64,000 nucleotides of DNA from positions 1-64,000 of the forward strand of contig NZ_JALJVY010000008.1 of the NCBI RefSeq assembly GCF_024168485.1, in the 5' to 3' direction. The translations under genes and the position numbers were made by a program. The notes beneath the pieces were generated by a model. It saw nothing but the letters and a program-made list of their open reading frames with translations. It was not told the origin of the DNA and made no database searches. The stretch comes from Sphingobium sp. OAS761. Its GTDB lineage: Bacteria > Pseudomonadota > Alphaproteobacteria > Sphingomonadales > Sphingomonadaceae. Positions within the stretch are counted from its first letter, which is position 1, and the number at the start of each line of letters is the position of its first letter. Below, in pieces: positions 1 through 64,000 of this stretch.

Positions 1-97
1 CAACCAGATCAGATCACTCATGGCAGCACTCCTTGAACCGCCATTGAATCAATCAACCTCACCTCACACAAGCAATTTAATGGGTCCTGAGCCTAGA
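1..97 (-). mobile_element. Left-window edge of an IS5-family-like insertion sequence (5' end of transposase gene plus terminal region)
   Basis: On the minus strand an ATG at 21-19 opens a frame that reads MSDLIWL before the window ends. This matches the usual start of IS5-type transposases of alphaproteobacteria, and an AAGGAG ribosome binding site lies about 8 bases upstream of it. About 60 bases further out, GGGTCCTGAGCCTAG at roughly 81-95 could be the terminal inverted repeat, but the other end is outside the window so this is unproven. Only seven residues are visible, so the family call is tentative. Confidence 0.45.
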
Positions 98-216
98 GCA
101 TAGTCAGAGAGCCTCCGGCTGGAGCAATGCCCAGCTTATTCTCGTGGGACGATAGGGTCTTTGTCCGCCTCTGGCTGGCCCGCTCGCGCATCGCGGAACG
201 AGTACACAGCATCCAG

Positions 217-243
217 CAATATGCATGCGAATCGCATATATTG
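217..243. promoter_or_regulatory. Inverted repeat upstream of the SnoaL-like/marR operon, candidate MarR operator
   Basis: CAATATGC and GCATATATTG face each other across nine bases immediately before the ATG at 249; the match is perfect apart from a two-base insertion. AT-rich dyads at operon starts are typical of MarR autoregulation, and a MarR gene is the second gene of this operon. The assignment is inference from position and symmetry. Confidence 0.4.
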
Positions 244-248
244 GCACG

Positions 249-629
249 ATGAGAACAGAGCTCGAATCCGCAATCAACCGATGGCACGAAGCGGTAAGCA
301 GCGGCCATCTCGCGCAAGCAGCAGCCGCAGTGAGCGATCCGATCGTCGTGTTAGGGCCGAAGGGCGCTGGTCCTATCTCGGCCCCCGATTTTGCCGACTG
401 GGTGGACAGGTCAGGGATCAAACTTATTGCGAAGTCATGGCATCCAATCAGCGACCGCCTGATGGTCGTGGAACAAGATGCGACTTGGCCGGAAAGCGAG
501 CAGCCGGCTCGGGTTGCGACGATCTTTCGCGTTACGGGTGACAAGGTATCGGCGGCTCTGAGATTGCCGGATCTTCGCTCTGCGCTGGAACTCGCATTCA
601 TTTGCCGCGAAATGGCCGCCTCCGAATGA
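249..629 (+). CDS. Small SnoaL/NTF2-like domain protein
   Basis: A 126-residue protein with the size and pattern of the NTF2/SnoaL superfamily: an N-terminal helix (RTELESAINRWHEAV), then a polar stretch and alternating beta segments ending in a helix. Members bind or turn over small ligands or act as scaffolds, so no substrate can be named. I chose the ATG at 249 because an earlier in-frame ATG at 225 sits inside an inverted repeat that looks like an operator; neither has a strong ribosome binding site. Its stop overlaps the start of the marR-like gene (ATGA), so the two are probably one operon. Family call moderately sure. Confidence 0.6.
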   Translation: MRTELESAINRWHEAVSSGHLAQAAAAVSDPIVVLGPKGAGPISAPDFADWVDRSGIKLIAKSWHPISDRLMVVEQDATWPESEQPARVATIFRVTGDKVSAALRLPDLRSALELAFICREMAASE

Positions 630-1096
630 GGGTCACGGGCGAAACGCGCCAGCCGATTTCAGCAATCGGCCCGGGACAAACCTTATTTGAGTTTGTCCGT
701 CACTGGTCTCGCCGGCCGAATACGCCGACCGACCGTTTGCTTGAGCAGAACGGTAGGCATGTGCTTGTCGCAGAGGCGGTGGGGACACTCACAAAGCGAG
801 AGCCTGTGACGATCAATGCGTTGGCGCGCGAGATTGGTATCGACCAGAGTGGCGCATCTCGTCTCGTTAAGGAGGCTGCGGAGGCGGGATATTTAGAGAT
901 GAAATCGTCTCCTCACGACGCGCGCCGGCGGGAAGTTTCTCTCAAAAAAGCGGGTCAACGACTTCTTGTTGACGCCCATTGTTGGCAGGAAGAAGTATTC
1001 AGGCAGTTGACGGATGGCTGGGAGGACGATGAGCGCTTGGCATTCCATCGGGCCATGCTTCGCTTGCTGCAACGCTCGCATATGATCGACACCTAA
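626..1096 (+). CDS. MarR-family transcriptional regulator
   Basis: A 156-residue winged-helix regulator. The helix-turn-helix spans about residues 60-90 (ITINALAREIGIDQSGASRL in outline: VTINALAREIG then SGASRLVKEAAEAGYL), followed by a wing containing SSPHDARRREVSLKKAG, which is the MarR DxRxR-type wing. The ATG at 626 overlaps the upstream stop codon by four bases, so it is probably translationally coupled to the SnoaL-like gene. MarR proteins usually bind a dyad in their own promoter; a matching inverted repeat lies at 217-243. The ligand and targets are unknown. Confidence 0.8.
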   Translation: MRVTGETRQPISAIGPGQTLFEFVRHWSRRPNTPTDRLLEQNGRHVLVAEAVGTLTKREPVTINALAREIGIDQSGASRLVKEAAEAGYLEMKSSPHDARRREVSLKKAGQRLLVDAHCWQEEVFRQLTDGWEDDERLAFHRAMLRLLQRSHMIDT

Positions 1097-1366
1097 GGCG
1101 CCGCCCGCTCGAGGGCCTCCTTACCCGCCGTGGTCATGTCGGCGGCTCCTCGGCCAAATATCACTCGCCCCCACCCCAGCGCTCCGTTTGTAGATTGAAC
1201 ACTGAATCAAGCCTGCGACACCTCCTCCGCGGCGACGGTCTGAGCGCGAGCGATGTCTGCCAGAGCCGGGGCGATGAGATTAAGCCTGCATGAGCGCACA
1301 GGCATATCTCGCCTTGGACGGACACGCATGCTATTATGATGCTAATATAAAACGGGGCAAACAAAC

Positions 1367-2017
1367 ATGGACCTGATAATGCCCAGCGCAACGAATCTCG
1401 GCTTATTTGTCAGCGCCACGTTCGTGCTACTTCTCGTACCGGGACCAGCGGTCCTTTACATTTTTGCGCGTTCGGTCGAACAAGGCCGTTCTGCCGGCCT
1501 AGTTTCGATCCTGGGCATCCATACGGCTACACTGGTACATGTCGGCGCCGCCGGCGTCGGACTATCAGCGCTCCTGGCATCGTCTGCGCTCGCATTCAGC
1601 GTCGTGAAGTGCGTCGGCGCCGCTTACTTGATTTGGCTTGGCCTCAAGAAGCTCTTCGGCCAGTCGGCCATTCCCGACGTCGAGCGCGGTTTACCGACGC
1701 GCGGCCGCATGCGTATCTTTCGAGAGGGCTTCATAGTCAACCTTCTCAATCCGAAGACAGCACTCTTCTTTCTGGCTTTCCTGCCACAGTTCGTTGAGGT
1801 TGGTCGTGGCCATGTGGCGACGCAGATCGCTTCTCTCGGGCTTCTCTATACGGCGATTGGCGTCTTGACGGATGGCACCTATGCACTTGCTGCAGGCACC
1901 GCGGGCAACTGGTTGAAGCGTAGCCCCGTCTATCTCAAAGCCGAACGCTGGGTTAGCGGTTTCGTATACATTGGCCTTGGCTTGACAGCTGCTTTTGCGG
2001 GCAATCAAAAGAAGTAA
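1367..2017 (+). CDS. LysE/RhtB-family amino-acid exporter
   Basis: A 216-residue inner-membrane protein with the six hydrophobic segments and the signature of the LysE/RhtB family: LLVPGPAVLYIFARS near the N-terminus, GIHTATLVHVGAAGVGL in the second helix, AYLIWLGLKKLFG in the third, and NLLNPKTALFFLAFLPQF in the middle. Family members export amino acids such as threonine, homoserine or lysine, or related metabolites, driven by the proton gradient. An alternative start is the ATG at 1379. The gene stands alone; upstream (1097-1366) I see only an AT-rich stretch around 1331-1355 that could hold its promoter. Confidence 0.85.
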   Translation: MDLIMPSATNLGLFVSATFVLLLVPGPAVLYIFARSVEQGRSAGLVSILGIHTATLVHVGAAGVGLSALLASSALAFSVVKCVGAAYLIWLGLKKLFGQSAIPDVERGLPTRGRMRIFREGFIVNLLNPKTALFFLAFLPQFVEVGRGHVATQIASLGLLYTAIGVLTDGTYALAAGTAGNWLKRSPVYLKAERWVSGFVYIGLGLTAAFAGNQKK

Positions 2018-2043
2018 ACCGCCTACCTTCGTGTAAGCCGCTT

Positions 2044-2380
2044 TGAATAGCCCCTAGTTTTCTAGACGCCTTCCGCTTTCAAGGTCTGCTGCCGTTCGAA
2101 TTCGACGGGCGACAGCATCCCGTTCCTGACCTGCTTACGCACCAGGTTGTAGAACATCTCGACGTAATCGAACACGTCCTGCCGGGCTTCCTCGCGGGTT
2201 TTGTAGGTCCGGCGCCGGATGCGCTCGCGCTTGAGCGAAGAGAAGAAGCTCGCCTGGCTGATCCCGGCCTTGCGACAGATGTCCGTGACAGGAACACCGT
2301 GGGCGCCCTGCTTCAGAATGAACGTCTTGTGGGCGTCCGAGAACCTCGATGCCTTCATCGTCTTCCGCTCCTTCCAGCCA
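2044..2380 (-). mobile_element. IS3-family insertion sequence remnant with a large internal deletion
   Basis: The remnant contains the start of an OrfA-type transposase joined to the last part of an OrfB-type transposase, while the middle (about 1 kb in intact elements) is missing. TGAATAGCCCCTAG at 2044-2057, just outside the OrfB stop, is a candidate terminal repeat. The other side is abnormally short: only about 25 bases separate the OrfA start from a truncated cation efflux gene, so the left terminus also seems to be lost. Confidence 0.7.
2062..2358 (-). pseudogene. In-frame OrfA::OrfB fusion remnant of an IS3-family transposase
   Basis: This 98-residue frame starts with the OrfA helix-turn-helix region (MKASRFSDAHKTFIL, then VPVTDICRKAGISQASFF) and then passes without a break into the OrfB C-terminus (SSLKRERIRRRTYKTREEA, DVFDYVEMFYN, NGMLSPVEFERQQ). 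The catalytic DDE core between these parts is absent, so it cannot transpose. The junction sits at SFF, a tripeptide present in both parents (OrfA SQASFF-like and OrfB ESFFSSLK-like), which suggests a deletion at short homology that kept the frame by chance. A GGAAGGAG ribosome binding site precedes the ATG, so a small DNA-binding protein could still be made. Confidence 0.75.
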
Positions 2381-2386
2381 GGAAGA

Positions 2387-2572
2387 TTACGCATCGCCGA
2401 GCATGTCCATCGAATCCGCCATCAGCGCGCTCGACTGCGCGACGACGCCCGCCCCAAACTCGGCCATAAACATCGCGATGTTGACGATCATGACGATCAC
2501 CAGCACACGCCGTTGCTCGCCCTGCGCCAGCAGGTTCAGAGTCTCACTCTTTCTGGAGCAGCAGTCGTCCAC
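2387..2572 (-). pseudogene. Truncated CDF-family cation efflux protein (N-terminal 61 residues)
   Basis: The GTG at 2572, preceded by AAGGGA, opens a frame that reads as the N-terminus of a cation diffusion facilitator: a Cys-containing start (MDDCCSRKSE), the first membrane helix (RVLVIVMIVNIAMFMAEF) and the second-helix metal-site region SSALMADSMDMLGDA with the D-x3-D motif (D53 and D57). Intact family members are about 200-300 residues; here the frame stops just after GDA, at the IS3 remnant. The promoter with its MerR operator is intact, so the gene was probably a MerR-controlled Cd/Zn/Pb-type exporter before the insertion and deletion. Confidence 0.8.
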
Positions 2573-2609
2573 GCGCTTTCCCTTGTCCTCGACTCAGGAT
2601 TTGGATCGC

Positions 2610-2640
2610 CTTATGCACCCTGTAACAACTACAGGGTCAA
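2610..2640 (-). promoter_or_regulatory. MerR-type promoter and operator for the truncated efflux gene
   Basis: ACCCTGTA and TACAGGGT form a perfect 8-base inverted repeat with a 5-base centre (2617-2637). On the minus strand TTGACC (2640-2635) acts as -35 and CATAAG (2615-2610) as -10, separated by 19 bases. The over-long spacer with a central dyad is the hallmark of promoters activated by untwisting through MerR-family proteins. The divergent metal-sensing MerR gene starts at 2644, so the same dyad also overlaps its ribosome binding region. Confidence 0.8.
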
Positions 2641-2643
2641 GCG

Positions 2644-3045
2644 ATGAAGATCGGTGAGATGGCGTCTGCGACCGCGACCAATATCGAGACGGTCCGCCAT
2701 TACGAGAAGATCGGGCTGTTGCCCCTGCCGGCGCGCGACGCGGCCAACTACCGCAGTTATGGACAAGAACATCTGGCGCGTCTCTCCTTCATCCGGCGCG
2801 CGCGCGACCTTGGCTTCACGCTCGATCAGGTCCGGGAATTGCTCGGCCTTGCCGACCACCGGGATCAATCCTGCGCGGCCGTCGACGCGATCGCGACCGT
2901 CCACCTGACCGAGATCGATCGCAAGATTGCCGATCTTCAGTCCCTGCGGGGCGAACTCAGCCGTTTCCTCGGCGACTGCCGGCGGGGAACAGTCGCCGAT
3001 TGCCTGATCATCGAGACGCTGGCGCCGGCGGGGCTACCGCGATGA
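2644..3045 (+). CDS. MerR-family metal-responsive regulator (CadR/PbrR type)
   Basis: A 133-residue MerR regulator with the N-terminal winged helix ([44 protein letters not shown]), a dimerisation helix and a metal-binding tail. The three cysteines Cys77, Cys112 and Cys120 occupy the places of the Cys77/Cys112/Cys119 triad that CadR and PbrR use to bind Cd(II) or Pb(II), so a soft divalent metal is the likely signal. It is divergent from the truncated CDF gene across a perfect MerR operator, and its stop overlaps the start of a YnfA-like gene (ATGA). Which metal it senses cannot be told from sequence. Confidence 0.88.
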
Positions 3046-3374
3046 CGACCGCTTTTGTCTATGTTCTGGCGGCGCTTGGCGAGATCGCCGGCTGTTTCAG
3101 CTTCTGGGCGTGGCTGCGGCTGGGCAAGTCGCCCTGGTGGCTCGCGCCGGGCATGGTGTCGCTTGCCGTCTTCGCGTGGCTGCTCACCCGTGTCGACAGC
3201 GCAGCGGCCGGGCGTGCCTATGCGGCATACGGTGCGGTTTATATCTGTGCGTCCCTGGGCTGGCTCTGGGCGGTGGAAGGTACGCGGCCCGATCGATGGG
3301 ACTTGCTCGGCGCCGCAGTGTGCCTGGCGGGCGCTGGCATCATATTGCTCGGACCGCGCAACCTCGCTGCCTGA
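3042..3374 (+). CDS. YnfA/UPF0060-family small membrane protein
   Basis: A 110-residue protein with four hydrophobic helices and the family pattern ([17 protein letters not shown] with its Glu, [60 protein letters not shown]). YnfA proteins resemble small multidrug resistance transporters and some are reported as efflux pumps; many are found near metal-resistance genes. The ATG at 3042 overlaps the merR stop, so it is co-transcribed with and probably coupled to the metal sensor. Role in metal stress is inference from that link. Confidence 0.85.
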
Positions 3375-3382
3375 CGCCGCAT

Positions 3383-4372
3383 TCAGTGCGAATGAACATG
3401 CTGGCCATGGCTGTCATGGACGGGCGAGGAACGGTCGGCGAACCTCCATGATCGGGCGCACCCGCAGCCATGGTCGTTCGGCGTTGCTTCAATCTGAATG
3501 GTCGCATGTGCGATGCCGAAACGATGCTCAAGCGCATGGGCGACCGAAGTGGAGAAGATATCGTCGATCATGGCGGCGGGACGAACCAGATGGGCGGTAA
3601 GGGCGATCTCGGTCGTGCTCATCGACCAGATATGCAGGTGGTGTATCTGTGTGACGCCGGGCAACTTGGACAGGTAGGCGGCGACTTCGGCCTGATCGAT
3701 CCTCTGTGGCACGGCATCGAGCGAGAGGCGCAGGGATTCGCGGAACAGCCCCCACGTCCCTGCGATGATGACGGCGACAATGGCGAGGCTGGCGATGGGA
3801 TCGATCCAGCGCCACCGGGTGCCGAGCGTTGCCAGCGCCGCTAGGACCACGCCGGCCGAGATCGCTGCGTCGGCGAGCATGTGCACGAAAACCTCGCGGA
3901 TATTGATGTCGCCATTGTCTCCGCGGGCAAACAGCCAGGCGGTGACGCCATTGACGACGATGCCGGCCGAGGCGACGATCAGCACGGTAGCGGCGGCCAC
4001 CGGCTGCGGTGTGGCGAGCCGCTCGATTGCTTCCCAGGCGATCATGCCTGCGGACACGAGCACGAATATGGCGTTGATCATTGAGGCCATGATCGAACTG
4101 CGCCGAAACCGGTAGGTGAAGGTGGCGGTCGCCGAGTGGCTGGAAAGCCACACGGCGGACCATGCGATAACGAGTCCGAGCACGTCGGCGAGATTGTGCC
4201 CTGCATCGGCGAGCAGGGCGAGCGAGCCCGAGAGGAAGCCGTACACCACCTCGGCGATGACGAAGCCCGAATTGAGTAGAACGCCGACCGCGAATGCCCG
4301 ATCGAAGTTGCGGGGAGCATGATGGTGCCCGTGGTGATGGCCGTGGCCGGCGTGGCTATGGTCGTGGGCTAT
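3383..4372 (-). CDS. Cation diffusion facilitator (CDF) metal exporter with His-rich ends; start codon apparently ATA
   Basis: A CDF-type divalent cation/proton antiporter of the inner membrane: SLALLADAGHNLADVLGL carries the HxxxD-type metal site of helix 2, VHMLADAAISAGV that of helix 5, and a cytoplasmic C-terminal domain follows. Both ends are His-rich (DHSHAGHGHHHGHHHAPR before helix 1, HDSHGQHVHSH at the end). The open frame runs through the His-rich N-terminus without any ATG, GTG or TTG at the expected place. Where relatives start with Met-Ala-His-Asp, this sequence has ATA at 4372-4370, seven bases after GGAG (4383-4380). The first usable in-frame codon, a GTG at 4249, would remove the His-rich segment and helix 1. 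Total length from the ATA would be 329 residues. It converges on the merR-ynfA operon. Confidence 0.8.
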   Translation of the reverse strand: MAHDHSHAGHGHHHGHHHAPRNFDRAFAVGVLLNSGFVIAEVVYGFLSGSLALLADAGHNLADVLGLVIAWSAVWLSSHSATATFTYRFRRSSIMASMINAIFVLVSAGMIAWEAIERLATPQPVAAATVLIVASAGIVVNGVTAWLFARGDNGDINIREVFVHMLADAAISAGVVLAALATLGTRWRWIDPIASLAIVAVIIAGTWGLFRESLRLSLDAVPQRIDQAEVAAYLSKLPGVTQIHHLHIWSMSTTEIALTAHLVRPAAMIDDIFSTSVAHALEHRFGIAHATIQIEATPNDHGCGCARSWRFADRSSPVHDSHGQHVHSH

Positions 4373-4493
4373 CGGCGAACTCCATCATGTGGCAGAATTG
4401 ATCGGATCGACGACTCCTGGCCGGACTGCGCAGGCGCAAGGTCGCTCATACGCCGCGACCGGGCGCCTTGCGAGCGTTCCAAGGGAAGGCGCA

Positions 4494-4513
4494 GCGATAC
4501 GAAAGTATATCGG
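4494..4513. promoter_or_regulatory. ATAC-N4-GTAT dyad upstream of the sensor kinase gene
   Basis: The core is ATAC-GAAA-GTAT at 4497-4508, flanked by GCG on the left and ATCGG on the right. A near copy (ATAC-TTTA-GTAT at 7066-7077, also preceded by GCG and followed by TCGG) lies upstream of the ABC transporter operon. NarL/FixJ-type output domains bind short inverted repeats as dimers, so this is a candidate binding site for the FixJ-like regulator encoded downstream. It sits about 107 bases before the chosen kinase start. Confidence 0.5.
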
Positions 4514-4614
4514 CCCCGTTTGGAGATGACGCCACGCCGGACTGCGTGATAGCCAGATTTCCGGACAATCGAAGTTCACTGCGCAGGACGGCGGGAGAGG
4601 TATTTCTTGCACCC

Positions 4615-5676
4615 ATGGCTCAAAAAGTGATTGTCGTCGCGACCGGCAGCCGGATCGGAAGGACATCGATTGTCGCGGTGCTTACGGCTGCTGTCTTTGC
4701 GCTCGACACGGTCACCGATCTCGAGATCGCGACGGCCGTCTTCTACATCGTCGTCATCCTCATCGCGATCGGGCTGTTCAGCCGGCGCGGGGTGGTCCGC
4801 CTGGCGATCGCCTGCATAGCGCTGACCTTGTGCAGCGCGGCGCTCACAAAGTCGGGCTCCTACGAGGCCGGCCTCATCAATTCGGGCATCAGCATTGCGG
4901 CGATCGCGATCACCACCTGGCTCGCGCTCAGGATGATCGCAGCCGAAGCTGCCGCGTATGAAGCCCGCGCCCAACTCATCCGCATCGCGCGCGTCAACAG
5001 CCTGGGCGAACTGGCCGCCTCGATCGCGCATGAGGTCAACCAGCCGCTCTCGGCGATCACGACGAGCGGCGACGCCTGCCTGCGCTGGCTGGCGGCCGAT
5101 CCTCCCAATCTCGAGCGGGCGCGGCTGGCGGCGGGCCGGATCGTCGATGACGCCAGCCGGGCCGGCAAAGTGGTCGCGCGCGTCAGGGAACATATGCGCG
5201 GCGAGGCCGCCGAGAGGCGGGAAATGTCGCTGAACGACGTGGTCGCCGAATCCGTCGCGCTCGCACAGAGCGAGATCGATCGCGGCGGGGTCACGGTCCG
5301 TCTCGACCTGACCGAACTGCTGCCTCCGATCCAAGGGGATCCCATCCAGCTCCAGCAGGTTCTCGGCAATCTGATCCTCAACGCGATCGAGGCGATGGCG
5401 GATCAGCCCGCGCCCAGCCGTTCGCTCGACCTGCGCACATGGGCGGACAATGGCATCGTTCGGCTGTGCCTGGGGGACGCCGGGATCGGCGTGAGCGAGG
5501 ACAATCTTCCCTTCCTGTTCGATGCCTTCTGGACGACCAAGAAGGGGGGCACCGGCATGGGTCTTGCCATCTGCCGGACCATCGTCGAGGCGCATGGCGG
5601 CACGATCAGAGCGAAGCTTGGCAGCCCGGTCGGCCTGGAGATCCATCTCGGCCTGCCGGCAGCGGCGCGATCGTGA
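4615..5676 (+). CDS. Membrane-bound sensor histidine kinase (HisKA/HATPase, FixL-like kinase core)
   Basis: A 353-residue kinase. An N-terminal membrane domain of several hydrophobic helices (about residues 14-115) is followed by the dimerisation box IAHEVNQPLSAI with the phosphorylated His139, an N-box (NLILNAIEAM, about residue 255) and a glycine-rich ATP lid (GGTGMGLAICR, about residue 312). No PAS or other sensor domain is visible, so the membrane part probably senses the signal. I chose the ATG at 4615 (GGGAGAGG lies upstream, somewhat distant) because a longer frame to 4468 would run through the putative operator at 4497-4508. Its stop overlaps the GTG start of the regulator gene (GTGA), so the two form an operon. 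Confidence 0.85.
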   Translation: MAQKVIVVATGSRIGRTSIVAVLTAAVFALDTVTDLEIATAVFYIVVILIAIGLFSRRGVVRLAIACIALTLCSAALTKSGSYEAGLINSGISIAAIAITTWLALRMIAAEAAAYEARAQLIRIARVNSLGELAASIAHEVNQPLSAITTSGDACLRWLAADPPNLERARLAAGRIVDDASRAGKVVARVREHMRGEAAERREMSLNDVVAESVALAQSEIDRGGVTVRLDLTELLPPIQGDPIQLQQVLGNLILNAIEAMADQPAPSRSLDLRTWADNGIVRLCLGDAGIGVSEDNLPFLFDAFWTTKKGGTGMGLAICRTIVEAHGGTIRAKLGSPVGLEIHLGLPAAARS

Positions 5677-6344
5677 CCGAGGAGATCGATCCCGGCGAGT
5701 TGCCGCCCGTGGTCCGAATCGTCGACGACGACGCCTCGGTGCGCGCGGCGATCGAAGATCTCCTGGCTTCCGTTGGCTTGGAGTCACGATCCTTCGCCTC
5801 GACGCGCGCCTTTCTCGACGGGGACGCGCCTGAAGCGCCGGGATGCCTGGTTCTCGACGTTCGCATGCCCGGGCAGAGCGGGCTCGATTTCCAGCGGCAG
5901 ATGGCCTCGCTCAGGATCGGGCTGCCGGTGATCTTCATCACCGGGCATGGCGATGTCCCCATGTCGGTCCGGGCGATGAAGGAAGGGGCGATCGAGTTTC
6001 TCATGAAGCCCTTCGACGACCAGGCACTGCTCGACGCCATCCAGAGCGGGATCGGGCGCGACAGGGTGCGACGCGCGTTCGAGGCCGAGATCACGACGCT
6101 CCGGGCGCGATACGATGAGCTGACACCCGGCGAGCGCGCGGTCATGGACTCTGTCGTCAAGGGACTGCTCAACAAGCAGATTGCCGGATTGCTCGACGTC
6201 AGCGAGATCACCGTCAAGGTGCGGCGCCGGCAGGTGATGCTCAAGATGGGCGCGACATCGCTGCCGCAGTTGGTGCGCATCTACGACATGGTCGCGTCAT
6301 CAGCGACGGACGGACAGAACCCGTCCGGTGCGGAGGGGCGATGA
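5673..6344 (+). CDS. FixJ/NarL-type response regulator
   Basis: A 223-residue regulator starting with GTG that overlaps the kinase stop. The receiver domain has the acidic pair (VDDDASV), the phosphorylated aspartate in LVLDVRMPG (D62), Thr and Lys of the switch (FITGHGD, LMKPF). The C-terminal domain is a LuxR/FixJ helix-turn-helix (LTPGERAVMDSVVKGLLNK, then IAGLLDVSEITVKVRR). It receives phosphate from the kinase encoded just upstream and acts on DNA. Candidate sites are the ATAC-N4-GTAT dyads at 4497 and 7066. The next gene (PilZ) starts in an ATGA overlap with its stop. Confidence 0.88.
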   Translation: MTEEIDPGELPPVVRIVDDDASVRAAIEDLLASVGLESRSFASTRAFLDGDAPEAPGCLVLDVRMPGQSGLDFQRQMASLRIGLPVIFITGHGDVPMSVRAMKEGAIEFLMKPFDDQALLDAIQSGIGRDRVRRAFEAEITTLRARYDELTPGERAVMDSVVKGLLNKQIAGLLDVSEITVKVRRRQVMLKMGATSLPQLVRIYDMVASSATDGQNPSGAEGR

Positions 6345-6732
6345 CGGACGATCCGGCCTCGATGGAAGCGCCTGCGCCCGAACATCGCGCGGGGCGCGGC
6401 GCGGCAGCGTCCTGCTGCAGGCGCGGGCCCGGCGTCCCGGAGATAGCGAGGCGATGACCCTGCGCATTCGCAACCTTTCGGCACAGGGCCTCGGCGGCGA
6501 CCGGGTGCAAGGCATGACCGAGGGCGAAACCCTGATCCTGACGCTGCGCGGGATCGGCGAGACGAGAGGGCGCGTGGCCTGGGTCGCGGGTTCGCATTCC
6601 GGATTCGCCTTCGACCATGCGATCGATCCGACTCTGATCCGGACGCCACCTGCGAACTCGGCGGCGGCGGACCGTTTCGTCCCATCCGTGACGGACAGCT
6701 ACAGGAGGCTGGGCTTGAAGCCGCGGCAGTAG
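6341..6732 (+). pseudogene. PilZ-domain protein gene with an apparent -1 frameshift near its start
   Basis: An ATG at 6341 overlaps the regulator stop and starts MTDDPASMEAPAPEHRAG, which ends at a stop at 6455. The PilZ body (GSVLLQARARRPGDSEAMTL, RIRNLSAQGLGG, GETLILTLRGIGETRGRVAWV, SGFAFDHAID) lies in the frame one base back and has no good start of its own. Joining the two in the G+C-rich run at about 6386-6405 restores the usual EHR..RR PilZ beginning. Either one base has been lost, making this a pseudogene, or it is a sequencing slip in a GC run. An intact version would be about 130 residues, PilZ-like, possibly binding cyclic di-GMP. Confidence 0.65.
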
Positions 6733-6746
6733 CTATCGGCCTGCGG

Positions 6747-7043
6747 TCAACCGGCGCAGCCGCTGGGAGACGGATAGCCGTCGACGACGAAATCGAGGAT
6801 CGCGTGCAGTACGTAATCCACGCCGTGACTAAGGAGCACCGGCGCAGCTTCAAGCTGGTCGCGCAGAACCGAATGGTCGCGAACCGAGCCGTGCCGTGCC
6901 TGACGCTGATGATGTGGTTGGCGCCGACGAAGACCGCCGTCTCTCCATAGCTGATGGCGTCGGCGTCGAGATGCGCGGTGCGCGCGACGACGAAGAGCTG
7001 GTCGCCATAGACGTCGACCTTGGGCAACTGGTGGCCGTGCCCT
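6747..7043 (-). pseudogene. corA: Internal fragment of a CorA-family magnesium/cobalt transporter, frameshifted
   Basis: On the minus strand the frame reads LPKVDVYGDQLFVVARTA, YGETAVFVGANHIISVRHG, then continues after a shift as SVRDHSVLRDQLEAAPVLL, SHGVDYVLHAILDFVVDGY. This is the soluble N-terminal region of CorA proteins. The shift coincides with a tandem CACGG CACGG; removing one 5-base copy restores the CorA frame, so a 5-base duplication is the simplest cause. Both ends of the gene are missing: intact CorA is about 320 residues and the membrane helices with the GMN motif are absent here. It lies between the PilZ remnant and the ABC operon. Confidence 0.75.
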
Positions 7044-7062
7044 CGGAACATCAAGGGCGCGG

Positions 7063-7083
7063 GCGATACTTTAGTATAGTCGG
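7063..7083. promoter_or_regulatory. Second ATAC-N4-GTAT dyad, upstream of the ABC transporter operon
   Basis: ATAC-TTTA-GTAT at 7066-7077 has the same spacing and flanks (GCG before, TCGG after) as the copy at 4497-4508 upstream of the kinase gene. A TTGACA at about 7095 could be a -35 element, but no convincing -10 follows at the usual distance. The 200-base leader to the ABC start at 7279 contains no gene that I can support. Confidence 0.5.
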
Positions 7084-7278
7084 CGTTCCTTCAATTGACA
7101 TTGCAGCAGTGCGGGAGCATCGGCCGCCCGTCGGCAGAACTGCCGCGATCAGGAAAGCAACACGAACAATGCCAAGCGACAGTAGTCGATTGTCCGCGCC
7201 GCTGGGGGCGCCCGGCCGAGCCTGATCGCATCAGTCTCGCCCCGGGCAGCCGCTAGGCGGTGCCCGAAGAGGTGAGAC

Positions 7279-9027
7279 ATGAAAGAAATGACCCCGATTG
7301 CGAGGGGTGTGCGTCCCTTTTCGCGCATGCTTCGCCTGACCGCGCCGAACCGGGCCGATGCCATCGCCTTCGTCCTGCTGACGGGCCTGGCCATGCTCGT
7401 CTTTCGCGGCGCGGAGGGCATCGCCGAACCACTGTCGCGGCTGCGCATCGAGCCGGTCACGCTCGATCCGGCCTATCTCCCCTATTATGCCCTGCGCACC
7501 ACGCTGCGGATGTTCGCGGCGCTGTTCGCATCGCTCGCCTTCACGCTTGTGGTCGCGACGCTGGCGGCGCGGAGCCGGCGCGCCGGCCAGATCATCGTCC
7601 CCGCGCTCGATATCCTGCAGTCGGTGCCGATCCTCGGCTTCCTGACCTTCACCGTCACCTTCTTCATGGGGCTGTTTCCGGGCCGCATCCTGGGCGTCGA
7701 ACTGGCCGCGGTATTCGCGATCTTCACCAGCCAGGCGTGGAACATGGCCTTCAGCTTCTACCAGTCGCTGCGGTCGATCCCGTCCGACCTCGACGAGGTA
7801 TCGCGCGGCTTCGGCCTGTCGCCGGTGCGCCGCTTCCTGCGGCTCGACCTGCCGTTCGCAACCCCGGCGCTGGTCTGGAACATGATGATGTCGATGTCGG
7901 GCGGCTGGTTCTTCGTCGTCGCATCAGAAGCGATCACCGTCGGCAACACCACGGTCACCTTGCCCGGCATCGGCTCCTGGCTCGCGCTGGCCATCGCACA
8001 GCGGGATTTCACCGCGATCGGTTGGGCAGTAGGCGCGATGGCGGTGGTGATCCTGCTCTACGATCAGTTCATCTTCCGGCCGGTCGTGGCCTGGGCCGAC
8101 CGCTTCCGCTTCGAGCAGACCGCAAGCAGCGAGCGGCCGCAGTCCTGGGCCTATGACCTGTTCCGCCGCACCCGGCTGCTGCCGCTGCTGTTCGCACCCG
8201 TCACCGGTCTCGCCCGGCTGCTGCTGATGCTCGATCCCGGTCATGCAACTGCCAGAATCGCGAAAGCCGACAAGCAGGCCAGCCGGATCGGCAACGCGAT
8301 CTGGACGGCGCTGATCGGGGCGGCAGTGCTGTTCGCGGCCTGGACGATCATCGCCTATGTCGCACGGACCCTGAGCTGGGATGATGCGCTGACCGTAATA
8401 GGCCTCGCCTGCCTGACGATGCTGCGCGTGCTGGTACTGATCGCACTTGCCAGCCTGATCTGGGTGCCGATCGGCGTCTGGATAGGCCTCAGGCCCAAAT
8501 GGGCCGAGCGCCTGCAGCCGGTCGCGCAGTTCCTCGCGGCGTTCCCTGCCAACGTGCTGTTCCCGTTCGCGGTGATCCTGATCGTGCAGTGGAAGCTCAG
8601 CCCCGAGGTCTCGCTGTCGCCACTGATGATCCTGGGCACCCAGTGGTACATCCTGTTCAACGTCATTGCGGGCGCGAGCGCGATCCCGACCGATCTGCGT
8701 GAGGCCGCCGACATGTTCAGGGTCAGCGGTTGGCAATGGTGGCGGCAGGTCGCCCTGCCGGGGATATTTCCCTATTACGTGACCGGTGCGCTGACCGCGA
8801 GCGGCGGCTCGTGGAACGCCAGCATCGTTGCGGAAGTCGTGTCCTGGGGCGACGAGAAGCTCCATGCCTCGGGCCTCGGCGCTTACATCGCCGATGCAAC
8901 CGCCGCGGGCGACTATCCCCGCGTCGCGCTCGGCATCGCGGTCATGTCGCTGTTCGTGATCGCCTTCAACCGGCTGCTCTGGCGACCGCTCTACGCCTTC
9001 GCCGAACGCCGCCTGCGCCTCGCCTGA
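7279..9027 (+). CDS. ABC transporter permease, two fused permease domains (nitrate/sulfonate/bicarbonate type)
   Basis: A 582-residue inner-membrane protein containing two BPD_transp_1 permease units in tandem (about residues 60-280 and 350-580). Each has an EAA-type coupling loop for the ATPase: DLDEVSRGFGLSPVRRFLRLDLP in part in the first half and DLREAADMFRVSGWQWWRQVALP in part in the second. GAGGTGAG precedes the ATG. Such fused permeases usually work with a single ATPase, encoded next (38 bases later). There is no periplasmic binding protein gene in the operon. The substrate cannot be named from sequence; the nitrate/taurine/bicarbonate label is a family name only. Confidence 0.85.
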   Translation: MKEMTPIARGVRPFSRMLRLTAPNRADAIAFVLLTGLAMLVFRGAEGIAEPLSRLRIEPVTLDPAYLPYYALRTTLRMFAALFASLAFTLVVATLAARSRRAGQIIVPALDILQSVPILGFLTFTVTFFMGLFPGRILGVELAAVFAIFTSQAWNMAFSFYQSLRSIPSDLDEVSRGFGLSPVRRFLRLDLPFATPALVWNMMMSMSGGWFFVVASEAITVGNTTVTLPGIGSWLALAIAQRDFTAIGWAVGAMAVVILLYDQFIFRPVVAWADRFRFEQTASSERPQSWAYDLFRRTRLLPLLFAPVTGLARLLLMLDPGHATARIAKADKQASRIGNAIWTALIGAAVLFAAWTIIAYVARTLSWDDALTVIGLACLTMLRVLVLIALASLIWVPIGVWIGLRPKWAERLQPVAQFLAAFPANVLFPFAVILIVQWKLSPEVSLSPLMILGTQWYILFNVIAGASAIPTDLREAADMFRVSGWQWWRQVALPGIFPYYVTGALTASGGSWNASIVAEVVSWGDEKLHASGLGAYIADATAAGDYPRVALGIAVMSLFVIAFNRLLWRPLYAFAERRLRLA

Positions 9028-9065
9028 CCCCTCGGACCCTGACCTATCGGATAAGGAGCCATATC

Positions 9066-10370
9066 ATGGCCACCATCGTAGAAACCCGCCCGCTCGTCGA
9101 AGTCACCAACGTCCGCCATCTCTACGGCAAGGGGCATGGCCAGATGCTCGTGCTGGACGACGTCGACCTGACCCTCAACGAGAACGAGATCGTCGGGCTG
9201 CTCGGTCGGTCGGGTTCGGGCAAGTCGACGCTGCTACGGTCGATAGCAGGGCTGCTTCGCCCCAGCGAAGGCGAGGTCCGCTTCGTGCAAGGCGAGGACG
9301 GCAGCCAGCCCAGCGTCAGCATGGTGTTCCAGACCTTCGCCCTGTTCCCCTGGCTCACCGTGCTCCAGAATGTCGAGCTGGGGCTGGAAGCGCAGAAAGT
9401 GGCGGCCGAGGAACGCCGGGCTCGCGCGCTCGCGGCGATCGACCTGATCGGCCTCGACGGGTTCGAGAACGCCTACCCGAAGGAACTGTCGGGCGGCATG
9501 CGCCAGCGTGTCGGCCTCGCCCGCGCGATCGTCGTAGATCCGTCGCTTTTGCTGATGGACGAGCCCTTTTCGGCACTCGACGTCCTCACTGCCGAGACAC
9601 TCAGGACCGACCTGCTCGATCTGTGGTGCGAGGGACGGATGCGGATCAAGTCGATCATGATCGTCACCCACAATATTGAGGAGGCCGTGCTGATGTGCGA
9701 CCGCATCCTCGTCTTCTCGTCCAATCCGGGGCGGGTGGCGGCCGAGATCAGGGTTGATCTTCCACAGCCGCGCGACCGGCTCGATCCCGCCTTCCGCGCG
9801 CTCGTCGACGGGATCTATGTGCAGATGACAGCGCGCACGCCCGCGACGCGGGTCAATGACGGGCTGTTCCCGGGCATGGGGATCGCCATGGTGCTGCCGC
9901 GCATCTCGACCAACAGCCTCGCCGGCCTGATCGAGGAGGTGCACGGCACTCCGTTCGACGGCCGCGCCAGCCTTGCCGACCTTGCCGACTCCCTCCAGCT
10001 CGAGGTGGACGCGCTGCTGCCGATGGCCGAGACGTTGCAGCTCCTGCGCCTGGCCGAACTTGCGGGCGCAGACATCAGGCTCACGCCCGAGGCGCGGCGC
10101 TACGCCGAAGCCGATGTCGATGCCCGCAAGGCGATATTCGCCCAGGCGCTCCTCGCCCATGTCCCACTCGCGCAACATATCCGCCGCATCCTCGACGACA
10201 GTGCCGGCCACACGGCTCCGGCACGCCGGTTCCGCGAGCAGCTCGAGGATCATATGTCGCCCGATTATGCGGAAGAGACGCTGCGCACGGTGACGCAATG
10301 GGGGCGCTACGCAGAGGTCTTCGCTTATCATGAGGATACCGACCTGTTCAGCCTGGAAGATCCCAGCTGA
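9066..10370 (+). CDS. ABC transporter ATP-binding protein with C-terminal AAA-associated domain
   Basis: A 434-residue protein. Its first 250 residues are a NrtD/SsuB-like ATPase: Walker A GRSGSGKST (about residue 47), Q-loop VFQTFALFPW, signature LSGGMRQR (about 140), Walker B LLLMDEPF (about 161), H-loop VTHNIEEAV. The last 170 or so residues match the AAA-associated C-terminal domain found on a subset of these ATPases (LEVDALLPMAETLQLLRLAE, then LTPEARRYAEAD), whose role is not established. It follows the fused permease by 38 bases and overlaps the next gene (TGATG), so the three genes are one operon. Confidence 0.87.
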   Translation: MATIVETRPLVEVTNVRHLYGKGHGQMLVLDDVDLTLNENEIVGLLGRSGSGKSTLLRSIAGLLRPSEGEVRFVQGEDGSQPSVSMVFQTFALFPWLTVLQNVELGLEAQKVAAEERRARALAAIDLIGLDGFENAYPKELSGGMRQRVGLARAIVVDPSLLLMDEPFSALDVLTAETLRTDLLDLWCEGRMRIKSIMIVTHNIEEAVLMCDRILVFSSNPGRVAAEIRVDLPQPRDRLDPAFRALVDGIYVQMTARTPATRVNDGLFPGMGIAMVLPRISTNSLAGLIEEVHGTPFDGRASLADLADSLQLEVDALLPMAETLQLLRLAELAGADIRLTPEARRYAEADVDARKAIFAQALLAHVPLAQHIRRILDDSAGHTAPARRFREQLEDHMSPDYAEETLRTVTQWGRYAEVFAYHEDTDLFSLEDPS

Positions 10371-11050
10371 TGCGGCATGTCCTGGGGGGAACGGTCCTGC
10401 TGCTGGCCCTGCCGACGGCGACGCCGGCGTTGGCGGCTGGCGGCGCGGACGTGGTCGACGATGCCGCAGTGGAGACGCCGGGCACCTGCCATTTGGAAAG
10501 CTGGGTCACGCTCAACGACGAGAAAGGCGGCATCATCAACAGCGCCCCCGCCTGCACGCGGAAGGCTTGGCCTAATCTCGAGCTGGGGGGTTTCGTCGCC
10601 CATGGCTGGACGCACGATTCCGACGACACGGTGATTGGCCTATCGCCGAAGCTGGTACTGCGTTCGGAAGATCGCGGTGTTGGGATCGGCATCGCGACGA
10701 GTCTCGGCTACGGCATCGATCGGCGCCGGTTTGAAACCGCGTCGATCATCGTCCCGGTGACGATTTCCGCCTGCCGTATCGTTCGCTTCAATCTCAATGC
10801 CGGCTGGCAATGGACCCGCGCAGACCATCGGCACGACCTGTTCGTCGGCGCGCAGGCCGAGGTGGCGGCGACCAGGAACCTCAACCTAATGGTCGAGGCC
10901 TTCACCCGCGATCATGACAAGGCCGGCGGTCAGGCCCGCTTGCGCTGGACGGTCGCCGGCGGCGCGGTCGATCTCGATCTCATCGGCGGACGCTATGTGG
11001 ACGGTGCAACGCCGAGCGCCATCACGTTCGGGGTGACGATCCGCCGGTAG
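10370..11050 (+). CDS. Secreted, probably outer-membrane beta-barrel protein of the ABC operon
   Basis: A 226-residue protein with a signal peptide (MRHVLGGTVLLLALPTATPA with an ALA-A type cleavage site) and then alternating short strands with aromatic ends (LESWVTLND, NLELGGFVAHGW, VVLRSED-like, GWQWTRADHRHDLFVGAQAEV, ITFGVTIRR at the C-terminus) as in small outer-membrane barrels. The two cysteines (in TCHLE and ACTRK) may pair. Its start overlaps the ATPase stop. I do not recognise a named family; a role in bringing the substrate of the ABC system across the outer membrane is inference from the operon. Confidence 0.6.
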   Translation: MRHVLGGTVLLLALPTATPALAAGGADVVDDAAVETPGTCHLESWVTLNDEKGGIINSAPACTRKAWPNLELGGFVAHGWTHDSDDTVIGLSPKLVLRSEDRGVGIGIATSLGYGIDRRRFETASIIVPVTISACRIVRFNLNAGWQWTRADHRHDLFVGAQAEVAATRNLNLMVEAFTRDHDKAGGQARLRWTVAGGAVDLDLIGGRYVDGATPSAITFGVTIRR

Positions 11051-11470
11051 GGTCGGGATGCAAATCAATAGATCAGAATCGAATGACGAAGCGGACGAGA
11101 CAGCAGCCTCGCCCGAACGCTTTCACTGCAGCCTATCGCCGCTCCACTACTTTGGCGCAGGTCGGGCGGCCCACGGACCTACACAGCAGCTGACGGCGGT
11201 ATTTGGCGCACCGTGCCGGGTGAAGATGATAACTATGTCTACGCTATAGCCCTCTAAATTCAAAGCCCACAATCGGACTGTAAGATGCTGAACTCACAGT
11301 AATTTTTAGATTGTCGCCTCCCCGGCACGCGGATTCTCGCAAGTTGGAAGGAATCGCCTCGGCCGAGCAATGCGCCCGATTGCCTTCCTTCATATCACGC
11401 TCAACGATGACCGTCGAAAAGCTGGCCGATGCTGGGGCGTGGTCAAACCCGACCTGCACCGAACCGCTTA
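11051..11470. other. 420-base stretch without a supported gene
   Basis: I see no convincing coding region, RNA or repeat here. A short frame from 11058 to 11249 has a codon pattern unlike its neighbours and no recognisable domain. The segment after about 11220 is richer in A+T than the surrounding genes, which suits a patchwork of recombined DNA. Confidence 0.5.
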
Positions 11471-11911
11471 TCAAATGCCGGTCTCGCGACAGATCACCAC
11501 CCGCCAGCCGTCAGGATCCTGGTAGGTGAAGCTGCGCTCGAGCCAGTATGGATTTTCCGGTTCCACGGGCGCGTAGCCCATCCATTGCATCCGCTCGTTG
11601 AGGCGATCATAGGCATCAGGCACGGTGATATAGAGCACCAGCAGATTGTCGAAGCTCGGAGCGGGACACGGGCTGCCTTCTGCGTGTTGGGTGAATTCAA
11701 GATGCACGGACTTGCCGGGCAGACCGAGCATGATGCCGTCATAGCCGGCATGAGCTTCGAAGCGCGCGAGCTCCGGCAGGCCCAGACCATCCCGATAAAA
11801 GGCGATGACGTCTTCGAGCTTGTCTGTCGGCCTCGCTATGCGCACCTGCGCCGGAATGGCGTCACCGCCCAACGAATATGCGGGCCGCGAAGTCTGATCG
11901 TCATTGTTCAT
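11471..11911 (-). CDS. VOC (glyoxalase/bleomycin resistance) superfamily protein
   Basis: A 146-residue protein with the paired beta-alpha-beta-beta-beta modules of the VOC fold: RIARPTDKLEDVIAFYRDGLGL, LPGKSVHLEFTQH in the first half, LVLYITVPDAYDRLNERM, ERSFTYQDPDGWRVVI in the second. Metal ligands of the glyoxalase type may be His (VHLEF) and Glu; the substrate is unknown. The ATG at 11911 has AGGAGA just upstream. It follows the DMT transporter gene by 17 bases and is probably co-transcribed with it, divergent from the LysR gene. Confidence 0.8.
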   Translation of the reverse strand: MNNDDQTSRPAYSLGGDAIPAQVRIARPTDKLEDVIAFYRDGLGLPELARFEAHAGYDGIMLGLPGKSVHLEFTQHAEGSPCPAPSFDNLLVLYITVPDAYDRLNERMQWMGYAPVEPENPYWLERSFTYQDPDGWRVVICRETGI

Positions 11912-11928
11912 GATAGTTCTCCTGTCGA

Positions 11929-12423
11929 TTACTGTTGCGTGGAAAGCTGCGTGGCTGATTGCACCATTCGCCAAAGGCTTGGCCCCTGCATGACCAGAGC
12001 GCCGGCCACGACCAGCAGCGATCCCATGAGACGCGCTCCGGAAATCGGTCTTGCGGTGAAACCGACGATGCCGAAATAGTCGATCGCCATTGAAGCGAGA
12101 ATCTGACCGGCAATGGCTGCCGTCATGAAACCTGCGGCCCCAAGCTTCGGGGCAAGGAGGAGCGCGGCCGTGATGTAGATCACCCCGGACATGCCGCCGA
12201 TCCAGATCCATTTCGGCTGAGCGGCAAGGTTGGTGATCGACGGTGCGGAAACCCGCAAGGCCATCATGACCGGCGCGACACAGATGACGCTTACCGCAAG
12301 CGATACCACGGTCGCCCAGAGAGGATGGCCCAGAGCGCGGCCAAGTGCTGCATTTGCACCGGCCTGGAAGGGAACCAGCGCCCCTGAGACCAGTGTAGCG
12401 ACAAGGAGGGCCAAAGGCTGCAT
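11929..12423 (-). CDS. DMT-superfamily membrane protein of the YdcZ/DUF606 type
   Basis: A 164-residue protein with five hydrophobic helices: PLALLVATLVSGALVPFQAG, WATVVSLAVSVICVAPVMMAL, WIWIGGMSGVIYITAALLLA, GAAGFMTAAIAGQILASMAID and ARLMGSLLVVAGALVM. The NAALGRALGHPLWA segment after helix 1 is typical of DUF606 proteins, which are half-size members of the drug/metabolite transporter superfamily. It is the first gene of an operon with the VOC gene and is divergent from a LysR regulator, which suggests LysR-controlled export or uptake of a small compound that the VOC protein modifies. The link is inference. Confidence 0.85.
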   Translation of the reverse strand: MQPLALLVATLVSGALVPFQAGANAALGRALGHPLWATVVSLAVSVICVAPVMMALRVSAPSITNLAAQPKWIWIGGMSGVIYITAALLLAPKLGAAGFMTAAIAGQILASMAIDYFGIVGFTARPISGARLMGSLLVVAGALVMQGPSLWRMVQSATQLSTQQ

Positions 12424-12508
12424 GAGAAGAAGTCCTTGCTCGAATTGAACGGACTCTTCTTCTAATTATCCACTGTGCCTATTTGAAATTCATAATCTCC
12501 AAACTATC
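12424..12508. promoter_or_regulatory. Divergent promoter region between the LysR gene and the DMT-VOC operon
   Basis: This 85-base gap is A+T-rich relative to its surroundings and must hold both promoters. TTCATA at about 12488 and TATGAA at about 12516 are inverted copies across 22 bases. LysR-type regulators usually bind such intergenic regions to control the divergent operon and themselves, but I cannot point to a clear T-N11-A box. Confidence 0.4.
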
Positions 12509-13462
12509 ATGCACAGTATGAATAATCTGCGCGGCGTCGACCTCAATCTCCTGGTGATACTCGATGCGCTGCTCTCCGAGCGGCATGTTTCGCGCGCGGC
12601 GCTTCGGCTGAACATGAGCCAGCCGGCCGTCAGCCACGCGCTGGCCAGATTGCGCTTTCTGCTTGGCGATCCACTTTTTACGCGCCACGGCGGGGGGCTA
12701 GCGCCGACCGTCCGGGCGCTGGAGCTTTCACAACCGTTGAGGGAGGCCCTTGTACAGGTACGCGCAGTGCTTGGACCCGACGGTTTCGATCCGGCGCAAA
12801 GTCGCCACATCTTCAGGCTGGCGATGTCGGACTATGGCGCCAACCTCATCCTGCCAGGTCTGATGAGGCTGATGCGACAATTGGCGCCGGGCGTAGATCT
12901 GTCTGTTACTCAATTTAGCCGGGAGGGAATGATCGCCAGGGTGGTCGATGGAGAAGTCGATCTGGGGCTGGGCGTGTTTCCACATCTGCCTGCGCAGATT
13001 TACCCTGAGCTTCTGTTGTCGGATCGATATGTCTGCCTCGTCGATCGCGCGTCCCTTCCGCCGCAGGCGAGGCAAATCGATCTGGAAGACTATCTCGCGC
13101 GGCCCCACGCGCTGGTCGCCGTACATGGTGAGGCGTCGACCGAGATCGACGAGGCTATCCATTCGGCGGGATTGACTCGCAGGGTGGCGCTGGTGCTTCC
13201 GCATTGGAGTGTCGCGCCGACAACGATCATCGGAACCGACCTCATTCTGACCGTCGCCGCGAGGAGCCTTGATGCGCTGCGGCGCGACAAGAGTTTGGCT
13301 ATCCTGCCTTCGCCGCTCGAGTTCCCCGCGATCCCGTTCACGCAGATCTCGCACAAGCGACGGCAAGCCGATCCCGCACTTCGATGGCTCCGGAGCATAG
13401 TCAGCACGATTGCGCAGCCAGCTTCACCGAGCATTACCCGAAGAAACCCACCGACGGTCTGA
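12509..13462 (+). CDS. LysR-family transcriptional regulator (NodD-like subgroup)
   Basis: A 317-residue regulator. The N-terminal helix-turn-helix reads DLNLLVILDALLSERHVSRA, then ALRLNMSQPAVSHALARLR and DPLFTRHGGGLAPT, and the effector-binding domain follows (MSDYGANLILPGLMRLM, DLGLGVFP). The start may be the ATG at 12509 or 12518. It is divergent from the DMT-VOC operon, its likely target. The last residues (RRNPPTV) run into the IS3 remnant that begins at about the stop codon, so the native C-terminus may have been altered by the insertion. Confidence 0.85.
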   Translation: MHSMNNLRGVDLNLLVILDALLSERHVSRAALRLNMSQPAVSHALARLRFLLGDPLFTRHGGGLAPTVRALELSQPLREALVQVRAVLGPDGFDPAQSRHIFRLAMSDYGANLILPGLMRLMRQLAPGVDLSVTQFSREGMIARVVDGEVDLGLGVFPHLPAQIYPELLLSDRYVCLVDRASLPPQARQIDLEDYLARPHALVAVHGEASTEIDEAIHSAGLTRRVALVLPHWSVAPTTIIGTDLILTVAARSLDALRRDKSLAILPSPLEFPAIPFTQISHKRRQADPALRWLRSIVSTIAQPASPSITRRNPPTV

Positions 13463-13640
13463 CCTCTGGTGCCTCAAGGCGGGGTGAGGTGGCCCTGAGT
13501 TCCCAGACACCTGCCTGGTTCAGGCCGATTTGTCTGATTTCGAAGTCAACGGGCGACAGCATGCCGTTGTTCGTGTGCTTGCACTTTGAATTGCAAAACA
13601 GCTCGATGTGTTCGAACACGTCCTGCCGCGCATCGTCGAG
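13463..13640 (-). mobile_element. Remnant of a second IS3-family element (OrfB C-terminus)
   Basis: On the minus strand the frame reads DDARQDVFEHIELFCNSK and then HTNNGMLSPVDFEIRQIGLN, ending QAGV where intact elements usually stop. Here a TGG replaces the stop, so the frame runs on. This is the end of an IS3-type transposase, different in sequence from the remnant at 2062. At 13640 it is cut by an unrelated recombinase fragment. The left side abuts the stop of the LysR gene. Confidence 0.7.
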
Positions 13641-13694
13641 CCTACAAACTCGATCGCCTGGAGCGCGAAAAGCGGATTCTGGCGGAAAAGTTGC
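13641..13694 (+). pseudogene. Short fragment resembling the coiled-coil segment of a large serine recombinase/resolvase
   Basis: The 18 codons read YKLDRLEREKRILAEKL, a pattern seen where serine recombinases of alphaproteobacteria have an I.KLEREK..LAEKL coiled-coil segment. Both ends are breakpoints: the IS3 remnant on one side, the integrase remnant on the other. The piece is too short for certainty. Confidence 0.35.
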
Positions 13695-14136
13695 GCGTGA
13701 TTGCGGGAAGCGCCTTATCCCGCAAGACGGGTTTGACGTGTCGCCGAAGTGATCGCGTTACGAGCGTCGACCAATCTTTCCCTTTGCAGTCCGCCGCAAA
13801 GCGGTCGGCGTAATTGGAAAAGGCAAGGTCGACAGCCTCGCGCCGTCGCTGCTTGTCTGATTCGACGGGGTCGATCCCTTGGGCGACGAGGCGGAGGAGT
13901 CTCGTCGCTTCCTCGCGAGCGGTAAACGGCGTCCAGGGCGATCCATGGCCGCCGATGGCGTAGCGACGCGTCTTCGCCTCTCGCCCACCCATGCGATATT
14001 GAACGACGTAGGACGCAGAGCCCCCCGCGCTGATCTTTAGCCCGAACCCCTTCAGATCCTCATCCCAAAGGAAGCCAGTAACGGCACCCGCTTGGAGCGC
14101 GTCGATCGTCCGCTTGGTGATTTTTCCGGTGGCCAT
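13695..14136 (-). pseudogene. Truncated tyrosine-recombinase integrase (DUF4102-type N-terminal part)
   Basis: From the ATG at 14136 the frame reads TGKITKRTIDALQAG, FLWDEDLKGFGLKISAGG, SYVVQYRMGGREAKTRRYAIG and TAREEATRLLRLVAQGIDPV, which is the arm-binding domain of P4-type integrases, and then the start of the core-binding domain (FADRFAADCKGK-like, LVTRSLRRHVKPVLRDKALP). After ITR at about 13695 the similarity ends at a recombination breakpoint. The catalytic R-H-R-Y domain is missing, so it is inactive. It lies 117 bases from the 3' end of trmB and points away from it, as integrases next to their attachment site commonly do. Confidence 0.8.
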
Positions 14137-14253
14137 GACGAACCTCATGTACCAGAAAAGCAATCACCGCGGTGGAAACGGGCGGCGGCAGGCGGCGGCG
14201 CATTTCGGATTAAACTACTGAAAATAATATATTATAAATCGCAATCTATTGAT
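14137..14253. other. Junction between integrase remnant and trmB, possible attachment-site region
   Basis: This is a G+C-rich repeat-like stretch (GGCGGCGGCAGGCGGCGGCG at 14180-14199) followed by a strongly A+T-rich segment (about 14212-14245) that ends at the trmB stop. Its composition is unlike the core genes to the right. No tRNA is present. An attachment core overlapping the trmB 3' end is plausible, but I did not find a second copy in the window. Confidence 0.4.
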
Positions 14254-14949
14254 CTAAATCCGCCGGTATCGGAAGTACCAGACCTCATGCCCCTGACGCC
14301 GCGCCTTCGCCTCATAACGCGTTTCGGGCCAGCCGCCCGGGCGAGTCAGGAAATCCCTGGGTTCGGTAGCCAGCCAGTCGAAGTCGGGATGGCCATTCAT
14401 CACCATCATCGCCCAGCGCAGATACACGGGATGGTCTGTGCCGAAACGGAATTCGCCGCCAGGCTTCAGCTTGCGCGCGATCATTGCCACCGGGCCGGGG
14501 TTCATCATCCGTCGCTTTGCATGTCGCGCCTTGGGCCACGGATCGGGATGCAAAAGATAGACGAAGCTGAGCGCGCCATCGGGGATGCGCGCCAGCACCT
14601 GCAGCGCATCGCCCATGTGCAGCCGAACATTGGGAAGGCCCATGTCTCGGACATGCCCCAGCGCGGTGACGACGCCGTTGAGGAAAGGCTCGCAGCCGAT
14701 GAAGCCATGGTCGGGGAGAAGGTCCGCGCGATAGGCCAGATGCTCGCCGCCGCCAAATCCGATCTCGAAATGAAGCGGCCGGTCCGTGCCGAACAGGCCC
14801 ATGGCGGTGACTTCACCGGCTTCGGGAACCGACAGGACGGGCAGAAGTGCATCGACAAGCTGCTGCTGGCCAACGCGCAGCTTGTGACCCGACTGACGGC
14901 CATAGAGTCGGTTAAGTGTGGTGGGGTCGCCGGATTTGTGCGCGGTCAT
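14254..14949 (-). CDS. trmB: tRNA (guanine-46-N7)-methyltransferase
   Basis: A 231-residue SAM-dependent enzyme that places m7G46 in the variable loop of tRNAs. The SAM site reads LHFEIGFGGGEHL, followed by GCEPFLNGVV and RLHMGDALQVL. The family signature VYLLHPDPWPKARHAKRR comes next, and TDHPVYLRWAM and ETRYEAKARRQGHEVWYF lie at the C-terminus. The ATG at 14949 gives the usual start before the RLYGRQSGHKLR segment. It is the first core gene after the accessory region. The C-terminal residues WYFRYRRI are complete, so an insertion at the 3' end would have kept the gene intact. Confidence 0.93.
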   Translation of the reverse strand: MTAHKSGDPTTLNRLYGRQSGHKLRVGQQQLVDALLPVLSVPEAGEVTAMGLFGTDRPLHFEIGFGGGEHLAYRADLLPDHGFIGCEPFLNGVVTALGHVRDMGLPNVRLHMGDALQVLARIPDGALSFVYLLHPDPWPKARHAKRRMMNPGPVAMIARKLKPGGEFRFGTDHPVYLRWAMMVMNGHPDFDWLATEPRDFLTRPGGWPETRYEAKARRQGHEVWYFRYRRI

Positions 14950-14999
14950 GTCCCCGGCGCTTAACGGGCGCGGACCGCCGGGGCAAGCATCGGGGGAAG

Positions 15000-15395
15000 T
15001 TAAAGTCCCAGCAGCGGCCAGAGCACGATCAGCAACCCGGCAAGGCTTGCCATGAACAATATCGTGCGGACCACCGGCACACCGAAACCGTAAAGCGGCA
15101 GATAGACGATGCGGGCGCCGAGCCAGATCCATCCGCCCAGCGCCGTCCATTCGCTTGTTCGCCCGGCCAGTACCACGCCTGTCAGGGCGACGATGGCGAT
15201 GGGAAGCGTTTCCATGAAATTCGCCTGCGCGCGCGACAGGCGACCTGCGATCGGGTTCAGCGGCGGCAGGGTTTCGTCGCGGGCGCCCATATTCCAGGTC
15301 ACGCCATATTGCTTTGTCTTGACATGAGCGGCAGCAAAAATGTGGACGAGGAGCAGGATCATGCCCCAGGCGAGAATCTTCAGTTCCACGGGCAT
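15000..15395 (-). CDS. MAPEG-family membrane protein
   Basis: A 131-residue protein with four hydrophobic helices: ELKILAWGMILLLVHIFAAA, ANFMETLPIAIVALTGVVLA, TALGGWIWLGARIVYLPLYG and VVRTILFMASLAGLLIVLWP. The RAQANFMETLPI stretch and the GARIVYLPLYGFG motif are typical of bacterial MAPEG proteins, relatives of microsomal glutathione transferase. The ATG at 15395 is preferred over the more distal start because it begins right at helix 1. Enzymatic activity is unproven. It lies 50 bases upstream of trmB on the same strand. Confidence 0.85.
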   Translation of the reverse strand: MPVELKILAWGMILLLVHIFAAAHVKTKQYGVTWNMGARDETLPPLNPIAGRLSRAQANFMETLPIAIVALTGVVLAGRTSEWTALGGWIWLGARIVYLPLYGFGVPVVRTILFMASLAGLLIVLWPLLGL

Positions 15396-15455
15396 GATGC
15401 TATCCTTCCGTCTGCATGGTAGCAAAGCCGGCATCCGCTGCACATCCCGATATTT

Positions 15456-16193
15456 CTAGAGGCTGAAACCGGCCGTTGCTATCAGCGTCGCCCCGGCATG
15501 GGCATCTGTTGCCGGGACAATGTCCGTATCGGTATAGCGCAGGCCCAGCGACCAGTGCCCGCGGTACCAGTCCAGCGCGACACCGTGGTCCCAGTATCCG
15601 CCGCCTGGGCGAAGGCGTGCTGCAAAGCGTTGGTTGTGCACGTTGCCGGTCGAGCGGCCCAGATGCGCGGAAAGCGTAAGCGGGGTGCCCGGAAGCGCGA
15701 ATGCCGCCCCCGTCGAAACATAGAGATTGTCGCCGCCTATGGCGGATTGGCGCGGGGCATAATGCGCACCGACATCGATGCTGGCGGGGCCGAGCAGGAA
15801 GCCGCCCGTGACGCCGACCTCCCCATAACCCCGGTGCGCGGCGCCGGGAAAGAGATGGTAGCGGCCCTCCGCGGACAGGCGCCATCCGCCAATCTGTCGG
15901 ACAAAGGTGGCGCCTATATCCAGCGCCGCGTCGGCGTCGCCGTGACGATCGCCACCCCACAGGGTCGTCGCCGCGCCGTCCAGGCTCAGACCTGGCGCGA
16001 CCGGGACGGAGAGAGACCCACGCACTACGGGATGGCCGTCGCTCCAGCCAAGGCCCCGGCGTCGATCCTCTGTGGCGGCTTCGATGTCGATCGAAGGTCC
16101 CGCGGCATATTGCGCGGCCGCCGGGCCGGCATGGAGCAGGACGGCGACCGCCGCGCCCCATGCCGGACGGGAGAGAAACCTAGTTGACGGCAA
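15456..16193 (-). CDS. Putative outer-membrane porin-like protein (TorF-type barrel)
   Basis: A 245-residue exported protein. The TTG start at 16193 overlaps the stop of the upstream gene by 14 bases and is followed by a signal peptide (AAVAVLLHAGPAAAQ). The mature part has repeated beta-strands (VVRGSLSVPVAPGLSLDGAA, WRLSAEGRYHLF, SIDVGAHYAP, ALDWYRGHWSLGLRYTDTDI) and ends with Phe-Ser-Leu, in keeping with an outer-membrane barrel. The pattern resembles TorF-family putative porins common in sphingomonads. No transported compound can be inferred. Confidence 0.6.
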   Translation of the reverse strand: MPSTRFLSRPAWGAAVAVLLHAGPAAAQYAAGPSIDIEAATEDRRRGLGWSDGHPVVRGSLSVPVAPGLSLDGAATTLWGGDRHGDADAALDIGATFVRQIGGWRLSAEGRYHLFPGAAHRGYGEVGVTGGFLLGPASIDVGAHYAPRQSAIGGDNLYVSTGAAFALPGTPLTLSAHLGRSTGNVHNQRFAARLRPGGGYWDHGVALDWYRGHWSLGLRYTDTDIVPATDAHAGATLIATAGFSL

Positions 16194-16590
16194 GCGCGCG
16201 CACCGCGTCCAGTTCGCCGATCAATGCCGGGCGGTCGGATTGCGCGACCTGCGCCAGATGCGCCTCGATATGGTCCTTGTGGGTGGCGATCACCTGGCTT
16301 TCGATGGTGTCGGCGCTGGCGCAGGCGCCGTTTTCGCTGCCCGAAAAACGGGTGTCGGACGCGACGGTACGGGCCAATGCCGGGCTGTGATCCAGTGCGC
16401 GGTCTACCTTCACCGCGGCGGACCACATGCAGCGGCGCATGTCCGGACGGTTGGGGGTATGGGTTCCGATGGTTTCGGCGCGTACATCCGCATGCGCGGT
16501 GTACGTCGCGGTCATCGCCGTGCCTTGATGGTCGATCGACACATTGTGGGTCGCGGCGGCAGCCGCGATGGCGATAAGGGTCATGCTCAT
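16180..16590 (-). CDS. Exported hypothetical protein
   Basis: A 136-residue protein with a short hydrophobic N-terminus (MSMTLIAIAAAAATHN) that looks like a signal peptide. The rest is hydrophilic with two cysteines (RRCMW and GACAS) that could form a disulfide in the periplasm. I do not recognise a family. It overlaps the downstream porin-like gene by 14 bases, so both are probably translated from one mRNA. The C-terminal half (HKDHIEAHLAQVAQSDRPAL) is probably helical. Confidence 0.6.
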   Translation of the reverse strand: MSMTLIAIAAAAATHNVSIDHQGTAMTATYTAHADVRAETIGTHTPNRPDMRRCMWSAAVKVDRALDHSPALARTVASDTRFSGSENGACASADTIESQVIATHKDHIEAHLAQVAQSDRPALIGELDAVRALAVN

Positions 16591-16789
16591 CTCATTCTCC
16601 TGTAGTGCAGCGCCGGCCCTCAAAACAGGGCGGCGACGCACCAGGATGTAAGGCGCGACTGTTTCTGGTCTTTTTCCCGGGCAAGACAAAATCCTGCCAT
16701 TTCATGAAACAGACATGGATTGGAAAAGCGGAAGGGTCAACCGTTTGAAAACAGCCAGATCCCGCCAGGCGAAGCCATCCATCGCCGAT

Positions 16790-19700
16790 TCATGCCGCAG
16801 ACTTGGCCAGCCCCTTCGACAATTGCAGCGCACCATTGAGCCGCGCCTGCGGGTCGGCCCAGGCACGTTCCAGTACCACCTTGCTGTCAGGCCGCAGGCG
16901 CGCCACCCCGTTCAGACGCTGGACATAGGCGACGAGTCCGGCCGGGTTGGGGAAGCGATCCTCGAAGAAGCTGACCAGGGCGCCCTTTGGTCCCACATCG
17001 ATCTTGGAGATGTTGGCGATCAGGCAGTTTTGCTTGATCTCGATGATCTTGAGCAGATTTTGCGTGGGCAACGGCAGCTTGCCGAAGCGGTCGATCAACT
17101 CGGCGGCAAACGCCTCCAGCCCCTGACGATCTTCCAGTTCGTTGATACGGCGATAGAGGCCCATGCGCAGGTCGAGATCCGGCACATAATCGTCGGGGAT
17201 GAGAATGGGCGCATCGACCGTGATCTGGGGCGAGAAGCTGTCGCGGCGCGTATCCAGCCCGACGCCGCCTGCCTTGGCGTCCATGATCGCGTCCTCCAGC
17301 ATCGACTGGTAGAGTTCGAAGCCCACTTCCTTGATATGGCCCGACTGCTCGTCGCCGACGAGATTGCCCGCCCCGCGAATGTCCAAGTCGTGGCTGGCAA
17401 GCTGAAAGCCGGCGCCCAGCGTGTCGAGGTCGGACAATACCTTCAGGCGCTTTTCGGCCGTTTCGGTAATGATGCGGTTGGCCGGCGTGGTGAGATAGGC
17501 ATAGGCGCGCGTCTTGGAGCGACCTACGCGCCCGCGCAACTGATAGAGCTGGGCGAGGCCGAAGCGGTCGGCACGGTGGATGATGAGCGTGTTGGCGCTC
17601 GGAATGTCGAGGCCGGATTCCACGATGGTGGTGGAGAGCAGCACATCGTAGCGCTTGTCGTAAAAGGCCGACATGCGCTCCTCCACGTCCGTCGCGCTCA
17701 TCTGGCCGTGGGCGACGATGGGCTTGACCTCGGGAACTTCGGTGCGCAGGAACTCCTCGACTTCGGTAAGGTCGGAGATGCGCGGCACGACGAAGAAGCT
17801 CTGGCCGCCGCGATAATGTTCACGCAGCAGGGCTTCGCGAATCACCACCCCGTCCCAGGGCATGATGTACGTGCGCACGGCGAGGCGATCGACCGGCGGA
17901 GTCTGGATGACGGAAAGCTCGCGCAGGCCGGACATGGCCATCTGCAAGGTGCGGGGTATGGGCGTGGCAGTAAGGGTCAGGACATGGACGTCGGTCTTGA
18001 GGGATTTCAACCGTTCCTTGTGCGTGACGCCGAAACGCTGTTCCTCGTCCACGATGACGAGGCCGAGGCGCTTGAACTCCAGCCCCTTGGCGAGGAGCGC
18101 ATGGGTGCCGACGACGATGTCGATCGTCCCGTCGGCCAGCCCGGCCTTGGTCGCTTTCGCCTCCTTGTCGGGGACGAGCCGGGAGAGGTGGCCGATATTG
18201 ACCGGGAATCCGCGGAAGCGATCCACGAAATTCATGTGATGCTGGCGCGCGAGCAGCGTGGTGGGACAGATGACCACGACCTGCATCCCGGCCATTGCCG
18301 CGACGAAGGCGGCGCGGAGCGCGACCTCGGTCTTGCCGAAGCCGACATCGCCGCAGACGAGGCGGTCCATCGGCTTGCCCGCGCCCAGATCCTCGACCAC
18401 GTCGCTGATGGCGCGGTCCTGGTCGTCCGTTTCCTGATAGGGGAAGCGGTCGACGAAGGCGGGGTAGCCCGCCGCATCGGGTTCGGCGACGGTCGCGGGA
18501 CGCAATGCGCGTTCGGCGGCGGTCTTGAGCAGTTCGCCCGCGATCTCGCGGATACGCTCCTTCATCCGCGCCTTGCGCCGCTGCCAGGCTTCGCCGCCCA
18601 GCTTGTCCAGGCTTACGCCCTCGCTCTCCGACCCGTAGCGGGAAAGCACCTCCAGATTTTCGACCGGGACATACAGCTTGTCGCCCCCGGCATAGCTGAG
18701 GGCGACGCAATCGTGCGCCGCCTTGCTGACCGGGATCTGGGTCAGCCCTTCATAGCGGCCGATGCCATGATCCCGGTGAACGACGAGGTCGCCCGGCGAG
18801 AGAGTCGCCAGTTCCTGCAGAAAGGCGTCCGCGCTCTTCTTGCGCTTGGCACGGCGGACCAGGCGGTCACCCAGCATGTCCTGTTCGGTGAGGACCGCGA
18901 CATCGGGCGCGGTGAAACCATGGTCGAGGCTCAGGACGGTGAGCGTGACGCTGCCGCCGGCGGCGATGCCCAGCGCTTCCTGCCAGTCGTCCGCGGCGGC
19001 GAGGCGGGCGACGCCATGGTCGGCAAGCAACCCGGACAGGCGTTCGCGCGCGCCGACCGAATAGCTGGCGATGACGATCCTTTTCTTCTGCCGGCGAAGG
19101 CTGTCGATATGCTTGCCGACCGCTTCGTAGATATTGGCGTTCTGCGCGCGTTCGGGGGCGAAATCGCGCGGGCCGTCCACACTGAAATCTAGGACGGCCG
19201 CACTTTCCGGTTCGTGGAAGGGCGTCGTCTCATGCATGGGCAGCGTGGCGGCGGCAGCGTTCCATTCGTCCGGATCGAGATAAAGGGCCTGCGGGGCGAG
19301 CGGGCGGTAGGAACCGGGGTCGGACGATTTCGCCTGGACGCGATTGGCATGATAGTCGCGGATCGCCTCGAACCGGTTTTCCGCCGCGCCTGCAACACCG
19401 TGGTCGCGGATCAGGACGGCTTCACCCAGATGCTCGGTCAGGGGAACGAGACGTTCCTCGAACAGCGGTAGCCAATGTTCCATGCCGGCAAGGCGGCGGC
19501 CGTCGCTGACGGCCTGGTAGAGCGGGTCGCCTGTCGCGGTCGCACCGAATGTTTCCCGGTAACGGCCGCGAAAGCGCTTGATCGTTTCCTCGTCCAGCAG
19601 CGCTTCGGACGCCGGGAGGAGGGTGAAGCCATCCACGCTGCCGCTCGTGCGCTGGTCGGCGGGGTCGAAGCGGCGGACCGTCTCGATCTCGTCGCCGAAG

Positions 19701-20260
19701 AAATCGAGACGAAGCGGTTGTTCCTCGCCGCCGGGGAACAGGTCGACGATGCCGCCGCGAATGGCGAATTCGCCACGATCATGGACGGTGTCGGTGCGGA
19801 CATAACCGTTCGCCTGAAGCATGTCGGCCAGGCGGCTGATCGCGATCCGTTCCTTGGGCGCGAGCTTCGCGACGAGTTGACGCACGCGGAACGGCGTAAG
19901 GGTGCGCTGGGTCATGGCTGCCAGCGTGGTGACGACCAGTTGCGGCCGCATGGGCTCTGCCTGCAATGCGTAGAGGCCCGCCAGCCGCGCCGAGGCCGCG
20001 CGCAGGGAAGGGCTGGCCCGGTCATAGGGCAGGCAGTCCCAAGCGGGAATTTCGACGATTTCGATCTCGGGCGCGAAATAATGCGCGGTGTCGGCTATGC
20101 TGCGCATCGACTGTTCGTCCGATGCGATGAAGACGGCACGCATGGTCGCGGCGCTTGCCGCGCGGGCGATGTCGGCCAGCAGCCACGGCTGGAAGCCTGC
20201 CGGCACGCCGGCCAAGGTCAGCGGCGCGGCGGACCGGAGAATTTTTTGCAGGTCGGTCAT
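16790..20260 (-). CDS. mfd: Transcription-repair coupling factor
   Basis: A 1156-residue DNA translocase that removes stalled RNA polymerase and recruits UvrA. From the N-terminus: UvrB-homology region, CarD-like RNA-polymerase-binding domain (LSPGDLVVHRDHGIGRYEGL), helicase motor with Walker A GDVGFGKTEVALRAAF, motif II as DEEQRFG, motif III TLTATPIPRTL, motif V/VI VESGLDIPSANT and QLRGRVGRS, and the TRCF C-terminal domain. Length is normal for the family. The ATG at 20260 lies 10 bases after the sdhE stop, so the two form an operon divergent from recG. Confidence 0.97.
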   Translation of the reverse strand: MTDLQKILRSAAPLTLAGVPAGFQPWLLADIARAASAATMRAVFIASDEQSMRSIADTAHYFAPEIEIVEIPAWDCLPYDRASPSLRAASARLAGLYALQAEPMRPQLVVTTLAAMTQRTLTPFRVRQLVAKLAPKERIAISRLADMLQANGYVRTDTVHDRGEFAIRGGIVDLFPGGEEQPLRLDFFGDEIETVRRFDPADQRTSGSVDGFTLLPASEALLDEETIKRFRGRYRETFGATATGDPLYQAVSDGRRLAGMEHWLPLFEERLVPLTEHLGEAVLIRDHGVAGAAENRFEAIRDYHANRVQAKSSDPGSYRPLAPQALYLDPDEWNAAAATLPMHETTPFHEPESAAVLDFSVDGPRDFAPERAQNANIYEAVGKHIDSLRRQKKRIVIASYSVGARERLSGLLADHGVARLAAADDWQEALGIAAGGSVTLTVLSLDHGFTAPDVAVLTEQDMLGDRLVRRAKRKKSADAFLQELATLSPGDLVVHRDHGIGRYEGLTQIPVSKAAHDCVALSYAGGDKLYVPVENLEVLSRYGSESEGVSLDKLGGEAWQRRKARMKERIREIAGELLKTAAERALRPATVAEPDAAGYPAFVDRFPYQETDDQDRAISDVVEDLGAGKPMDRLVCGDVGFGKTEVALRAAFVAAMAGMQVVVICPTTLLARQHHMNFVDRFRGFPVNIGHLSRLVPDKEAKATKAGLADGTIDIVVGTHALLAKGLEFKRLGLVIVDEEQRFGVTHKERLKSLKTDVHVLTLTATPIPRTLQMAMSGLRELSVIQTPPVDRLAVRTYIMPWDGVVIREALLREHYRGGQSFFVVPRISDLTEVEEFLRTEVPEVKPIVAHGQMSATDVEERMSAFYDKRYDVLLSTTIVESGLDIPSANTLIIHRADRFGLAQLYQLRGRVGRSKTRAYAYLTTPANRIITETAEKRLKVLSDLDTLGAGFQLASHDLDIRGAGNLVGDEQSGHIKEVGFELYQSMLEDAIMDAKAGGVGLDTRRDSFSPQITVDAPILIPDDYVPDLDLRMGLYRRINELEDRQGLEAFAAELIDRFGKLPLPTQNLLKIIEIKQNCLIANISKIDVGPKGALVSFFEDRFPNPAGLVAYVQRLNGVARLRPDSKVVLERAWADPQARLNGALQLSKGLAKSAA

Positions 20261-20270
20261 GCGGTCCGGT

Positions 20271-20534
20271 TCAGGCAATCTTCACAAAATCGAGTTTCAG
20301 GAACTTGTCCATCATCGGGCCTTTCCACCGGTCGGGAACCGGGATGGTGCCCAGCGCCCATCCCATGATGTCGGCGTCCTGCTCCTCCATGAACGCTTCG
20401 AACCAGGCAATGTCTTCCGGCGTCCATATTTCATGATAGCGGTCGAAAAAGCCGCCGACCGTATAGTCCGCCTCCCGCGTCCCGCGATGCCAGGCGCGAA
20501 ATTGAAGGCGGCGCATCTGGGGATTGTCGTTCAC
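20271..20534 (-). CDS. sdhE: FAD assembly factor SdhE (succinate dehydrogenase assembly factor 2 family)
   Basis: An 87-residue protein, the usual size for the family, with the conserved pattern RRLQFRAWHRGTREADYTVG. The RGxxE motif (RGTRE) is the part that promotes covalent attachment of FAD to SdhA. The WTPEDIAWFEAFMEEQDADI segment forms the later helices. It starts with GTG at 20534. It is followed 10 bases later by mfd, a neighbour seen in many alphaproteobacteria. Confidence 0.92.
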   Translation of the reverse strand: MNDNPQMRRLQFRAWHRGTREADYTVGGFFDRYHEIWTPEDIAWFEAFMEEQDADIMGWALGTIPVPDRWKGPMMDKFLKLDFVKIA

Positions 20535-20621
20535 AATTTGTTCCTTTAGCGGGCATGGCCGTTCACCCGATCGGGTGTTTGTGCCACCGTCCCGGTTGGT
20601 CTAGATGGCAGCCAGATAGAC

Positions 20622-22685
20622 ATGCGACCCGATATTCTCAATCCGCTCTTTGCCGAAATATCCCTGTTCAAGGGGATCGGCCCCGCGCTGGCCCGTCCGC
20701 TGGAGCGGTTGGGGCTGGCGCGCGCGGTCGATGTGGCCTTTCACCTGCCGGTCAGTTGGGTCGACCGGCACCTGACCGACGAACTGGACATGGCGGACGC
20801 GGGGCGTGTGATCGGCACGATGCTGACGCCGGTCGACTATCGCGCTAGCGGCAGCGCACGCGCGCCGTTCCGCGTGCAGGCGGTGGACGGGCGGGGCAAT
20901 TCTGTCTCGCTCGTCTATTTCGGGAGGAACAGTGCCTGGCCGCGTAAGCTGTTGCCGCTGAACGAACCCAAATTCGTGTCGGGCAAGCTGGAGGCCTATG
21001 GCGACGCACTCCAGATGGTGCATCCTGACTACGTACTGCCGCCCGAGGAAGCGGAGACGGTTCCGGCGCGCGAATCGGTCTACGGGCTGTCGGAGGGGCT
21101 CACCAACAACCGGATGCGTGACATTGCGGGCCAGGCGCTGGCCCGCGCGCCGGAGTTGCCGGAGTGGATCGAGCCGAGCCTGCTGGCGCGCAAGGACTGG
21201 CCGGCCTGGAAGGACGCACTTGCGCGCGTCCATGCCGATCCTTCGGACGCGAAAGCGCGCGAGCGATTGGCCTATGACGAGATTTTCGCGGGACAGCTGG
21301 CGCTGATGCTGGTGCGGCAATCGTCGCGGCGGCGGCGGGGGGTGTCGATCCAGGGTGATGGGCGACTGCGCGCGATGCTGAAGCTGCCCTTCGCCCCCAC
21401 GGGCGCGCAGCGGCGCGCGATCGGTCAGATTGAGGGCGATATGGCGCAGGCGACGCCGATGCTGCGGCTGCTCCAGGGCGATGTCGGGTCGGGCAAGACC
21501 TTGGTGGCGCTGATGGCACTGCTGAACGCGGTCGAGGCGGGGATGCAGGGGGCTATGCTGGCGCCGACCGAAATCCTGGCGCGGCAACATTACGAGACGC
21601 TGCGGAAAATGGCGTCGGGACTGCCGGTGGAGATCGCGATCCTGACGGGTCGCGAAAAGGGCAAGGTGCGCGAGGCGACGCTGATGGGGCTGGCGGACGG
21701 CAGCATCGACATACTTGTCGGCACTCACGCCATCTTTCAGGAGGCGGTGCAGTACAAGGCGCTGGGCCTTGCCGTTATCGACGAACAGCATCGTTTCGGC
21801 GTGGCGCAGCGGATGATGCTGGCCAGCAAGGCCGAACGCTCGCCGCATCTGCTCGTCATGACCGCAACGCCGATCCCGCGCACGCTGACGCTCACATATT
21901 ATGGCGAGATGGATGTGTCGCGGCTGGACGAGATGCCGCCGGGGCGCCAGCCGATTCAGACGCTGGTGATGGCCGCCAGCCGGCTGGAAGAAGTGATCGA
22001 TGCTCTCGCCCGCCATGTCGATGGCGGTGGGCAGGCCTATTGGGTGTGCCCGCTGGTCGAGGAAAGCGAGACGAGCGACCAGGCGGCGGCCGAGGCGCGG
22101 GCTGAATCGCTGAAGCTACGCTTCGGGGATAGGGTGGGGCTGGTCCATGGCCGGATGAAAGGGCCGGACAAGGATGCGGCGATGGAGGCCTTCGCCTCGA
22201 ATCGCACGCAGATACTGGTGGCGACCACGGTGATCGAGGTGGGCGTGGACGTGCCCAACAGCAGTCTGATCATCATCGAGGGGGCCGAACGGTTCGGGCT
22301 TGCCCAGTTGCACCAGCTGCGCGGGCGGGTGGGGCGCGGCGACAAGCCGTCGGTGTGCCTGCTGCTGCGCGGCAGTGCACTGGGCGAAACATCGCGCGCG
22401 CGACTGGCCCTGATGCGCGAGACGAATGACGGGTTCCGGATCGCCGAGGAGGATCTGAAACTGCGCGGCGCGGGTGAGGTGCTGGGCACGCGTCAGTCGG
22501 GCGAGGCGGAACTGAAGGTCGCGACACCCGAACATGTCGCGGCGCTGGTGGATGCGGCGCGCGACGACGCGAACCTGCTGATCGAGCGCGACGGAGGTCT
22601 GGACAGCGCGCGCGGGCAGGCGGCGCGGACCTGCCTTTATCTGTTCGAGAAGGATGCCGCCGTGGGGTTGCTGCGCGGAGGCTGA
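20622..22685 (+). CDS. recG: ATP-dependent DNA helicase RecG
   Basis: A 687-residue branch-migration helicase that reverses stalled replication forks and processes Holliday junctions. It has the wedge/OB region in the first third (VAFHLPVSWVDR, IGTMLTPVDYRAS), motor motifs GDVGSGKTLVALMALL (Walker A), DEQHRFG (motif II), MTATPIPRTLTLT (III), VIEVGVDVPNSS (V) and QLRGRVGRGDK (VI), and the TRG-type C-terminus. It is divergent from sdhE-mfd. Its 3' end overlaps the end of a convergent desaturase gene by 49 bases. Confidence 0.96.
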   Translation: MRPDILNPLFAEISLFKGIGPALARPLERLGLARAVDVAFHLPVSWVDRHLTDELDMADAGRVIGTMLTPVDYRASGSARAPFRVQAVDGRGNSVSLVYFGRNSAWPRKLLPLNEPKFVSGKLEAYGDALQMVHPDYVLPPEEAETVPARESVYGLSEGLTNNRMRDIAGQALARAPELPEWIEPSLLARKDWPAWKDALARVHADPSDAKARERLAYDEIFAGQLALMLVRQSSRRRRGVSIQGDGRLRAMLKLPFAPTGAQRRAIGQIEGDMAQATPMLRLLQGDVGSGKTLVALMALLNAVEAGMQGAMLAPTEILARQHYETLRKMASGLPVEIAILTGREKGKVREATLMGLADGSIDILVGTHAIFQEAVQYKALGLAVIDEQHRFGVAQRMMLASKAERSPHLLVMTATPIPRTLTLTYYGEMDVSRLDEMPPGRQPIQTLVMAASRLEEVIDALARHVDGGGQAYWVCPLVEESETSDQAAAEARAESLKLRFGDRVGLVHGRMKGPDKDAAMEAFASNRTQILVATTVIEVGVDVPNSSLIIIEGAERFGLAQLHQLRGRVGRGDKPSVCLLLRGSALGETSRARLALMRETNDGFRIAEEDLKLRGAGEVLGTRQSGEAELKVATPEHVAALVDAARDDANLLIERDGGLDSARGQAARTCLYLFEKDAAVGLLRGG

Positions 22686-23680
22686 CGTCCCCCCGGCGGC
22701 ATAAGCTCCTGTATCACCCCCCAATAGCCGCTGGTGATATGCGCGTTGGCCGCATAAGCCGGATCTGCCATCAGGTGCGCATGCAGCCGGCGCAGATTAT
22801 GCCCCGGCACCGATGGAAACAGATGGTGTTCCAGATGGTAGCTGACGTTGAGCGGCCCGATCATCACCCTGTCGAACAGGGTCGGGATGACGGTGCGGGT
22901 GCCGTTGATTTCCAGCGTGTCGATAACGCCGTTATGTTCCGCCATCGCGCGGATGCGATTGAACACATTGGCCCATATCAGTTGCGGGATGAAGATCAGG
23001 CCCAATATCTGCCAGCGCCAGGGCGACCAGAGGATGAGCCCGTAGACCAGAACCGCCCATATCAAATAGCGAACGCGCAACCCGAGGCGAAAATCGAACC
23101 CGAAGCGCTTGGGGTTGTGCAGATTGGCGAGCGGCGACCACACCCGGGCCGCGCGCGCGATCCGGTAATAGTTGAGGCCGAACAGGCTGCGGAACAGAAG
23201 CGCTATCATCGCGCCGCCGCTTTTGGGGAACTGCTGGTCGGGGTCCCGGCGCTGGACCCGATAGTCATAATCCTGGGCGGTGTTGGTATGCCGGTGATGA
23301 ACCATATGGGCGACGCGATACAGGTCTACGCTGATCAACAGGGGATAGGCGACGAACAGATCGCCGATCAGATCGTTGACGCGCCGGTTGCTGAACAGCA
23401 GCCCGTGACAGGCGTCGTGCATGATCATCGCCAGGCACTGGATGCGCGTGCCGATGACGAGGCCGCAGAGCAGATAGGCGGGCCATCGGTCGATCCGGAT
23501 CGCGATCGCACAGGCAGCGACGATGACGGCCCATTGCAGGGCAAGGAACAGGGCGTTGCGCAGATTTGGCACCACGGACAGTTCGCGGATCAGCGGCAAT
23601 GTGCCACGTCGGGAATAGCGATAGCCGGGCGCGCGTCCTTCGACCATTTCGTCCACGGGAGTCTCTTTTCGATATCGCAC
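22637..23680 (-). CDS. Fatty acid desaturase family membrane protein
   Basis: A 347-residue membrane protein with three histidine boxes of the di-iron desaturase/hydroxylase family: HDACH in the first third, HHRHT after the third helix and HLEHH near the C-terminus. These ligate the diiron centre that oxidises acyl chains or carotenoid-like substrates. The start is uncertain: GTG at 23680, GTG at 23656 or ATG at 23647 all lie in frame. The last 16 codons overlap the end of recG on the opposite strand. The substrate is not shown by the sequence. Confidence 0.85.
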   Translation of the reverse strand: MRYRKETPVDEMVEGRAPGYRYSRRGTLPLIRELSVVPNLRNALFLALQWAVIVAACAIAIRIDRWPAYLLCGLVIGTRIQCLAMIMHDACHGLLFSNRRVNDLIGDLFVAYPLLISVDLYRVAHMVHHRHTNTAQDYDYRVQRRDPDQQFPKSGGAMIALLFRSLFGLNYYRIARAARVWSPLANLHNPKRFGFDFRLGLRVRYLIWAVLVYGLILWSPWRWQILGLIFIPQLIWANVFNRIRAMAEHNGVIDTLEINGTRTVIPTLFDRVMIGPLNVSYHLEHHLFPSVPGHNLRRLHAHLMADPAYAANAHITSGYWGVIQELMPPGGRQPPRSNPTAASFSNR

Positions 23681-23825
23681 CTGCGTTATTGCGGACGCTA
23701 TTTCCGGCGCATACGGGCGTCAAGTGTCCTCTCCCGACTGCAGGGTGGGCCTGATCCTGCGGCCTTTCGTGAAAAGTGATGCTGCACTTGCGAAACAAAT
23801 GGGTGGGCGGTAGCGTTGCCCACGC

Positions 23826-24902
23826 ATGTCCGACATCAGCCTGACCCACATCTCGCCGATGGCCGCGCTGTCGCTCGCGGTAACGGTGGCGGCCGCCTTC
23901 CTGGTTCACTGGGCGCTCTATGCGATTGCGATCCGTGTCCTGCGGGCGCGCATGACGCCGGTCCTGCTGCCGCAGATATTTCACCCCACACGCTGGCTGG
24001 TCGTGCTCACCGCGCTTGGCGCCGGATTGCAACCGCTGGACATGGGGCCGAAGTTGGCGGCGCTCTGGTCGATAGGGTCCCAAATGCTGTTCGCATTGCT
24101 GACCGGATGGCTTGTTTTCGGCATTTTGCGAGCGATCAGGCAGATGATCGAACGCCATTCCAACCTGGATGTTGAGGATAATCTGAAGGCGCGGCGGCGC
24201 CACACCCGGGTACGCATACTCTATCGCATTTCCCAGAGCGTCGTCGCGGTGCTCGTGGCCGCGATGATCCTGATCGCCATTCCCGGCGTGCGCTCCATCG
24301 GCGTGACCCTGGCCGCATCGGCGGGACTGGTCGGCCTGGCGGTGGGCGCGGCGGCGCAACCGGCGCTCAAAAATCTGATCGCCGGCATCCAGATGGCCTT
24401 TTCCGAACCGATCCGCCTGGACGATGTGGTGATTGTCGAGGGCGAATGGGGGCGGATAGAGGATATCACCTTGACCTATGTCGTGGTTCGCATCTGGGAC
24501 GACCGGCGCATGGTTGTGCCTGTGTCCTATTTTCTCGAAAAGCCGTTCCAGAACTGGACGACCAGAACATCCGATCTGCTGGGGACGGTGTTCTTCTACG
24601 TCGACCCGGCCGCCGATGTGGGGCGTATCCGGGACGCGTTCGTCAACGCGACCAAGGCCAATAGCCGCTGGGACGGCCGAGTCGCCATATTGCAGGTGAC
24701 CGACCATCGCGCGGACGCACTGGAACTGCGCGGCCTGCTGTCGGCCCGCAACGCCGGGATAGCGTTCGACCTGCGTTGCGAGGTGCGCGAGGCGGTCATG
24801 GATTTCCTGCGCCTGGAAATGCCCGACGCGCTGGTGCGCAACCGTCAGCGGCTGGAGGCTGCCGGGGGCTTTGCTACCATGCCGTCTGGCGGGGCGGGAT
24901 GA
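23826..24902 (+). CDS. Small-conductance mechanosensitive channel family protein (MscS type)
   Basis: A 358-residue inner-membrane protein with four to five N-terminal helices. The pore-lining helix reads AASAGLVGLAVGAAAQPALK and leads into the beta domain signature NLIAGIQMAFSEPIRLDDVV, EGEWGRIEDITLTYVVVRIW and DDRRMVVPVSYFLEKPFQNW. Such channels open on membrane tension and release solutes during osmotic downshift. The C-terminal part is the cytoplasmic cage. It stands between the desaturase and a convergent PilZ gene, which it overlaps by about 29 bases at the 3' end. Confidence 0.9.
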   Translation: MSDISLTHISPMAALSLAVTVAAAFLVHWALYAIAIRVLRARMTPVLLPQIFHPTRWLVVLTALGAGLQPLDMGPKLAALWSIGSQMLFALLTGWLVFGILRAIRQMIERHSNLDVEDNLKARRRHTRVRILYRISQSVVAVLVAAMILIAIPGVRSIGVTLAASAGLVGLAVGAAAQPALKNLIAGIQMAFSEPIRLDDVVIVEGEWGRIEDITLTYVVVRIWDDRRMVVPVSYFLEKPFQNWTTRTSDLLGTVFFYVDPAADVGRIRDAFVNATKANSRWDGRVAILQVTDHRADALELRGLLSARNAGIAFDLRCEVREAVMDFLRLEMPDALVRNRQRLEAAGGFATMPSGGAG

Positions 24903-25227
24903 GCGCCATCATCCGTTCATAGACGCGGGGCTTTATCGGCTCCAGAAATTCCATGCCGATCCGTCCGTCCTCGACCCACCGGACCATGGCGGGATAATCC
25001 TTAAGCACCGGCAGCCATATCGTGGCGCGCTCTCCCATCAGCCATTCGCCATCGGTTCTGCACATCAGGCCGAGAATGGATATGTTGATGATGCGCACGC
25101 CATGGGTGTGCCCGCGCCCCGTGGCATGGCTGACCATGTCGACGAGATCGCGGGAGGCGCGTCGCTGTTCGATCGAAGGATCGCGGGATCGCATGACATG
25201 GCCAAGATTGGCGAAGACGGATGACAT
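24874..25227 (-). CDS. PilZ-domain protein
   Basis: A 117-residue protein built almost entirely of one PilZ domain: SIEQRRASRDLVDM carries an RxxxR-like switch, GVRIINISILGLMCRTDGEW is the (D/N)xSxxG region (here NISILG), and WVEDGRIGMEFLEPI closes the barrel. PilZ domains bind cyclic di-GMP when RxxxR and DxSxxG are complete; here Asn replaces the Asp of the second motif, so binding is uncertain. The ATG at 25227 is preferred; a GTG at 25233 is two codons upstream. The 3' end overlaps the mscS-like gene on the other strand. Confidence 0.8.
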   Translation of the reverse strand: MSSVFANLGHVMRSRDPSIEQRRASRDLVDMVSHATGRGHTHGVRIINISILGLMCRTDGEWLMGERATIWLPVLKDYPAMVRWVEDGRIGMEFLEPIKPRVYERMMALIPPRQTAW

Positions 25228-25302
25228 GGGCACAGCCTGCCCTGTGGTCCATCAACGATATGCTGCCAAACAGGGTAAATTTTGGAATAAGTCTCTTTGT
25301 GC

Positions 25303-26520
25303 TCAGGCAATGGCCAGCCCGTGCTTTTTCGCGCCGAAGCTGATCTTGTCGCCGGGTTTCAGCGTCGCCGCCGGATCGGTGACGACTTCGCCGTTCACGC
25401 GGATCGCGCCCTCCGTCAGCTTGCGGCGCACTTCCTTGTTGGAACTGGCAAAGCCCAGGCCGGTCGTGGCCTGCACCACCGTCAGCCCGTCTGTGCCCAG
25501 GCTGATCGTGGGCAGATTGGCGTCCGCCGCGCCTTCCTCGAACGTCCTGCGCGCGGTCTCGGCAGCGGCGGTCGCCGCCTCGTCGCCATGCGCCATGGCC
25601 GTGGCGGCGCGGGCGAGCTGTTTCTTCGCCTCGTTGATCTCCGCGCCCTCCAGCGCCTCCAGCCTTGCGATCTCGTCAAGCGGCAGGTCGGTAAAGAGAC
25701 GCATGAAGCGGCCCACGTCCGCGTCCTGCGTATTCCGCCAGAACTGCCAATAATCATAAGGCGACAGCGCGTCGGCATTCAGCCAGACGGCACCCTTCGC
25801 GGTCTTGCCCATCTTGCCGCCGTCCGCCGTGGTGATCAGCGGCGATGTCAGGCCGAATACCTGCGTGCCGTCGACCCGACGCGACAATTCGATGCCGTTG
25901 ACGATATTGCCCCACTGATCGGACCCGCCCATCTGGAGCCGGCAATCCACCCGCCGGGACAGCTCCAGAAAGTCATAGGCCTGAAGGATCATGTAGTTGA
26001 ATTCTAGGAAGCTGAGTGACTGCTCGCGGTCGAGCCTCAGCTTTACGCTGTCGAAACTCAGCATCCGGTTGACCGAGAAATGCTGGCCGATGTCGCGCAG
26101 GAAGGGGATATATTCCAGCCTGTCCAGCCAATCGGCATTGTCGACCATGACGGCATCGGTCGGGCCGTCTCCGAACGTCAGGAAACGTTCGAACACGCGC
26201 TTGATGCTGGCGACATTCTCCCGGATCTTCTCCACGGTCATCAACGACCGGGCTTCGTCGCGCAGCGACGGATCGCCGATCTTTCCCGTGCCGCCGCCCA
26301 TCAGAACGATCGGCTTGTGCCCCGCCTGCTGCATCCGCCGCAGCATCATGATCTGCACCAGACTGCCGACATGCAGCGAGGGCGCGGTCGGGTCGAAACC
26401 GATATAACCCGGCACGATCTCCCGCGCGGCAAGGGCGTCGAGCCCCTCCGCGTCGGTCAGTTGGTGGATGTAGCCGCGCGTGTCGAGCAGGCGCAGGAGG
26501 TCGGACTGATGGTTGCTCAT
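25303..26520 (-). CDS. tyrS: Tyrosyl-tRNA synthetase
   Basis: A 405-residue class I aminoacyl-tRNA synthetase. The start at 26520 gives the usual N-terminus ([20 protein letters not shown]). The HIGH-type signature appears in [20 protein letters not shown] and the KMSKS-type loop as [15 protein letters not shown]. The C-terminal S4 domain for tRNA binding reads [20 protein letters not shown]. Its 5' end is divergent from anmK, with 55 bases between the two starts. Confidence 0.97.
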
Positions 26521-26575
26521 GGCGCGCGCCTGTAGCATTGGGGCAGCGGCTGTAAAAGAGGCGGAGTTTCGCATC

Positions 26576-27661
26576 ATGTTGGCAATCGGTCTCATGTCCG
26601 GCACCTCGCGCGACGGGATCGACGCGGCGCTCATCGAAACCGATGGCGACCGACGGGTCGAAGCGGTTGCCTTTCATGCCTTGTCTTATGACGATGGGTT
26701 TCGCACGCGGCTCGCCGAAGCCTGCGCGCGTGCGATGGCAATGGCAGCGCCCGGCTTCGAACCGCTGATCGGCGCCGTCGAAACCGAATTGACCGAACGC
26801 CATGTCGACGCGGTTGCCGACCTGCTCGGCCGCAGCGGGCATATCGCTGGTGACGTCGGCGTAATCGGTTTTCACGGCCACACGGTCGCCCACCGGCCCG
26901 AACGCGGCTGGACCTGGCAGATCGGCGACGCGGCTGCACTCGCTGGCGCGTTCGGCATCCCGGTCGTGGGCGACCTGCGCGGCGCCGACGTCATTGCGGG
27001 CGGGCAGGGCGCGCCGCTTCTGCCGGTCTATCACCGCGCGCTGGCCGTGGACCTGCCCAAGCCCGCAGCGGTACTGAACCTGGGCGGCGTCGCCAATATC
27101 ACCTTCATCGGATCGGACGGTACGCTGATAGCCTTCGACACCGGCATGGCGAGCGGGCTCATCGACAACTGGATGTGGACGCATGGCGGACTGGCCTTTG
27201 ACGAAGGGGGGGCGACGGCGGCGCGGGGGCGCCCGGACGAAGGGCGGCTGGCAACGATGATGGCTGATCCCTGGTTTGCCGCCCCTCCGCCCAAGAGCAT
27301 CGACCGCGAGGCTTTCTCGATTGCGGCGACACAGGGCATGTCGCTGGAGGATGGCGCCGCGACGCTAACCGCTTTTACCGCCGCCGCCGTCGCGCGCGCC
27401 ATCGACCATCTGCCGGAACGACCGACGCACATCCATGTCGCAGGTGGCGGACGGCATAACGCTGCGCTGATGGCGATGATCGCGGAGCGGACGGGTTTGG
27501 CGGTCGAGCCCGTCGACGGACTGGGCTGGAACGGCGACGCCATCGAGGCGCAGGGTTTCGCCTATATGGCCGTGCGGCACCTGAACGGATTGCCGATCAG
27601 CTTCCCCGGCACGACCGGCGTTCCGGCGCCGATGACGGGCGGGGTGTTGTTCCGGGCCTGA
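26576..27661 (+). CDS. anmK: Anhydro-N-acetylmuramic acid kinase
   Basis: A 361-residue sugar kinase that converts 1,6-anhydroMurNAc from recycled peptidoglycan into MurNAc-6-phosphate. The ATP-binding loop at the N-terminus reads [29 protein letters not shown] and [20 protein letters not shown] follow with the catalytic Asp, then [12 protein letters not shown] and [12 protein letters not shown] for nucleotide binding. The ATG at 26576 matches the family start. It is divergent from tyrS, an arrangement common in proteobacteria. Confidence 0.96.
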
Positions 27662-27686
27662 CGGTCCGCCGCTGGCAGCCCGATTC

Positions 27687-27729
27687 TGACATTCAATATG
27701 GTTCGAGGCCAAGTCTCGCTCGAATGTCA
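27687..27729. terminator. Hairpin between convergent anmK and the CoxE-like gene
   Basis: TGACATTC (27687-27694) and GAATGTCA (27722-27729) are perfect inverted copies, and the match continues outward as CGATT / AATCG after a 3-base gap. It lies between two convergent genes and could end transcription in both directions. The loop is long (27 bases) and the flanking T runs are short, so it may instead be a repeat element. Confidence 0.45.
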
Positions 27730-27740
27730 AAATCAATCGA

Positions 27741-28916
27741 CTAACGCTTGCGCGTCAGTTCGCGCATGGCGTCGTCCAGCCCCTCGATCGTCAGCGGATA
27801 CATGCGGTCGTTGATCAACTGGCGGATGATGCCGGTCGACTGGCTGTATCCCCAATGCGCCTCCGGCGAAGGGTTTAGCCACACCGTCGCGGGATAGGTA
27901 TGGGTCATGCGCTCAAGCCAGACGGCGCCCGCTTCCTCGTTCATATGTTCGACCGATCCGCCCGGGTGACTGATCTCATAGGGACTCATCGATGCGTCAC
28001 CGACGAAGATCACCTTGTAATCGTGGCCATATTTATGGAGTATGTCCCAAGTGGGCATGCGTTCCGAAAATCGGCGGCGATTGTCCTTCCATACGCCTTC
28101 GTACAGGCAGTTGTGGAAATAGAAGAACTCCATATTCTTGAATTCGGTCGTGGCTGCGGAAAACAGTTCCTCGCATAGCTGGATGAACGGGTCCATGGAT
28201 CCGCCTACGTCCAGGAACAGCAGCAGCTTGACCGCGTTGTGCCGTTCGGGTCGCATCCTGATGTCCAGCCAGCCCTGACGTGCCGTGCCGCGAATCGTCT
28301 CGTCCAGGTCCAGTTCGTCGGCCGCACCCTCCCGCGCGAAGCGGCGCAGGCGACGCAGCGCAACCTTGATATTGCGGGTGCCCAGTTCCCTGGCATTGTC
28401 CAGATTGGCGAATTCGCGCTTTTCCCATACCTTGATCGCGCGCTTGTGGCGGCTTTCCCCGCCGATCCGCACCCCTTCGGGATTGTAGCCGCCATGGCCG
28501 AAAGGCGAAGTGCCGCCCGTGCCGATCCATTTGTTGCCGCCCTGATGCCGGCCCTGCTGTTCCTCCAGCCGCTTCTTCAGCGTCTCCATGATTTCGTCCC
28601 AGTCGCCGAGTGACTTGATCTTCTCCATTTCCTCGGCGCTCAGGAATTTTTCGGCGACCAGGCGCAGCCATTCTTCCGGAATTTCCGCTTCCACGCCCTC
28701 GCTGTCGAGAACGCCCTTGAAGACCTTGGCAAAGACCTGATCGAACCGGTCCAGCAGCGCTTCGTCCTTCACGTAGGTTGCACGGGCGAGATAGTAGAAA
28801 TCCTCCGGCCGTCGATCGATGGCGTCGCGGTCCAGCGCCTCCAACAGCAGCAGATGTTCCTTGATGCTGGCGGGAATGCCGGCGGCACGCAGGGCGTCGA
28901 GAAAGTTGAGCAGCAT
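27741..28916 (-). CDS. CoxE-like protein with von Willebrand factor A domain
   Basis: A 391-residue protein. The N-terminal half is helical (LLNFLDALRAAGIPASIKEH, LLRLVAEKF-like) and the C-terminal half is a VWA domain with a metal site in LLFLDVGGSMDPFIQ, where Gly replaces the first Ser of the usual DxSxS, and later VIFVGDASMSPYEI. CoxE/YehP-type proteins work with MoxR AAA+ ATPases as chaperones for metal-enzyme or membrane-protein assembly. The probable partner MoxR gene is 4 kb away at 32881-33732 on the same strand. Confidence 0.85.
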   Translation of the reverse strand: MLLNFLDALRAAGIPASIKEHLLLLEALDRDAIDRRPEDFYYLARATYVKDEALLDRFDQVFAKVFKGVLDSEGVEAEIPEEWLRLVAEKFLSAEEMEKIKSLGDWDEIMETLKKRLEEQQGRHQGGNKWIGTGGTSPFGHGGYNPEGVRIGGESRHKRAIKVWEKREFANLDNARELGTRNIKVALRRLRRFAREGAADELDLDETIRGTARQGWLDIRMRPERHNAVKLLLFLDVGGSMDPFIQLCEELFSAATTEFKNMEFFYFHNCLYEGVWKDNRRRFSERMPTWDILHKYGHDYKVIFVGDASMSPYEISHPGGSVEHMNEEAGAVWLERMTHTYPATVWLNPSPEAHWGYSQSTGIIRQLINDRMYPLTIEGLDDAMRELTRKR

Positions 28917-29040
28917 GATTTGCTCTTTCTCGGGCAGCGCGGGCGTCGACGCAAGGCCGACGGCACTACTGCTCGCAAAATCTTAATTGTTGCGTTGCAT
29001 GGTTAATTCCGCACTATCCCGTCGGGGGAAAATCGGGGCG

Positions 29041-30426
29041 ATGCGCTTGGAAAATCAAGATTTGATGGCTGATCTGGGTGAACGGTCCGGCGACATTGCC
29101 TTGCAATGCAGCGAAACGGCCGGATATCTTGCTCGCCTGAACAGGCGGATCCAGCAGGATTCTCACAGCCTTTCGCAACTGCAATCGAACATGGCAAGGC
29201 TGGTCGACAGGCAAGCGGAAAGCATGACGGCGGCGCGCGAACTCAGCGTCACCGCCGGTCGCGCCGGCGAAGTCATTGCCGACGGACACAAGACCATAGG
29301 GGTGTCGCTGGAACAGGTAGCCGGATTGGTCGAGCATGTGATTGGCCTTGAAGGCGAATTGCGCCATTTCCTTTCGATGATCGAAGCCGTGGGCGATGTG
29401 TCTGGCCAGCTGGCGGCGATCGCGCGCCAGACGCGCCTTCTGGGCATCAACGCCGCGATCGAAGCCGCGCGGGGCGGCGCCGCGACCCAGGGCTTTGCCG
29501 TGGTCGCGGATGAAATCCGCCGTCTGGCCGAACAGGCTGGCGAATCCGCCACCTCCGTGGGCGATGATCTGGGCCGTCTGGACCAGGATGCGCGCCGGCT
29601 GATCGGCGGGATGGAAGCCAATATCCTGCGCGGACGGGATGTCGGCACGCGGATCGATGCCCTGCGTCGTGCGCTGACCGACATGGCCGGCATGATGACT
29701 CAGTTCGGCGACCGTTCCGACACTATCGTCACCTGTATCCAGCAGGCCGAAGGCGATGTCGGCGCGTTGCGCGAAAATCTGACGCGTTTCAGCCAACGCG
29801 CGGCCGAGAGCGCGGTTCGCGTGGAGTCTGCCCGGGGTCAGCTGGACGGGCTTGAGGGCATGGCCAACGACATGCTGAACCGCGCGGCCCATGGCGGTGG
29901 CCACACGCGTAACAGTCGCTATATCGCGCTGGCGGAAGAGGGCGCGGACGAGGTTGCGCGGCTGGTCGAAGGCGCGCTGGCAGACGGGACGCTCGCCCTT
30001 GAGGCGCTGTTCGATACTGCATATCGGCCGATCGCGGGGTCCGATCCCATACAATATGAGAATGGCTTTACCGCTTTCGCCGATGCTCGCCTACGTCCGC
30101 TGCTCGACCGAAGAACCATGGAGGACGCTGCCATCGTCGGCTGCTGCCTCGTGGACATGAACGGCTATCTGCCCACGCATATCAGCGCGCGCAGCCGAAC
30201 GCAGAGGTCGGGCGAGCGTGAATGGAACATGGAACATGCCCGCAACCGGCAGATATTCATGGACAGCCAGACCCGTCGCGCGCTGGACGAGGAGGGGGAC
30301 TTCTTCCTGTTCACCTATCGGCAGGACCTGGGGGAGGGGCGCTATCGCGCCTTGCGCAGCGTATTCATGCCGCTTGTTTTCGGCGGGCGACGCTGGGGCG
30401 TCTATGAGGTCGGCTACCTGATCTGA
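29041..30426 (+). CDS. Cytoplasmic methyl-accepting chemotaxis-type signalling protein
   Basis: A 461-residue soluble receptor with no membrane helix. The coiled-coil signalling domain (about residues 1-280) has its hairpin tip at LAAIARQTRLLGINAAIEAA with GFAVVADEIRRLAEQAGES, the sequence that contacts CheA and CheW. The last 150 residues form a separate domain (FDTAYRPIAGSDPIQYENGF, CLVDMNGYLPTHIS, LFTYRQDLGEGRYRALRSVF) of the kind often found on cytoplasmic receptors, possibly PAS-like. I chose the ATG at 29041 because GGGG precedes it; an earlier ATG at 28999 is possible. No chemotaxis operon is nearby, so it acts with proteins encoded elsewhere. Confidence 0.8.
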   Translation: MRLENQDLMADLGERSGDIALQCSETAGYLARLNRRIQQDSHSLSQLQSNMARLVDRQAESMTAARELSVTAGRAGEVIADGHKTIGVSLEQVAGLVEHVIGLEGELRHFLSMIEAVGDVSGQLAAIARQTRLLGINAAIEAARGGAATQGFAVVADEIRRLAEQAGESATSVGDDLGRLDQDARRLIGGMEANILRGRDVGTRIDALRRALTDMAGMMTQFGDRSDTIVTCIQQAEGDVGALRENLTRFSQRAAESAVRVESARGQLDGLEGMANDMLNRAAHGGGHTRNSRYIALAEEGADEVARLVEGALADGTLALEALFDTAYRPIAGSDPIQYENGFTAFADARLRPLLDRRTMEDAAIVGCCLVDMNGYLPTHISARSRTQRSGEREWNMEHARNRQIFMDSQTRRALDEEGDFFLFTYRQDLGEGRYRALRSVFMPLVFGGRRWGVYEVGYLI

Positions 30427-31271
30427 TCCGTCCGGCGGATGCCATGGATCAGGGAAACGAGCACGAAGCTGATGATCATCAGCAGATACCAGCTGCCCAG
30501 CTTGGAGACGGAGACCATGTGCCAGCCCTCACGCTGGTCGGGGTAGGTCCAGGCACGAGCGAAGGTGCCGATATTTTCCGCCATCCAGATGAACGATGCC
30601 ACCAGGAAGAAGCCGACGAGCAATGGCATGCGACGCGAAGTGCGCCATGGCGTGAAGTGGACGGAGCATCGACCGAACAGCAGGATCGCTGCCAGGAACA
30701 GCACGTGGCGCATGTCGGGCAACCAGTGATGGGCAAAGAAGTTGATATAGATGGCCGCTGCCAGCAGCGCGGTCGCCGCGATCGGCGGATAATGGCTGAA
30801 ACGGAAATCGAAGATCCGCCACACGCGCGCGATATAGCTGCCGACCGCCGCATACATGAAACCGGAAAATAGCGGGACGGCGCCGATATGGAGCATGCTC
30901 GGTCCCGGATAGATCCACGAACCGGCCTGTGTCTTGAACAATTCCATGATCGTGCCGACGATGTGGAAGGCGAGGATGACGACGGCTTCCCGCAGGGTTT
31001 CGAGACGCAAGGCGAGCATTGCGATCTGTATGCCCAGGGCGGCCAGCGTCAGGAAGTCGTAACGATGGATCGGCGCGTGGGTCGGGTAAAGGAAATGGGT
31101 GCCCAGCAGTAGGGCCAGCATCAGTCCGCCGAACAGGCAGGCCCAGCCCTGCTTGAAACCGAACAGCAGGAACTCGAAAACCCAGGCCCTGGGGCCTGGT
31201 GCGATGTCCAGTCGTTCCAGCCGAGCGCGGATACGCCCGAAACGGGTTGCACCGGTATCGACCTCAGCCAT
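30414..31271 (-). CDS. DUF817-family integral membrane protein
   Basis: A 285-residue protein with about eight hydrophobic helices and motifs I associate with DUF817 (YoaT-like): WVFEFLLFGFKQGWACLFGG, ELFKTQAGSWIYPG, HIGAVPLFSGFMYAAVGSYI and SFIWMAENIGTFARAWTYP. The function of the family is not known. It overlaps the end of the chemoreceptor gene by 13 bases in convergent orientation. A secreted protein gene lies 24 bases upstream on the same strand. Confidence 0.85.
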   Translation of the reverse strand: MAEVDTGATRFGRIRARLERLDIAPGPRAWVFEFLLFGFKQGWACLFGGLMLALLLGTHFLYPTHAPIHRYDFLTLAALGIQIAMLALRLETLREAVVILAFHIVGTIMELFKTQAGSWIYPGPSMLHIGAVPLFSGFMYAAVGSYIARVWRIFDFRFSHYPPIAATALLAAAIYINFFAHHWLPDMRHVLFLAAILLFGRCSVHFTPWRTSRRMPLLVGFFLVASFIWMAENIGTFARAWTYPDQREGWHMVSVSKLGSWYLLMIISFVLVSLIHGIRRTDQIR

Positions 31272-31295
31272 GCTAGTCGCCGGTCGCCGGCAGGC

Positions 31296-32342
31296 TCAGT
31301 GCGCTGTCGCCGCCAGTCGGCTGATCGTCATGGCCCCTTCGGCGGTGTAGGCTGCGCTGGCCTGCGCCCGTGCCGTCTGTGGGTCCTTTCCGTCCAGGAT
31401 CGCAGCGATCTGGCGCGGGCTGGGCACCTGATCATATACGCCGTACAGATCGGTCCGGCCGACCATATGGATCGACAGCCGATAGCCCGACCGATTCGCC
31501 GACCGGTCGAATGCCAACAGGGTGCCGCTGTCGTCCACCGGCACGATGATCGGACCATCGGGCTGCCCGGCCCGCTGAAGCATGTCATAGCGCCCCTCGG
31601 CCGTTGTCACCGTGCCGCGGACGCACAGCGTGTCCTGGCCGTCGCGCGGGATGCGGATGTCGGCATCTACCGCACGATCGTCCTCGCCCGATCGGGTCAA
31701 CCGCGCGTCGCCGGACGCGGCGGCCGGGCATGCCCCGAAACTGGTCGTCGTGACAGGTTGCAGCGAAGCCGGATCGTCGAAAGCGAGACCGTTCAGCATC
31801 CCGTCCAGCCCCGCGACCACATCCGTGCGGCGCTCCGTCGGGCCGGTCACGCGGATCTTCACGATCCAGCGGCCCGCATGAACAAAGCCCGCCGCAGTCG
31901 TCAGCGCACCATCCGCGGCATCGTCATAGACGGCACGGATCGCCGCGCCGGCCCGTCCGCCGGCCGCGACGCTGGCATAGGCCGTGCGCCGGGTCTTCGC
32001 GCCGAACCTCTCCATGACCGCCTTGTCGGTCATATAGGCCGCGAGCGATGCATCGGCATAGGTTGGCATATAGACGTACAGCGTCGCCTGAATGGCGCCG
32101 TCATCGGACAGATATTGTGCATAATTGTCGATTGCGCGACCGCCGTTCGATGCTTCGCCGCTGCGGCTGAGCGACAGGCCGGCAACCGTCTGTGGCAAAG
32201 CTACGCCAGCCGCCGGGGCACGGATCGCGGTTTCGGTCGGCATCCATGCACCGGCTTCGTCATCGGCGCTGGCCATCGACGGCAGCATGGCAAGACCAAG
32301 AACGGCCGACCACAGGAACAACAGGCGCTTTGGCTTGGGCAT
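31296..32342 (-). CDS. Secreted hypothetical protein
   Basis: A 348-residue protein with a clear signal peptide (PKPKRLLFLWSAVLGLAML then PSMASA). The mature part has many beta-prone segments and a pair of cysteines (FGACPAA and DTLCVRG). I do not recognise a domain. The ATG at 32342 is chosen because GGAGAGAGG lies just before it; a GTG at 32354 is in frame. It is followed 24 bases later by the DUF817 gene and probably shares its mRNA. Confidence 0.65.
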   Translation of the reverse strand: MPKPKRLLFLWSAVLGLAMLPSMASADDEAGAWMPTETAIRAPAAGVALPQTVAGLSLSRSGEASNGGRAIDNYAQYLSDDGAIQATLYVYMPTYADASLAAYMTDKAVMERFGAKTRRTAYASVAAGGRAGAAIRAVYDDAADGALTTAAGFVHAGRWIVKIRVTGPTERRTDVVAGLDGMLNGLAFDDPASLQPVTTTSFGACPAAASGDARLTRSGEDDRAVDADIRIPRDGQDTLCVRGTVTTAEGRYDMLQRAGQPDGPIIVPVDDSGTLLAFDRSANRSGYRLSIHMVGRTDLYGVYDQVPSPRQIAAILDGKDPQTARAQASAAYTAEGAMTISRLAATAH

Positions 32343-32429
32343 GCCTCTCTCCACATCCAGACCGTCTTGGCGCGGCCTTGAACTATCGGAGAAACGCTAC
32401 ATGGAATGCGGGGCCGCGCAAGCGCCTTT

Positions 32430-32843
32430 TCAGGCGACAGGCGGAATTTGCGCCGGATAGTGCGGCAGGTCGGGGTCATGACAGGCCCATGATGGCGCGG
32501 CCCGGGTCCAGATGACCGCCTGCGGGCCGATCAGCGACGGATCGTCCAGTGCACCCGCCCGGATGAAGGTCAGGTGCGGGCGCGATTCGGCGAGGCTGAA
32601 CAGTGGAGTGCCGCAGGCGGGGCAAAAGCCGCGCTTCATTGCGTTGCCGCTGTCGGCGACGCTGTCGTGCCAGCGCACCTCGCCCGTCGTCGCGACCTTG
32701 TCGGTCGCGAAGCAGACATTGACCGTCCCCGATCCTCCGCCCAGATATTGGCAAAGGCGACACCAGCATTGCCGCGCGGCCATGGGCTCCGCGTCGATCG
32801 AGATGCGCACCGCGCCGCACAGGCATCCGGCTTCATGGGTCAT
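32430..32843 (-). CDS. GFA-family zinc protein (glutathione-dependent formaldehyde-activating fold)
   Basis: A 137-residue protein with the Mss4-like zinc fold: GCLCGAVRISI, CWCRLCQYLGGGSG and GFCPACGTPLFS provide the CxC, CxxC and CxxC ligand sets. Most GFA-family proteins have no proven enzymatic role; the name comes from one member reported to speed glutathione adduct formation with formaldehyde. It is 37 bases downstream of moxR on the same strand. Fold certain, function open. Confidence 0.88.
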   Translation of the reverse strand: MTHEAGCLCGAVRISIDAEPMAARQCWCRLCQYLGGGSGTVNVCFATDKVATTGEVRWHDSVADSGNAMKRGFCPACGTPLFSLAESRPHLTFIRAGALDDPSLIGPQAVIWTRAAPSWACHDPDLPHYPAQIPPVA

Positions 32844-32880
32844 CGGGGAAACTCCTTGCGCAATCCCTTGTCCGGGAACT

Positions 32881-33732
32881 TTACCGCCCTTGCCGCCGCG
32901 CCATGAAGGCCAGGCGTTCGAACATCATGATATCCTGCTCATTCTTGAGCAGTGCGCCGTGCAGCGGAGGGATCGCCTTGGTCGGATCGCTGTTCTGGAG
33001 AATGTCGAGCGGCATGTCTTCGTTCAGCAGCAGCTTCAGCCAGTCGAGCAATTCGCTGGTCGAAGGCTTTTTCTTCAGCCCCGGCACCTCGCGTATGTCG
33101 TAGAAAATCTCCATCGCGCGCGACACCAGTATCTTCTGGATGCCGGGGAAATGCACCTCGACGATCCGCTCCATCGTCTCGCGGTCGGGAAACTTGATAT
33201 AGTGGAAGAAACAGCGGCGCAGGAAGGCGTCGGGCAGTTCCTTCTCGTTGTTGGAGGTGATGACCACGACCGGCCGGTCCGCCGCTGCGACCGTTTCTCC
33301 AGTCTCGTAGACATGGAAGGCCATGCGGTCGAGTTCCTGGAGCAGGTCGTTGGGAAATTCTATGTCAGCCTTGTCGATCTCGTCGATCAGCAGCACGGGC
33401 AGCTTCGGGCTGGTGAACGCCTCCCACAGCTTGCCCTTGCGGATATAGTTTGAAATATCGTGCACGCGCGGGTCGCCCAGTTGCCCGTCGCGCAGGCGGG
33501 CCACGGCGTCATATTCGTAAAGGCCCTGATGCGCCTTGGTCGTGGACTTGACGTTCCATTCGATCAGCGGCGCATCCAGCGCCTTGGCGATTTCCTGCGC
33601 CAGAACGGTCTTGCCGGTGCCTGGCTCTCCCTTCACCAGCAGGGGGCGGCGCAGCAGGACGGCGGCGTTGACAGCGACCTTCAGGTCATCGGTGGCGACG
33701 TAATCCCGGGTGCCTTCGAAGCGCATATGCAT
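32881..33732 (-). CDS. MoxR-family AAA+ ATPase
   Basis: A 283-residue AAA+ protein. Walker A reads LLVKGEPGTGKTVLAQEIA, Walker B VLLIDEIDKADIEFPNDLLQ, sensor 1 VVVITSNNEKELPDAFLRRC, and the C-terminal lid domain follows. MoxR ATPases act as chaperones together with VWA proteins in the assembly of enzyme complexes. The CoxE-like VWA gene at 27741-28916 is the likely partner, although four genes lie between them. The start may be the ATG at 33732 or 33726. Confidence 0.92.
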   Translation of the reverse strand: MHMRFEGTRDYVATDDLKVAVNAAVLLRRPLLVKGEPGTGKTVLAQEIAKALDAPLIEWNVKSTTKAHQGLYEYDAVARLRDGQLGDPRVHDISNYIRKGKLWEAFTSPKLPVLLIDEIDKADIEFPNDLLQELDRMAFHVYETGETVAAADRPVVVITSNNEKELPDAFLRRCFFHYIKFPDRETMERIVEVHFPGIQKILVSRAMEIFYDIREVPGLKKKPSTSELLDWLKLLLNEDMPLDILQNSDPTKAIPPLHGALLKNEQDIMMFERLAFMARRQGR

Positions 33733-33798
33733 TCCATCCGTTGCTGCAATGCCGGACGGTTAGGCAATAAGCGGTTGCGGCGCAACCGGGGGAACCGC

Positions 33799-35664
33799 TC
33801 AGGCGATCACATTGGTGTCCACCGCATAGCCCTGATAGATACCGCCGTTCAGATATTGGACCACCGGATCGCTGGTGACGTCGGGATGCAGCGCCAGATA
33901 GCCGCTGGTATCGAAAGCCGCCGACACGTCGCGTCCTTCCTTCCAGCCATAATCGTGGAAATGCTGGAGCGGGTTGATCCCGGCGGCCGCCACGTCGCGA
34001 TTATGGTCGAGATAGTAGCTCGTATCGAACAGGCTGTTGGGATCGCGTCCTTCCTTCCAGCCATAGGTCATATAATGGGTGAAGGCATTGACCCCGGCCG
34101 CGGCGACGTCCGCGTTTCGGAACAGATAATATTCCGCGTCGAAGCCGACGCTGTTCAGCGTCCCGATAGCGTCGTGCACGGCGCGGCCTTCCATTGCGCC
34201 ATAGAGCAGATAATGGGTCAACGGGTTGATGCCCGCCGCAGCGACGTCGGGATTCTGGATCAGGTAAAGTTTCGTATCGAATCCCGCGCCCGGATCGCGC
34301 CCTTCCTTCCAGCCGAAACTGGCATAATGGGTCAACGGATTGATGCCGGCCGTCGCGATGTCCCTGTAATAGGCCAGATAGGCACTGGTATCGAACAGGG
34401 CGTTGGGATCGCGCCCTTCCTTCCAGCCGTAGATATTAAAATGATCGTCGGCGCTTATGCCGCTGGCCGCGACGCCGGGATAGCGCGCGTAATAATAGGC
34501 GTCGTCGATGAGCGGTGTCGGGTCGGAAAGGTGAAGCGTGACCAGCCGGTCGGAAAAGCGTATCTGTTCGATATTGGTCAGCCGGTCGGTCCCGTCCGGT
34601 CCCGTAACGATGGCCTGCCCGGCCGAAAAGGTGACGGTCGCGAGCGCGGAGGCGAAGTCATATTCGACCGTGTCCAGTCCGCTCAGGCCGTCGAACCGGT
34701 CATCCCCCGGCGTGCCCGAAAAGCTTTGGTTGCCCGCGCCCCCCGTCAGCGTCAGTCCGCTCGTGCCCAGGCCGACGATGTGGGCGACGCCCGTCACGGT
34801 CGCGGATTGCGATACGAACAGCATGTCGCCGTCGACGATGTCGATCTTGACATTCTGGCTGGTCGGCTGGAGCGTTACGGTCACGGCACCGGCCGAAGCG
34901 CCGTCGGGATTGAACCGGAAGGTCCAGTCTGACAGACCCGTGATGTCCAGCGCATAGCCGCCGCTGGCCGTCGTCAGTGCGCTGGCCGCGCCAGCAAGGA
35001 CGGAGGTACCGGCGCTTCCTTCGCCCGGCGAATAGAAATCATTGCCGTCCAGATCGGCATACACGACGCCAAGCAGGAACTGATGGCCGCGCGTGGCGAA
35101 ATCCTGTGTCGTGACCTGTGGGCCGACGCGCGTGCTGCCGTCCGTTTCTGGTGTCACGCCGACGCCGACCTCGGTCCAGCTCGCATTCATGATGTTGTTG
35201 CGATGCCCCGGCGGCGATTGCATGCCGTCCGGCGCGTCGCCCCCCCAGTCCACCATGAAACCGGCATGGCCGTAGAGCGGGTCGTAGCTGTAGGCGTAGA
35301 CATTCTCGCCATAGCCGCGCCATCCGGTATAGCCGGCCGCTTCGATGCGGCCGCCCACGTCCAGTTCGCCGGGCGCCTGATGGGTCTGTATGTCGTTGGC
35401 GATCATGACCGCGTTGTGGCTGTGCGCCGCCTGACCCAGCGCATCGCTCCAGGCGACGGGCTGAACGGCGGTCAGCGCGTCGAACGCGGCCTTCAGCGCG
35501 CTGCCCGAAACGCCGAAATAGGACAGCGCCCGATCAATATTTATGTCCGATGACCGCAATGGGTCGTAGGAACTAATATAACGCTCCGCCGCCATTTGCG
35601 GATTGAGACGCGTCTCGTTGATCAGTTCTAGATAAAGCTGTTCCAGGTCCGAAGGGCCACTCAT
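33799..35664 (-). CDS. Large extracellular protein with CAP (SCP/PR1) domain and GWKEGRDP repeats
   Basis: A 621-residue protein. It begins with a CAP domain (LEQLYLELINETRLNPQMAA, SHNAVMIANDIQTHQ, GYGENVYAY, PPGHRNNIMNASWTEVGVGV). A SdrD-B-like Asp-rich spacer (YADLDGNDFYSPGEGSAGTS) and an RTX-like piece (LTGGAGNQSFSGTPGDDRFD) follow. It ends with five repeats of about 38 residues, consensus YL..NPDVAAAGINPLTHY then YGWKEGRDP, and a degenerate sixth. There is no N-terminal signal peptide; with the RTX-like segment this suggests export by a type I system with a C-terminal signal. No such exporter is encoded nearby. Role unknown, perhaps surface or biofilm matrix. Confidence 0.82.
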   Translation of the reverse strand: MSGPSDLEQLYLELINETRLNPQMAAERYISSYDPLRSSDINIDRALSYFGVSGSALKAAFDALTAVQPVAWSDALGQAAHSHNAVMIANDIQTHQAPGELDVGGRIEAAGYTGWRGYGENVYAYSYDPLYGHAGFMVDWGGDAPDGMQSPPGHRNNIMNASWTEVGVGVTPETDGSTRVGPQVTTQDFATRGHQFLLGVVYADLDGNDFYSPGEGSAGTSVLAGAASALTTASGGYALDITGLSDWTFRFNPDGASAGAVTVTLQPTSQNVKIDIVDGDMLFVSQSATVTGVAHIVGLGTSGLTLTGGAGNQSFSGTPGDDRFDGLSGLDTVEYDFASALATVTFSAGQAIVTGPDGTDRLTNIEQIRFSDRLVTLHLSDPTPLIDDAYYYARYPGVAASGISADDHFNIYGWKEGRDPNALFDTSAYLAYYRDIATAGINPLTHYASFGWKEGRDPGAGFDTKLYLIQNPDVAAAGINPLTHYLLYGAMEGRAVHDAIGTLNSVGFDAEYYLFRNADVAAAGVNAFTHYMTYGWKEGRDPNSLFDTSYYLDHNRDVAAAGINPLQHFHDYGWKEGRDVSAAFDTSGYLALHPDVTSDPVVQYLNGGIYQGYAVDTNVIA

Positions 35665-35768
35665 CGTCCGGTCACGCCTCGCATTGCTTCGACATGGGAC
35701 AAGGCTATCGCCGACGGGCTATTCCGGCAATGCGAATTTACTTCGGTTTTAGAAATATATGGCTGTTC

Positions 35769-36449
35769 TTATTCCGATTTGGCGCGAACGTCGGCGCGGG
35801 CGGCGAGCAGGTCCCACAGGCCGCGATGCTGGTTCAGCAATTGCCGCGCGCCGAACTGGATTGCTCGGTCGACATGGTCGTCGCCGCCGATTGCCCGCGC
35901 GACGTCCAGTGTCGAGGCGCGATCGGGAAGGGTACATGCATGGGGTTCGATCCCGGTACGGATCGCGGCCATGTCGAGCACATGGCGTATCGCACGCCAG
36001 TCGAGCACCAGCGCCATAGCGGCGCCCATGGCGCAGCCGCGCCGGTCGGATTGGGCCAGCATGTCGAGCGCGTGCCGCTGCTGGTTCACGATGGTCTCGC
36101 AATCGGCCTGGCCCGCCGTGCTCGGTGCGGGGCCTGCGGCGACCGTGACCTGGGTCAGATAGGCCCGCTCGCTGGCAAAGGCGTCCGCCGCCTCGATCAG
36201 CCATTCGCGCGCGGCATTGTCAGCCGACCGGGTCGCGGCGTGATCGATGACACCGGGGTGGCGGCCATGCAGCAGGCAAAGATAATTGGCCGCGTCGGCC
36301 AGATCTGGCAGCGACAACAGTGAGTCGCGGGTCAACGCCGTGCGGGCGCGATTGGCGTAGGCGTGGGCCGCCGAACCGTCGGCCGCAACCAATGCCTCCA
36401 ATATCCGCGCGATATCGCCGAATTGATAGCGGGGGGCCGCTTCGCTCAT
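35769..36449 (-). CDS. Conserved hypothetical protein, mostly helical
   Basis: A 226-residue protein with no signal peptide or membrane helix and a high alanine content, predicted mostly helical. Recognisable stretches are RYQFGDIARILEALVAADGS, SLPDLADAANYLCLLHGRHP and ALVLDWRAIRHVLDMAAIRT. I do not recognise a family with confidence. The ATG at 36449 is preferred to a TTG two codons upstream. It follows rpoD's terminator region in the divergent/upstream sense and shares no obvious operon. Confidence 0.6.
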   Translation of the reverse strand: MSEAAPRYQFGDIARILEALVAADGSAAHAYANRARTALTRDSLLSLPDLADAANYLCLLHGRHPGVIDHAATRSADNAAREWLIEAADAFASERAYLTQVTVAAGPAPSTAGQADCETIVNQQRHALDMLAQSDRRGCAMGAAMALVLDWRAIRHVLDMAAIRTGIEPHACTLPDRASTLDVARAIGGDDHVDRAIQFGARQLLNQHRGLWDLLAARADVRAKSE

Positions 36450-36665
36450 GCTCAAATCCCTGTGATGCCTGCGCGCGTCAGCAGGACCTGGAAGCGACGA
36501 TAATCAGGTGCGGTAAAGGAGCGGTTTACGCCGTCGAAAAAAGATCGGCCTTTGACACAGGGGCCAGAGCCCAAGCGCGGGGCGACCGAAACCGTGCCGA
36601 CTGGGCGGCCTGAGCCGGGGGCGGTTAGCCGCAAGGCAAAGTGGCACTAAAGGGCACCGAACCGA

Positions 36666-36687
36666 CCCCGGCGACGTGACGCCGGGG
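36666..36687 (-). terminator. Hairpin terminator downstream of rpoD
   Basis: CCCCGGCG (36666-36673) and CGCCGGGG (36680-36687) form a perfect 8-base-pair stem with a 6-base loop, starting 18 bases after the rpoD stop on the minus strand. The following run is only weakly T-rich (TCGGTTCGGT), so termination could also need Rho. Confidence 0.7.
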
Positions 36688-36705
36688 CCGTTTCGGCGGA
36701 CGATC

Positions 36706-38760
<2,055 letters not shown>

Positions 38761-38803
38761 CTATTCGCCTTAACTTCGTCGCCGCACGCGGGGCGATTAC
38801 AAA

Positions 38804-40708
38804 TCAAATACCGTCCTGCGGCTGGGTGAGTTCCGCGAGCCGGTGGTCGTGGTCAGCCTTCAACGCGCGGATGCGCTGCTGTTCGGCGAAATTGGCCTCG
38901 CTGAACTCGATCTCGAACCGCCTCGTCGCCTCCGCCAGCGCAATTTCCAACTCCGGTCCCTGCACCATCACCCGAATGGCCTCCTCCAGATCGCGCGCAA
39001 CGCGATCGGGGTCGGCGGTCATCCTTTTGGGGGTGAGTGTGAACGTGTCGGCCCGGAGCATCCCCTTGGCCATATTATACACTTCACCTTGCTCCAATAT
39101 GGTAAGGAGGGTGTCCGTTTCAACAGTTTCTTTGCTGAATGACGCACGAACCATCGCGTTCGTGATTCGAGCGAGCGTCGGGTCGGCGATCCGCAGCGCC
39201 GCCAGCATCTCGCGATGGGGACGAATCTGTTCGGGATGGCGGATCAGGCTGGCCAGGATCGCGCGCAACAGGCGCTGTTCCAAACCGGTCACGCCGATCG
39301 CCCGGACCTCCGTTCCCGCCGGCGGCAGGGGCGGCTTCCAGTTGCCGCGCCGGTCGCGCTGCCAGCGGCCGCCGTCCGGCCCGCCCCGCCGCTGCCCGGG
39401 CGGGGAAGGCGATTCTCGCCGGGCGAAGAACAGCGCGTCATATCGCTCGCGAAACTCATGGGCATAATGCATCCGGACATCGGGATGCTGGATCGCGTCG
39501 GTGACGGCGCGCAGTCTTTGCTTGAGCGCGGCCTTCTGTTCGGGCGTGTCGAGCGGCGCGACGGTCAGTTCATGATGCCAAAGCCGTTCGATCAGAGGCT
39601 GTGCCGCGTCCAGCACCGCTTCCATTGCGGCGGCGCCGCTGGCGCGGATCAGGTCGTCGGGGTCCTGTCCTGCGGGAAGGACGGCGAAGTTCAGGCTCCG
39701 GCCGGGATGGAGCAGGGGCAGGGCCCGTGTGGCGGCGCGGATCGCCGCCTTCTGCCCGGCGGCGTCGCCATCGAAACAGAGGATAGGAACGTCCACCATC
39801 TTCCACAGGCGCTCGATCTGATGTTCGGTCAGCGCGGTGCCGAGCGGCGCGACCGCTTCGCCGAAGCCCGCCTGGGCCAGCGCGATCACGTCCATATAGC
39901 CTTCGACCACGATGACGCGGCCCGTCTGGCGGCTGGCGGGGGAGGCGCGGTCGATATTGTAGAGCGTGCGCCCCTTGTCGAACAGGGGGGTGTCCGGCGA
40001 ATTGAGATATTTGGGCTCCCCCGCGCCCAATATGCGCCCGCCAAAGGCGATCGTGCGTCCGCGAATGTCGCGGATCGGCAGCATCAGCCGGCCACGAAAG
40101 CGGTCGTAGGTTTCGCGCTTCCTGGTTTTCCCGTCATCCGGCTCGGCCCCGTCCGGGTCGATCAGCAGCCCGGCCTCGACCAGCATCGGTTCGCCATAAT
40201 CCTTCAGGGCGCTTTTCAGGCGTCCTCGTCCATCGGGTGAATAGCCGAAGCCGAACGCCAGCGCCGTCGCCGCGCCGATCCCCCGCTTTTGCAGATAGGC
40301 GCGCGCCTCGGCGCCTTCGATTCCGGCCATCTGCGCGACGAAGAAATCCTGCGCCGCCGCCATGACGTCATGCAGGCCCCGGGCCTGTTCCGCGCGCTTG
40401 GCGGCGCGCGGATCGGCGGCCGGCACCTCCATGCCCGCGCTTGCCGCCAGTTCCTTCACCGCCTCCATGAAGGGCAGGCCGCGTTGGTCGGTCATCCAGC
40501 GGATCGCATCGCCATGCGCGCCGCAGCCGAAGCAATGATAGAAACCCTTTTCGTCGTTGATCGTGAAGCTGGGCGTCTTTTCGTTGTGGAACGGGCAGCA
40601 CGCCTTGTACTCGCGCCCGGCCTTCTGCACCTTCACGCTCTTTCCGATGAGGGTGGAAAGCGTGGTCCGCGCACGCAATTCGTCCAGCCATTGCGGGGTG
40701 AGGGTCAT
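38804..40708 (-). CDS. dnaG: DNA primase
   Basis: A 634-residue primase that makes RNA primers for replication. The CHC2 zinc ribbon reads CCPFHNEKTPSFTINDEKG, followed by YHCFGCGAHGD. The RNA polymerase core has LMLPIRDIRGRTIAFGGRIL and the Toprim motif VIVVEGYMDVIALAQAGF. The C-terminal helicase-binding domain follows. The ATG at 40708 overlaps the stop of the DUF559 gene by four bases (ATGA), so that gene, dnaG and rpoD may be transcribed together. Confidence 0.97.
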   Translation of the reverse strand: MTLTPQWLDELRARTTLSTLIGKSVKVQKAGREYKACCPFHNEKTPSFTINDEKGFYHCFGCGAHGDAIRWMTDQRGLPFMEAVKELAASAGMEVPAADPRAAKRAEQARGLHDVMAAAQDFFVAQMAGIEGAEARAYLQKRGIGAATALAFGFGYSPDGRGRLKSALKDYGEPMLVEAGLLIDPDGAEPDDGKTRKRETYDRFRGRLMLPIRDIRGRTIAFGGRILGAGEPKYLNSPDTPLFDKGRTLYNIDRASPASRQTGRVIVVEGYMDVIALAQAGFGEAVAPLGTALTEHQIERLWKMVDVPILCFDGDAAGQKAAIRAATRALPLLHPGRSLNFAVLPAGQDPDDLIRASGAAAMEAVLDAAQPLIERLWHHELTVAPLDTPEQKAALKQRLRAVTDAIQHPDVRMHYAHEFRERYDALFFARRESPSPPGQRRGGPDGGRWQRDRRGNWKPPLPPAGTEVRAIGVTGLEQRLLRAILASLIRHPEQIRPHREMLAALRIADPTLARITNAMVRASFSKETVETDTLLTILEQGEVYNMAKGMLRADTFTLTPKRMTADPDRVARDLEEAIRVMVQGPELEIALAEATRRFEIEFSEANFAEQQRIRALKADHDHRLAELTQPQDGI

Positions 40709-41103
40709 GACGTCTCGCGCCAGTGGCTTCCCTCCCGCATGCGGGAGGGGTTGGTGGAGGGCATATCAGCAATCACCCGTTCGATTTCTCCAACCACACC
40801 GTCGATATTGTTCAGGACGTCATTGTTCCAAAACCGGATCACGCGAAAGCCTTGTGTCTCGATATAGCGCGTTGGGTCCGCATCGACGCCCATATCATGT
40901 TGGAGCCCGTGGACTTCGATCACCGATCCGATGGATCGGGCCGCCAAATCGCAGATGAAGGGGTCGATCGGTAGCTGACGGTTGAAGCGACGACCGGAAA
41001 TCTTGCGGGCGCCGATGGCTCGCCACAGGGAATGTTCCGCCCCCGCGGCGTTGCTACGCAACGCGCGTGCATTTGCGGTGGGGCGGGCGTAGCCTTGATC
41101 CAT
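40705..41103 (-). CDS. DUF559-family endonuclease-like protein
   Basis: A 132-residue protein of the restriction-endonuclease-like (PD-(D/E)XK/Vsr) DUF559 family: TANARALRSNAAGAEHSLWR, AIGARKISGRRFNRQLPIDP, FICDLAARSIGSVIEVHGLQH with the Glu-x-His metal-site segment, RYIETQGFRVIRFWNNDVLN. No biochemical role is established for these stand-alone genes. The C-terminal tail (PSRMREGSHW) is encoded by a palindromic repeat (40730-40749), and a second copy of the repeat lies just upstream of the gene (41129-41150). The gene overlaps dnaG by four bases. Confidence 0.85.
   Translation of the reverse strand: MDQGYARPTANARALRSNAAGAEHSLWRAIGARKISGRRFNRQLPIDPFICDLAARSIGSVIEVHGLQHDMGVDADPTRYIETQGFRVIRFWNNDVLNNIDGVVGEIERVIADMPSTNPSRMREGSHWRETS
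40730..40749. repeat. Perfect 20-base palindrome inside the 3' end of the DUF559 gene
   Basis: CCCTCCCGCATGCGGGAGGG reads the same on both strands. A related hairpin lies at 41129-41150, so the DUF559 gene is bracketed by two members of what looks like a REP-type palindromic family common in sphingomonad intergenic regions. Confidence 0.75.
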
Positions 41104-41128
41104 CGGCTCAGAACATGCCCTCCCCTGA

Positions 41129-41150
41129 CCCCTCCCGCAAGCAGGAGGGG
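41129..41150. repeat. REP-like palindrome upstream of the DUF559 gene
   Basis: CCCCTCC (41129-41135) and GGAGGGG (41144-41150) form a 7-base-pair stem; the centre CGCAAGCA differs slightly from the copy at 40730-40749. CCCCTGAC just before it and ACTGGTGC after it resemble flanks of the other copy (GTTGGTGGAG). It lies in the gap between yqeY and the DUF559 gene. Confidence 0.7.
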
Positions 41151-41165
41151 ACTGGTGCAAGTAGG

Positions 41166-41618
41166 TCAGTTGAGCGCCGCTTTCACCAGCCCGCTGGCCT
41201 TGCTCATGTCGATGACGCTGCCATGCCGTTCCTTCAGCACCGCCATGACCTTGCCCATATCCTTGACGCTCGTCGCGCCGATCTCGGCCTTGATGCCCTC
41301 GATCGCGGCCTTCGTCTCGTCCTCGCTCATCTGCGCGGGCAGGAAGCCTTCTATCACGTCCATTTCGGCCTGTTCCTTCGCCGCCAGCTCGTCGCGGCCG
41401 CCGTTCCTGAACATGTCGATCGATTCGCGGCGCTGCTTCACCATCTTCTGGAGCACCTCGACCACCACGGCGTCGTCGTCGGGCACGGTGGACGCCGTGC
41501 GCAGCTCGATGTCGCGGTCCTTCAGCTTCGCCAGGATCAGGCGTACCGCGGCCAGCCTTTCCTTGTCTCCGGCCTTCATGGCGGCGACCTGGGCGCTCTT
41601 GATGGTATCGCGAATCAT
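41166..41618 (-). CDS. GatB/YqeY domain protein
   Basis: A 150-residue protein of the YqeY family, which shares its fold with the tail domain of the amidotransferase subunit GatB: MIRDTIKSAQVAAMKAGDKE, LAAVRLILAKLKDRDIELRT, QKMVKQRRESIDMFRNGGRD and EMDVIEGFLPAQMSEDETKA. A role in tRNA-dependent amidation is suspected but not shown. The ATG at 41618 is the family start. It is divergent from carA and upstream of the DUF559-dnaG-rpoD genes, the usual place in alphaproteobacteria. Confidence 0.9.
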   Translation of the reverse strand: MIRDTIKSAQVAAMKAGDKERLAAVRLILAKLKDRDIELRTASTVPDDDAVVVEVLQKMVKQRRESIDMFRNGGRDELAAKEQAEMDVIEGFLPAQMSEDETKAAIEGIKAEIGATSVKDMGKVMAVLKERHGSVIDMSKASGLVKAALN

Positions 41619-41682
41619 GGCGAATGAATCCTGTCTCTCGGGAAAGAAGCAGATATAACGCCAAAAGAGATTTTTAACAGCC

Positions 41683-41742
41683 GTTGACCTTGCGGCGCGC
41701 CGGGCATAGGTGACCGGCCGTTTAACCCGCTCCAGACGGGTT
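41683..41742 (+). promoter_or_regulatory. Putative carA promoter and leader hairpin
   Basis: TTGACC at about 41683 with TAGGTG 17 bases later could be the promoter. A small hairpin, AACCCG-CTCCAGA-CGGGTT (41724-41742), lies 30 bases before the carA start. It has no T run and I cannot assign a regulator; a ribosome binding site AAGAAGGA follows at about 41756. Confidence 0.35.
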
Positions 41743-41772
41743 CCCGCAAAAGCATAAGAAGGACCGCTGCCC

Positions 41773-43038
41773 ATGGCTGACGCCAAGACCCTTACCGTGC
41801 CCAAAGGCGCCACCGCGGTACTGGTTTTCGCCGACGGCAGCGCGGTGTTCGGCCGGGGCTTCGGCGCGGTGGGCGACGCGGTGGGCGAACTCTGCTTCAA
41901 CACGTCGATCACCGGCTATCAGGAGATCATGACCGATCCCAGCTACGCCGGGCAGATCATCAATTTCACCTTTCCCCATATCGGCAATGTCGGCACCAAC
42001 CTGGACGATGTGGAGGCCGCGCACCCCTATGCGCTGGGCTGCGTCGTCCGGCAGGACGTGACCGCGCCCAGTAATTTCCGCAATGTCGAACCTTTCGATC
42101 AATGGATGCGCGCGCGCGGGCGCATCGGCCTGGCGGGCGTGGACACGCGCGCGCTGACCCGGATGATCCGCGAAAAGGGCGCGCCCAATGTCGTGATCGC
42201 CCATGAACCCGACGGGCATTTCGATCTGGCCGCGCTGGCGGCCAAGGCCGCCGCCTGGCCGGGGCTGGAGGGCATGGACCTCGCCATCGAGGTGACGGGC
42301 AGGGAAACGCGGCTGTGGAAGGATGGCGGGTGGAGCCTGAAGGGCGGCTATGACATCGACGCCACCGACCGCATCGAAACGGTCGCGGCCGGCTATCCCG
42401 CGATCGGCGAGGATGGCGAGCCGCTGTTGTTCGACGAGGCTGACGTGCCGACCCCGGCGCCGCGCCCCCATGTCGTCGCCATCGACTATGGCGCAAAGAA
42501 CAATATCTTCCGCAATCTGGTGAAGGCCGGCGCGCGCGTCACCGTGCTGCCCGCGACCGCGACGTTCGAACAGGTGATGGAGCTGAAGCCGGACGGCGTG
42601 TTCCTCTCCAACGGCCCCGGCGATCCGGCCGCGACGGGAGCCTATGCCGTGCCCGTCATCGCCGCGCTGCTGACCGAGAATGTGCCGATCTTCGGCATTT
42701 GCCTGGGCCATCAGTTGCTGGGCCTCGCGGTCGGCGCCAGGACGATCAAGATGCATCAGGGGCACAGAGGCGCGAACCATCCGGTCAAGCGCCTGTCGGA
42801 CGGGCTGGTCGAAATCACCAGCATGAACCATGGCTTCGCGGTCGACGCCGACACGCTGCCCGACAATGTGCGCGCCACCCATGTGTCGCTGTTCGACGGC
42901 AGCAATTGCGGCATCGAACTGACGGACAGGAACGCCTTTTCGGTGCAGTACCACCCCGAAGCCTCGCCGGGGCCGCAGGACAGCTTCTACCTGTTCCAGC
43001 GGTTCGTGGAGAGTCTCAAAGGGCCTGTCGCGGCGTGA
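41773..43038 (+). CDS. carA: Carbamoyl-phosphate synthase small subunit (glutaminase)
   Basis: A 421-residue subunit that splits glutamine and passes ammonia to CarB for carbamoyl phosphate, the precursor of arginine and pyrimidines. The N-terminal domain reads FADGSAVFGRGFGAVGDAVG, ELCFNTSITGYQEIMTDPSY. The class I glutaminase triad is in GICLGHQLLGLA (Cys near residue 310) and YHPEASPGPQD (His, Glu). Its stop overlaps the GTG start of rraB (GTGA), and carB follows two genes later. Confidence 0.97.
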   Translation: MADAKTLTVPKGATAVLVFADGSAVFGRGFGAVGDAVGELCFNTSITGYQEIMTDPSYAGQIINFTFPHIGNVGTNLDDVEAAHPYALGCVVRQDVTAPSNFRNVEPFDQWMRARGRIGLAGVDTRALTRMIREKGAPNVVIAHEPDGHFDLAALAAKAAAWPGLEGMDLAIEVTGRETRLWKDGGWSLKGGYDIDATDRIETVAAGYPAIGEDGEPLLFDEADVPTPAPRPHVVAIDYGAKNNIFRNLVKAGARVTVLPATATFEQVMELKPDGVFLSNGPGDPAATGAYAVPVIAALLTENVPIFGICLGHQLLGLAVGARTIKMHQGHRGANHPVKRLSDGLVEITSMNHGFAVDADTLPDNVRATHVSLFDGSNCGIELTDRNAFSVQYHPEASPGPQDSFYLFQRFVESLKGPVAA

Positions 43039-43403
43039 GTCAGAACCTCCCCTCTGTCGATGAAGCGCGCCTCGCCGCCGAGTGGGAGGCGGATCGTGAA
43101 GTCCTCGCCAATCTCGCCGCCAATGGCGATGTAGCGTGCATCGCGCGGCCGGTGGACGTCAGCTTCCGGGGCAGCGAACAGGATCTCGAACGCGTCCTGA
43201 CCATCGCCAGCCAGTTCGGCATGGTCGAACTGGACCGGGAAGAAGATGAGGAGGGCGACCTGTTCCTGTTCCTCGAATGCGTGCAGCCCGTCGACGAAGC
43301 CTCGATCCGCGCGCTGACGAAGAAATGCCTCCAGATCGAAATCCTCTGCGGCGTCGAATATGACGGCTGGGGGTGTGAGGCTCGGACGGGGGGCGTGCAT
43401 TGA
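43035..43403 (+). CDS. rraB: Ribonuclease E inhibitor RraB family protein
   Basis: A 122-residue acidic protein of the RraB family: EWEADREVLANLAANGDVAC, RPVDVSFRGSEQDLERVLTI, ASQFGMVELDREEDEEGDLF and LTKKCLQIEILCGVEYDGWG, the last being the characteristic C-terminal YDGWG motif. RraB binds RNase E and modulates mRNA decay in E. coli. The GTG start at 43035 overlaps the carA stop codon, so it is translated from the car operon mRNA. Function here is by homology only. Confidence 0.88.
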   Translation: MSQNLPSVDEARLAAEWEADREVLANLAANGDVACIARPVDVSFRGSEQDLERVLTIASQFGMVELDREEDEEGDLFLFLECVQPVDEASIRALTKKCLQIEILCGVEYDGWGCEARTGGVH

Positions 43404-43434
43404 GCAGAGCCATTGCCTTTCCGGAACGGGCACC

Positions 43435-43785
43435 GTGAACCCGTACCGAAAATATTACCTAGCACGGCTCGGGCTGCGCCGATTTGACGATTGGCGGCAT
43501 TTGGCAGCCATTCGACGCTCTGCAACTCGTCCACAAAGGTTGCCTTCAAACCTGTCTCCGGACGCACTTAGAAGATTAAGATGGCTGGGTTTTCAGGTTG
43601 TGAAAACAGGAAAAGGGCGGCTTGCTCGAATCTCAGTGACGTTTCCGCTGGCGATGTCGAAGAATCGACAACGGCGATTCATCAACTTCATAGAGCGTAA
43701 TAGCTTTTTAAAACGCGAACTTGGTGGTTTAGCCGGTCGGATCGCCGATCAGCACCAGCTCCCCTCAAGACAGCCGAGAACATAA
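43435..43785 (+). CDS. Basic hypothetical protein between rraB and carB
   Basis: A 116-residue very basic protein ([60 protein letters not shown]). I do not recognise a family. The GTG at 43435 gives the best start; its stop overlaps the carB ATG (TAATG). It uses codons such as TTA, AGA and CGA that the flanking car genes avoid and is less G+C-rich, which suggests later acquisition inside the operon. The positive charge would suit nucleic acid binding, but that is only a guess. Confidence 0.55.
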
Positions 43786-46700
43786 TGCCCAAACGCACCG
43801 ACATCTCTTCCATCCTCATCATCGGCGCTGGTCCGATCATCATCGGCCAGGCGTGCGAGTTCGATTATTCGGGCACGCAGGCGGTGAAGGCGCTGAAGGA
43901 GGAGGGCTATCGCATCATCCTGGTCAATTCCAACCCGGCCACGATCATGACCGACCCGGAATTTGCCGACGCGACCTATGTCGAGCCGATCACGCCTGAA
44001 ATCGTGGCGAAGATCATCGAGAAGGAGCGGCCCGACGCGGTGCTGCCGACGATGGGCGGTCAGACGGCGCTCAATACCGCGCTGGCGCTCTATAATGACG
44101 GCACGCTGGAAAAGTACGGCGTCCAGATGATCGGCGCGGACGCGGAAGCCATCGACAAGGCGGAGGACCGGATCAAGTTCCGTGACGCCATGGACAAGAT
44201 TGGGCTGGAATCCGCCCGCTCGCGCATTGCCCACACGATGGAGGAGGCGCTCGAAGCGCTGGAATTCACCGGCCTGCCCGCGATCATCCGCCCCAGCTTC
44301 ACCATGGGCGGGACCGGCGGCGGCATCGCCTATAATCGCGACGAGTTCGTGACCATCGTGCGCGGCGGGCTGGACGCCTCGCCGACGACAGAAGTCCTGA
44401 TCGAGGAATCGCTGCTCGGCTGGAAAGAATATGAGATGGAGGTCGTGCGGGATCGCAACGACAATTGCATCATCATCTGCTCGATCGAGAATGTCGATCC
44501 GATGGGCGTCCATACCGGCGATTCCATCACCGTCGCGCCGGCGCTGACGCTGACCGACAAGGAATATCAGATCATGCGCAACGCATCCATCGCGGTGCTG
44601 CGCGAAATCGGCGTGGAAACAGGTGGTTCCAACGTCCAGTTCGCGGTCAATCCGAAGGATGGCCGGCTGATCGTGATCGAGATGAACCCGCGCGTGTCGC
44701 GCTCCTCGGCGCTGGCGTCGAAGGCGACGGGCTTCCCCATCGCCAAGGTCGCGGCGAAGCTGGCCGTGGGCTATACGCTCGACGAGATCGAGAATGACAT
44801 TACCGGCGCGACCCCGGCGTCGTTCGAACCGACCATCGACTATGTCGTGACGAAGATCCCGCGTTTCGCCTTTGAAAAGTTCAAGGGCTCCGAGCCGCTG
44901 CTGGGCACCGCGATGAAGTCGGTCGGCGAAGTCATGGCGATCGGCCGCAACATCCATGAATCGATGCAGAAGGCGCTGCGCGGCCTCGAAACCGGCCTGT
45001 GCGGCTTCAATGATGTCGATCATCTGGTGGGCGCGTCGCGCGACGACATCGTCGCCGCGCTCGCCACGCCCACGCCCGACAGGCTGCTGATCGCCGCGCA
45101 AGCGCTGCGCGAGGGGCTTTCGGTCGAGGAGATCCACGCCGTCGCCAAATTCGATCCCTGGTTCCTGGAGCGGATCAAGGAAATCGTCGAGGCGGAGGCC
45201 GATGTGCTGGCAAACGGCCTGCCGCGTGATGCCGATGGGATGCGGCACCTGAAAGCGATGGGCTTTTCCGACAAGCGGCTTGCCTGGCTGGCGCTGAAGT
45301 CGGCCAATCTGGCCGGCAACGAACGGGGCATCGCGCGGGGCAGCGGCCTGATCCACGAAACGGTCAAGGCGATGACCGGCGGCGTGACCGAGGACGAGGT
45401 ACGGAAGCTGCGCCACAAGCTGGGCGTCCGCCCCGTGTTCAAGCGCATCGACACCTGCGCCGCTGAGTTCGAGGCGAAGACGCCGTACATGTATTCGACC
45501 TATGAGGCGCCGATCTTCGGCGAGCCGGAAAATGAAGCGGCGCCGACCGACCGCAGGAAGGTGGTCATCCTGGGCGGCGGGCCGAACCGGATCGGGCAGG
45601 GGATCGAGTTCGATTATTGCTGCGTCCATGCCTGCTTCGCGCTGGCCGACGTCGGCTATGAGACGATCATGGTCAACTGCAACCCGGAAACGGTCTCGAC
45701 CGACTACGACACGTCCGACCGCCTCTATTTCGAGCCGCTGACGGCTGAGGACGTGCTGGAGATATTGAGCGTCGAAATGTCGAACGGCACGCTGGCGGGC
45801 GTCATCGTCCAGTTCGGCGGGCAGACGCCGCTCAAGCTGGCGCAGGCGCTGGAGGATGCGGGCGTGCCGATCCTCGGCACGTCGCCCGACGCCATCGACC
45901 TGGCCGAGGATCGCGAGCGTTTCGCCGCGCTGATCGACAAGCTGAAGCTGCGCCAGCCGGCCAACGGCATCGCCCGCAGCCGGGAGGAGGCGATCGCGGT
46001 CGCCAACCGCATCGGCTATCCGGTGCTGATGCGCCCGTCCTATGTTCTGGGCGGCCGCGCCATGGAGATTGTCGACGGCCAGGCGCAACTGGAAGAATAT
46101 ATCGCCACGGCCGTGCAGGTGTCGGGCGATTCGCCGGTGCTGATCGACCAGTATCTGCGCGACGCGGTCGAGGTCGACGTGGATGCGCTCTGCGATGGCG
46201 ACGATGTGGTCGTGGCCGGCGTGCTCCAGCATATCGAGGAAGCCGGCGTCCATTCGGGCGACAGCGCTTGTTCGCTGCCGCCCTACAGCCTGTCCGCCGA
46301 CATTATCGCGGAAATCGAGCGTCAGGCGGATGTGCTGGCCCGGGCGCTGCATGTGCGGGGCCTCATGAACATTCAGTTCGCGGTCAAGGACGGCACCGTC
46401 TACCTGATCGAGGTCAACCCGCGCGCCAGCCGCACAGTGCCCTTCGTCGCCAAGGCCATCGGCACGCCCATTGCCAAGATCGCGTCGCGCGTGATGGCGG
46501 GCGAGAAGCTGAAGGACCTGCCGACCATCGACCGCAACGCGATTGACCATATCGCCGTCAAGGAAGCGGTATTCCCCTTCGCGCGCTTCCCCGGGGTCGA
46601 CCCGGTCCTCTCGCCGGAAATGAAGAGCACCGGCGAAGTCATGGGAATCGACAGGGATTTTGCAACGGCGTTTGCCAAGGCGCAGATCGGCGCCGGCACG

Positions 46701-47120
46701 ATGCTGCCGACCGCCGGCACCGTCTTCGTGTCGGTCAAGGACAGTGACAAGGCCGTGATCCTGCCGGCGGTCAGGAAGATGGCGACGATGGGTTTTGCGA
46801 TCATCGCGACCGGTGGCACCGCCCGCTATCTGGAAGGGCAGGGCATCGCGGTCGCCCCCGTCAACAAGGTGGCGGAAGGGCGGCCCCACATCGTCGACAG
46901 GATCACTGACGGCGATGTGGACCTGATCTTCAACACCACCGAAGGCTGGCAGTCGCTCAAGGACAGCAAGGCCATCCGCACTTCGGCTCTGCGTGCGAAG
47001 ATCGCGAGCTTCACGACGGCCGCCGCCAGCGTCGCCGCTGCTGACGCTATCGAGGCTTTGCGGGACCACGCCCTTGAAGTGCGCTCGCTCCAGTCCTATT
47101 ATCCCTCGTCGCAAGCCTGA
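43785..47120 (+). CDS. carB: Carbamoyl-phosphate synthase large subunit
   Basis: An 1111-residue enzyme with two homologous ATP-grasp halves. The first begins [20 protein letters not shown] and the second [23 protein letters not shown]-grasp motifs include [20 protein letters not shown] in the carboxy-phosphate half and [14 protein letters not shown] in the carbamate half. The C-terminal MGS-like allosteric domain reads [20 protein letters not shown]. It makes carbamoyl phosphate with CarA. The start overlaps the stop of the small basic gene. Confidence 0.98.
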
Positions 47121-47147
47121 TCCCCTGCACAAGGAATGACGCTGCGG

Positions 47148-47170
47148 GGCGGCTCCATGTCGGAGCCGCC
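47148..47170 (+). terminator. Hairpin terminator after carB
   Basis: GGCGGCTCC (47148-47156) and GGAGCCGCC (47162-47170) form a perfect 9-base-pair stem with loop ATGTC. A purine spacer and TTTT (47180-47183) follow. It ends the car operon 27 bases after the carB stop and precedes greA. Confidence 0.75.
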
Positions 47171-47201
47171 GAAGGGAAGTTTTGACGAAGGATTTGGATA
47201 G

Positions 47202-47678
47202 ATGGCGACCGTCGAAAAGATGCCGATGCTGCAAATGGGCTATGACAAGCTCAATGCGCAGCTTCGCGAGCTGAAGGCCGAGCGCCCCCTGATCGTTGAC
47301 GCCATCGAGGAAGCGCGGGCGCATGGCGACCTGTCGGAAAATGCCGAATATCATGCGGCGAAGGAACGGCAGGGCCAGGTGGAAGCGACCATCGCCGACC
47401 TGGAGGACAAGCTGTCGCGTGCCCAGATCATCGATCCCAAAACGCTGTCGGGCGACAAGGTCGTGTTCGGTGCTACGGTGACCCTGCTCGACGAAGATGA
47501 AAAGCCGGTGAAATATCAGATCGTCGGTCAGGCCGAAGCCGATGCCAAGGTGGGCATGATTTCCTACAACAGCCCGCTCGGCCGCGCGCTGATCGGCCGT
47601 CAGGTCGGCGAGGAGGTCGAGGTTTCCGTGCCCTCCGGCGATAAATTCTACCTGGTCGACAAGATCGCGTTCATCTGA
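47202..47678 (+). CDS. greA: Transcription elongation factor GreA
   Basis: A 158-residue factor that enters the secondary channel of RNA polymerase and stimulates cleavage of backtracked RNA. The N-terminal coiled coil reads [20 protein letters not shown], with the conserved acidic tip in [20 protein letters not shown]. The C-terminal FKBP-like domain reads [20 protein letters not shown] and [26 protein letters not shown] precedes the ATG. The rhomboid gene follows after four bases. Confidence 0.97.
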
Positions 47679-47682
47679 CGTC

Positions 47683-48342
47683 GTGAAGCTGCCGGCCGGC
47701 CGACTTACCGACGGGGTGTCCGCGGTCACCCTCCTGGCTTTCCTGATCGTCTATCTGACGGGGCATGTCGACGACGCGGCGATCGTCGCCGGCTTCATTC
47801 CGGCGCGTGTGGGCAATGGAGGCCTGCTCGACGGTATGGCCGCCGTGCCGACGTGGCTGACCCCGCTCAGTTGCACGCTGGTTCACGCCAACTGGCTGCA
47901 TGCCGGCTTCAATCTGCTCATGCTGGTCTTTTGTGGCCGGCAGGTGGAACATGTGCTGGGCAAGGCCGCTACGCTTGTGCTGTATCTGGCCGGCGCCTAC
48001 GCCGCCTGTATGGCGCAATGGTTGGTGGATCCTGCGTCGACGAATCCGATGATCGGGGCCAGCGGTGCCATTTCCGCCGTCATCGCGACCTATGCCGTGC
48101 TGTACAGCCGGCAGAATGTCCGGCGAATTGGGCCGTTGTCGGCCAATCTGGTCCGCATATTGTGGCTCGCCGCCGCCTGGATCGCGATCCAGCTCATGAT
48201 AGGGGTGGCGATGGCAGGCGGGTTCGGCGAACTTGGCCAGATCGCCATCGCCGCGCATATCGGCGGTTTTGTCGCCGGATTGTTGTGTACGCGACCGATG
48301 TTGCGCTGGCGCTTCAGGAAGCGGCCACGAACTGTGAATTGA
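47683..48342 (+). CDS. Rhomboid-family intramembrane serine protease
   Basis: A 219-residue membrane protein with six helices. The catalytic serine lies in NPMIGASGAISAVIATYAVL (GASG motif) and the catalytic histidine in AIAAHIGGFVAGLLC. The oxyanion-type loop residues HANWLHAGFNLLMLV (His and Asn) are in place. Rhomboids cleave membrane proteins inside the bilayer; the substrate is unknown. It starts with GTG four bases after the greA stop, so it is co-transcribed with greA. Confidence 0.88.
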   Translation: MKLPAGRLTDGVSAVTLLAFLIVYLTGHVDDAAIVAGFIPARVGNGGLLDGMAAVPTWLTPLSCTLVHANWLHAGFNLLMLVFCGRQVEHVLGKAATLVLYLAGAYAACMAQWLVDPASTNPMIGASGAISAVIATYAVLYSRQNVRRIGPLSANLVRILWLAAAWIAIQLMIGVAMAGGFGELGQIAIAAHIGGFVAGLLCTRPMLRWRFRKRPRTVN

Positions 48343-48390
48343 CGAGCCGCTGCCGCAGCAGTCACAAGCTGCAGCAAGGCGGCCCGCACA

Positions 48391-48612
48391 TTACGACTTT
48401 GGCAGGTCGGGTTCCAGCAGCCGGTGCAGGTGGACGATGACATAGCGCATCTCGGCATCGTCGACCGTCCGCTGCGCCGCTCCACGCCATGCTTTCTCTG
48501 CCGAGGCATAGTCGGGAAACACCCCGACCACGTCGATGGCGTTGAGATCCTTGAATTCCAAAGTCTGGGGATTGCTGACGCGACCGCCCATCACCAGATG
48601 CAGCTTGCTCAT
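48391..48612 (-). CDS. DUF4170-family small protein
   Basis: A 73-residue protein: KLHLVMGGRVSNPQTLEFKD, VGVFPDYASAEKAWRGAAQR and DDAEMRYVIVHLHRLLEP fit the DUF4170 family, which is found almost only in alphaproteobacteria. The function is unknown; the fold is likely a small alpha-beta domain. It converges on the rhomboid gene. Confidence 0.85.
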   Translation of the reverse strand: MSKLHLVMGGRVSNPQTLEFKDLNAIDVVGVFPDYASAEKAWRGAAQRTVDDAEMRYVIVHLHRLLEPDLPKS

Positions 48613-48716
48613 GGCGTTTGATTATCTCCCTGGAGTGATCGTGAAGCCTTAGCATTGGCTCCACGATCCGCCAAGCAGACCCGGACGACATTCGCCGTGG
48701 TTCGCTACGATCCTGC

Positions 48717-49292
48717 TCAGCTTTTGGGCAGGCGCGCCTTGATCGCCTCGCCCACGGCGTCGACCTTTGTCGAAACCAGTGCGATCACGTCTTCGGCCAG
48801 CTTCGACGCCTTGTTGCTGAGGTCCGATGCAGCGGCGGTTTCCCGCGCTTGCGACGCGGCATCCCCTGCCGCGTGGATCATGTCGCTGGCGCTGTCCTTG
48901 ATCGTCTGCGCGCGTTCCGCAGCGGCGGCCCGCGCCGCGATCGCCGTTTCGGCCAGGCGGGTTCCGGCCGCCGTCGCAATGCCCGGCAACGCCTTCATCG
49001 CCCGCCGGCTCTTGGGGAACATCCACGCTATGACTGCGCCCGCGGCCACCGCCCCGGCGACGGCCATTACCGGATGATCCTGCACGATCTGGTTGGCGCG
49101 TGTGGCGGCCCGCTGCGTCCTGTCACGCGCGTCGGCATAGGTTTCGGCTGCCTTTTCGCGGCCCGTCTGTACCAGTTCGCTGGCGCCGTCGCGGGCCTTT
49201 CCGGTTCCTTCCTTGATTTTTTCACCGGCGCTGAAGGCGATGTCGTTGGCCGCTTCGCGGGCGCGGGTGAGGGGGGCGCGGATGTCAGGCAT
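48717..49292 (-). CDS. YqjD/DUF883-like membrane-anchored stress protein
   Basis: A 191-residue protein with long amphipathic helices rich in Ala and Lys (AREAANDIAFSAGEKIKEGT, AAETYADARDRTQRAATRAN), one hydrophobic segment HPVMAVAGAVAAGAVIAWMF about residues 75-95, and another helical part. This matches the DUF883/YqjD plan (coiled coil plus membrane anchor). In E. coli YqjD binds stationary-phase ribosomes. It is the third gene of an operon with the holin-like gene at 49605 and the small gene at 49285, which parallels yqjD-yqjE-yqjK. Confidence 0.65.
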   Translation of the reverse strand: MPDIRAPLTRAREAANDIAFSAGEKIKEGTGKARDGASELVQTGREKAAETYADARDRTQRAATRANQIVQDHPVMAVAGAVAAGAVIAWMFPKSRRAMKALPGIATAAGTRLAETAIAARAAAAERAQTIKDSASDMIHAAGDAASQARETAAASDLSNKASKLAEDVIALVSTKVDAVGEAIKARLPKS

Positions 49293-49608
49293 CGTCAATC
49301 TCCGGGGTGTCGGTCTGGGTGTTCCTAAGGCGAACGTACAAGCCGCCAAAAAGTGCCGCCAGCGGGCGTCGCGCCAGATACAGCAAGAATGCGCCGGCCG
49401 CAGCACCGAACGCCACCGGCTTCTGCTGTACCTGCACGGCGGCGGTGGCGACGCCGTCCAGCGCCGCCGCCGTCATCTTGTCGATGGCGTCCTGTTTCAG
49501 TCGGCTGGGTGCGATCCGCGCCTTCGCAGCCTGTGCGCTTGCGATCATCCGGCCGCGTTGCGCCTGGGCGTGCATCGTAGCGGCCCTGTAGGTTTCACGG
49601 CGGTTCAT
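49285..49608 (-). CDS. Small membrane-associated protein of the YqjD/YqjE-like operon
   Basis: A 107-residue protein with a charged helical N-terminus (NRRETYRAATMHAQAQRGRM) and one hydrophobic segment (AFGAAAGAFLLYLARRPLAA) near the C-terminus. No family is certain; in position it corresponds to YqjK. The start overlaps the stop of the holin-like gene (ATGA) and its end overlaps the next start by eight bases, so the three genes are tightly coupled. Confidence 0.6.
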   Translation of the reverse strand: MNRRETYRAATMHAQAQRGRMIASAQAAKARIAPSRLKQDAIDKMTAAALDGVATAAVQVQQKPVAFGAAAGAFLLYLARRPLAALFGGLYVRLRNTQTDTPEIDDA

Positions 49609-49994
49609 GGCTCCAACGCCTTCTTCGTCGCGCCGACGCATGCCTTCGCAAGGAGCAGCAGCACGATGGCGACGGCGAGCCCGCCACCCGTCACTGCCAG
49701 GGTCGCACCCAGCGCGCCGAGAGCGGACTGCAACACAAGTACCAGCCCGACCAGCAATGCCACGATGCTGGCAAATATCAGCATCAGCCCGATGAAACCC
49801 AGTATTGCCGCGTTGCGCACGCCGGTGGCGACGATGCTGGCGCGCAGCTTCTGGCGTTCTGCCTCCGCTCCGGCATAAGCGCGAATGTCTGCATATAGGC
49901 GCGCAAAGCTTTCCCGCACGCTACCATCGTCCGACGGGTCGTCAGGCCCTTCGGTCTGCGGCGTGACCGCCGTGTCCGCTGGCTCTTCAATCAA
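49605..49994 (-). CDS. YqjE/phage-holin-like membrane protein
   Basis: A 129-residue protein with an acidic N-terminus, an amphipathic helix (SFARLYADIRAYAGAEAERQ) and two membrane helices (NAAILGFIGLMLIFASIVAL and TLAVTGGGLAVAIVLLLLAK). This is the Holin-X/DUF1469 plan (YqjE). The start is TTG at 49994, seven bases after GGAGAG; no ATG is available. It is the first gene of the three-gene operon that mirrors the E. coli yqj cluster. The function is unknown. Confidence 0.75.
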   Translation of the reverse strand: MIEEPADTAVTPQTEGPDDPSDDGSVRESFARLYADIRAYAGAEAERQKLRASIVATGVRNAAILGFIGLMLIFASIVALLVGLVLVLQSALGALGATLAVTGGGLAVAIVLLLLAKACVGATKKALEP

Positions 49995-50084
49995 AACCGC
50001 TCTCCGCCCGCCTCGCCACGGGTTCGTGCGTTAAGGCGCCGATATTCGGCGCCTGGATAGGCTAATACTGGCGTGCGTCGCGCA

Positions 50085-50708
50085 TCAGCCCTTGTCGTCC
50101 GACCCCTTGGCAAGGCGCATCAGCACGTAGCCGAGCACCGCAGCGGCGCCGATGGCGACGGCCGGGCTCTTGCGCACGAAATCGCGAGCATCGTCCATCA
50201 GTTGATCGACATCCTTGCTTTCCAGCGTGGTCGCCGCGCCCGCAACCTGCTCGGCCGCCTGACGGGCATAGTCGCCATATTGCGGGCCGAGTTTGGAATC
50301 GACCGTGCCGGCGGTATCGGCAATCAGCTTGGCCAAGCCCTGCATCGCCGAACCGGTCTTGTCCTTAGCGGCGCCGGCAGCGGTCTTCGCCGTTTTCCCG
50401 GCCTGCTCCTTGATCGGATCGATATGTGCTTTCCAGTCGACGGCGTTCAGCTTGTCGGCCGCTGCCTTTGCGGCCTTTTCCGCCTGGGCCTTGATCGGCG
50501 CGATCTGCGCGTTCCAGTCATAGGAGGATTTGCCGTTGCCCGGCTTCGCGGCGGGCTTGCGCGAGGGCGTGCTGGCGGGCGCGGCCTTCACCGCAGCCGT
50601 CTTGATCGGGGCCGCCGCCGTAGCCTTGGCCGGCTTGGCTTTAACCGCCTTTACGGCGGCGGGCTTCCTGCCGCGCTTGACGGGCGGTGTTTCCGGCGTG
50701 TCGGCCAT
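50085..50708 (-). CDS. Lys/Ala/Pro-rich protein with DUF883-like C-terminus
   Basis: A 207-residue protein. The first 60 residues are a basic low-complexity tail (KRGRKPAAVKAVKAKPAKAT). Two similar segments follow (YDWNAQIAPIKAQAEKAAKA and VDWKAHIDPIKEQAGKTAKT), then a DUF883-like helix and a C-terminal anchor (VRKSPAVAIGAAAVLGYVLM). The histone-H1-like tail could bind DNA or RNA while the end sits in the membrane; that is inference. It is 91 bases upstream of the YqjE-like operon on the same strand and divergent from eno. Confidence 0.65.
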   Translation of the reverse strand: MADTPETPPVKRGRKPAAVKAVKAKPAKATAAAPIKTAAVKAAPASTPSRKPAAKPGNGKSSYDWNAQIAPIKAQAEKAAKAAADKLNAVDWKAHIDPIKEQAGKTAKTAAGAAKDKTGSAMQGLAKLIADTAGTVDSKLGPQYGDYARQAAEQVAGAATTLESKDVDQLMDDARDFVRKSPAVAIGAAAVLGYVLMRLAKGSDDKG

Positions 50709-50811
50709 GTCCTGTTTCTCCCTCCAGTAAGAGCGTGGATCGCATCGATGCGGTCGGTCACCATTCCAATGCATCGCGACGGCATACAGTTCCGAAGCCG
50801 TTACATTTTGA

Positions 50812-52203
<1,392 letters not shown>

Positions 52204-52221
52204 CCCGCTGACGGTTCGGTT

Positions 52222-52253
52222 GGCCGCAAGTTAACCATTTTTCGCTTGCGGCC
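52222..52253 (+). terminator. Stem-loop after eno
   Basis: GGCCGCAAG (52222-52230) and CTTGCGGCC (52245-52253) form a perfect 9-base-pair stem. The 14-base loop is T-rich, but no T run follows the stem, so it is not a textbook terminator. It may only slow or reduce read-through into the FtsB-like gene. Confidence 0.5.
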
Positions 52254-52280
52254 GACCTAATCCTGTGATTCGAATAGCTA

Positions 52281-52592
52281 ATGGCGCATATCGCAAAGCT
52301 TCGTCTGTTATTGACATCGGCCCTTGGTCCGGCGATTGCGCTACTCCTTCTGCTGACCTTCGCGGGCTATGTCGTGCTGGGATCGAACGGAGTGCTCGCT
52401 TGGGGCGATTATTCGCGCCAGTTGCGGCAGGCGAAGGGCGAGTTGCACAAGGCTCAGGCTGCCCGCGCGGAACTGCGCAACCGGGTGGAGGGGCTGGACC
52501 CGCGCCGCGTCGATCCCGATCTGGCGGACGAATTAATCCGGCGGCAACTTGGCGTGATCCATCATGACGAAGTGATCGTCCCGCTCAATTGA
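52281..52592 (+). CDS. FtsB/DivIC-type septum formation initiator protein
   Basis: A 103-residue bitopic membrane protein: one N-terminal helix (LTSALGPAIALLLLLTFAGY), a periplasmic coiled coil (YSRQLRQAKGELHKAQAARA) and the characteristic end (DPDLADELIRRQLGVIHHDE). FtsB proteins link FtsL and FtsQ in the divisome. The gene sits between eno and pdhA, a location also seen for ftsB in many proteobacteria. Confidence 0.88.
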   Translation: MAHIAKLRLLLTSALGPAIALLLLLTFAGYVVLGSNGVLAWGDYSRQLRQAKGELHKAQAARAELRNRVEGLDPRRVDPDLADELIRRQLGVIHHDEVIVPLN

Positions 52593-52789
52593 CCCGCGGG
52601 TGACGTAAGGATTTTGCGCGGCCGCGGCGCTTCCGGCAATTTTGCTGCGGGCCTTCCGACCGCGCTCATTTTCGCGTGCCGATTTTCCTCGTTTCGGCCG
52701 GATTCGGCAGGGGTCGCCGTTGCATTAAGCACATCTGTATCGCTATATCGGCCTTCCTTCCATCCTACCCACGCAAGAGGATAAGAGCC

Positions 52790-53866
52790 TTGGCGAAACC
52801 AACGACGCCGCGTCCCTCCCGCGCAAAGGCGAAAGCGGCCGCTCCCGCGGCTGGCGCGGATCATAACCGGCCTCGCCCAGAAACCCCGACTGATTACAAG
52901 GCCAGCAAGGAAGAGTTGCTCGAATTCTACCGGCAGATGGTGTTGATCCGCCGTTTCGAGGAAAAGGCAGGGCAGCTTTACGGCCTGGGTCTGATCGGCG
53001 GCTTCTGCCACCTCTATATCGGCCAGGAAGCGGTCGCGGTCGGCATCCAGTCGGCGCTTACGCCCGGCAAGGACAGCGTTATCACAGGCTATCGCGACCA
53101 CGGCCATATGCTGGCCTATGGCATCGATCCCAAGGTCATCATGGCTGAATTGACCGGCCGGGAAGCCGGCATTTCGAAGGGCAAGGGCGGCTCGATGCAT
53201 ATGTTCAGCGTCGAGCATAAATTCTATGGCGGCCACGGTATCGTCGGGGCGCAGGTGTCGCTCGGCGCGGGCCTCGGCTTTGCCCATAAATATAATGACG
53301 ATGGCGGGGTATGCGTCGCCTATTTCGGTGATGGCGCGGCCAATCAGGGCCAGGTGTATGAATCGTTCAACATGGCCGAACTGTGGAAGCTGCCGATCAT
53401 CTTCGTGATCGAGAATAATCAATATGCGATGGGCACCAGCGTCAACCGCGCCTCGTCGGAAGACCAGCTTTACCGTCGCGGCGAAAGCTTCCGCATCCCC
53501 GGGATCCAGGTCGACGGCATGGACGTGCTCGCCGTGCGCGGCGCGACCGAGGAAGCGTTGAAATGGGTGCAGGGCGGCAACGGCCCGATCCTGCTTGAAA
53601 TGAAGACCTATCGTTATCGCGGCCATTCGATGTCCGACCCGGCGAAATATCGCTCGCGTGAGGAAGTGCAGGCCATGCGCGACAAGTCCGATCCAATCGA
53701 AGGCGTGAAGAAATATCTGCTGGAGGCCGGCATCGGCGAGGATCAGATCAAGCAGATCGATCAGGATATCCGCAAGCAGGTGAGCGAAGCGGCAGATTTC
53801 GCCGAAACGTCGCCCGAACCTGAAATGTCCGAACTCTATACCGACGTGCTGGTGGAGCAATATTGA
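52790..53866 (+). CDS. pdhA: Pyruvate dehydrogenase E1 component, alpha subunit
   Basis: A 358-residue thiamine-diphosphate enzyme. After an Ala/Lys-rich start it reads [40 protein letters not shown] and the ThDP motif [20 protein letters not shown] (GDG to N), then [16 protein letters not shown] with the phosphorylation-loop-like region. The TTG at 52790, with AAGAGG upstream, is the only start that suits both length and ribosome binding site. The stop overlaps the ATG of pdhB by one base. Confidence 0.95.
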
Positions 53867-55257
53867 TGGGTATCGCGATCAAGATGCCGGCGCTCTCGCC
53901 GACGATGGAAGAAGGTACGCTGGCCAAGTGGCTGGTGAAGGAAGGCGATGAGGTAAAGTCCGGCGACATTCTTGCCGAGATCGAAACCGACAAGGCGACG
54001 ATGGAGTTTGAGGCCGTCGACGAGGGCCAGATCGGCAAGATCATGATCGCCGAGGGCACCGAAGGCGTGAAGGTCGGCACCGTCATAGCCGAAATGGCAG
54101 GCGAAGGCGGCGAAGCGGCCGAGGCACCGGCGCAACAGGAAGAAGCCCCGGCGCCCAAGGCAGACGCCACCGCGCCCAAGGTGGAAGCTCCGGCAAAGCC
54201 CGAAGGAGGCGCTGCCAAACTGGCCGCCGAATTCAGGCCGGCGGTGCAGGATCCCGCGATCCCCGAAGGCACCGAGTTCGTCAAGACCAGCGTGCGCGAA
54301 GCGTTGCGCGACGCTATGGCGGAAGAAATGCGCAAGGACGAGCGCGTCTTCGTGATGGGCGAGGAAGTGGCCGAATATCAGGGCGCCTACAAGGTGACCC
54401 AGGGCCTGCTGGAGGAATTCGGGGCGAAGCGGGTCATCGACACGCCCATCACCGAATATGGCTTTGCCGGGATCGGCACCGGCGCGGCGATGGGCGGCCT
54501 GCGTCCGATCGTCGAATTCATGACCTTCAATTTCGCCATGCAGGCGATCGATCACATCATCAATTCGGCGGCCAAGACCAATTATATGTCGGGCGGCCAG
54601 ATGCGCTGCCCCGTCGTGTTCCGTGGTCCCAATGGCGCAGCGAGCCGCGTGGCGGCCCAGCACAGCCAGAATTACGGTCCCTGGTATGCGTCTGTTCCCG
54701 GGCTGATCGTGATCGCCCCCTATGATGCGGCCGACGCGAAGGGGCTGCTGAAGGCCGCGATCCGTTCGGAAGACCCGGTCGTGTTCCTGGAAAACGAACT
54801 GGTCTATGGCCGCAGCTTCGACATGCCCAAGCTCGACGATTATGTTCTGCCGATCGGCAAGGCGCGCATCGTCAAGGCGGGCAAGGACGTCACGCTGGTC
54901 AGCTATTCGATCGGCGTCGGCCTCGCGCTGGACGCTGCCCAGGCGCTTGCGGAAGAAGGCATCGACGCGGAAGTGATCGACCTTCGCACCCTGCGTCCGC
55001 TCGATACGGCGACAGTGCTGGAAAGCCTTAAGAAGACCAACCGGATCGTCGTTGTGGAGGAAGGCTGGCCGACCTGCTCAATCGCTTCCGAGATCGCGGC
55101 CGTGGTCATGGAAAAGGGCTTCGACGATCTGGACGCGCCGGTTCTGCGCGTTACCAACGAAGATGTGCCGCTGCCCTATGCGGCGAACCTTGAAAAGGCC
55201 GCGCTGATCGATGCCGGCCGCGTCGTCGCGGCCGCCAGAAAGGTCTGTTATAAATAA
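53866..55257 (+). CDS. pdhB: Pyruvate dehydrogenase E1 component, beta subunit, with N-terminal lipoyl domain
   Basis: A 463-residue subunit. The first 80 residues are a lipoyl domain ([20 protein letters not shown]; lipoylated Lys in [15 protein letters not shown]) followed by an Ala/Pro/Glu-rich linker. The E1-beta body starts at about residue 135 ([60 protein letters not shown]). A lipoyl domain on E1-beta is typical of alphaproteobacteria such as Sphingomonas and Rhizobium. It is the last gene of the operon; a strong terminator follows. Confidence 0.96.
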
Positions 55258-55266
55258 GCGGGAACG

Positions 55267-55292
55267 GGGCGGTCCATTGGGCCGCCCTTTTT
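55267..55292 (+). terminator. Rho-independent terminator of the pdh operon
   Basis: GGGCGGTCC and GGGCCGCCC (55267-55287) pair over nine positions with one G-U, the loop is ATT, and TTTTT (55288-55292) follows. It lies 9 bases after the pdhB stop and directly before the convergent TadE-like gene's end, so it may act in one direction only. Confidence 0.85.
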
Positions 55293-55295
55293 CGT

Positions 55296-55946
55296 TCAGG
55301 TGCAGCTTGCCGTGGCGCTGGTGGCTAGGCCGCCCGCATTCTTGATCGTCTGGTCGGTCCGTTCGCGCACGTTGAAGGCGCTGGCGTAGCGGATAACCTT
55401 CGCGCCGAAGATCGAATTGGTGATCAGCGGCTGGTAATTATAGGCGACCTCGACGAACATGACCGCGGTGCCGCTCGACGCGCTCACCTTTTTACCTGTC
55501 GGTCCCATGCCGCTCGCCATGCTGGACGATGTGGCGCCGTCGCCGGCGACGCCATAGCTGGACGTGAAGCCGCCCGTGCCCCAGCAGCGCTGCCAGCGGA
55601 TAAATTGGCCCGCATTCGCTCCCGTCTGACCGTTTGGCTCCAGGTCGGACAGGATGATCCGGCCGTTGGTCTTCAGATTGAGCGACGTCGATGAAAGGTC
55701 CGCGCCGGTCATGATTTCGTTGACATCGGCTTCGTCGATGGAAGTCCGGACGCGCGATGCATTGTCCGCCACCAGAAGCGCGATCTGGCTTACCCGCAGG
55801 TGGGCGAGCGAAAGATTGGCGCATTCCAGCCCGGCCATGCACAGCACTACCAGCACCGGGAGGGAGAAGGCGAACTCGATAAGCGCCAGGCCGCTATCGT
55901 CGCGGCGCAGTCGCCGAAAAAGGGTGGAAAGGGGCATATATGTCAT
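55296..55946 (-). CDS. TadE-like pilus assembly/secreted pseudopilin protein
   Basis: A 216-residue protein with the TadE signature at the N-terminus: RLRRDDSGLALIEFAFSLPV followed by a hydrophobic helix (VLVVLCMAGLECANL). The extracytoplasmic part has a cysteine pair (QRCWG and the C-terminal ASCT). TadE/TadF pseudopilins support Flp/Tad pilus assembly. It overlaps the upstream TadE-like gene by four bases. No tadA/B/C or cpa genes are in the window, so this is either a separate cluster or a variant system. Confidence 0.82.
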   Translation of the reverse strand: MTYMPLSTLFRRLRRDDSGLALIEFAFSLPVLVVLCMAGLECANLSLAHLRVSQIALLVADNASRVRTSIDEADVNEIMTGADLSSTSLNLKTNGRIILSDLEPNGQTGANAGQFIRWQRCWGTGGFTSSYGVAGDGATSSSMASGMGPTGKKVSASSGTAVMFVEVAYNYQPLITNSIFGAKVIRYASAFNVRERTDQTIKNAGGLATSATASCT

Positions 55947-56542
55947 GAGCAGCGTATCGTGGGTGTGCCCTGGTTGGCCCAGGGCTGGTTGCGGACCATG
56001 GTGGTGACGGTAATGGACTGGTTCGCGCTCCAACCCAGCATCTTGGCCATCGGGAACAGGCGCGGCTGGGTGATCGTGACTTCGTAATAGACGATATCGT
56101 CAGCGCTGCCGAGCCCGCTGGAACCGCCCGCTGCGTCGTAGCTGCCGTTGCCGTTGGCGTCTTCGTAGCAGTCGCCGCTATTATAGGTGCCCAGCGGCGC
56201 TGTGTCGGACGTGATCTTTTCCGGCTTCCCGACGCGCGAGAAATTATAATAGCTTTTTTTCACGATGGACGGCGGCGATCCGTTCTTGGCGGCGATAGCT
56301 GCCATCTGGCTCTGGATATATGCGTCGAACTGGGTTGCGTTGAGTGTGCCGACCGAGGCCGCACGCGCCGCCTTTTCCAGCGTTCCGCGCGCGACCGATC
56401 GCAGGTAGGATGTATAGGCCAGGTCGCCGATCCCCATGATGGTGAGGATCAGTGCCGGCGAGATAAGCCCGAACTCCAGCAGCGTCACGCCGCGCCGGTC
56501 GCGCCGGAGCCGATGCAGCCATGTTCGCGCGGCACGGATCAT
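55943..56542 (-). CDS. TadE-family pilus assembly protein
   Basis: A 199-residue protein with RLRRDRRGVTLLEFGLISPA and a membrane helix (ALILTIMGIGDLAYTSYL), the TadE pattern with the Glu five residues after the Gly. The later part carries an Asn/Asp/Gly-rich stretch (DCYEDANGNGSYDAAGG), which may bind calcium. It starts in an ATGA overlap with the end of the TadG-like gene and overlaps the next TadE-like start in the same way, making a three-gene translationally coupled unit. Confidence 0.85.
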   Translation of the reverse strand: MIRAARTWLHRLRRDRRGVTLLEFGLISPALILTIMGIGDLAYTSYLRSVARGTLEKAARAASVGTLNATQFDAYIQSQMAAIAAKNGSPPSIVKKSYYNFSRVGKPEKITSDTAPLGTYNSGDCYEDANGNGSYDAAGGSSGLGSADDIVYYEVTITQPRLFPMAKMLGWSANQSITVTTMVRNQPWANQGTPTIRCS

Positions 56543-58605
56543 TGCGACAGCCTCAATCCGCCGATATTCTTGGCGATGTCCTTGAACTTCTGGCTGAGGG
56601 ACGCGGAGGTATAGGCCATGGTCCAGTGGTTGGACGATGTCGCGCAGTTCTGAAGCGGCGTCTGGATGTCGCCTTCCGCCTGATTGCGGAACCCGATGAC
56701 CCAGATGGTGATACCCTTCGACTTGATCGAGTTGCACAGCATCTGAAGCCGCGTGTTGTGGATCGCCGTCAGCCCTGCATTGTCGGTGCTGCCCGACGCC
56801 ACGCGGGCGTCCAACTGCTGATAGCCATATGCGCCATAGACCTGGTCATACGCGCTCATGTCGCCGTCCGTCATGAAGACGATGTGGCGGGAGATGTTGA
56901 AGCCGTTGGGCGCGGTAGAGTTGTCGCTGGCGAAAATGCCGGTGGGGGACAGGAATCGCGCACCCCACAGCATGCCGATGTCGTGATAGGTGCCCCCTAC
57001 TGCCGCCAGGCCGTTCACATAGCTGTCAAAGCTGCTCGACTGGCCGGTGGGGATCGCAGAACGGCTGCTATAGCTTGAGAGCGTGCGCGCCTGGCTCGGA
57101 CAGGCCATCCACCCTCCGCTTATCCGGCTGCTGGTGTTGAGCCATGCGCCTGTGGAGGTGTTGCTGCGCGAAAATTCGACATCGGGCCAGTGGGGACGCC
57201 ACTTGGTTTGCGTATTGGTCGGCAACGTGTCGATTTGCAAATCGAAAGCGTTGGTCGGAATGGCGCTGGTCGAACTGCTCGCGGTGATGCTGCTGTCGGT
57301 GTCGCGTTCCTCGATACAGCCGGCCCAGGTCGACGTCGACGATACGGTGTTGCCATAGGAATCCGTTGCCGCGCCGGCCACATAGGCCGGATTGGGTACG
57401 GCATTGCCGGTGATGTAGCCGGATACATCCAGCGGATATTTTCCGTACCTCCATGCCCATTGCGGTGTCTGGGTGACGGTATAGGTGCGGCGCTCGACAT
57501 AATTACTGTATGTCGTCGACGTCCAGTCGCGCCGATAGCGACTACTGGAATAATAGCAGGAGCCGTACGAATAGTCCGTGCCCGTCGTGGTGCGCGTTTC
57601 CGTGCCGGTCGTCGTGATGACGCCGTCGCTGTCGGTCGTCGACGATGTGTTGGACGTGGTCGACGACGATGAGGTCGTATCCGACTGGACGCTGGGACAG
57701 CTATATCGGTTCGTGTCCTGGCCACTGTCGCTGCTGGTCGACCCGGAGATTTTGGACCAGCTCCCATAGCTTGTGGATGAGGCATAGCTGGCAATATAGC
57801 GCTCGCGGGTCTGATAGTCCCACTGTTCACCGCTGGTGCCGCCGACAAGGAAGCTCGCCGGCAACTGATAGCCGACATTCACGGTCGAACTGTAGGGCAT
57901 GAAGCCGTAGCGGATGCGGCCGGTGCTGTCCGACCCCGCGCCAAGCGTGTCGTAGAAATCCTTGACCGCTTGCTTCAGCGCGGCGAGGCGGGTGGTCGTG
58001 CCGCCGGCGCCGTCGTCGATGGCATAGGCCATCGACCCGGTAGTATCGAGCACCAGCATGATGTCGGTGTTGCCGATGTCGAACCGGCTTTCGCAGGTGA
58101 CCTCCAGCGGCAGGGTCATATATTTGAAGATCTGCATCACGGTCGTCGGCATTGTCGTCTGTGCGGAAACCTGCACCGTGGTGGTCTCGCCAGGCTTGCT
58201 CCGGATCGTCGGCGTGAAGTTGGCCGTCCCAAACGTGCCCTGCGGGAAATTGAAATCGAAGAATTTTCTGGCTTCGGTGATATTGGCTGACGTCATCGAC
58301 GATGTCGTCATCGCGCGACGACCCGCCAGTGCGGCCGCGTCGCAGGCCTGCTGCATACGGGCGCGGGCCATATAGGCACGGCTCATGTCCAGCCCGCCGC
58401 CGATGAGGGCGGCCAGCGGAATGATCGCCGCTGCGACCATCGCCATGGTGTTGCCAGCCTGGTTCCTGGCAAGACGCGTCAGAAATCCCATGCCATGCTC
58501 GTTTTGCTTGCCCATTTGTTCGCCATCACCCATGTCGCGCCCGTTTCCCCCCACATCGGGCAGGGCAGCCTTTCCGCCTATGCGGGCGCAGTCGTTAGAA
58601 TGCAT
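56539..58605 (-). CDS. TadG-like pilus assembly protein with VWA-type domain
   Basis: A 688-residue protein. After a polar start it has the TadG N-terminal segment (RLARNQAGNTMAMVAAAIIP, GGLDMSRAYMARARMQQACD), then a VWA domain whose MIDAS motif is DIMLVLDTTGSMAYAID (DxTxS). A Ser/Thr/Tyr-rich insertion of about 100 residues lies between (SDTTSSSSTTSNTSSTTDSD as part). The second half reads RHIVFMTDGDMSAYDQVYGA and MLCNSIKSKGITIWVIGFRN. The exact start is uncertain: ATG 58605, or internal ATGs at about 58533 and 58515. It is the first gene of the TadG-TadE-TadE operon. Confidence 0.85.
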   Translation of the reverse strand: MHSNDCARIGGKAALPDVGGNGRDMGDGEQMGKQNEHGMGFLTRLARNQAGNTMAMVAAAIIPLAALIGGGLDMSRAYMARARMQQACDAAALAGRRAMTTSSMTSANITEARKFFDFNFPQGTFGTANFTPTIRSKPGETTTVQVSAQTTMPTTVMQIFKYMTLPLEVTCESRFDIGNTDIMLVLDTTGSMAYAIDDGAGGTTTRLAALKQAVKDFYDTLGAGSDSTGRIRYGFMPYSSTVNVGYQLPASFLVGGTSGEQWDYQTRERYIASYASSTSYGSWSKISGSTSSDSGQDTNRYSCPSVQSDTTSSSSTTSNTSSTTDSDGVITTTGTETRTTTGTDYSYGSCYYSSSRYRRDWTSTTYSNYVERRTYTVTQTPQWAWRYGKYPLDVSGYITGNAVPNPAYVAGAATDSYGNTVSSTSTWAGCIEERDTDSSITASSSTSAIPTNAFDLQIDTLPTNTQTKWRPHWPDVEFSRSNTSTGAWLNTSSRISGGWMACPSQARTLSSYSSRSAIPTGQSSSFDSYVNGLAAVGGTYHDIGMLWGARFLSPTGIFASDNSTAPNGFNISRHIVFMTDGDMSAYDQVYGAYGYQQLDARVASGSTDNAGLTAIHNTRLQMLCNSIKSKGITIWVIGFRNQAEGDIQTPLQNCATSSNHWTMAYTSASLSQKFKDIAKNIGGLRLSQ

Positions 58606-58658
58606 ATGAGGAACCTGGTTAAGATCATGATAATGCCGTTACGCTTCGGGACCGCGCC

Positions 58659-59306
58659 GTGACCTCCTCCGACCTTTCGCCGCTGGCCGGATTGCTGGCC
58701 GCCCACGCGGGAACGGCGGCGCCCCGGCATCGTGCGCTCTGGGCGTTCGACGCGCGTCTTGCGCATGTCGCGCGGACGACCAGCGAACCTGCGATCGCGC
58801 AGATGCGTCTTGCCTGGTGGAATGACGTCATTACCGACGGCGTGAAGGGCCGTGGTGAGCCTGTGGTCGATGCCATGCGGGCTACCGGCGCGATGGCTGC
58901 GCCCGGGTTGGCGGGGATGATCGACGGATGGGAAGTGCTGGCGGTCGAGCCGGAAATCGGCCCCGAAGGCTTGCGCGACTATGCGGCCGGGCGGGGCGGG
59001 GGGCTATTCCGGGCACTGGCCGACGCGCCGGTGGCGCCGGACTGGCTGGACGCTTCGGGGCAGGTCTGGGCCTTGTGGGATCTGGCCGGGCATGTGCACG
59101 ACGCCGCGCTTGCGCGCGCGGCGGGCGACCTGGCCCGCACCCTTTTGCCCCAAGCGGACGCTGCGCGCTGGACGTCTGCCCTTCGTCCGCTTCGTATCGC
59201 CTACACGCTGGCGCGACAGGATGTGCTGGAGGGCCGGGGAGCGCCAACCGGCATTTCGCGCCGCTTTGCATTGCGGCTGATGCGGATCGCGCTTGTCGGG
59301 CGCTAG
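58659..59306 (+). CDS. Squalene/phytoene synthase family-like protein (NDUFAF6-type, short)
   Basis: A 215-residue protein that aligns with the trans-isoprenyl synthase fold, pattern AFDARLAHVARTTSEPAIAQ, MRLAWWNDVITDGVKGRGEP and GLRDYAAGRGGGLFRALADA. The two aspartate-rich metal motifs of active synthases (DxxxD) are not seen, as in NDUFAF6, the mitochondrial complex I assembly factor. A structural or assembly role is therefore likelier than catalysis. It starts with GTG and is followed by a separate EF-hand gene 47 bases later. Confidence 0.7.
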   Translation: MTSSDLSPLAGLLAAHAGTAAPRHRALWAFDARLAHVARTTSEPAIAQMRLAWWNDVITDGVKGRGEPVVDAMRATGAMAAPGLAGMIDGWEVLAVEPEIGPEGLRDYAAGRGGGLFRALADAPVAPDWLDASGQVWALWDLAGHVHDAALARAAGDLARTLLPQADAARWTSALRPLRIAYTLARQDVLEGRGAPTGISRRFALRLMRIALVGR

Positions 59307-59353
59307 CCCATCGGGATAGCCTGTCGTTGCAACCCGATGAGGGAGGATATGCG

Positions 59354-59818
59354 ATGGGGCGATTGCTGGCCGGCGGGTTGATGGCGCTGCTGCTTGTGGC
59401 GGCGGGCCTGTTCTGGTGGCAGGGAAGGGCGCGCAACGAACCGGTGCCTGAACTTGCCGTCGCGCCTGCGCCGCCGCCATCGGTCGAGCCATTGCCGCAA
59501 GGGGACGAGGATGCCGTGGGCGACGCCCCGCCCATGCCGCCGGAGGCCAGCCCGCAGACCCGGGAGCAGAAACGCTTTGCCCGCTACGACCGCAACCGCG
59601 ACGGCGTCATCACCCGGATCGAGATGATGGGCAGCCGCACCAGAGCGTTCAAGGCGCTGGACAAGGATGGCGACAACCTCCTGTCCTTCGAGGAATGGGC
59701 CGTCGCCACATCGGATCGTTTCGGCGCGGCGGATACGGACAGGGACGGCAAGCTCACGCCCGCCGAATTTGCCGCGACCGCGCCGAAGCGGTCCGCGAAA
59801 CCGAAATGCAAATGCTGA
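59354..59818 (+). CDS. Membrane-anchored or secreted EF-hand protein
   Basis: A 154-residue protein with an N-terminal hydrophobic helix (LLAGGLMALLLVAAGLFWW), a Pro/Ala-rich linker and three EF-hand calcium loops: DRNRDGVITRIE, DKDGDNLLSFEE and DTDRDGKLTPAE. Each has Asp at positions 1, 3 and 5, Gly at 6 and Glu at 12. The C-terminus is basic with a Cys pair (KPKCKC). It probably binds calcium in the periplasm. The ATG at 59354 follows GGGAGG. Confidence 0.85.
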   Translation: MGRLLAGGLMALLLVAAGLFWWQGRARNEPVPELAVAPAPPPSVEPLPQGDEDAVGDAPPMPPEASPQTREQKRFARYDRNRDGVITRIEMMGSRTRAFKALDKDGDNLLSFEEWAVATSDRFGAADTDRDGKLTPAEFAATAPKRSAKPKCKC

Positions 59819-59836
59819 CGCGCCCTGCGGCGTGGC

Positions 59837-61180
59837 TCAGGCGATGGCCATGTCCCGCATCCACAGGCCCAACGACGCGCGGGCGCGGGCGGTATAGGCC
59901 TCCTTGCGGCTCTTCTTCTTGACGTCCTCCAAGGTCGGGAAGAGTCCGAAATTGACGTTCATCGGCTGATAGTCCGCGGTTTGCACATTGCCCGTCACAT
60001 GGCCCAGCAGCGCGCCCAGCGCGGTGTCGGCCGGCGGCGGGCCGAAGGCGTGGCCCAGCAATTCCGCCGCCGCGAAACGTCCCGCGAGCAGGCCGATGGC
60101 CGCGCTCTCGACATAGCCTTCGCACCCGGTCATCTGGCCGGCGAAGCGGATATGCGGCATTGCGTTCATGCGCAGCGTCGCATCCAGCAGCTTGGGGCTC
60201 TGGATGAAAGTGTTGCGATGCAGCCCGCCCAGCCGCGCGAATTCCGCCTTCTCAAGGCCGGGGATGGTGCGGAACAGGTCCACCTGCGCGCCATGTTTCA
60301 GCTTGGTCTGAAACCCGACCATGTTCCACAGCGTGCCGCTGGCATTGTCCTGCCGCAACTGAACCACGGCATAGGGCCAGCGGCCGGTGCGCGGATTATC
60401 GAGCCCCATCGGCTTCATCGGTCCATGGCGCAGCGTTTCCGGGCCGCGAGAGGCCATGACCTCGATCGGCATGCAGCCTTCGAAATAGGGGGTGCTGGCC
60501 TCCCATTCCTTGAATTCCGTCTTTTCGCCATCCAGCAGCCCCTGGACGAAGGCCTGATACTGGTCCCTGTCCATCGGGCAGTTGATATAATCCTTGCCCT
60601 CGCCGCCGCCCGGACCGATCTTGTCCCAGCGATTGGCCATCCAGCACTGTTCCATGTCGATGCTGTCGCGATGGATGACCGGGGCGATTGCGTCGAAAAA
60701 GGCCAGATGCTCCATGCCCGCCGCCGCGCCGATGCTGCGCGCAAGGGTTTCGGCGGTCAACGGCCCGGTGGCGACGATGGTCATGCCCTGTGCCGGCAGC
60801 GTGTCGATGCGCTCCCGCACGATCTCGACATTGGGATGTCCGGCCAGCGTGCGGGTGACGCCATCCGAAAAGACATGACGGTCGACCGCCAGCGCCGATC
60901 CCGCCGGAACCTTCGCCGGTTCCGCCTGCGCCATGATCAGCGACCCAAGTTGACGCATTTCCTGATGCAGCAGGCCCACGGCATTCTTGTCCGCGTCATC
61001 GGACCGGAAGCTGTTGGAACAGACGAGTTCGGCAAGGCCGTCGGTCTGGTGCGCGGGGGTCATGTCACCTGATCCGCGCATTTCCGACAGGCGGACGCGG
61101 ACGCCCGCCTGCGCGAGCTGCCATGCCGCCTCCGACCCGGCCAGCCCGCCGCCGATGATATGCACCTGATGATCCGTCAC
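59837..61180 (-). CDS. trmFO: Methylenetetrahydrofolate-tRNA-(uracil-54) methyltransferase
   Basis: A 447-residue flavoprotein that methylates U54 of tRNA using methylene-THF and FADH2. The FAD-binding motif [16 protein letters not shown] is at the N-terminus. Typical segments are [55 protein letters not shown] in close form, and [20 protein letters not shown]. The start is GTG at 61180. The enzyme replaces the SAM-dependent TrmA in this group. Confidence 0.95.
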
Positions 61181-61241
61181 ATTATGTCCCAAGTCTGTAT
61201 GGAAAGCGGGCGCTCTACCACGGTGCGGGACGGCTGTCAGG

Positions 61242-61658
61242 TCATTGCCACCGCCCGCACAGCCATCCGCACAGGGTCGAAGTGACAATTAACGCGAAGC
61301 AGAGCGGCCCTCCCATTTCTCCGGCCGGAAAGGCGATAAGCGGCAGTGCGCCGATCATCCCGCCGGCCAATGCCCAGAAAATGGACGACCGGAAACCGGC
61401 GTGCCATGCGGACAGGCCCTGCATCAGCACCAGACCCGTCAGTATCGGCATGATGGAGAGGGGCACGCCGACCACGACGGACAGGCCGAGCAGCAGCAAC
61501 GCGTTGCCGAAATGGCCGGGAAGGTCCGTCAGTCGAAACGCAAGGGCATCGGGTAGTCTGAGATACAGGTCGGCAAGGAAATAGCAGCTGATGAAGACCG
61601 GACCGGCGGCGACGATGGCAATGGGGATGCCACGACCCCTGCGATTGTCGGCATACAT
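61242..61658 (-). CDS. Hypothetical four-helix membrane protein
   Basis: A 138-residue protein with about four hydrophobic helices ([60 protein letters not shown] and [17 protein letters not shown]). No family is recognised. It lies 56 bases downstream of another membrane protein gene and may share a transcript with it and with the GbsR-type regulator upstream. Confidence 0.6.
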
Positions 61659-61714
61659 GAGATGTCTCCCTGGAAAGGGTGCGGGCGGCGTCGTGGCCGC
61701 CCGCGCTTCGATCG

Positions 61715-62086
61715 TCAGGCTGCTCGGGGATGTCCATCGGTCAGCCAGCCATTCACCTTTCGCCCGAAATGCGAGATGGCGCCCATGTTGAAGAAGTGCA
61801 TGCCACCCAGCACGAGCACGGCAAGGCCGATCTTGGCACTGAGAAAGCGGATGGTTTCCGCATAGGTCGCCGGTTCCCGCCCCAGGCTCAATGTCAGGGT
61901 GATGAACCCGATGTTGACCAGATAGAAGCCGACCACCAGCAGATGATTGGTCGATGCCGCCAGTTGTTCGTTGTGACCGAAGCACTGGATCAGGAAGACT
62001 TCGCCGTTCTTCGACAGGGTCCGGGCGACCCAAATGGTGATGGCGAGGGTGACGAGCAGATAGAGCGCATAGGCAGTTTCAACCAT
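61715..62086 (-). CDS. Small integral membrane protein next to a GbsR-type regulator
   Basis: A 123-residue protein with three to four helices (AYALYLLVTLAITIWVARTL, STNHLLVVGFYLVNIGFITL, KIGLAVLVLGGMHFFNMGAI). The N-terminal half carries a charged loop (KNGEVFLIQCFGHNEQLAAS). I do not know the function. A copy of the dyad found before the GbsR-type gene lies 28-45 bases before its start, which suggests control by that regulator. Confidence 0.65.
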   Translation of the reverse strand: MVETAYALYLLVTLAITIWVARTLSKNGEVFLIQCFGHNEQLAASTNHLLVVGFYLVNIGFITLTLSLGREPATYAETIRFLSAKIGLAVLVLGGMHFFNMGAISHFGRKVNGWLTDGHPRAA

Positions 62087-62113
62087 TTTCGTCTCCTTTG
62101 GTAAATTCCGTTA

Positions 62114-62131
62114 TTTCGGTAAAAACAGAAA
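62114..62131. promoter_or_regulatory. Candidate GbsR-type operator upstream of the small membrane protein
   Basis: TTTCGGT-AAAA-ACAGAAA (62114-62131) differs at one base from a perfect inverted repeat and closely matches TTTCTGT-AAAG-ACAGAAA at 62741-62758 before the regulator gene. The shared dyad at two promoters on either side of the regulator fits autoregulation plus control of the neighbour. Confidence 0.6.
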
Positions 62132-62174
62132 TTAATTAGCGAATCAAAACGGCGCATTGCGGTGCGAGAGGTCT

Positions 62175-62732
62175 CTAATCCTGCTTGGAGGCCTCCGCCT
62201 TTCCGCCCGGCAGGAAGCGGGCGATCCCGCCGCCCAGCTTCATCAGCGTTACCAGCGTGGGCTTGGGCAGGACACGGACCTGATCGTACCAGCGGCCGAT
62301 CCGTGCCATGAAATTATGCATGTGCAATATGCGGTCGCGCACATGGGACGGTGCGCTGTTGTCATGCGCCAGCCGCTGGGCCAGTTCGTCCAGCAGTGCA
62401 ATGGTAGGGTCGATTTCCCGTCGCTTGCGTTCCGCCACGATACGCGTCAGCATTTCCCACAAATCCAGTTCCGCGACGAAATGATCGCGCCGGTCGCCCT
62501 CCATGTGGACGCGGCGGACGATCTGATACCCCTGCAACTCCTTGAGCGCGGTCGACACGTTGGACCGGGCCAGCCCCAGCTGATCGACGATCTCGTCGGC
62601 GGGCAGGGGGCGGTCGGACAGATAGAGCATGGCGTGAACCTGGCTGACGGACCGGTTGACACCCCATTGCGTGCCCATCTCGCCCCAGTGCAGTACGAAG
62701 GCCTTGGCATCGGGATGGTCGAGCAGCGGCAT
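62175..62732 (-). CDS. GbsR/MarR-family transcriptional regulator
   Basis: A 185-residue protein with a winged-helix domain (SVSQVHAMLYLSDRPLPADE, QLGLARSNVSTALKELQGYQ, HMEGDRRDHFVAE as wing) and a C-terminal helical part (DELAQRLAHDNSAPSHVRDR). GbsR-type regulators in other bacteria respond to osmolytes or membrane stress. The ATG at 62732 is chosen; a perfect dyad lies 9 bases upstream, which fits autorepression. The downstream membrane gene carries the same site, so it is a likely target. Confidence 0.85.
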   Translation of the reverse strand: MPLLDHPDAKAFVLHWGEMGTQWGVNRSVSQVHAMLYLSDRPLPADEIVDQLGLARSNVSTALKELQGYQIVRRVHMEGDRRDHFVAELDLWEMLTRIVAERKRREIDPTIALLDELAQRLAHDNSAPSHVRDRILHMHNFMARIGRWYDQVRVLPKPTLVTLMKLGGGIARFLPGGKAEASKQD

Positions 62733-62740
62733 GACGTTCC

Positions 62741-62758
62741 TTTCTGTAAAGACAGAAA
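62741..62758. promoter_or_regulatory. Candidate GbsR-type operator at the regulator's own promoter
   Basis: TTTCTGT (62741-62747) and ACAGAAA (62752-62758) are a perfect 7-base inverted repeat with a 4-base centre (AAAG), ending 9 bases from the start codon on the minus strand. The partner copy is at 62114-62131. Confidence 0.65.
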
Positions 62759-62816
62759 TAACAGTAAGGAATGAGTCGCGCAAGGTTCTAATGCCAGGAT
62801 TGCGTCGGACGAACGG

Positions 62817-64000
62817 TCAGGCCGGGGCCGCTTCCGCATCGCCATGATAGGCCGCCTCGTCCAATATGCCCTCGCGCTTGGCGACGATGGTCGCGACCAG
62901 GACCTGCCCGGTAACGTTGATCGCGGTGCGGCCCATGTCGAGGATCGGGTCGATCGCCAGCAAGAGGCCCGCGCCTTCCAGCGGCAGGCCCAGCGTCGAC
63001 AGGGTCAGGGTCAGCATCACGATCGCACCCGTCAGACCGGCCGTTGCGGCCGATCCCACCACCGACACGAAGACGATCAGGGCATAGTCGATGAGGTGCA
63101 GCGGCACGCCGTAGAAATTGGCGACGAAGATCGCGGCCAGCGCCGGGTAGATGGAGGCGCACCCGTCCATCTTCGTCGTCGAAGCCAGCGGGATGACGAA
63201 GGCGGCATAGCCTTTCTCGACGCCCATGCGCTCCGTCACCGCTTCGGTCACGGGCAGCGTGCCCACGGAGGAGCGCGACACGAAGCCCAGTTGCATTGCG
63301 GGCCAGACCTTGGCGTAGAAGGGCAGGGGACGCAGCCCGTTTGCGATCAGCAGCAAAGGGTAGACAACCAGCAGCACGACCGCGAGGCCCAGGTAGACGG
63401 CAGCGGTGAAGCCGCCGAGCCGGGCCAGCGCATCCCAGCCATAGGTGGCGATGGCCGATCCTATCAGCGCGGCCGATCCGATGGGGGTCAGCCGGATGAT
63501 CCAGCCCAGGATCGCGCGCACGACCGCCAGCATGGAGCGGACGAACGCCAGGAATGGTTCCGCCTTCTCTCCTGCCTTGAGCGTGGCAAGGCCCACGGCG
63601 ATGGAAACGACCAGCAATTGCAGGATGTTGAAGGACAAGTTGGTGGTGGCGCCATTTTCGGACAGCTTGGTGCTGGCGCTCAGGGCCAGGCTGTTACCGG
63701 GCACCAGACCCTTCAGAAAGTCGAGCCAGCCGCCATAGGAGTCCGGCTTGCCGATCGGCAGCGCCGCGCCGCGCAATCCGGCCCCCGGCTGGACGATCAG
63801 GCCGATGGCGATGCCGATGCCGACCGCGATCAGCGCGGTGATGGCGAACCACAGCAGCGTCTGCCCCGCCAGGCGCGCGGCATTGTCCAGCGCGCGCAGG
63901 TTGGCGATCGATGCGACGATGGCGGCGAATACCAGCGGAGGAACGATGGCCTTCAGCAGGGAAACGAAGATCGCGCCGGTCGTCTTGAGCGCAGATGCCA
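62817..64000 (-). CDS. Dicarboxylate/amino acid:cation symporter (DAACS/SDF family), 5' end outside the window
   Basis: The frame is open from the window end and stops at 62817, giving about 393 residues of a protein normally near 420. It shows family motifs: SLLKAIVPPLVFAAIVASIA (helix 2 region), GSAALIGSAIATYGW, LGFVSRSSVGTLPVTEAVTE (re-entrant loop 1; SSVGTLP in place of the usual SSSAT.P), YAAFVIPLASTTKMDGCASI (TTKMDG, usual TxNMDG) and GLTGAIVMLTLTLSTLG. It imports acidic solutes such as glutamate, aspartate or C4-dicarboxylates with Na+ or H+. Confidence 0.9.
   Translation of the reverse strand, partial: ASALKTTGAIFVSLLKAIVPPLVFAAIVASIANLRALDNAARLAGQTLLWFAITALIAVGIGIAIGLIVQPGAGLRGAALPIGKPDSYGGWLDFLKGLVPGNSLALSASTKLSENGATTNLSFNILQLLVVSIAVGLATLKAGEKAEPFLAFVRSMLAVVRAILGWIIRLTPIGSAALIGSAIATYGWDALARLGGFTAAVYLGLAVVLLVVYPLLLIANGLRPLPFYAKVWPAMQLGFVSRSSVGTLPVTEAVTERMGVEKGYAAFVIPLASTTKMDGCASIYPALAAIFVANFYGVPLHLIDYALIVFVSVVGSAATAGLTGAIVMLTLTLSTLGLPLEGAGLLLAIDPILDMGRTAINVTGQVLVATIVAKREGILDEAAYHGDAEAAPA

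Follow-up and report, generated by a model that had tools for sequence, protein, structure and literature searches.

Between dnaG (38804–40708, minus strand) and yqeY (41166–41618, minus strand), both identified by profile match, the 64,000-nucleotide stretch of Sphingobium sp. OAS761 DNA analysed here (the window) carries a compact element of approximately 421 bp (40730–41150, minus strand), made up of a hairpin, a purine-rich tract, a DUF559 (PF04480) gene, a second purine-rich tract and a second hairpin. The gene (40705–41103, minus strand) encodes 132 amino acids, as seen from its translation and a Pfam match, and its four scanned neighbours match the RpoD, DnaG, YqeY and CarA families. 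The outer limits of the element are approximate and derive from relatives at the same site, from empty sites (loci L193, L195 and L199) and from a comparison of two occupied sites in another genome (L008/L089).

Architecture of the element

A sequence-only reading of the window had pointed to a 20-base perfect palindrome in the last codons of the DUF559 gene, a related hairpin 26 bases upstream of its start and a four-base overlap with dnaG, all of which were recovered. The left terminal palindrome, CCCTCCCGCATGCGGGAGGG, is perfect over 20 nt (40730–40749, read directly from the sequence) and, together with its outer flank, codes for about the last 14 residues of the frame, which ends in NPSRMREGSHWRETS before the stop codon. 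The right terminal hairpin, CCCCTCCCGCAAGCAGGAGGGG (41129–41150), lies upstream of the start codon and contains one mismatched pair; its 20-nt core (41130–41149) starts 26 nt upstream of the ATG (41103–41101). The DUF559 stop codon (40707–40705) and the dnaG ATG (40708–40706) overlap in the four bases ATGA (40705–40708).

On the gene-facing side of each hairpin lies a purine-rich tract, GGGGTTGGTGGAGGGCAT at one end and GGGGTCAGGGGAGGGCAT at the other, each read on its own strand. The left tract, GTTGGTGGAGGGCAT (40750–40764, plus strand), would supply the third strand of a triplex-type motif, and the right one, TCAGGGGAGGGCATG (41114–41128, minus-strand reading), is matched by the inner sequence of relatives, L192 among them; the composition of the inner side, taken over 274 end hairpins, is likewise purine-rich. 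Because a hairpin and an adjoining purine tract are found at each end, the element is bounded by terminal inverted repeats roughly 35 bp long, a hallmark of insertion sequences, rather than by bare palindromes. Given the base composition of the four ends folded as single strands, their energies were unexceptional (z −0.6 to −2.0), and Rfam gave no match at E 0.1.

The palindromes are rare in their own genome. CCCTCC-N2..14-GGAGGG occurs in the 64-kb window at the two element ends only, and a search of the 4.25-Mb genome with CCCTCCCGCWWGCGGGAGGG, allowing up to two mismatches, returned the same two ends (reversed-pattern control, 0); as both patterns are confined to these two places, the pairing is not due to chance. 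No dispersed inverted pairs of this type were present in the genome beyond the element itself. The one other DUF559 gene of this genome is bracketed by a related palindrome type, CCCTCYCCCN0-10GGGRGAGGG, which occurs at three places, two of them being the ends of this second DUF559 element.

One hairpin just upstream of a start codon and another at the end of the gene would suit terminators, or an autoregulatory operator, kept by selection. We regard such a regulatory role as very improbable indeed, given that the window stretch contains no match to a terminator-like T-run or a promoter, that gene-less copies exist at other sites and that element boundaries coincide with hairpins between unrelated sites, as described below.

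The DUF559 protein

The window protein matches PF04480 with 96.3 bits (gathering score 20.6) and an E value of 1.2e-27. DUF559 was the only domain recognised by Pfam inside the element ends, with no transposase gene among the matches; PADLOC and PHROGs returned nothing for the protein, and its sole NCBIfam match was the DUF559 model PRK09767.1, well under the cut-off of that model. A structure model (pLDDT 82) gave fold matches to 3hrl (Z 13.4), to the homing endonuclease I-Bth0305I (3r3p, Z 10.9) and to the very-short-patch repair endonuclease Vsr (1cw0, Z 9.1). Judging by this model, the product is likely a small Vsr/EDxHD-type PD-(D/E)XK nuclease.

Among the catalytic-type residues, E23, D52, E63 and H69 (numbered from the first methionine) are kept, and D65 is replaced by a histidine, which by its spacing corresponds to H64 of Vsr (PMC12907096). 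The window copy may be inactive, since four of 13 nearly invariant family positions, Asp 65 among them, differ in it and since its palindrome has no further copies in the genome.

Hairpins flanking DUF559 genes

That DUF559 genes are regularly flanked by palindromes, a check proposed in the sequence-only reading, is borne out by two surveys. In the genus, among 170 DUF559 genes (the best-scoring among the matches listed, and a non-independent sample because the genus loci are related), a signature hairpin was found on at least one side of 154 and on both sides of 120, as against 30 and 0 of 824 other ORFs at the same loci; palindromes are thus not equally common beside random genes. These counts were obtained with a trimmed DUF559 profile and a one-mismatch hairpin detector, by which the window scored as one-sided because the mismatch of its right hairpin falls inside the detector signature. 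They supersede a strict perfect-stem scan, based on a self-built profile running over the C-terminal tail, that left 33/170 genes without a hairpin and missed the window.

Phylum-wide, at least one hairpin was found at 74/90 DUF559 genes of Pseudomonadota and at 4/180 shifted positions; this sample holds one gene per genome from 90 of 161 matching genomes (the 30 best-scoring and 60 from among the matches listed). No signature hairpin was seen at 16/170 genes of the genus set and 16/90 of the phylum-wide one, and the association extends to some metagenome-assembled loci beyond Pseudomonadota. A flank-to-flank inverted-repeat score of at least 19 was reached by 104/113 genus DUF559 genes versus 1/448 ORFs, flanks being taken from the domain ends for DUF559 and from start and stop for the control ORFs. 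In a 250-nt flank test with mismatched DUF559 pairs as the control, 21/165 genes exceeded the control 99th percentile and the direct orientation scored about equal to the inverted one; this test is weak because the mismatched pairs share the repeat family.

Both ends carried the same hairpin class in 84 of the 120 two-sided cases (shuffled mean 34, maximum 47), and class changed 33 times on the protein tree (shuffled mean 75, minimum 66). Class, site and protein clade co-vary, a pattern that inheritance alone would also give. The trinucleotides outside the hairpins vary across the set, with CTT and AGC/AGT the commonest, and this lack of uniformity speaks against a RAYT-like outer tag.

These associations bear on a possible repair role, in which DUF559 would act in Vsr-type mismatch repair as the partner nuclease of a cytosine methyltransferase, with the repeats as unrelated neighbours. 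In addition to the Vsr-like fold, such a role could draw on Caulobacter VsrA, a DUF559 protein that is SOS-induced and genetically linked to the methyltransferase ScmA (PMC12907096). As an account of the locus it is extremely improbable, because the repeat association stands far above control and follows the protein tree, and the four neighbours scanned include no methyltransferase. The bracketing hairpins also set the gene apart from Vsr. A repair role and a repeat role need not exclude each other.

Occupied and empty sites

At the yqeY–dnaG site, a DUF559 gene is present in 16 of the 30 loci read, and three loci (L193, L195 and L199) have empty sites of 14–16 nt. Empty sites upstream of dnaG, for which the sequence-only reading had suggested a search, thus exist, and hairpins flank the gene, so that DUF559 is not a constant, repeat-free feature of this position. 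The three empty sites carry no hairpin and could be later deletions. Solo hairpins were observed between serA and hisZ (L226, L227), at sites occupied elsewhere.

In one genome with two copies (L008, L089), homology begins and ends at the hairpins. Five such two-site pairs were aligned of nine listed, and in two of the five (L033/L091 and L060/L063) homology continues past the hairpin on one side; no target-site duplication was visible by eye in the aligned pairs, a comparison limited by divergence. The same palindrome type occupies yqeY–dnaG in L035 (Pelagerythrobacter) and L036 (Altererythrobacter), which likely lie outside the window's genus, and for this reason the arrival of the element upstream of dnaG is probably old. 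The 115 DUF559 genes of the genus fall into 20 neighbourhoods, merged whenever either neighbour gene was shared and therefore an under-count of sites, which indicates that the gene, like those of RAYTs, stays in place for the most part and rarely moves itself; wide mobility of the gene-bearing element finds no support in these numbers. The suggestion of a small cassette that landed upstream of dnaG-rpoD is supported, with the correction that its arrival there probably dates far back. E. coli ycjD, matched in 3365/5426 genomes, was tried as a source of empty sites and rejected, the two genomes opened having an efflux gene cluster there.

Gene-less pairs and palindrome numbers

REPIN-like dispersed inverted pairs were found in three genomes of the genus. 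All 20 pairs, picked as close neighbours among the matches listed, hold two hairpins, and in 18 the inner tract stands directly beside both. Some match gene-bearing elements beyond the hairpin, an example being gggctggcgcgac in L324 versus L029.

The solo hairpins invite a homing interpretation, in which BoxC-type repeats are dispersed by other means and DUF559 cuts solo hairpins, being copied into them by host repair; the hairpins would then be target sites and not transposon ends. In its favour are the second-best fold match, I-Bth0305I, the presence of solo hairpins (L226, L227) where other genomes carry the gene, and the agreement of the two ends in class (84/120), as gene conversion would produce. 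We nevertheless consider it unlikely: the inner sequence that some gene-less pairs retain beyond the hairpin (for example L324 versus L029) is more readily explained by internal deletion of an element than by a bare target, genomes lacking DUF559 have few palindromes, and the empty yqeY–dnaG sites, though possibly later deletions, lack a hairpin. I-Bth0305I shares with the window protein its fold and, if our reading is right, a selfish role; homing endonucleases of this type differ from the small stand-alone gene found here, which has palindromic ends and no visible intron or intein.

Across 397 genomes, the median palindrome count was 16 in those with DUF559 (n=125) and 0 in those without a match (n=236), at a DUF559 strength cut-off of 1e-10; 36 of the 161 matches were weak, with E values from 1e-3 to 5e-8, and were handled separately, and the palindrome counts, like the Mann-Whitney and Fisher values for the 397 genomes, ignore phylogeny. 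The counted pattern was absent from 17/125 genomes with strong DUF559, and 16/272 genomes without a strong match had at least five palindromes, up to 146. Within the genus (94 genomes), DUF559 correlated with palindrome number (rho 0.70), and the contrast became weaker once two palindromes per element were subtracted, with medians of 9 and 2 (p 0.001) and a rho of 0.44.

A separate transposase, for instance a Y1/RAYT protein, could in principle move the repeats with DUF559 as a passenger, since REPs are known to be paired with Y1 proteins (PMC8266576, PMC3116915) and PF01797 (Y1) is present in 23/94 genus genomes. The window's genome, however, has no PF01797 match, the repeats lack the GTAG tag, and palindrome medians with and without PF01797 (16 versus 14, p 0.15) show no clear difference. 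DUF559 copy number still tracks palindromes in the 71 genus genomes without PF01797 (rho 0.77). For Y1, the sole transposase family covered by this comparison, we deem the passenger explanation highly unlikely.

Relation to BoxC and other repeat systems

The original description of BoxC placed it next to envM (fabI). BoxC repeats have been known since the 1990s; a 2015 study showed them to be abundant triplex motifs linked to instability and found no mobility gene nearby (PMC4666352). BoxC/PIT/TM-ECO motifs and DUF559 elements both consist of a C-rich/G-rich stem followed by a purine tract and both form inverted A+B pairs, but that study reports no mobility gene associated with the motifs, whereas DUF559 is the partner in the elements studied here. 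Exact BoxC units end the YcjD homologs at L236, L239, L244 and L251, and in E. coli K-12 the distance from ycjD to TM-ECO no. 9 (Table 1 in PMC4666352), which is downstream of it, is about 170 nt. By its sequence, the window hairpin with its inner purine tract resembles this triplex (BoxC/PIT/TM) motif. Measured against the TM-ECO pattern CCCTCNCCC-N3-6-GGGNGAGGG-N3-GGGNGAGGG, the window ends (stem CCCTCCCGC) are a variant with no letter-for-letter fit, and the upstream end of the genome's second DUF559 element departs from it solely in its second loop, which is 2 nt long. The original label of REP-like palindromes is apt for palindromic ends flanking a gene, but these are of the triplex/BoxC kind and not GTAG-tagged REPs, the GTAG tetranucleotide being absent beside the window hairpins. 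Together, the data point to an unrecognised selfish family, DUF559 with its palindromes, as the source of BoxC, for whose origin there has been no explanation; this proposal was not found in a literature search lying mostly outside subscription papers.

The REP/REPIN-RAYT systems offer the closest parallels in organisation: palindromes flank a resident nuclease gene, palindrome type goes with protein lineage, and gene-less inverted pairs disperse while the gene stays mostly at fixed sites (PMC3116915, PMC8266576). They differ in having a Y1 HUH enzyme where the present elements have a PD-(D/E)XK/Vsr-type protein and an inner purine tract. The idea of a REP-like logic with a Vsr-like protein instead of a Y1 transposase is supported. 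MITEs and insertion sequences share terminal inverted repeats and gene-less derivatives with these elements, but here no known transposase lies inside the ends and the aligned pairs show no target duplication.

Proposed mechanism and wider meaning

From the observed anatomy and association, we consider it probable that the locus holds a compact REP/REPIN-RAYT-like element combining a Vsr/EDxHD-type nuclease with inverted ends of triplex design, the spread of which, we infer, is driven by the nuclease. The nuclease gene would be resident and inherited mostly at fixed sites, alongside dispersed gene-less pairs bearing its ends. The nuclease would recognise its own ends when extruded as hairpin/triplex structures in single-stranded DNA (e.g., at forks) or as cruciforms and would nick beside them, after which host repair or recombination could copy the element or the pair into a new site. 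Alternative repair outcomes would convert the ends to one type or delete the gene, leaving one hairpin.

If this is true, REP-like replication is possible without Y1/HUH chemistry. The origin of BoxC repeats becomes directly testable, as nuclease genes carry them as ends, the protein tree follows their type and gene presence tracks their number, and DUF559, a family of unknown function that includes E. coli YcjD, gains a concrete substrate to test. There is, in our estimate, an even chance that these elements belong to a general, unrecognised selfish class, in which small hydrolytic nucleases rather than transposases (DUF559 with BoxC-type triplex repeats, stand-alone GIY-YIG proteins) are paired with their own palindromes; much of the orphan palindromic content of bacterial genomes, comprising BoxC/PIT/TM and perhaps also the CGTC-tagged repeats for which no transposase partner was reported, would then descend from them as gene-less copies, dispersed when folded DNA is nicked and repaired by the host.

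Stand-alone GIY-YIG genes were sampled as 20 small stand-alone frames from a longer list (long frames omitted) plus eight at the dnaG site, and 27 of the 28 gave a flank alignment. The mismatched-pair control had a median of 10 and a 95th percentile of 29, the latter being high because repeats are common to different loci. These genes follow the same logic with other palindromes (CGTCATTCCCGC... and CCGTTCG...).

The DUF559 element and its second copy

In the 40.7-41.15 kb stretch, a DUF559 gene of 132 residues (40705-41103, minus strand; PF04480, E 1.2e-27 in Pfam) lies in the order carA-type gene, yqeY, DUF559, dnaG, rpoD, with the carA-type gene and rpoD as outer neighbours. The sequence-only reading of its anatomy is confirmed: the last codons contain a perfect 20-nt palindrome (40730-40749), a hairpin of the same type with one mismatch (41129-41150) stands upstream with its core 26 nt from the ATG, and the stop codon overlaps the dnaG start as ATGA. 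Both hairpins carry a purine-rich tract on their gene-facing side (GGGGTTGGTGGAGGGCAT and GGGGTCAGGGGAGGGCAT, read inward), and the unit is therefore bounded by inverted repeats of ~35 bp. Allowing at most two mismatches, the palindrome occurs at two places in the whole 4.25-Mb genome, both at this gene; a reversed control pattern had no match in that genome.

The one further DUF559 gene of this genome, between hisZ and serA, is likewise bracketed, with CCCTCCCCCCATGGGGGGAGGG in its last codons, CCCTCTCCCCGCCGGGGAGAGGG upstream and a purine-rich tract inward of each hairpin. The pattern of this second palindrome type matches at three places in the genome. By eye, more palindromic repeat pieces (gtcattccc... 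and gatgccagccttcgctggcatgac) were seen ~1.2 kb from this gene (locus L001:1-240).

Paired hairpins are a regular feature of DUF559 genes

Hairpins with an arm containing C[CT]TC[CT]C were sought within 130 nt upstream and 160 nt downstream of the domain in 170 non-identical DUF559 genes, 115 from the genus (both genes of the window's genome included) and 55 from loci retrieved by searching with the window protein, among the matches listed. As the sequence-only reading had anticipated, flanking palindromes are the rule: hairpins stood on both sides of 120 genes, downstream only of 18, upstream only of 16 and on neither side of 16, compared with 0 on both sides, 12 upstream only and 18 downstream only for 824 further ORFs in those loci. 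Far from being equally common beside random genes, they reach 5.5 per kb beside DUF559 versus 0.05 per kb elsewhere. In a motif-free test, where the upstream flank was locally aligned to the reverse-complemented downstream flank, 104/113 genus DUF559 genes scored at least 19 versus 1/448 control ORFs; an earlier flank alignment that took DUF559 pairs as its control gave a weak result because such pairs share a repeat family. A phylum-wide draw of 397 genomes, with PF04480 in 161, gave the same picture: among 90 loci examined (one per genome, among the matches listed), hairpins were present on both sides in 42, on one side in 32 and on neither in 16, and at shifted positions of the same loci on one side in 4/180 and on both in 0. 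The metagenome-assembled contigs titled Patescibacteria (L055) and Uhrbacteria (L058) also have hairpins of like design at their DUF559 genes. The reading frame enters or crosses the first downstream palindrome in 107/138 genes when a slightly altered detector is used, so the palindrome-coded C-terminus remarked on in the window is usual.

The two ends of an element match each other. Their eight-letter stem class is identical in 84/120 elements (mean 34, maximum 47 in 2000 shuffles), and on the inner side of 274 end hairpins two T-rich positions are followed by nine at 66-91% purine, mostly G, compared with 31-66% purine and no such run on the outer side. Ends also co-vary with the protein: across a phylogeny of 169 DUF559 proteins (154 labelled rows) the coarse class changes 33 times, versus a mean of 75 and a minimum of 66 in 200 shuffles. 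Hairpin class also tracks genomic site within the genus, and shared inheritance therefore contributes to this match.

Palindrome numbers follow DUF559

Across the 397 genomes, the pattern CCCTCYCCCN0-10GGGRGAGGG was counted. The 125 genomes with a strong DUF559 match (E below 1e-10) had a median of 16 palindromes (at least 5 in 83, none in 17), compared with a median of 0 in the 236 genomes lacking a match (at least 5 in 11); at least 5 were present in 5/36 genomes with weak matches. There were exceptions, with up to 146 copies where a strong match was absent. In four such genomes (G339, G445, G147 and G266), 146, 90, 62 and 33 BoxC-type palindromes were seen, possible orphans after gene loss. 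In 94 genomes of the genus, two patterns combined correlated with DUF559 copies (rho 0.70), with medians of 16 in 85 genomes having DUF559 versus 2 in the nine without; after subtraction of two palindromes per gene the medians were 9 versus 2 (p 0.001, rho 0.44). Y1 transposase, present in 23/94, does not explain these numbers, since medians were alike with and without it (16 and 14, p 0.15) and the correlation held in the 71 Y1-free genomes (rho 0.77).

In three palindrome-rich genomes, neighbouring copies, among the matches listed, were often 65-160 nt or 393-400 nt apart, and a DUF559 gene lies inside the 397-nt pair of genome G002 and the 400-nt pair of genome G004. Close gene-less pairs accounted for 12/33 (G002:C10), 10/17 (G004:C1) and 22/39 (G006:C1) of the listed places, and many palindromes therefore stand alone. 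Each of the 20 close pairs examined consisted of two hairpins whose inner tracts face each other; in loci L322 and L340 other sequence lay between one hairpin and its tract.

Occupied, empty and solo-hairpin sites

The element behaves as an inserted unit. Among the best 30 of 93 genus genomes with a dnaG match, the yqeY-dnaG interval holds DUF559 in 16 (431-507 nt), a GIY-YIG cassette in eight and other sequence in three, and is empty in three (L193, L195 and L199; 14-16 nt), the kind of empty site that the sequence-only reading had proposed to look for upstream of dnaG. At serA-hisZ, DUF559 is present in 6/30 loci (447-465 nt), its domain match split in two pieces in L215; locus L226 has a lone hairpin at the element's place, next to the sequence that lies beyond the right hairpin in occupied L204, and L227 likewise has one hairpin. 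Two copies at unrelated sites of genome G031 (L008 and L089) are 89% identical over 452 nt, a stretch that begins one base outside the left hairpin and finishes three bases beyond the right one, with no homology farther out in the 900-nt flanks compared. Homology stops at most a few nt away from the hairpins in L041/L084 and at most ~30 nt away in L127/L131, and extends past the hairpin on one side in L033/L091 and L060/L063. No target duplication was seen in the two-site pairs compared. The 115 genus genes form 20 merged neighbourhoods, and the same type stands at yqeY-dnaG in L035 and L036 (titles Pelagerythrobacter and Altererythrobacter), which argues against frequent gene movement. The earlier proposal that a cassette landed upstream of dnaG is supported, with the correction that the landing is probably old.

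The main rival explanation, in which DUF559 homes into hairpins already dispersed, appears unlikely: the empty sites lack a hairpin, and some gene-less pairs carry further, element-specific inner sequence in common with the gene-bearing element of their own genome (L324 and L326 versus L029).

The protein and a proposed mechanism

The predicted model of the window protein (pLDDT 82, pTM 0.75) matches the endonuclease-like protein 3hrl (Z 13.4; also by sequence, E 6e-14), the homing endonuclease I-Bth0305I (3r3p, Z 10.9) and Vsr (1cw0, Z 9.1). With PF04480 and no Y1 match in the window's genome, this agrees with the suggestion of a Vsr-like protein in Y1's stead. YcjD was earlier assigned to the PD-(D/E)XK superfamily, with Vsr as a relative (PMC1189080). 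The window protein has E23, D52, E63 and H69 (met-1 numbering) and departs at 4/13 nearly invariant positions; nearly invariant D65 is replaced by His, which by its spacing would take the place of Vsr His64 (PMC12907096). The window copy may be a relic, because only two such palindromes occur in its genome.

Beyond the anatomy, association, co-variation, occupancy polymorphism and shared ends observed here, we think it probable that the DUF559 nuclease acts on its own folded ends and that host repair would then spread, homogenise or delete units. Hydrolytic nucleases are not known to join strands, unlike Y1 proteins; host functions would therefore be required, the least supported step of this mechanism. 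The element is REP/REPIN-like in logic, as the comparison with REP-associated nuclease genes had it, and is not a RAYT family member, because the Y1 enzyme and the GTAG tag, both defining features, are absent.

BoxC repeats and ycjD

A hairpin followed by a purine strand is also the design of the BoxC/PIT motif, named TM-ECO by Holder and co-workers, which has 23 copies in E. coli K-12, is present in >260 genomes and is associated with instability; according to its authors, transposase or integrase remnants were never found (PMC4666352). Copy no. 9 of K-12 (1,351,239-1,351,204) lies between fabI and ycjD (PMC4666352), the DUF559 gene of K-12, whose last codons enter CCCTCTCCCTGAAAGAGCGAGGGG, which looks like a decayed BoxC copy. 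In two loci whose products share 62-63% identity with YcjD (L236 and L239), the gene end is an exact type B TM unit followed by an inverted exact type A unit, the A+B arrangement described for TM-ECO (PMC4666352), and exact units are also present in L244 (64%) and L251 (54%). A link between DUF559 or ycjD and BoxC-type repeats was not met in the literature searched, which excluded most subscription papers.

A ycjD match was found in 3365/5426 genomes. By eye, K-12 ycjD-fabI (L168:5200-5761) has a partial duplicate of the ycjD end after the putative decayed hairpin and an intact BoxC before fabI, and L251 has tandem repeats of ~55-60 nt with half BoxC units downstream of its YcjD homolog. In two E. 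coli genomes whose sapF-fabI interval lacks ycjD (L169 and L170), a multidrug efflux cluster (RND type) stands beside sapF.

GIY-YIG cassettes

The GIY-YIG genes in DUF559's place at yqeY-dnaG (L173, L174, L178, L180, L187, L189, L190 and L191; PF01541, E 3e-15 for L173, the one scanned) are flanked by inverted repeats of the type CCGTTCGTTTCGAGCGAAGTCGAGAAACG, which code the C-terminus too. Of 28 stand-alone GIY-YIG genes tried (the eight of the dnaG site and L371-L390), 27 were aligned, and 23/27 had an inverted-flank score of at least 19 (median 29) versus 1/448 other ORFs. Their flank repeats read CCGTTCG... or CGTCATTCCCGC...; the latter start with a CGTC tag and may belong to the CGTC-tagged superfamily, reported without association to transposase genes (PMC3733652). 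GIY-YIG genes with their own palindromes, examined in less depth than DUF559, are a strong lead for a second pair of like logic. Many serA-hisZ loci without DUF559 (L205-L230), seen by eye and not counted, carry a gene-less inverted CCGTTCG...CGAACGG pair.
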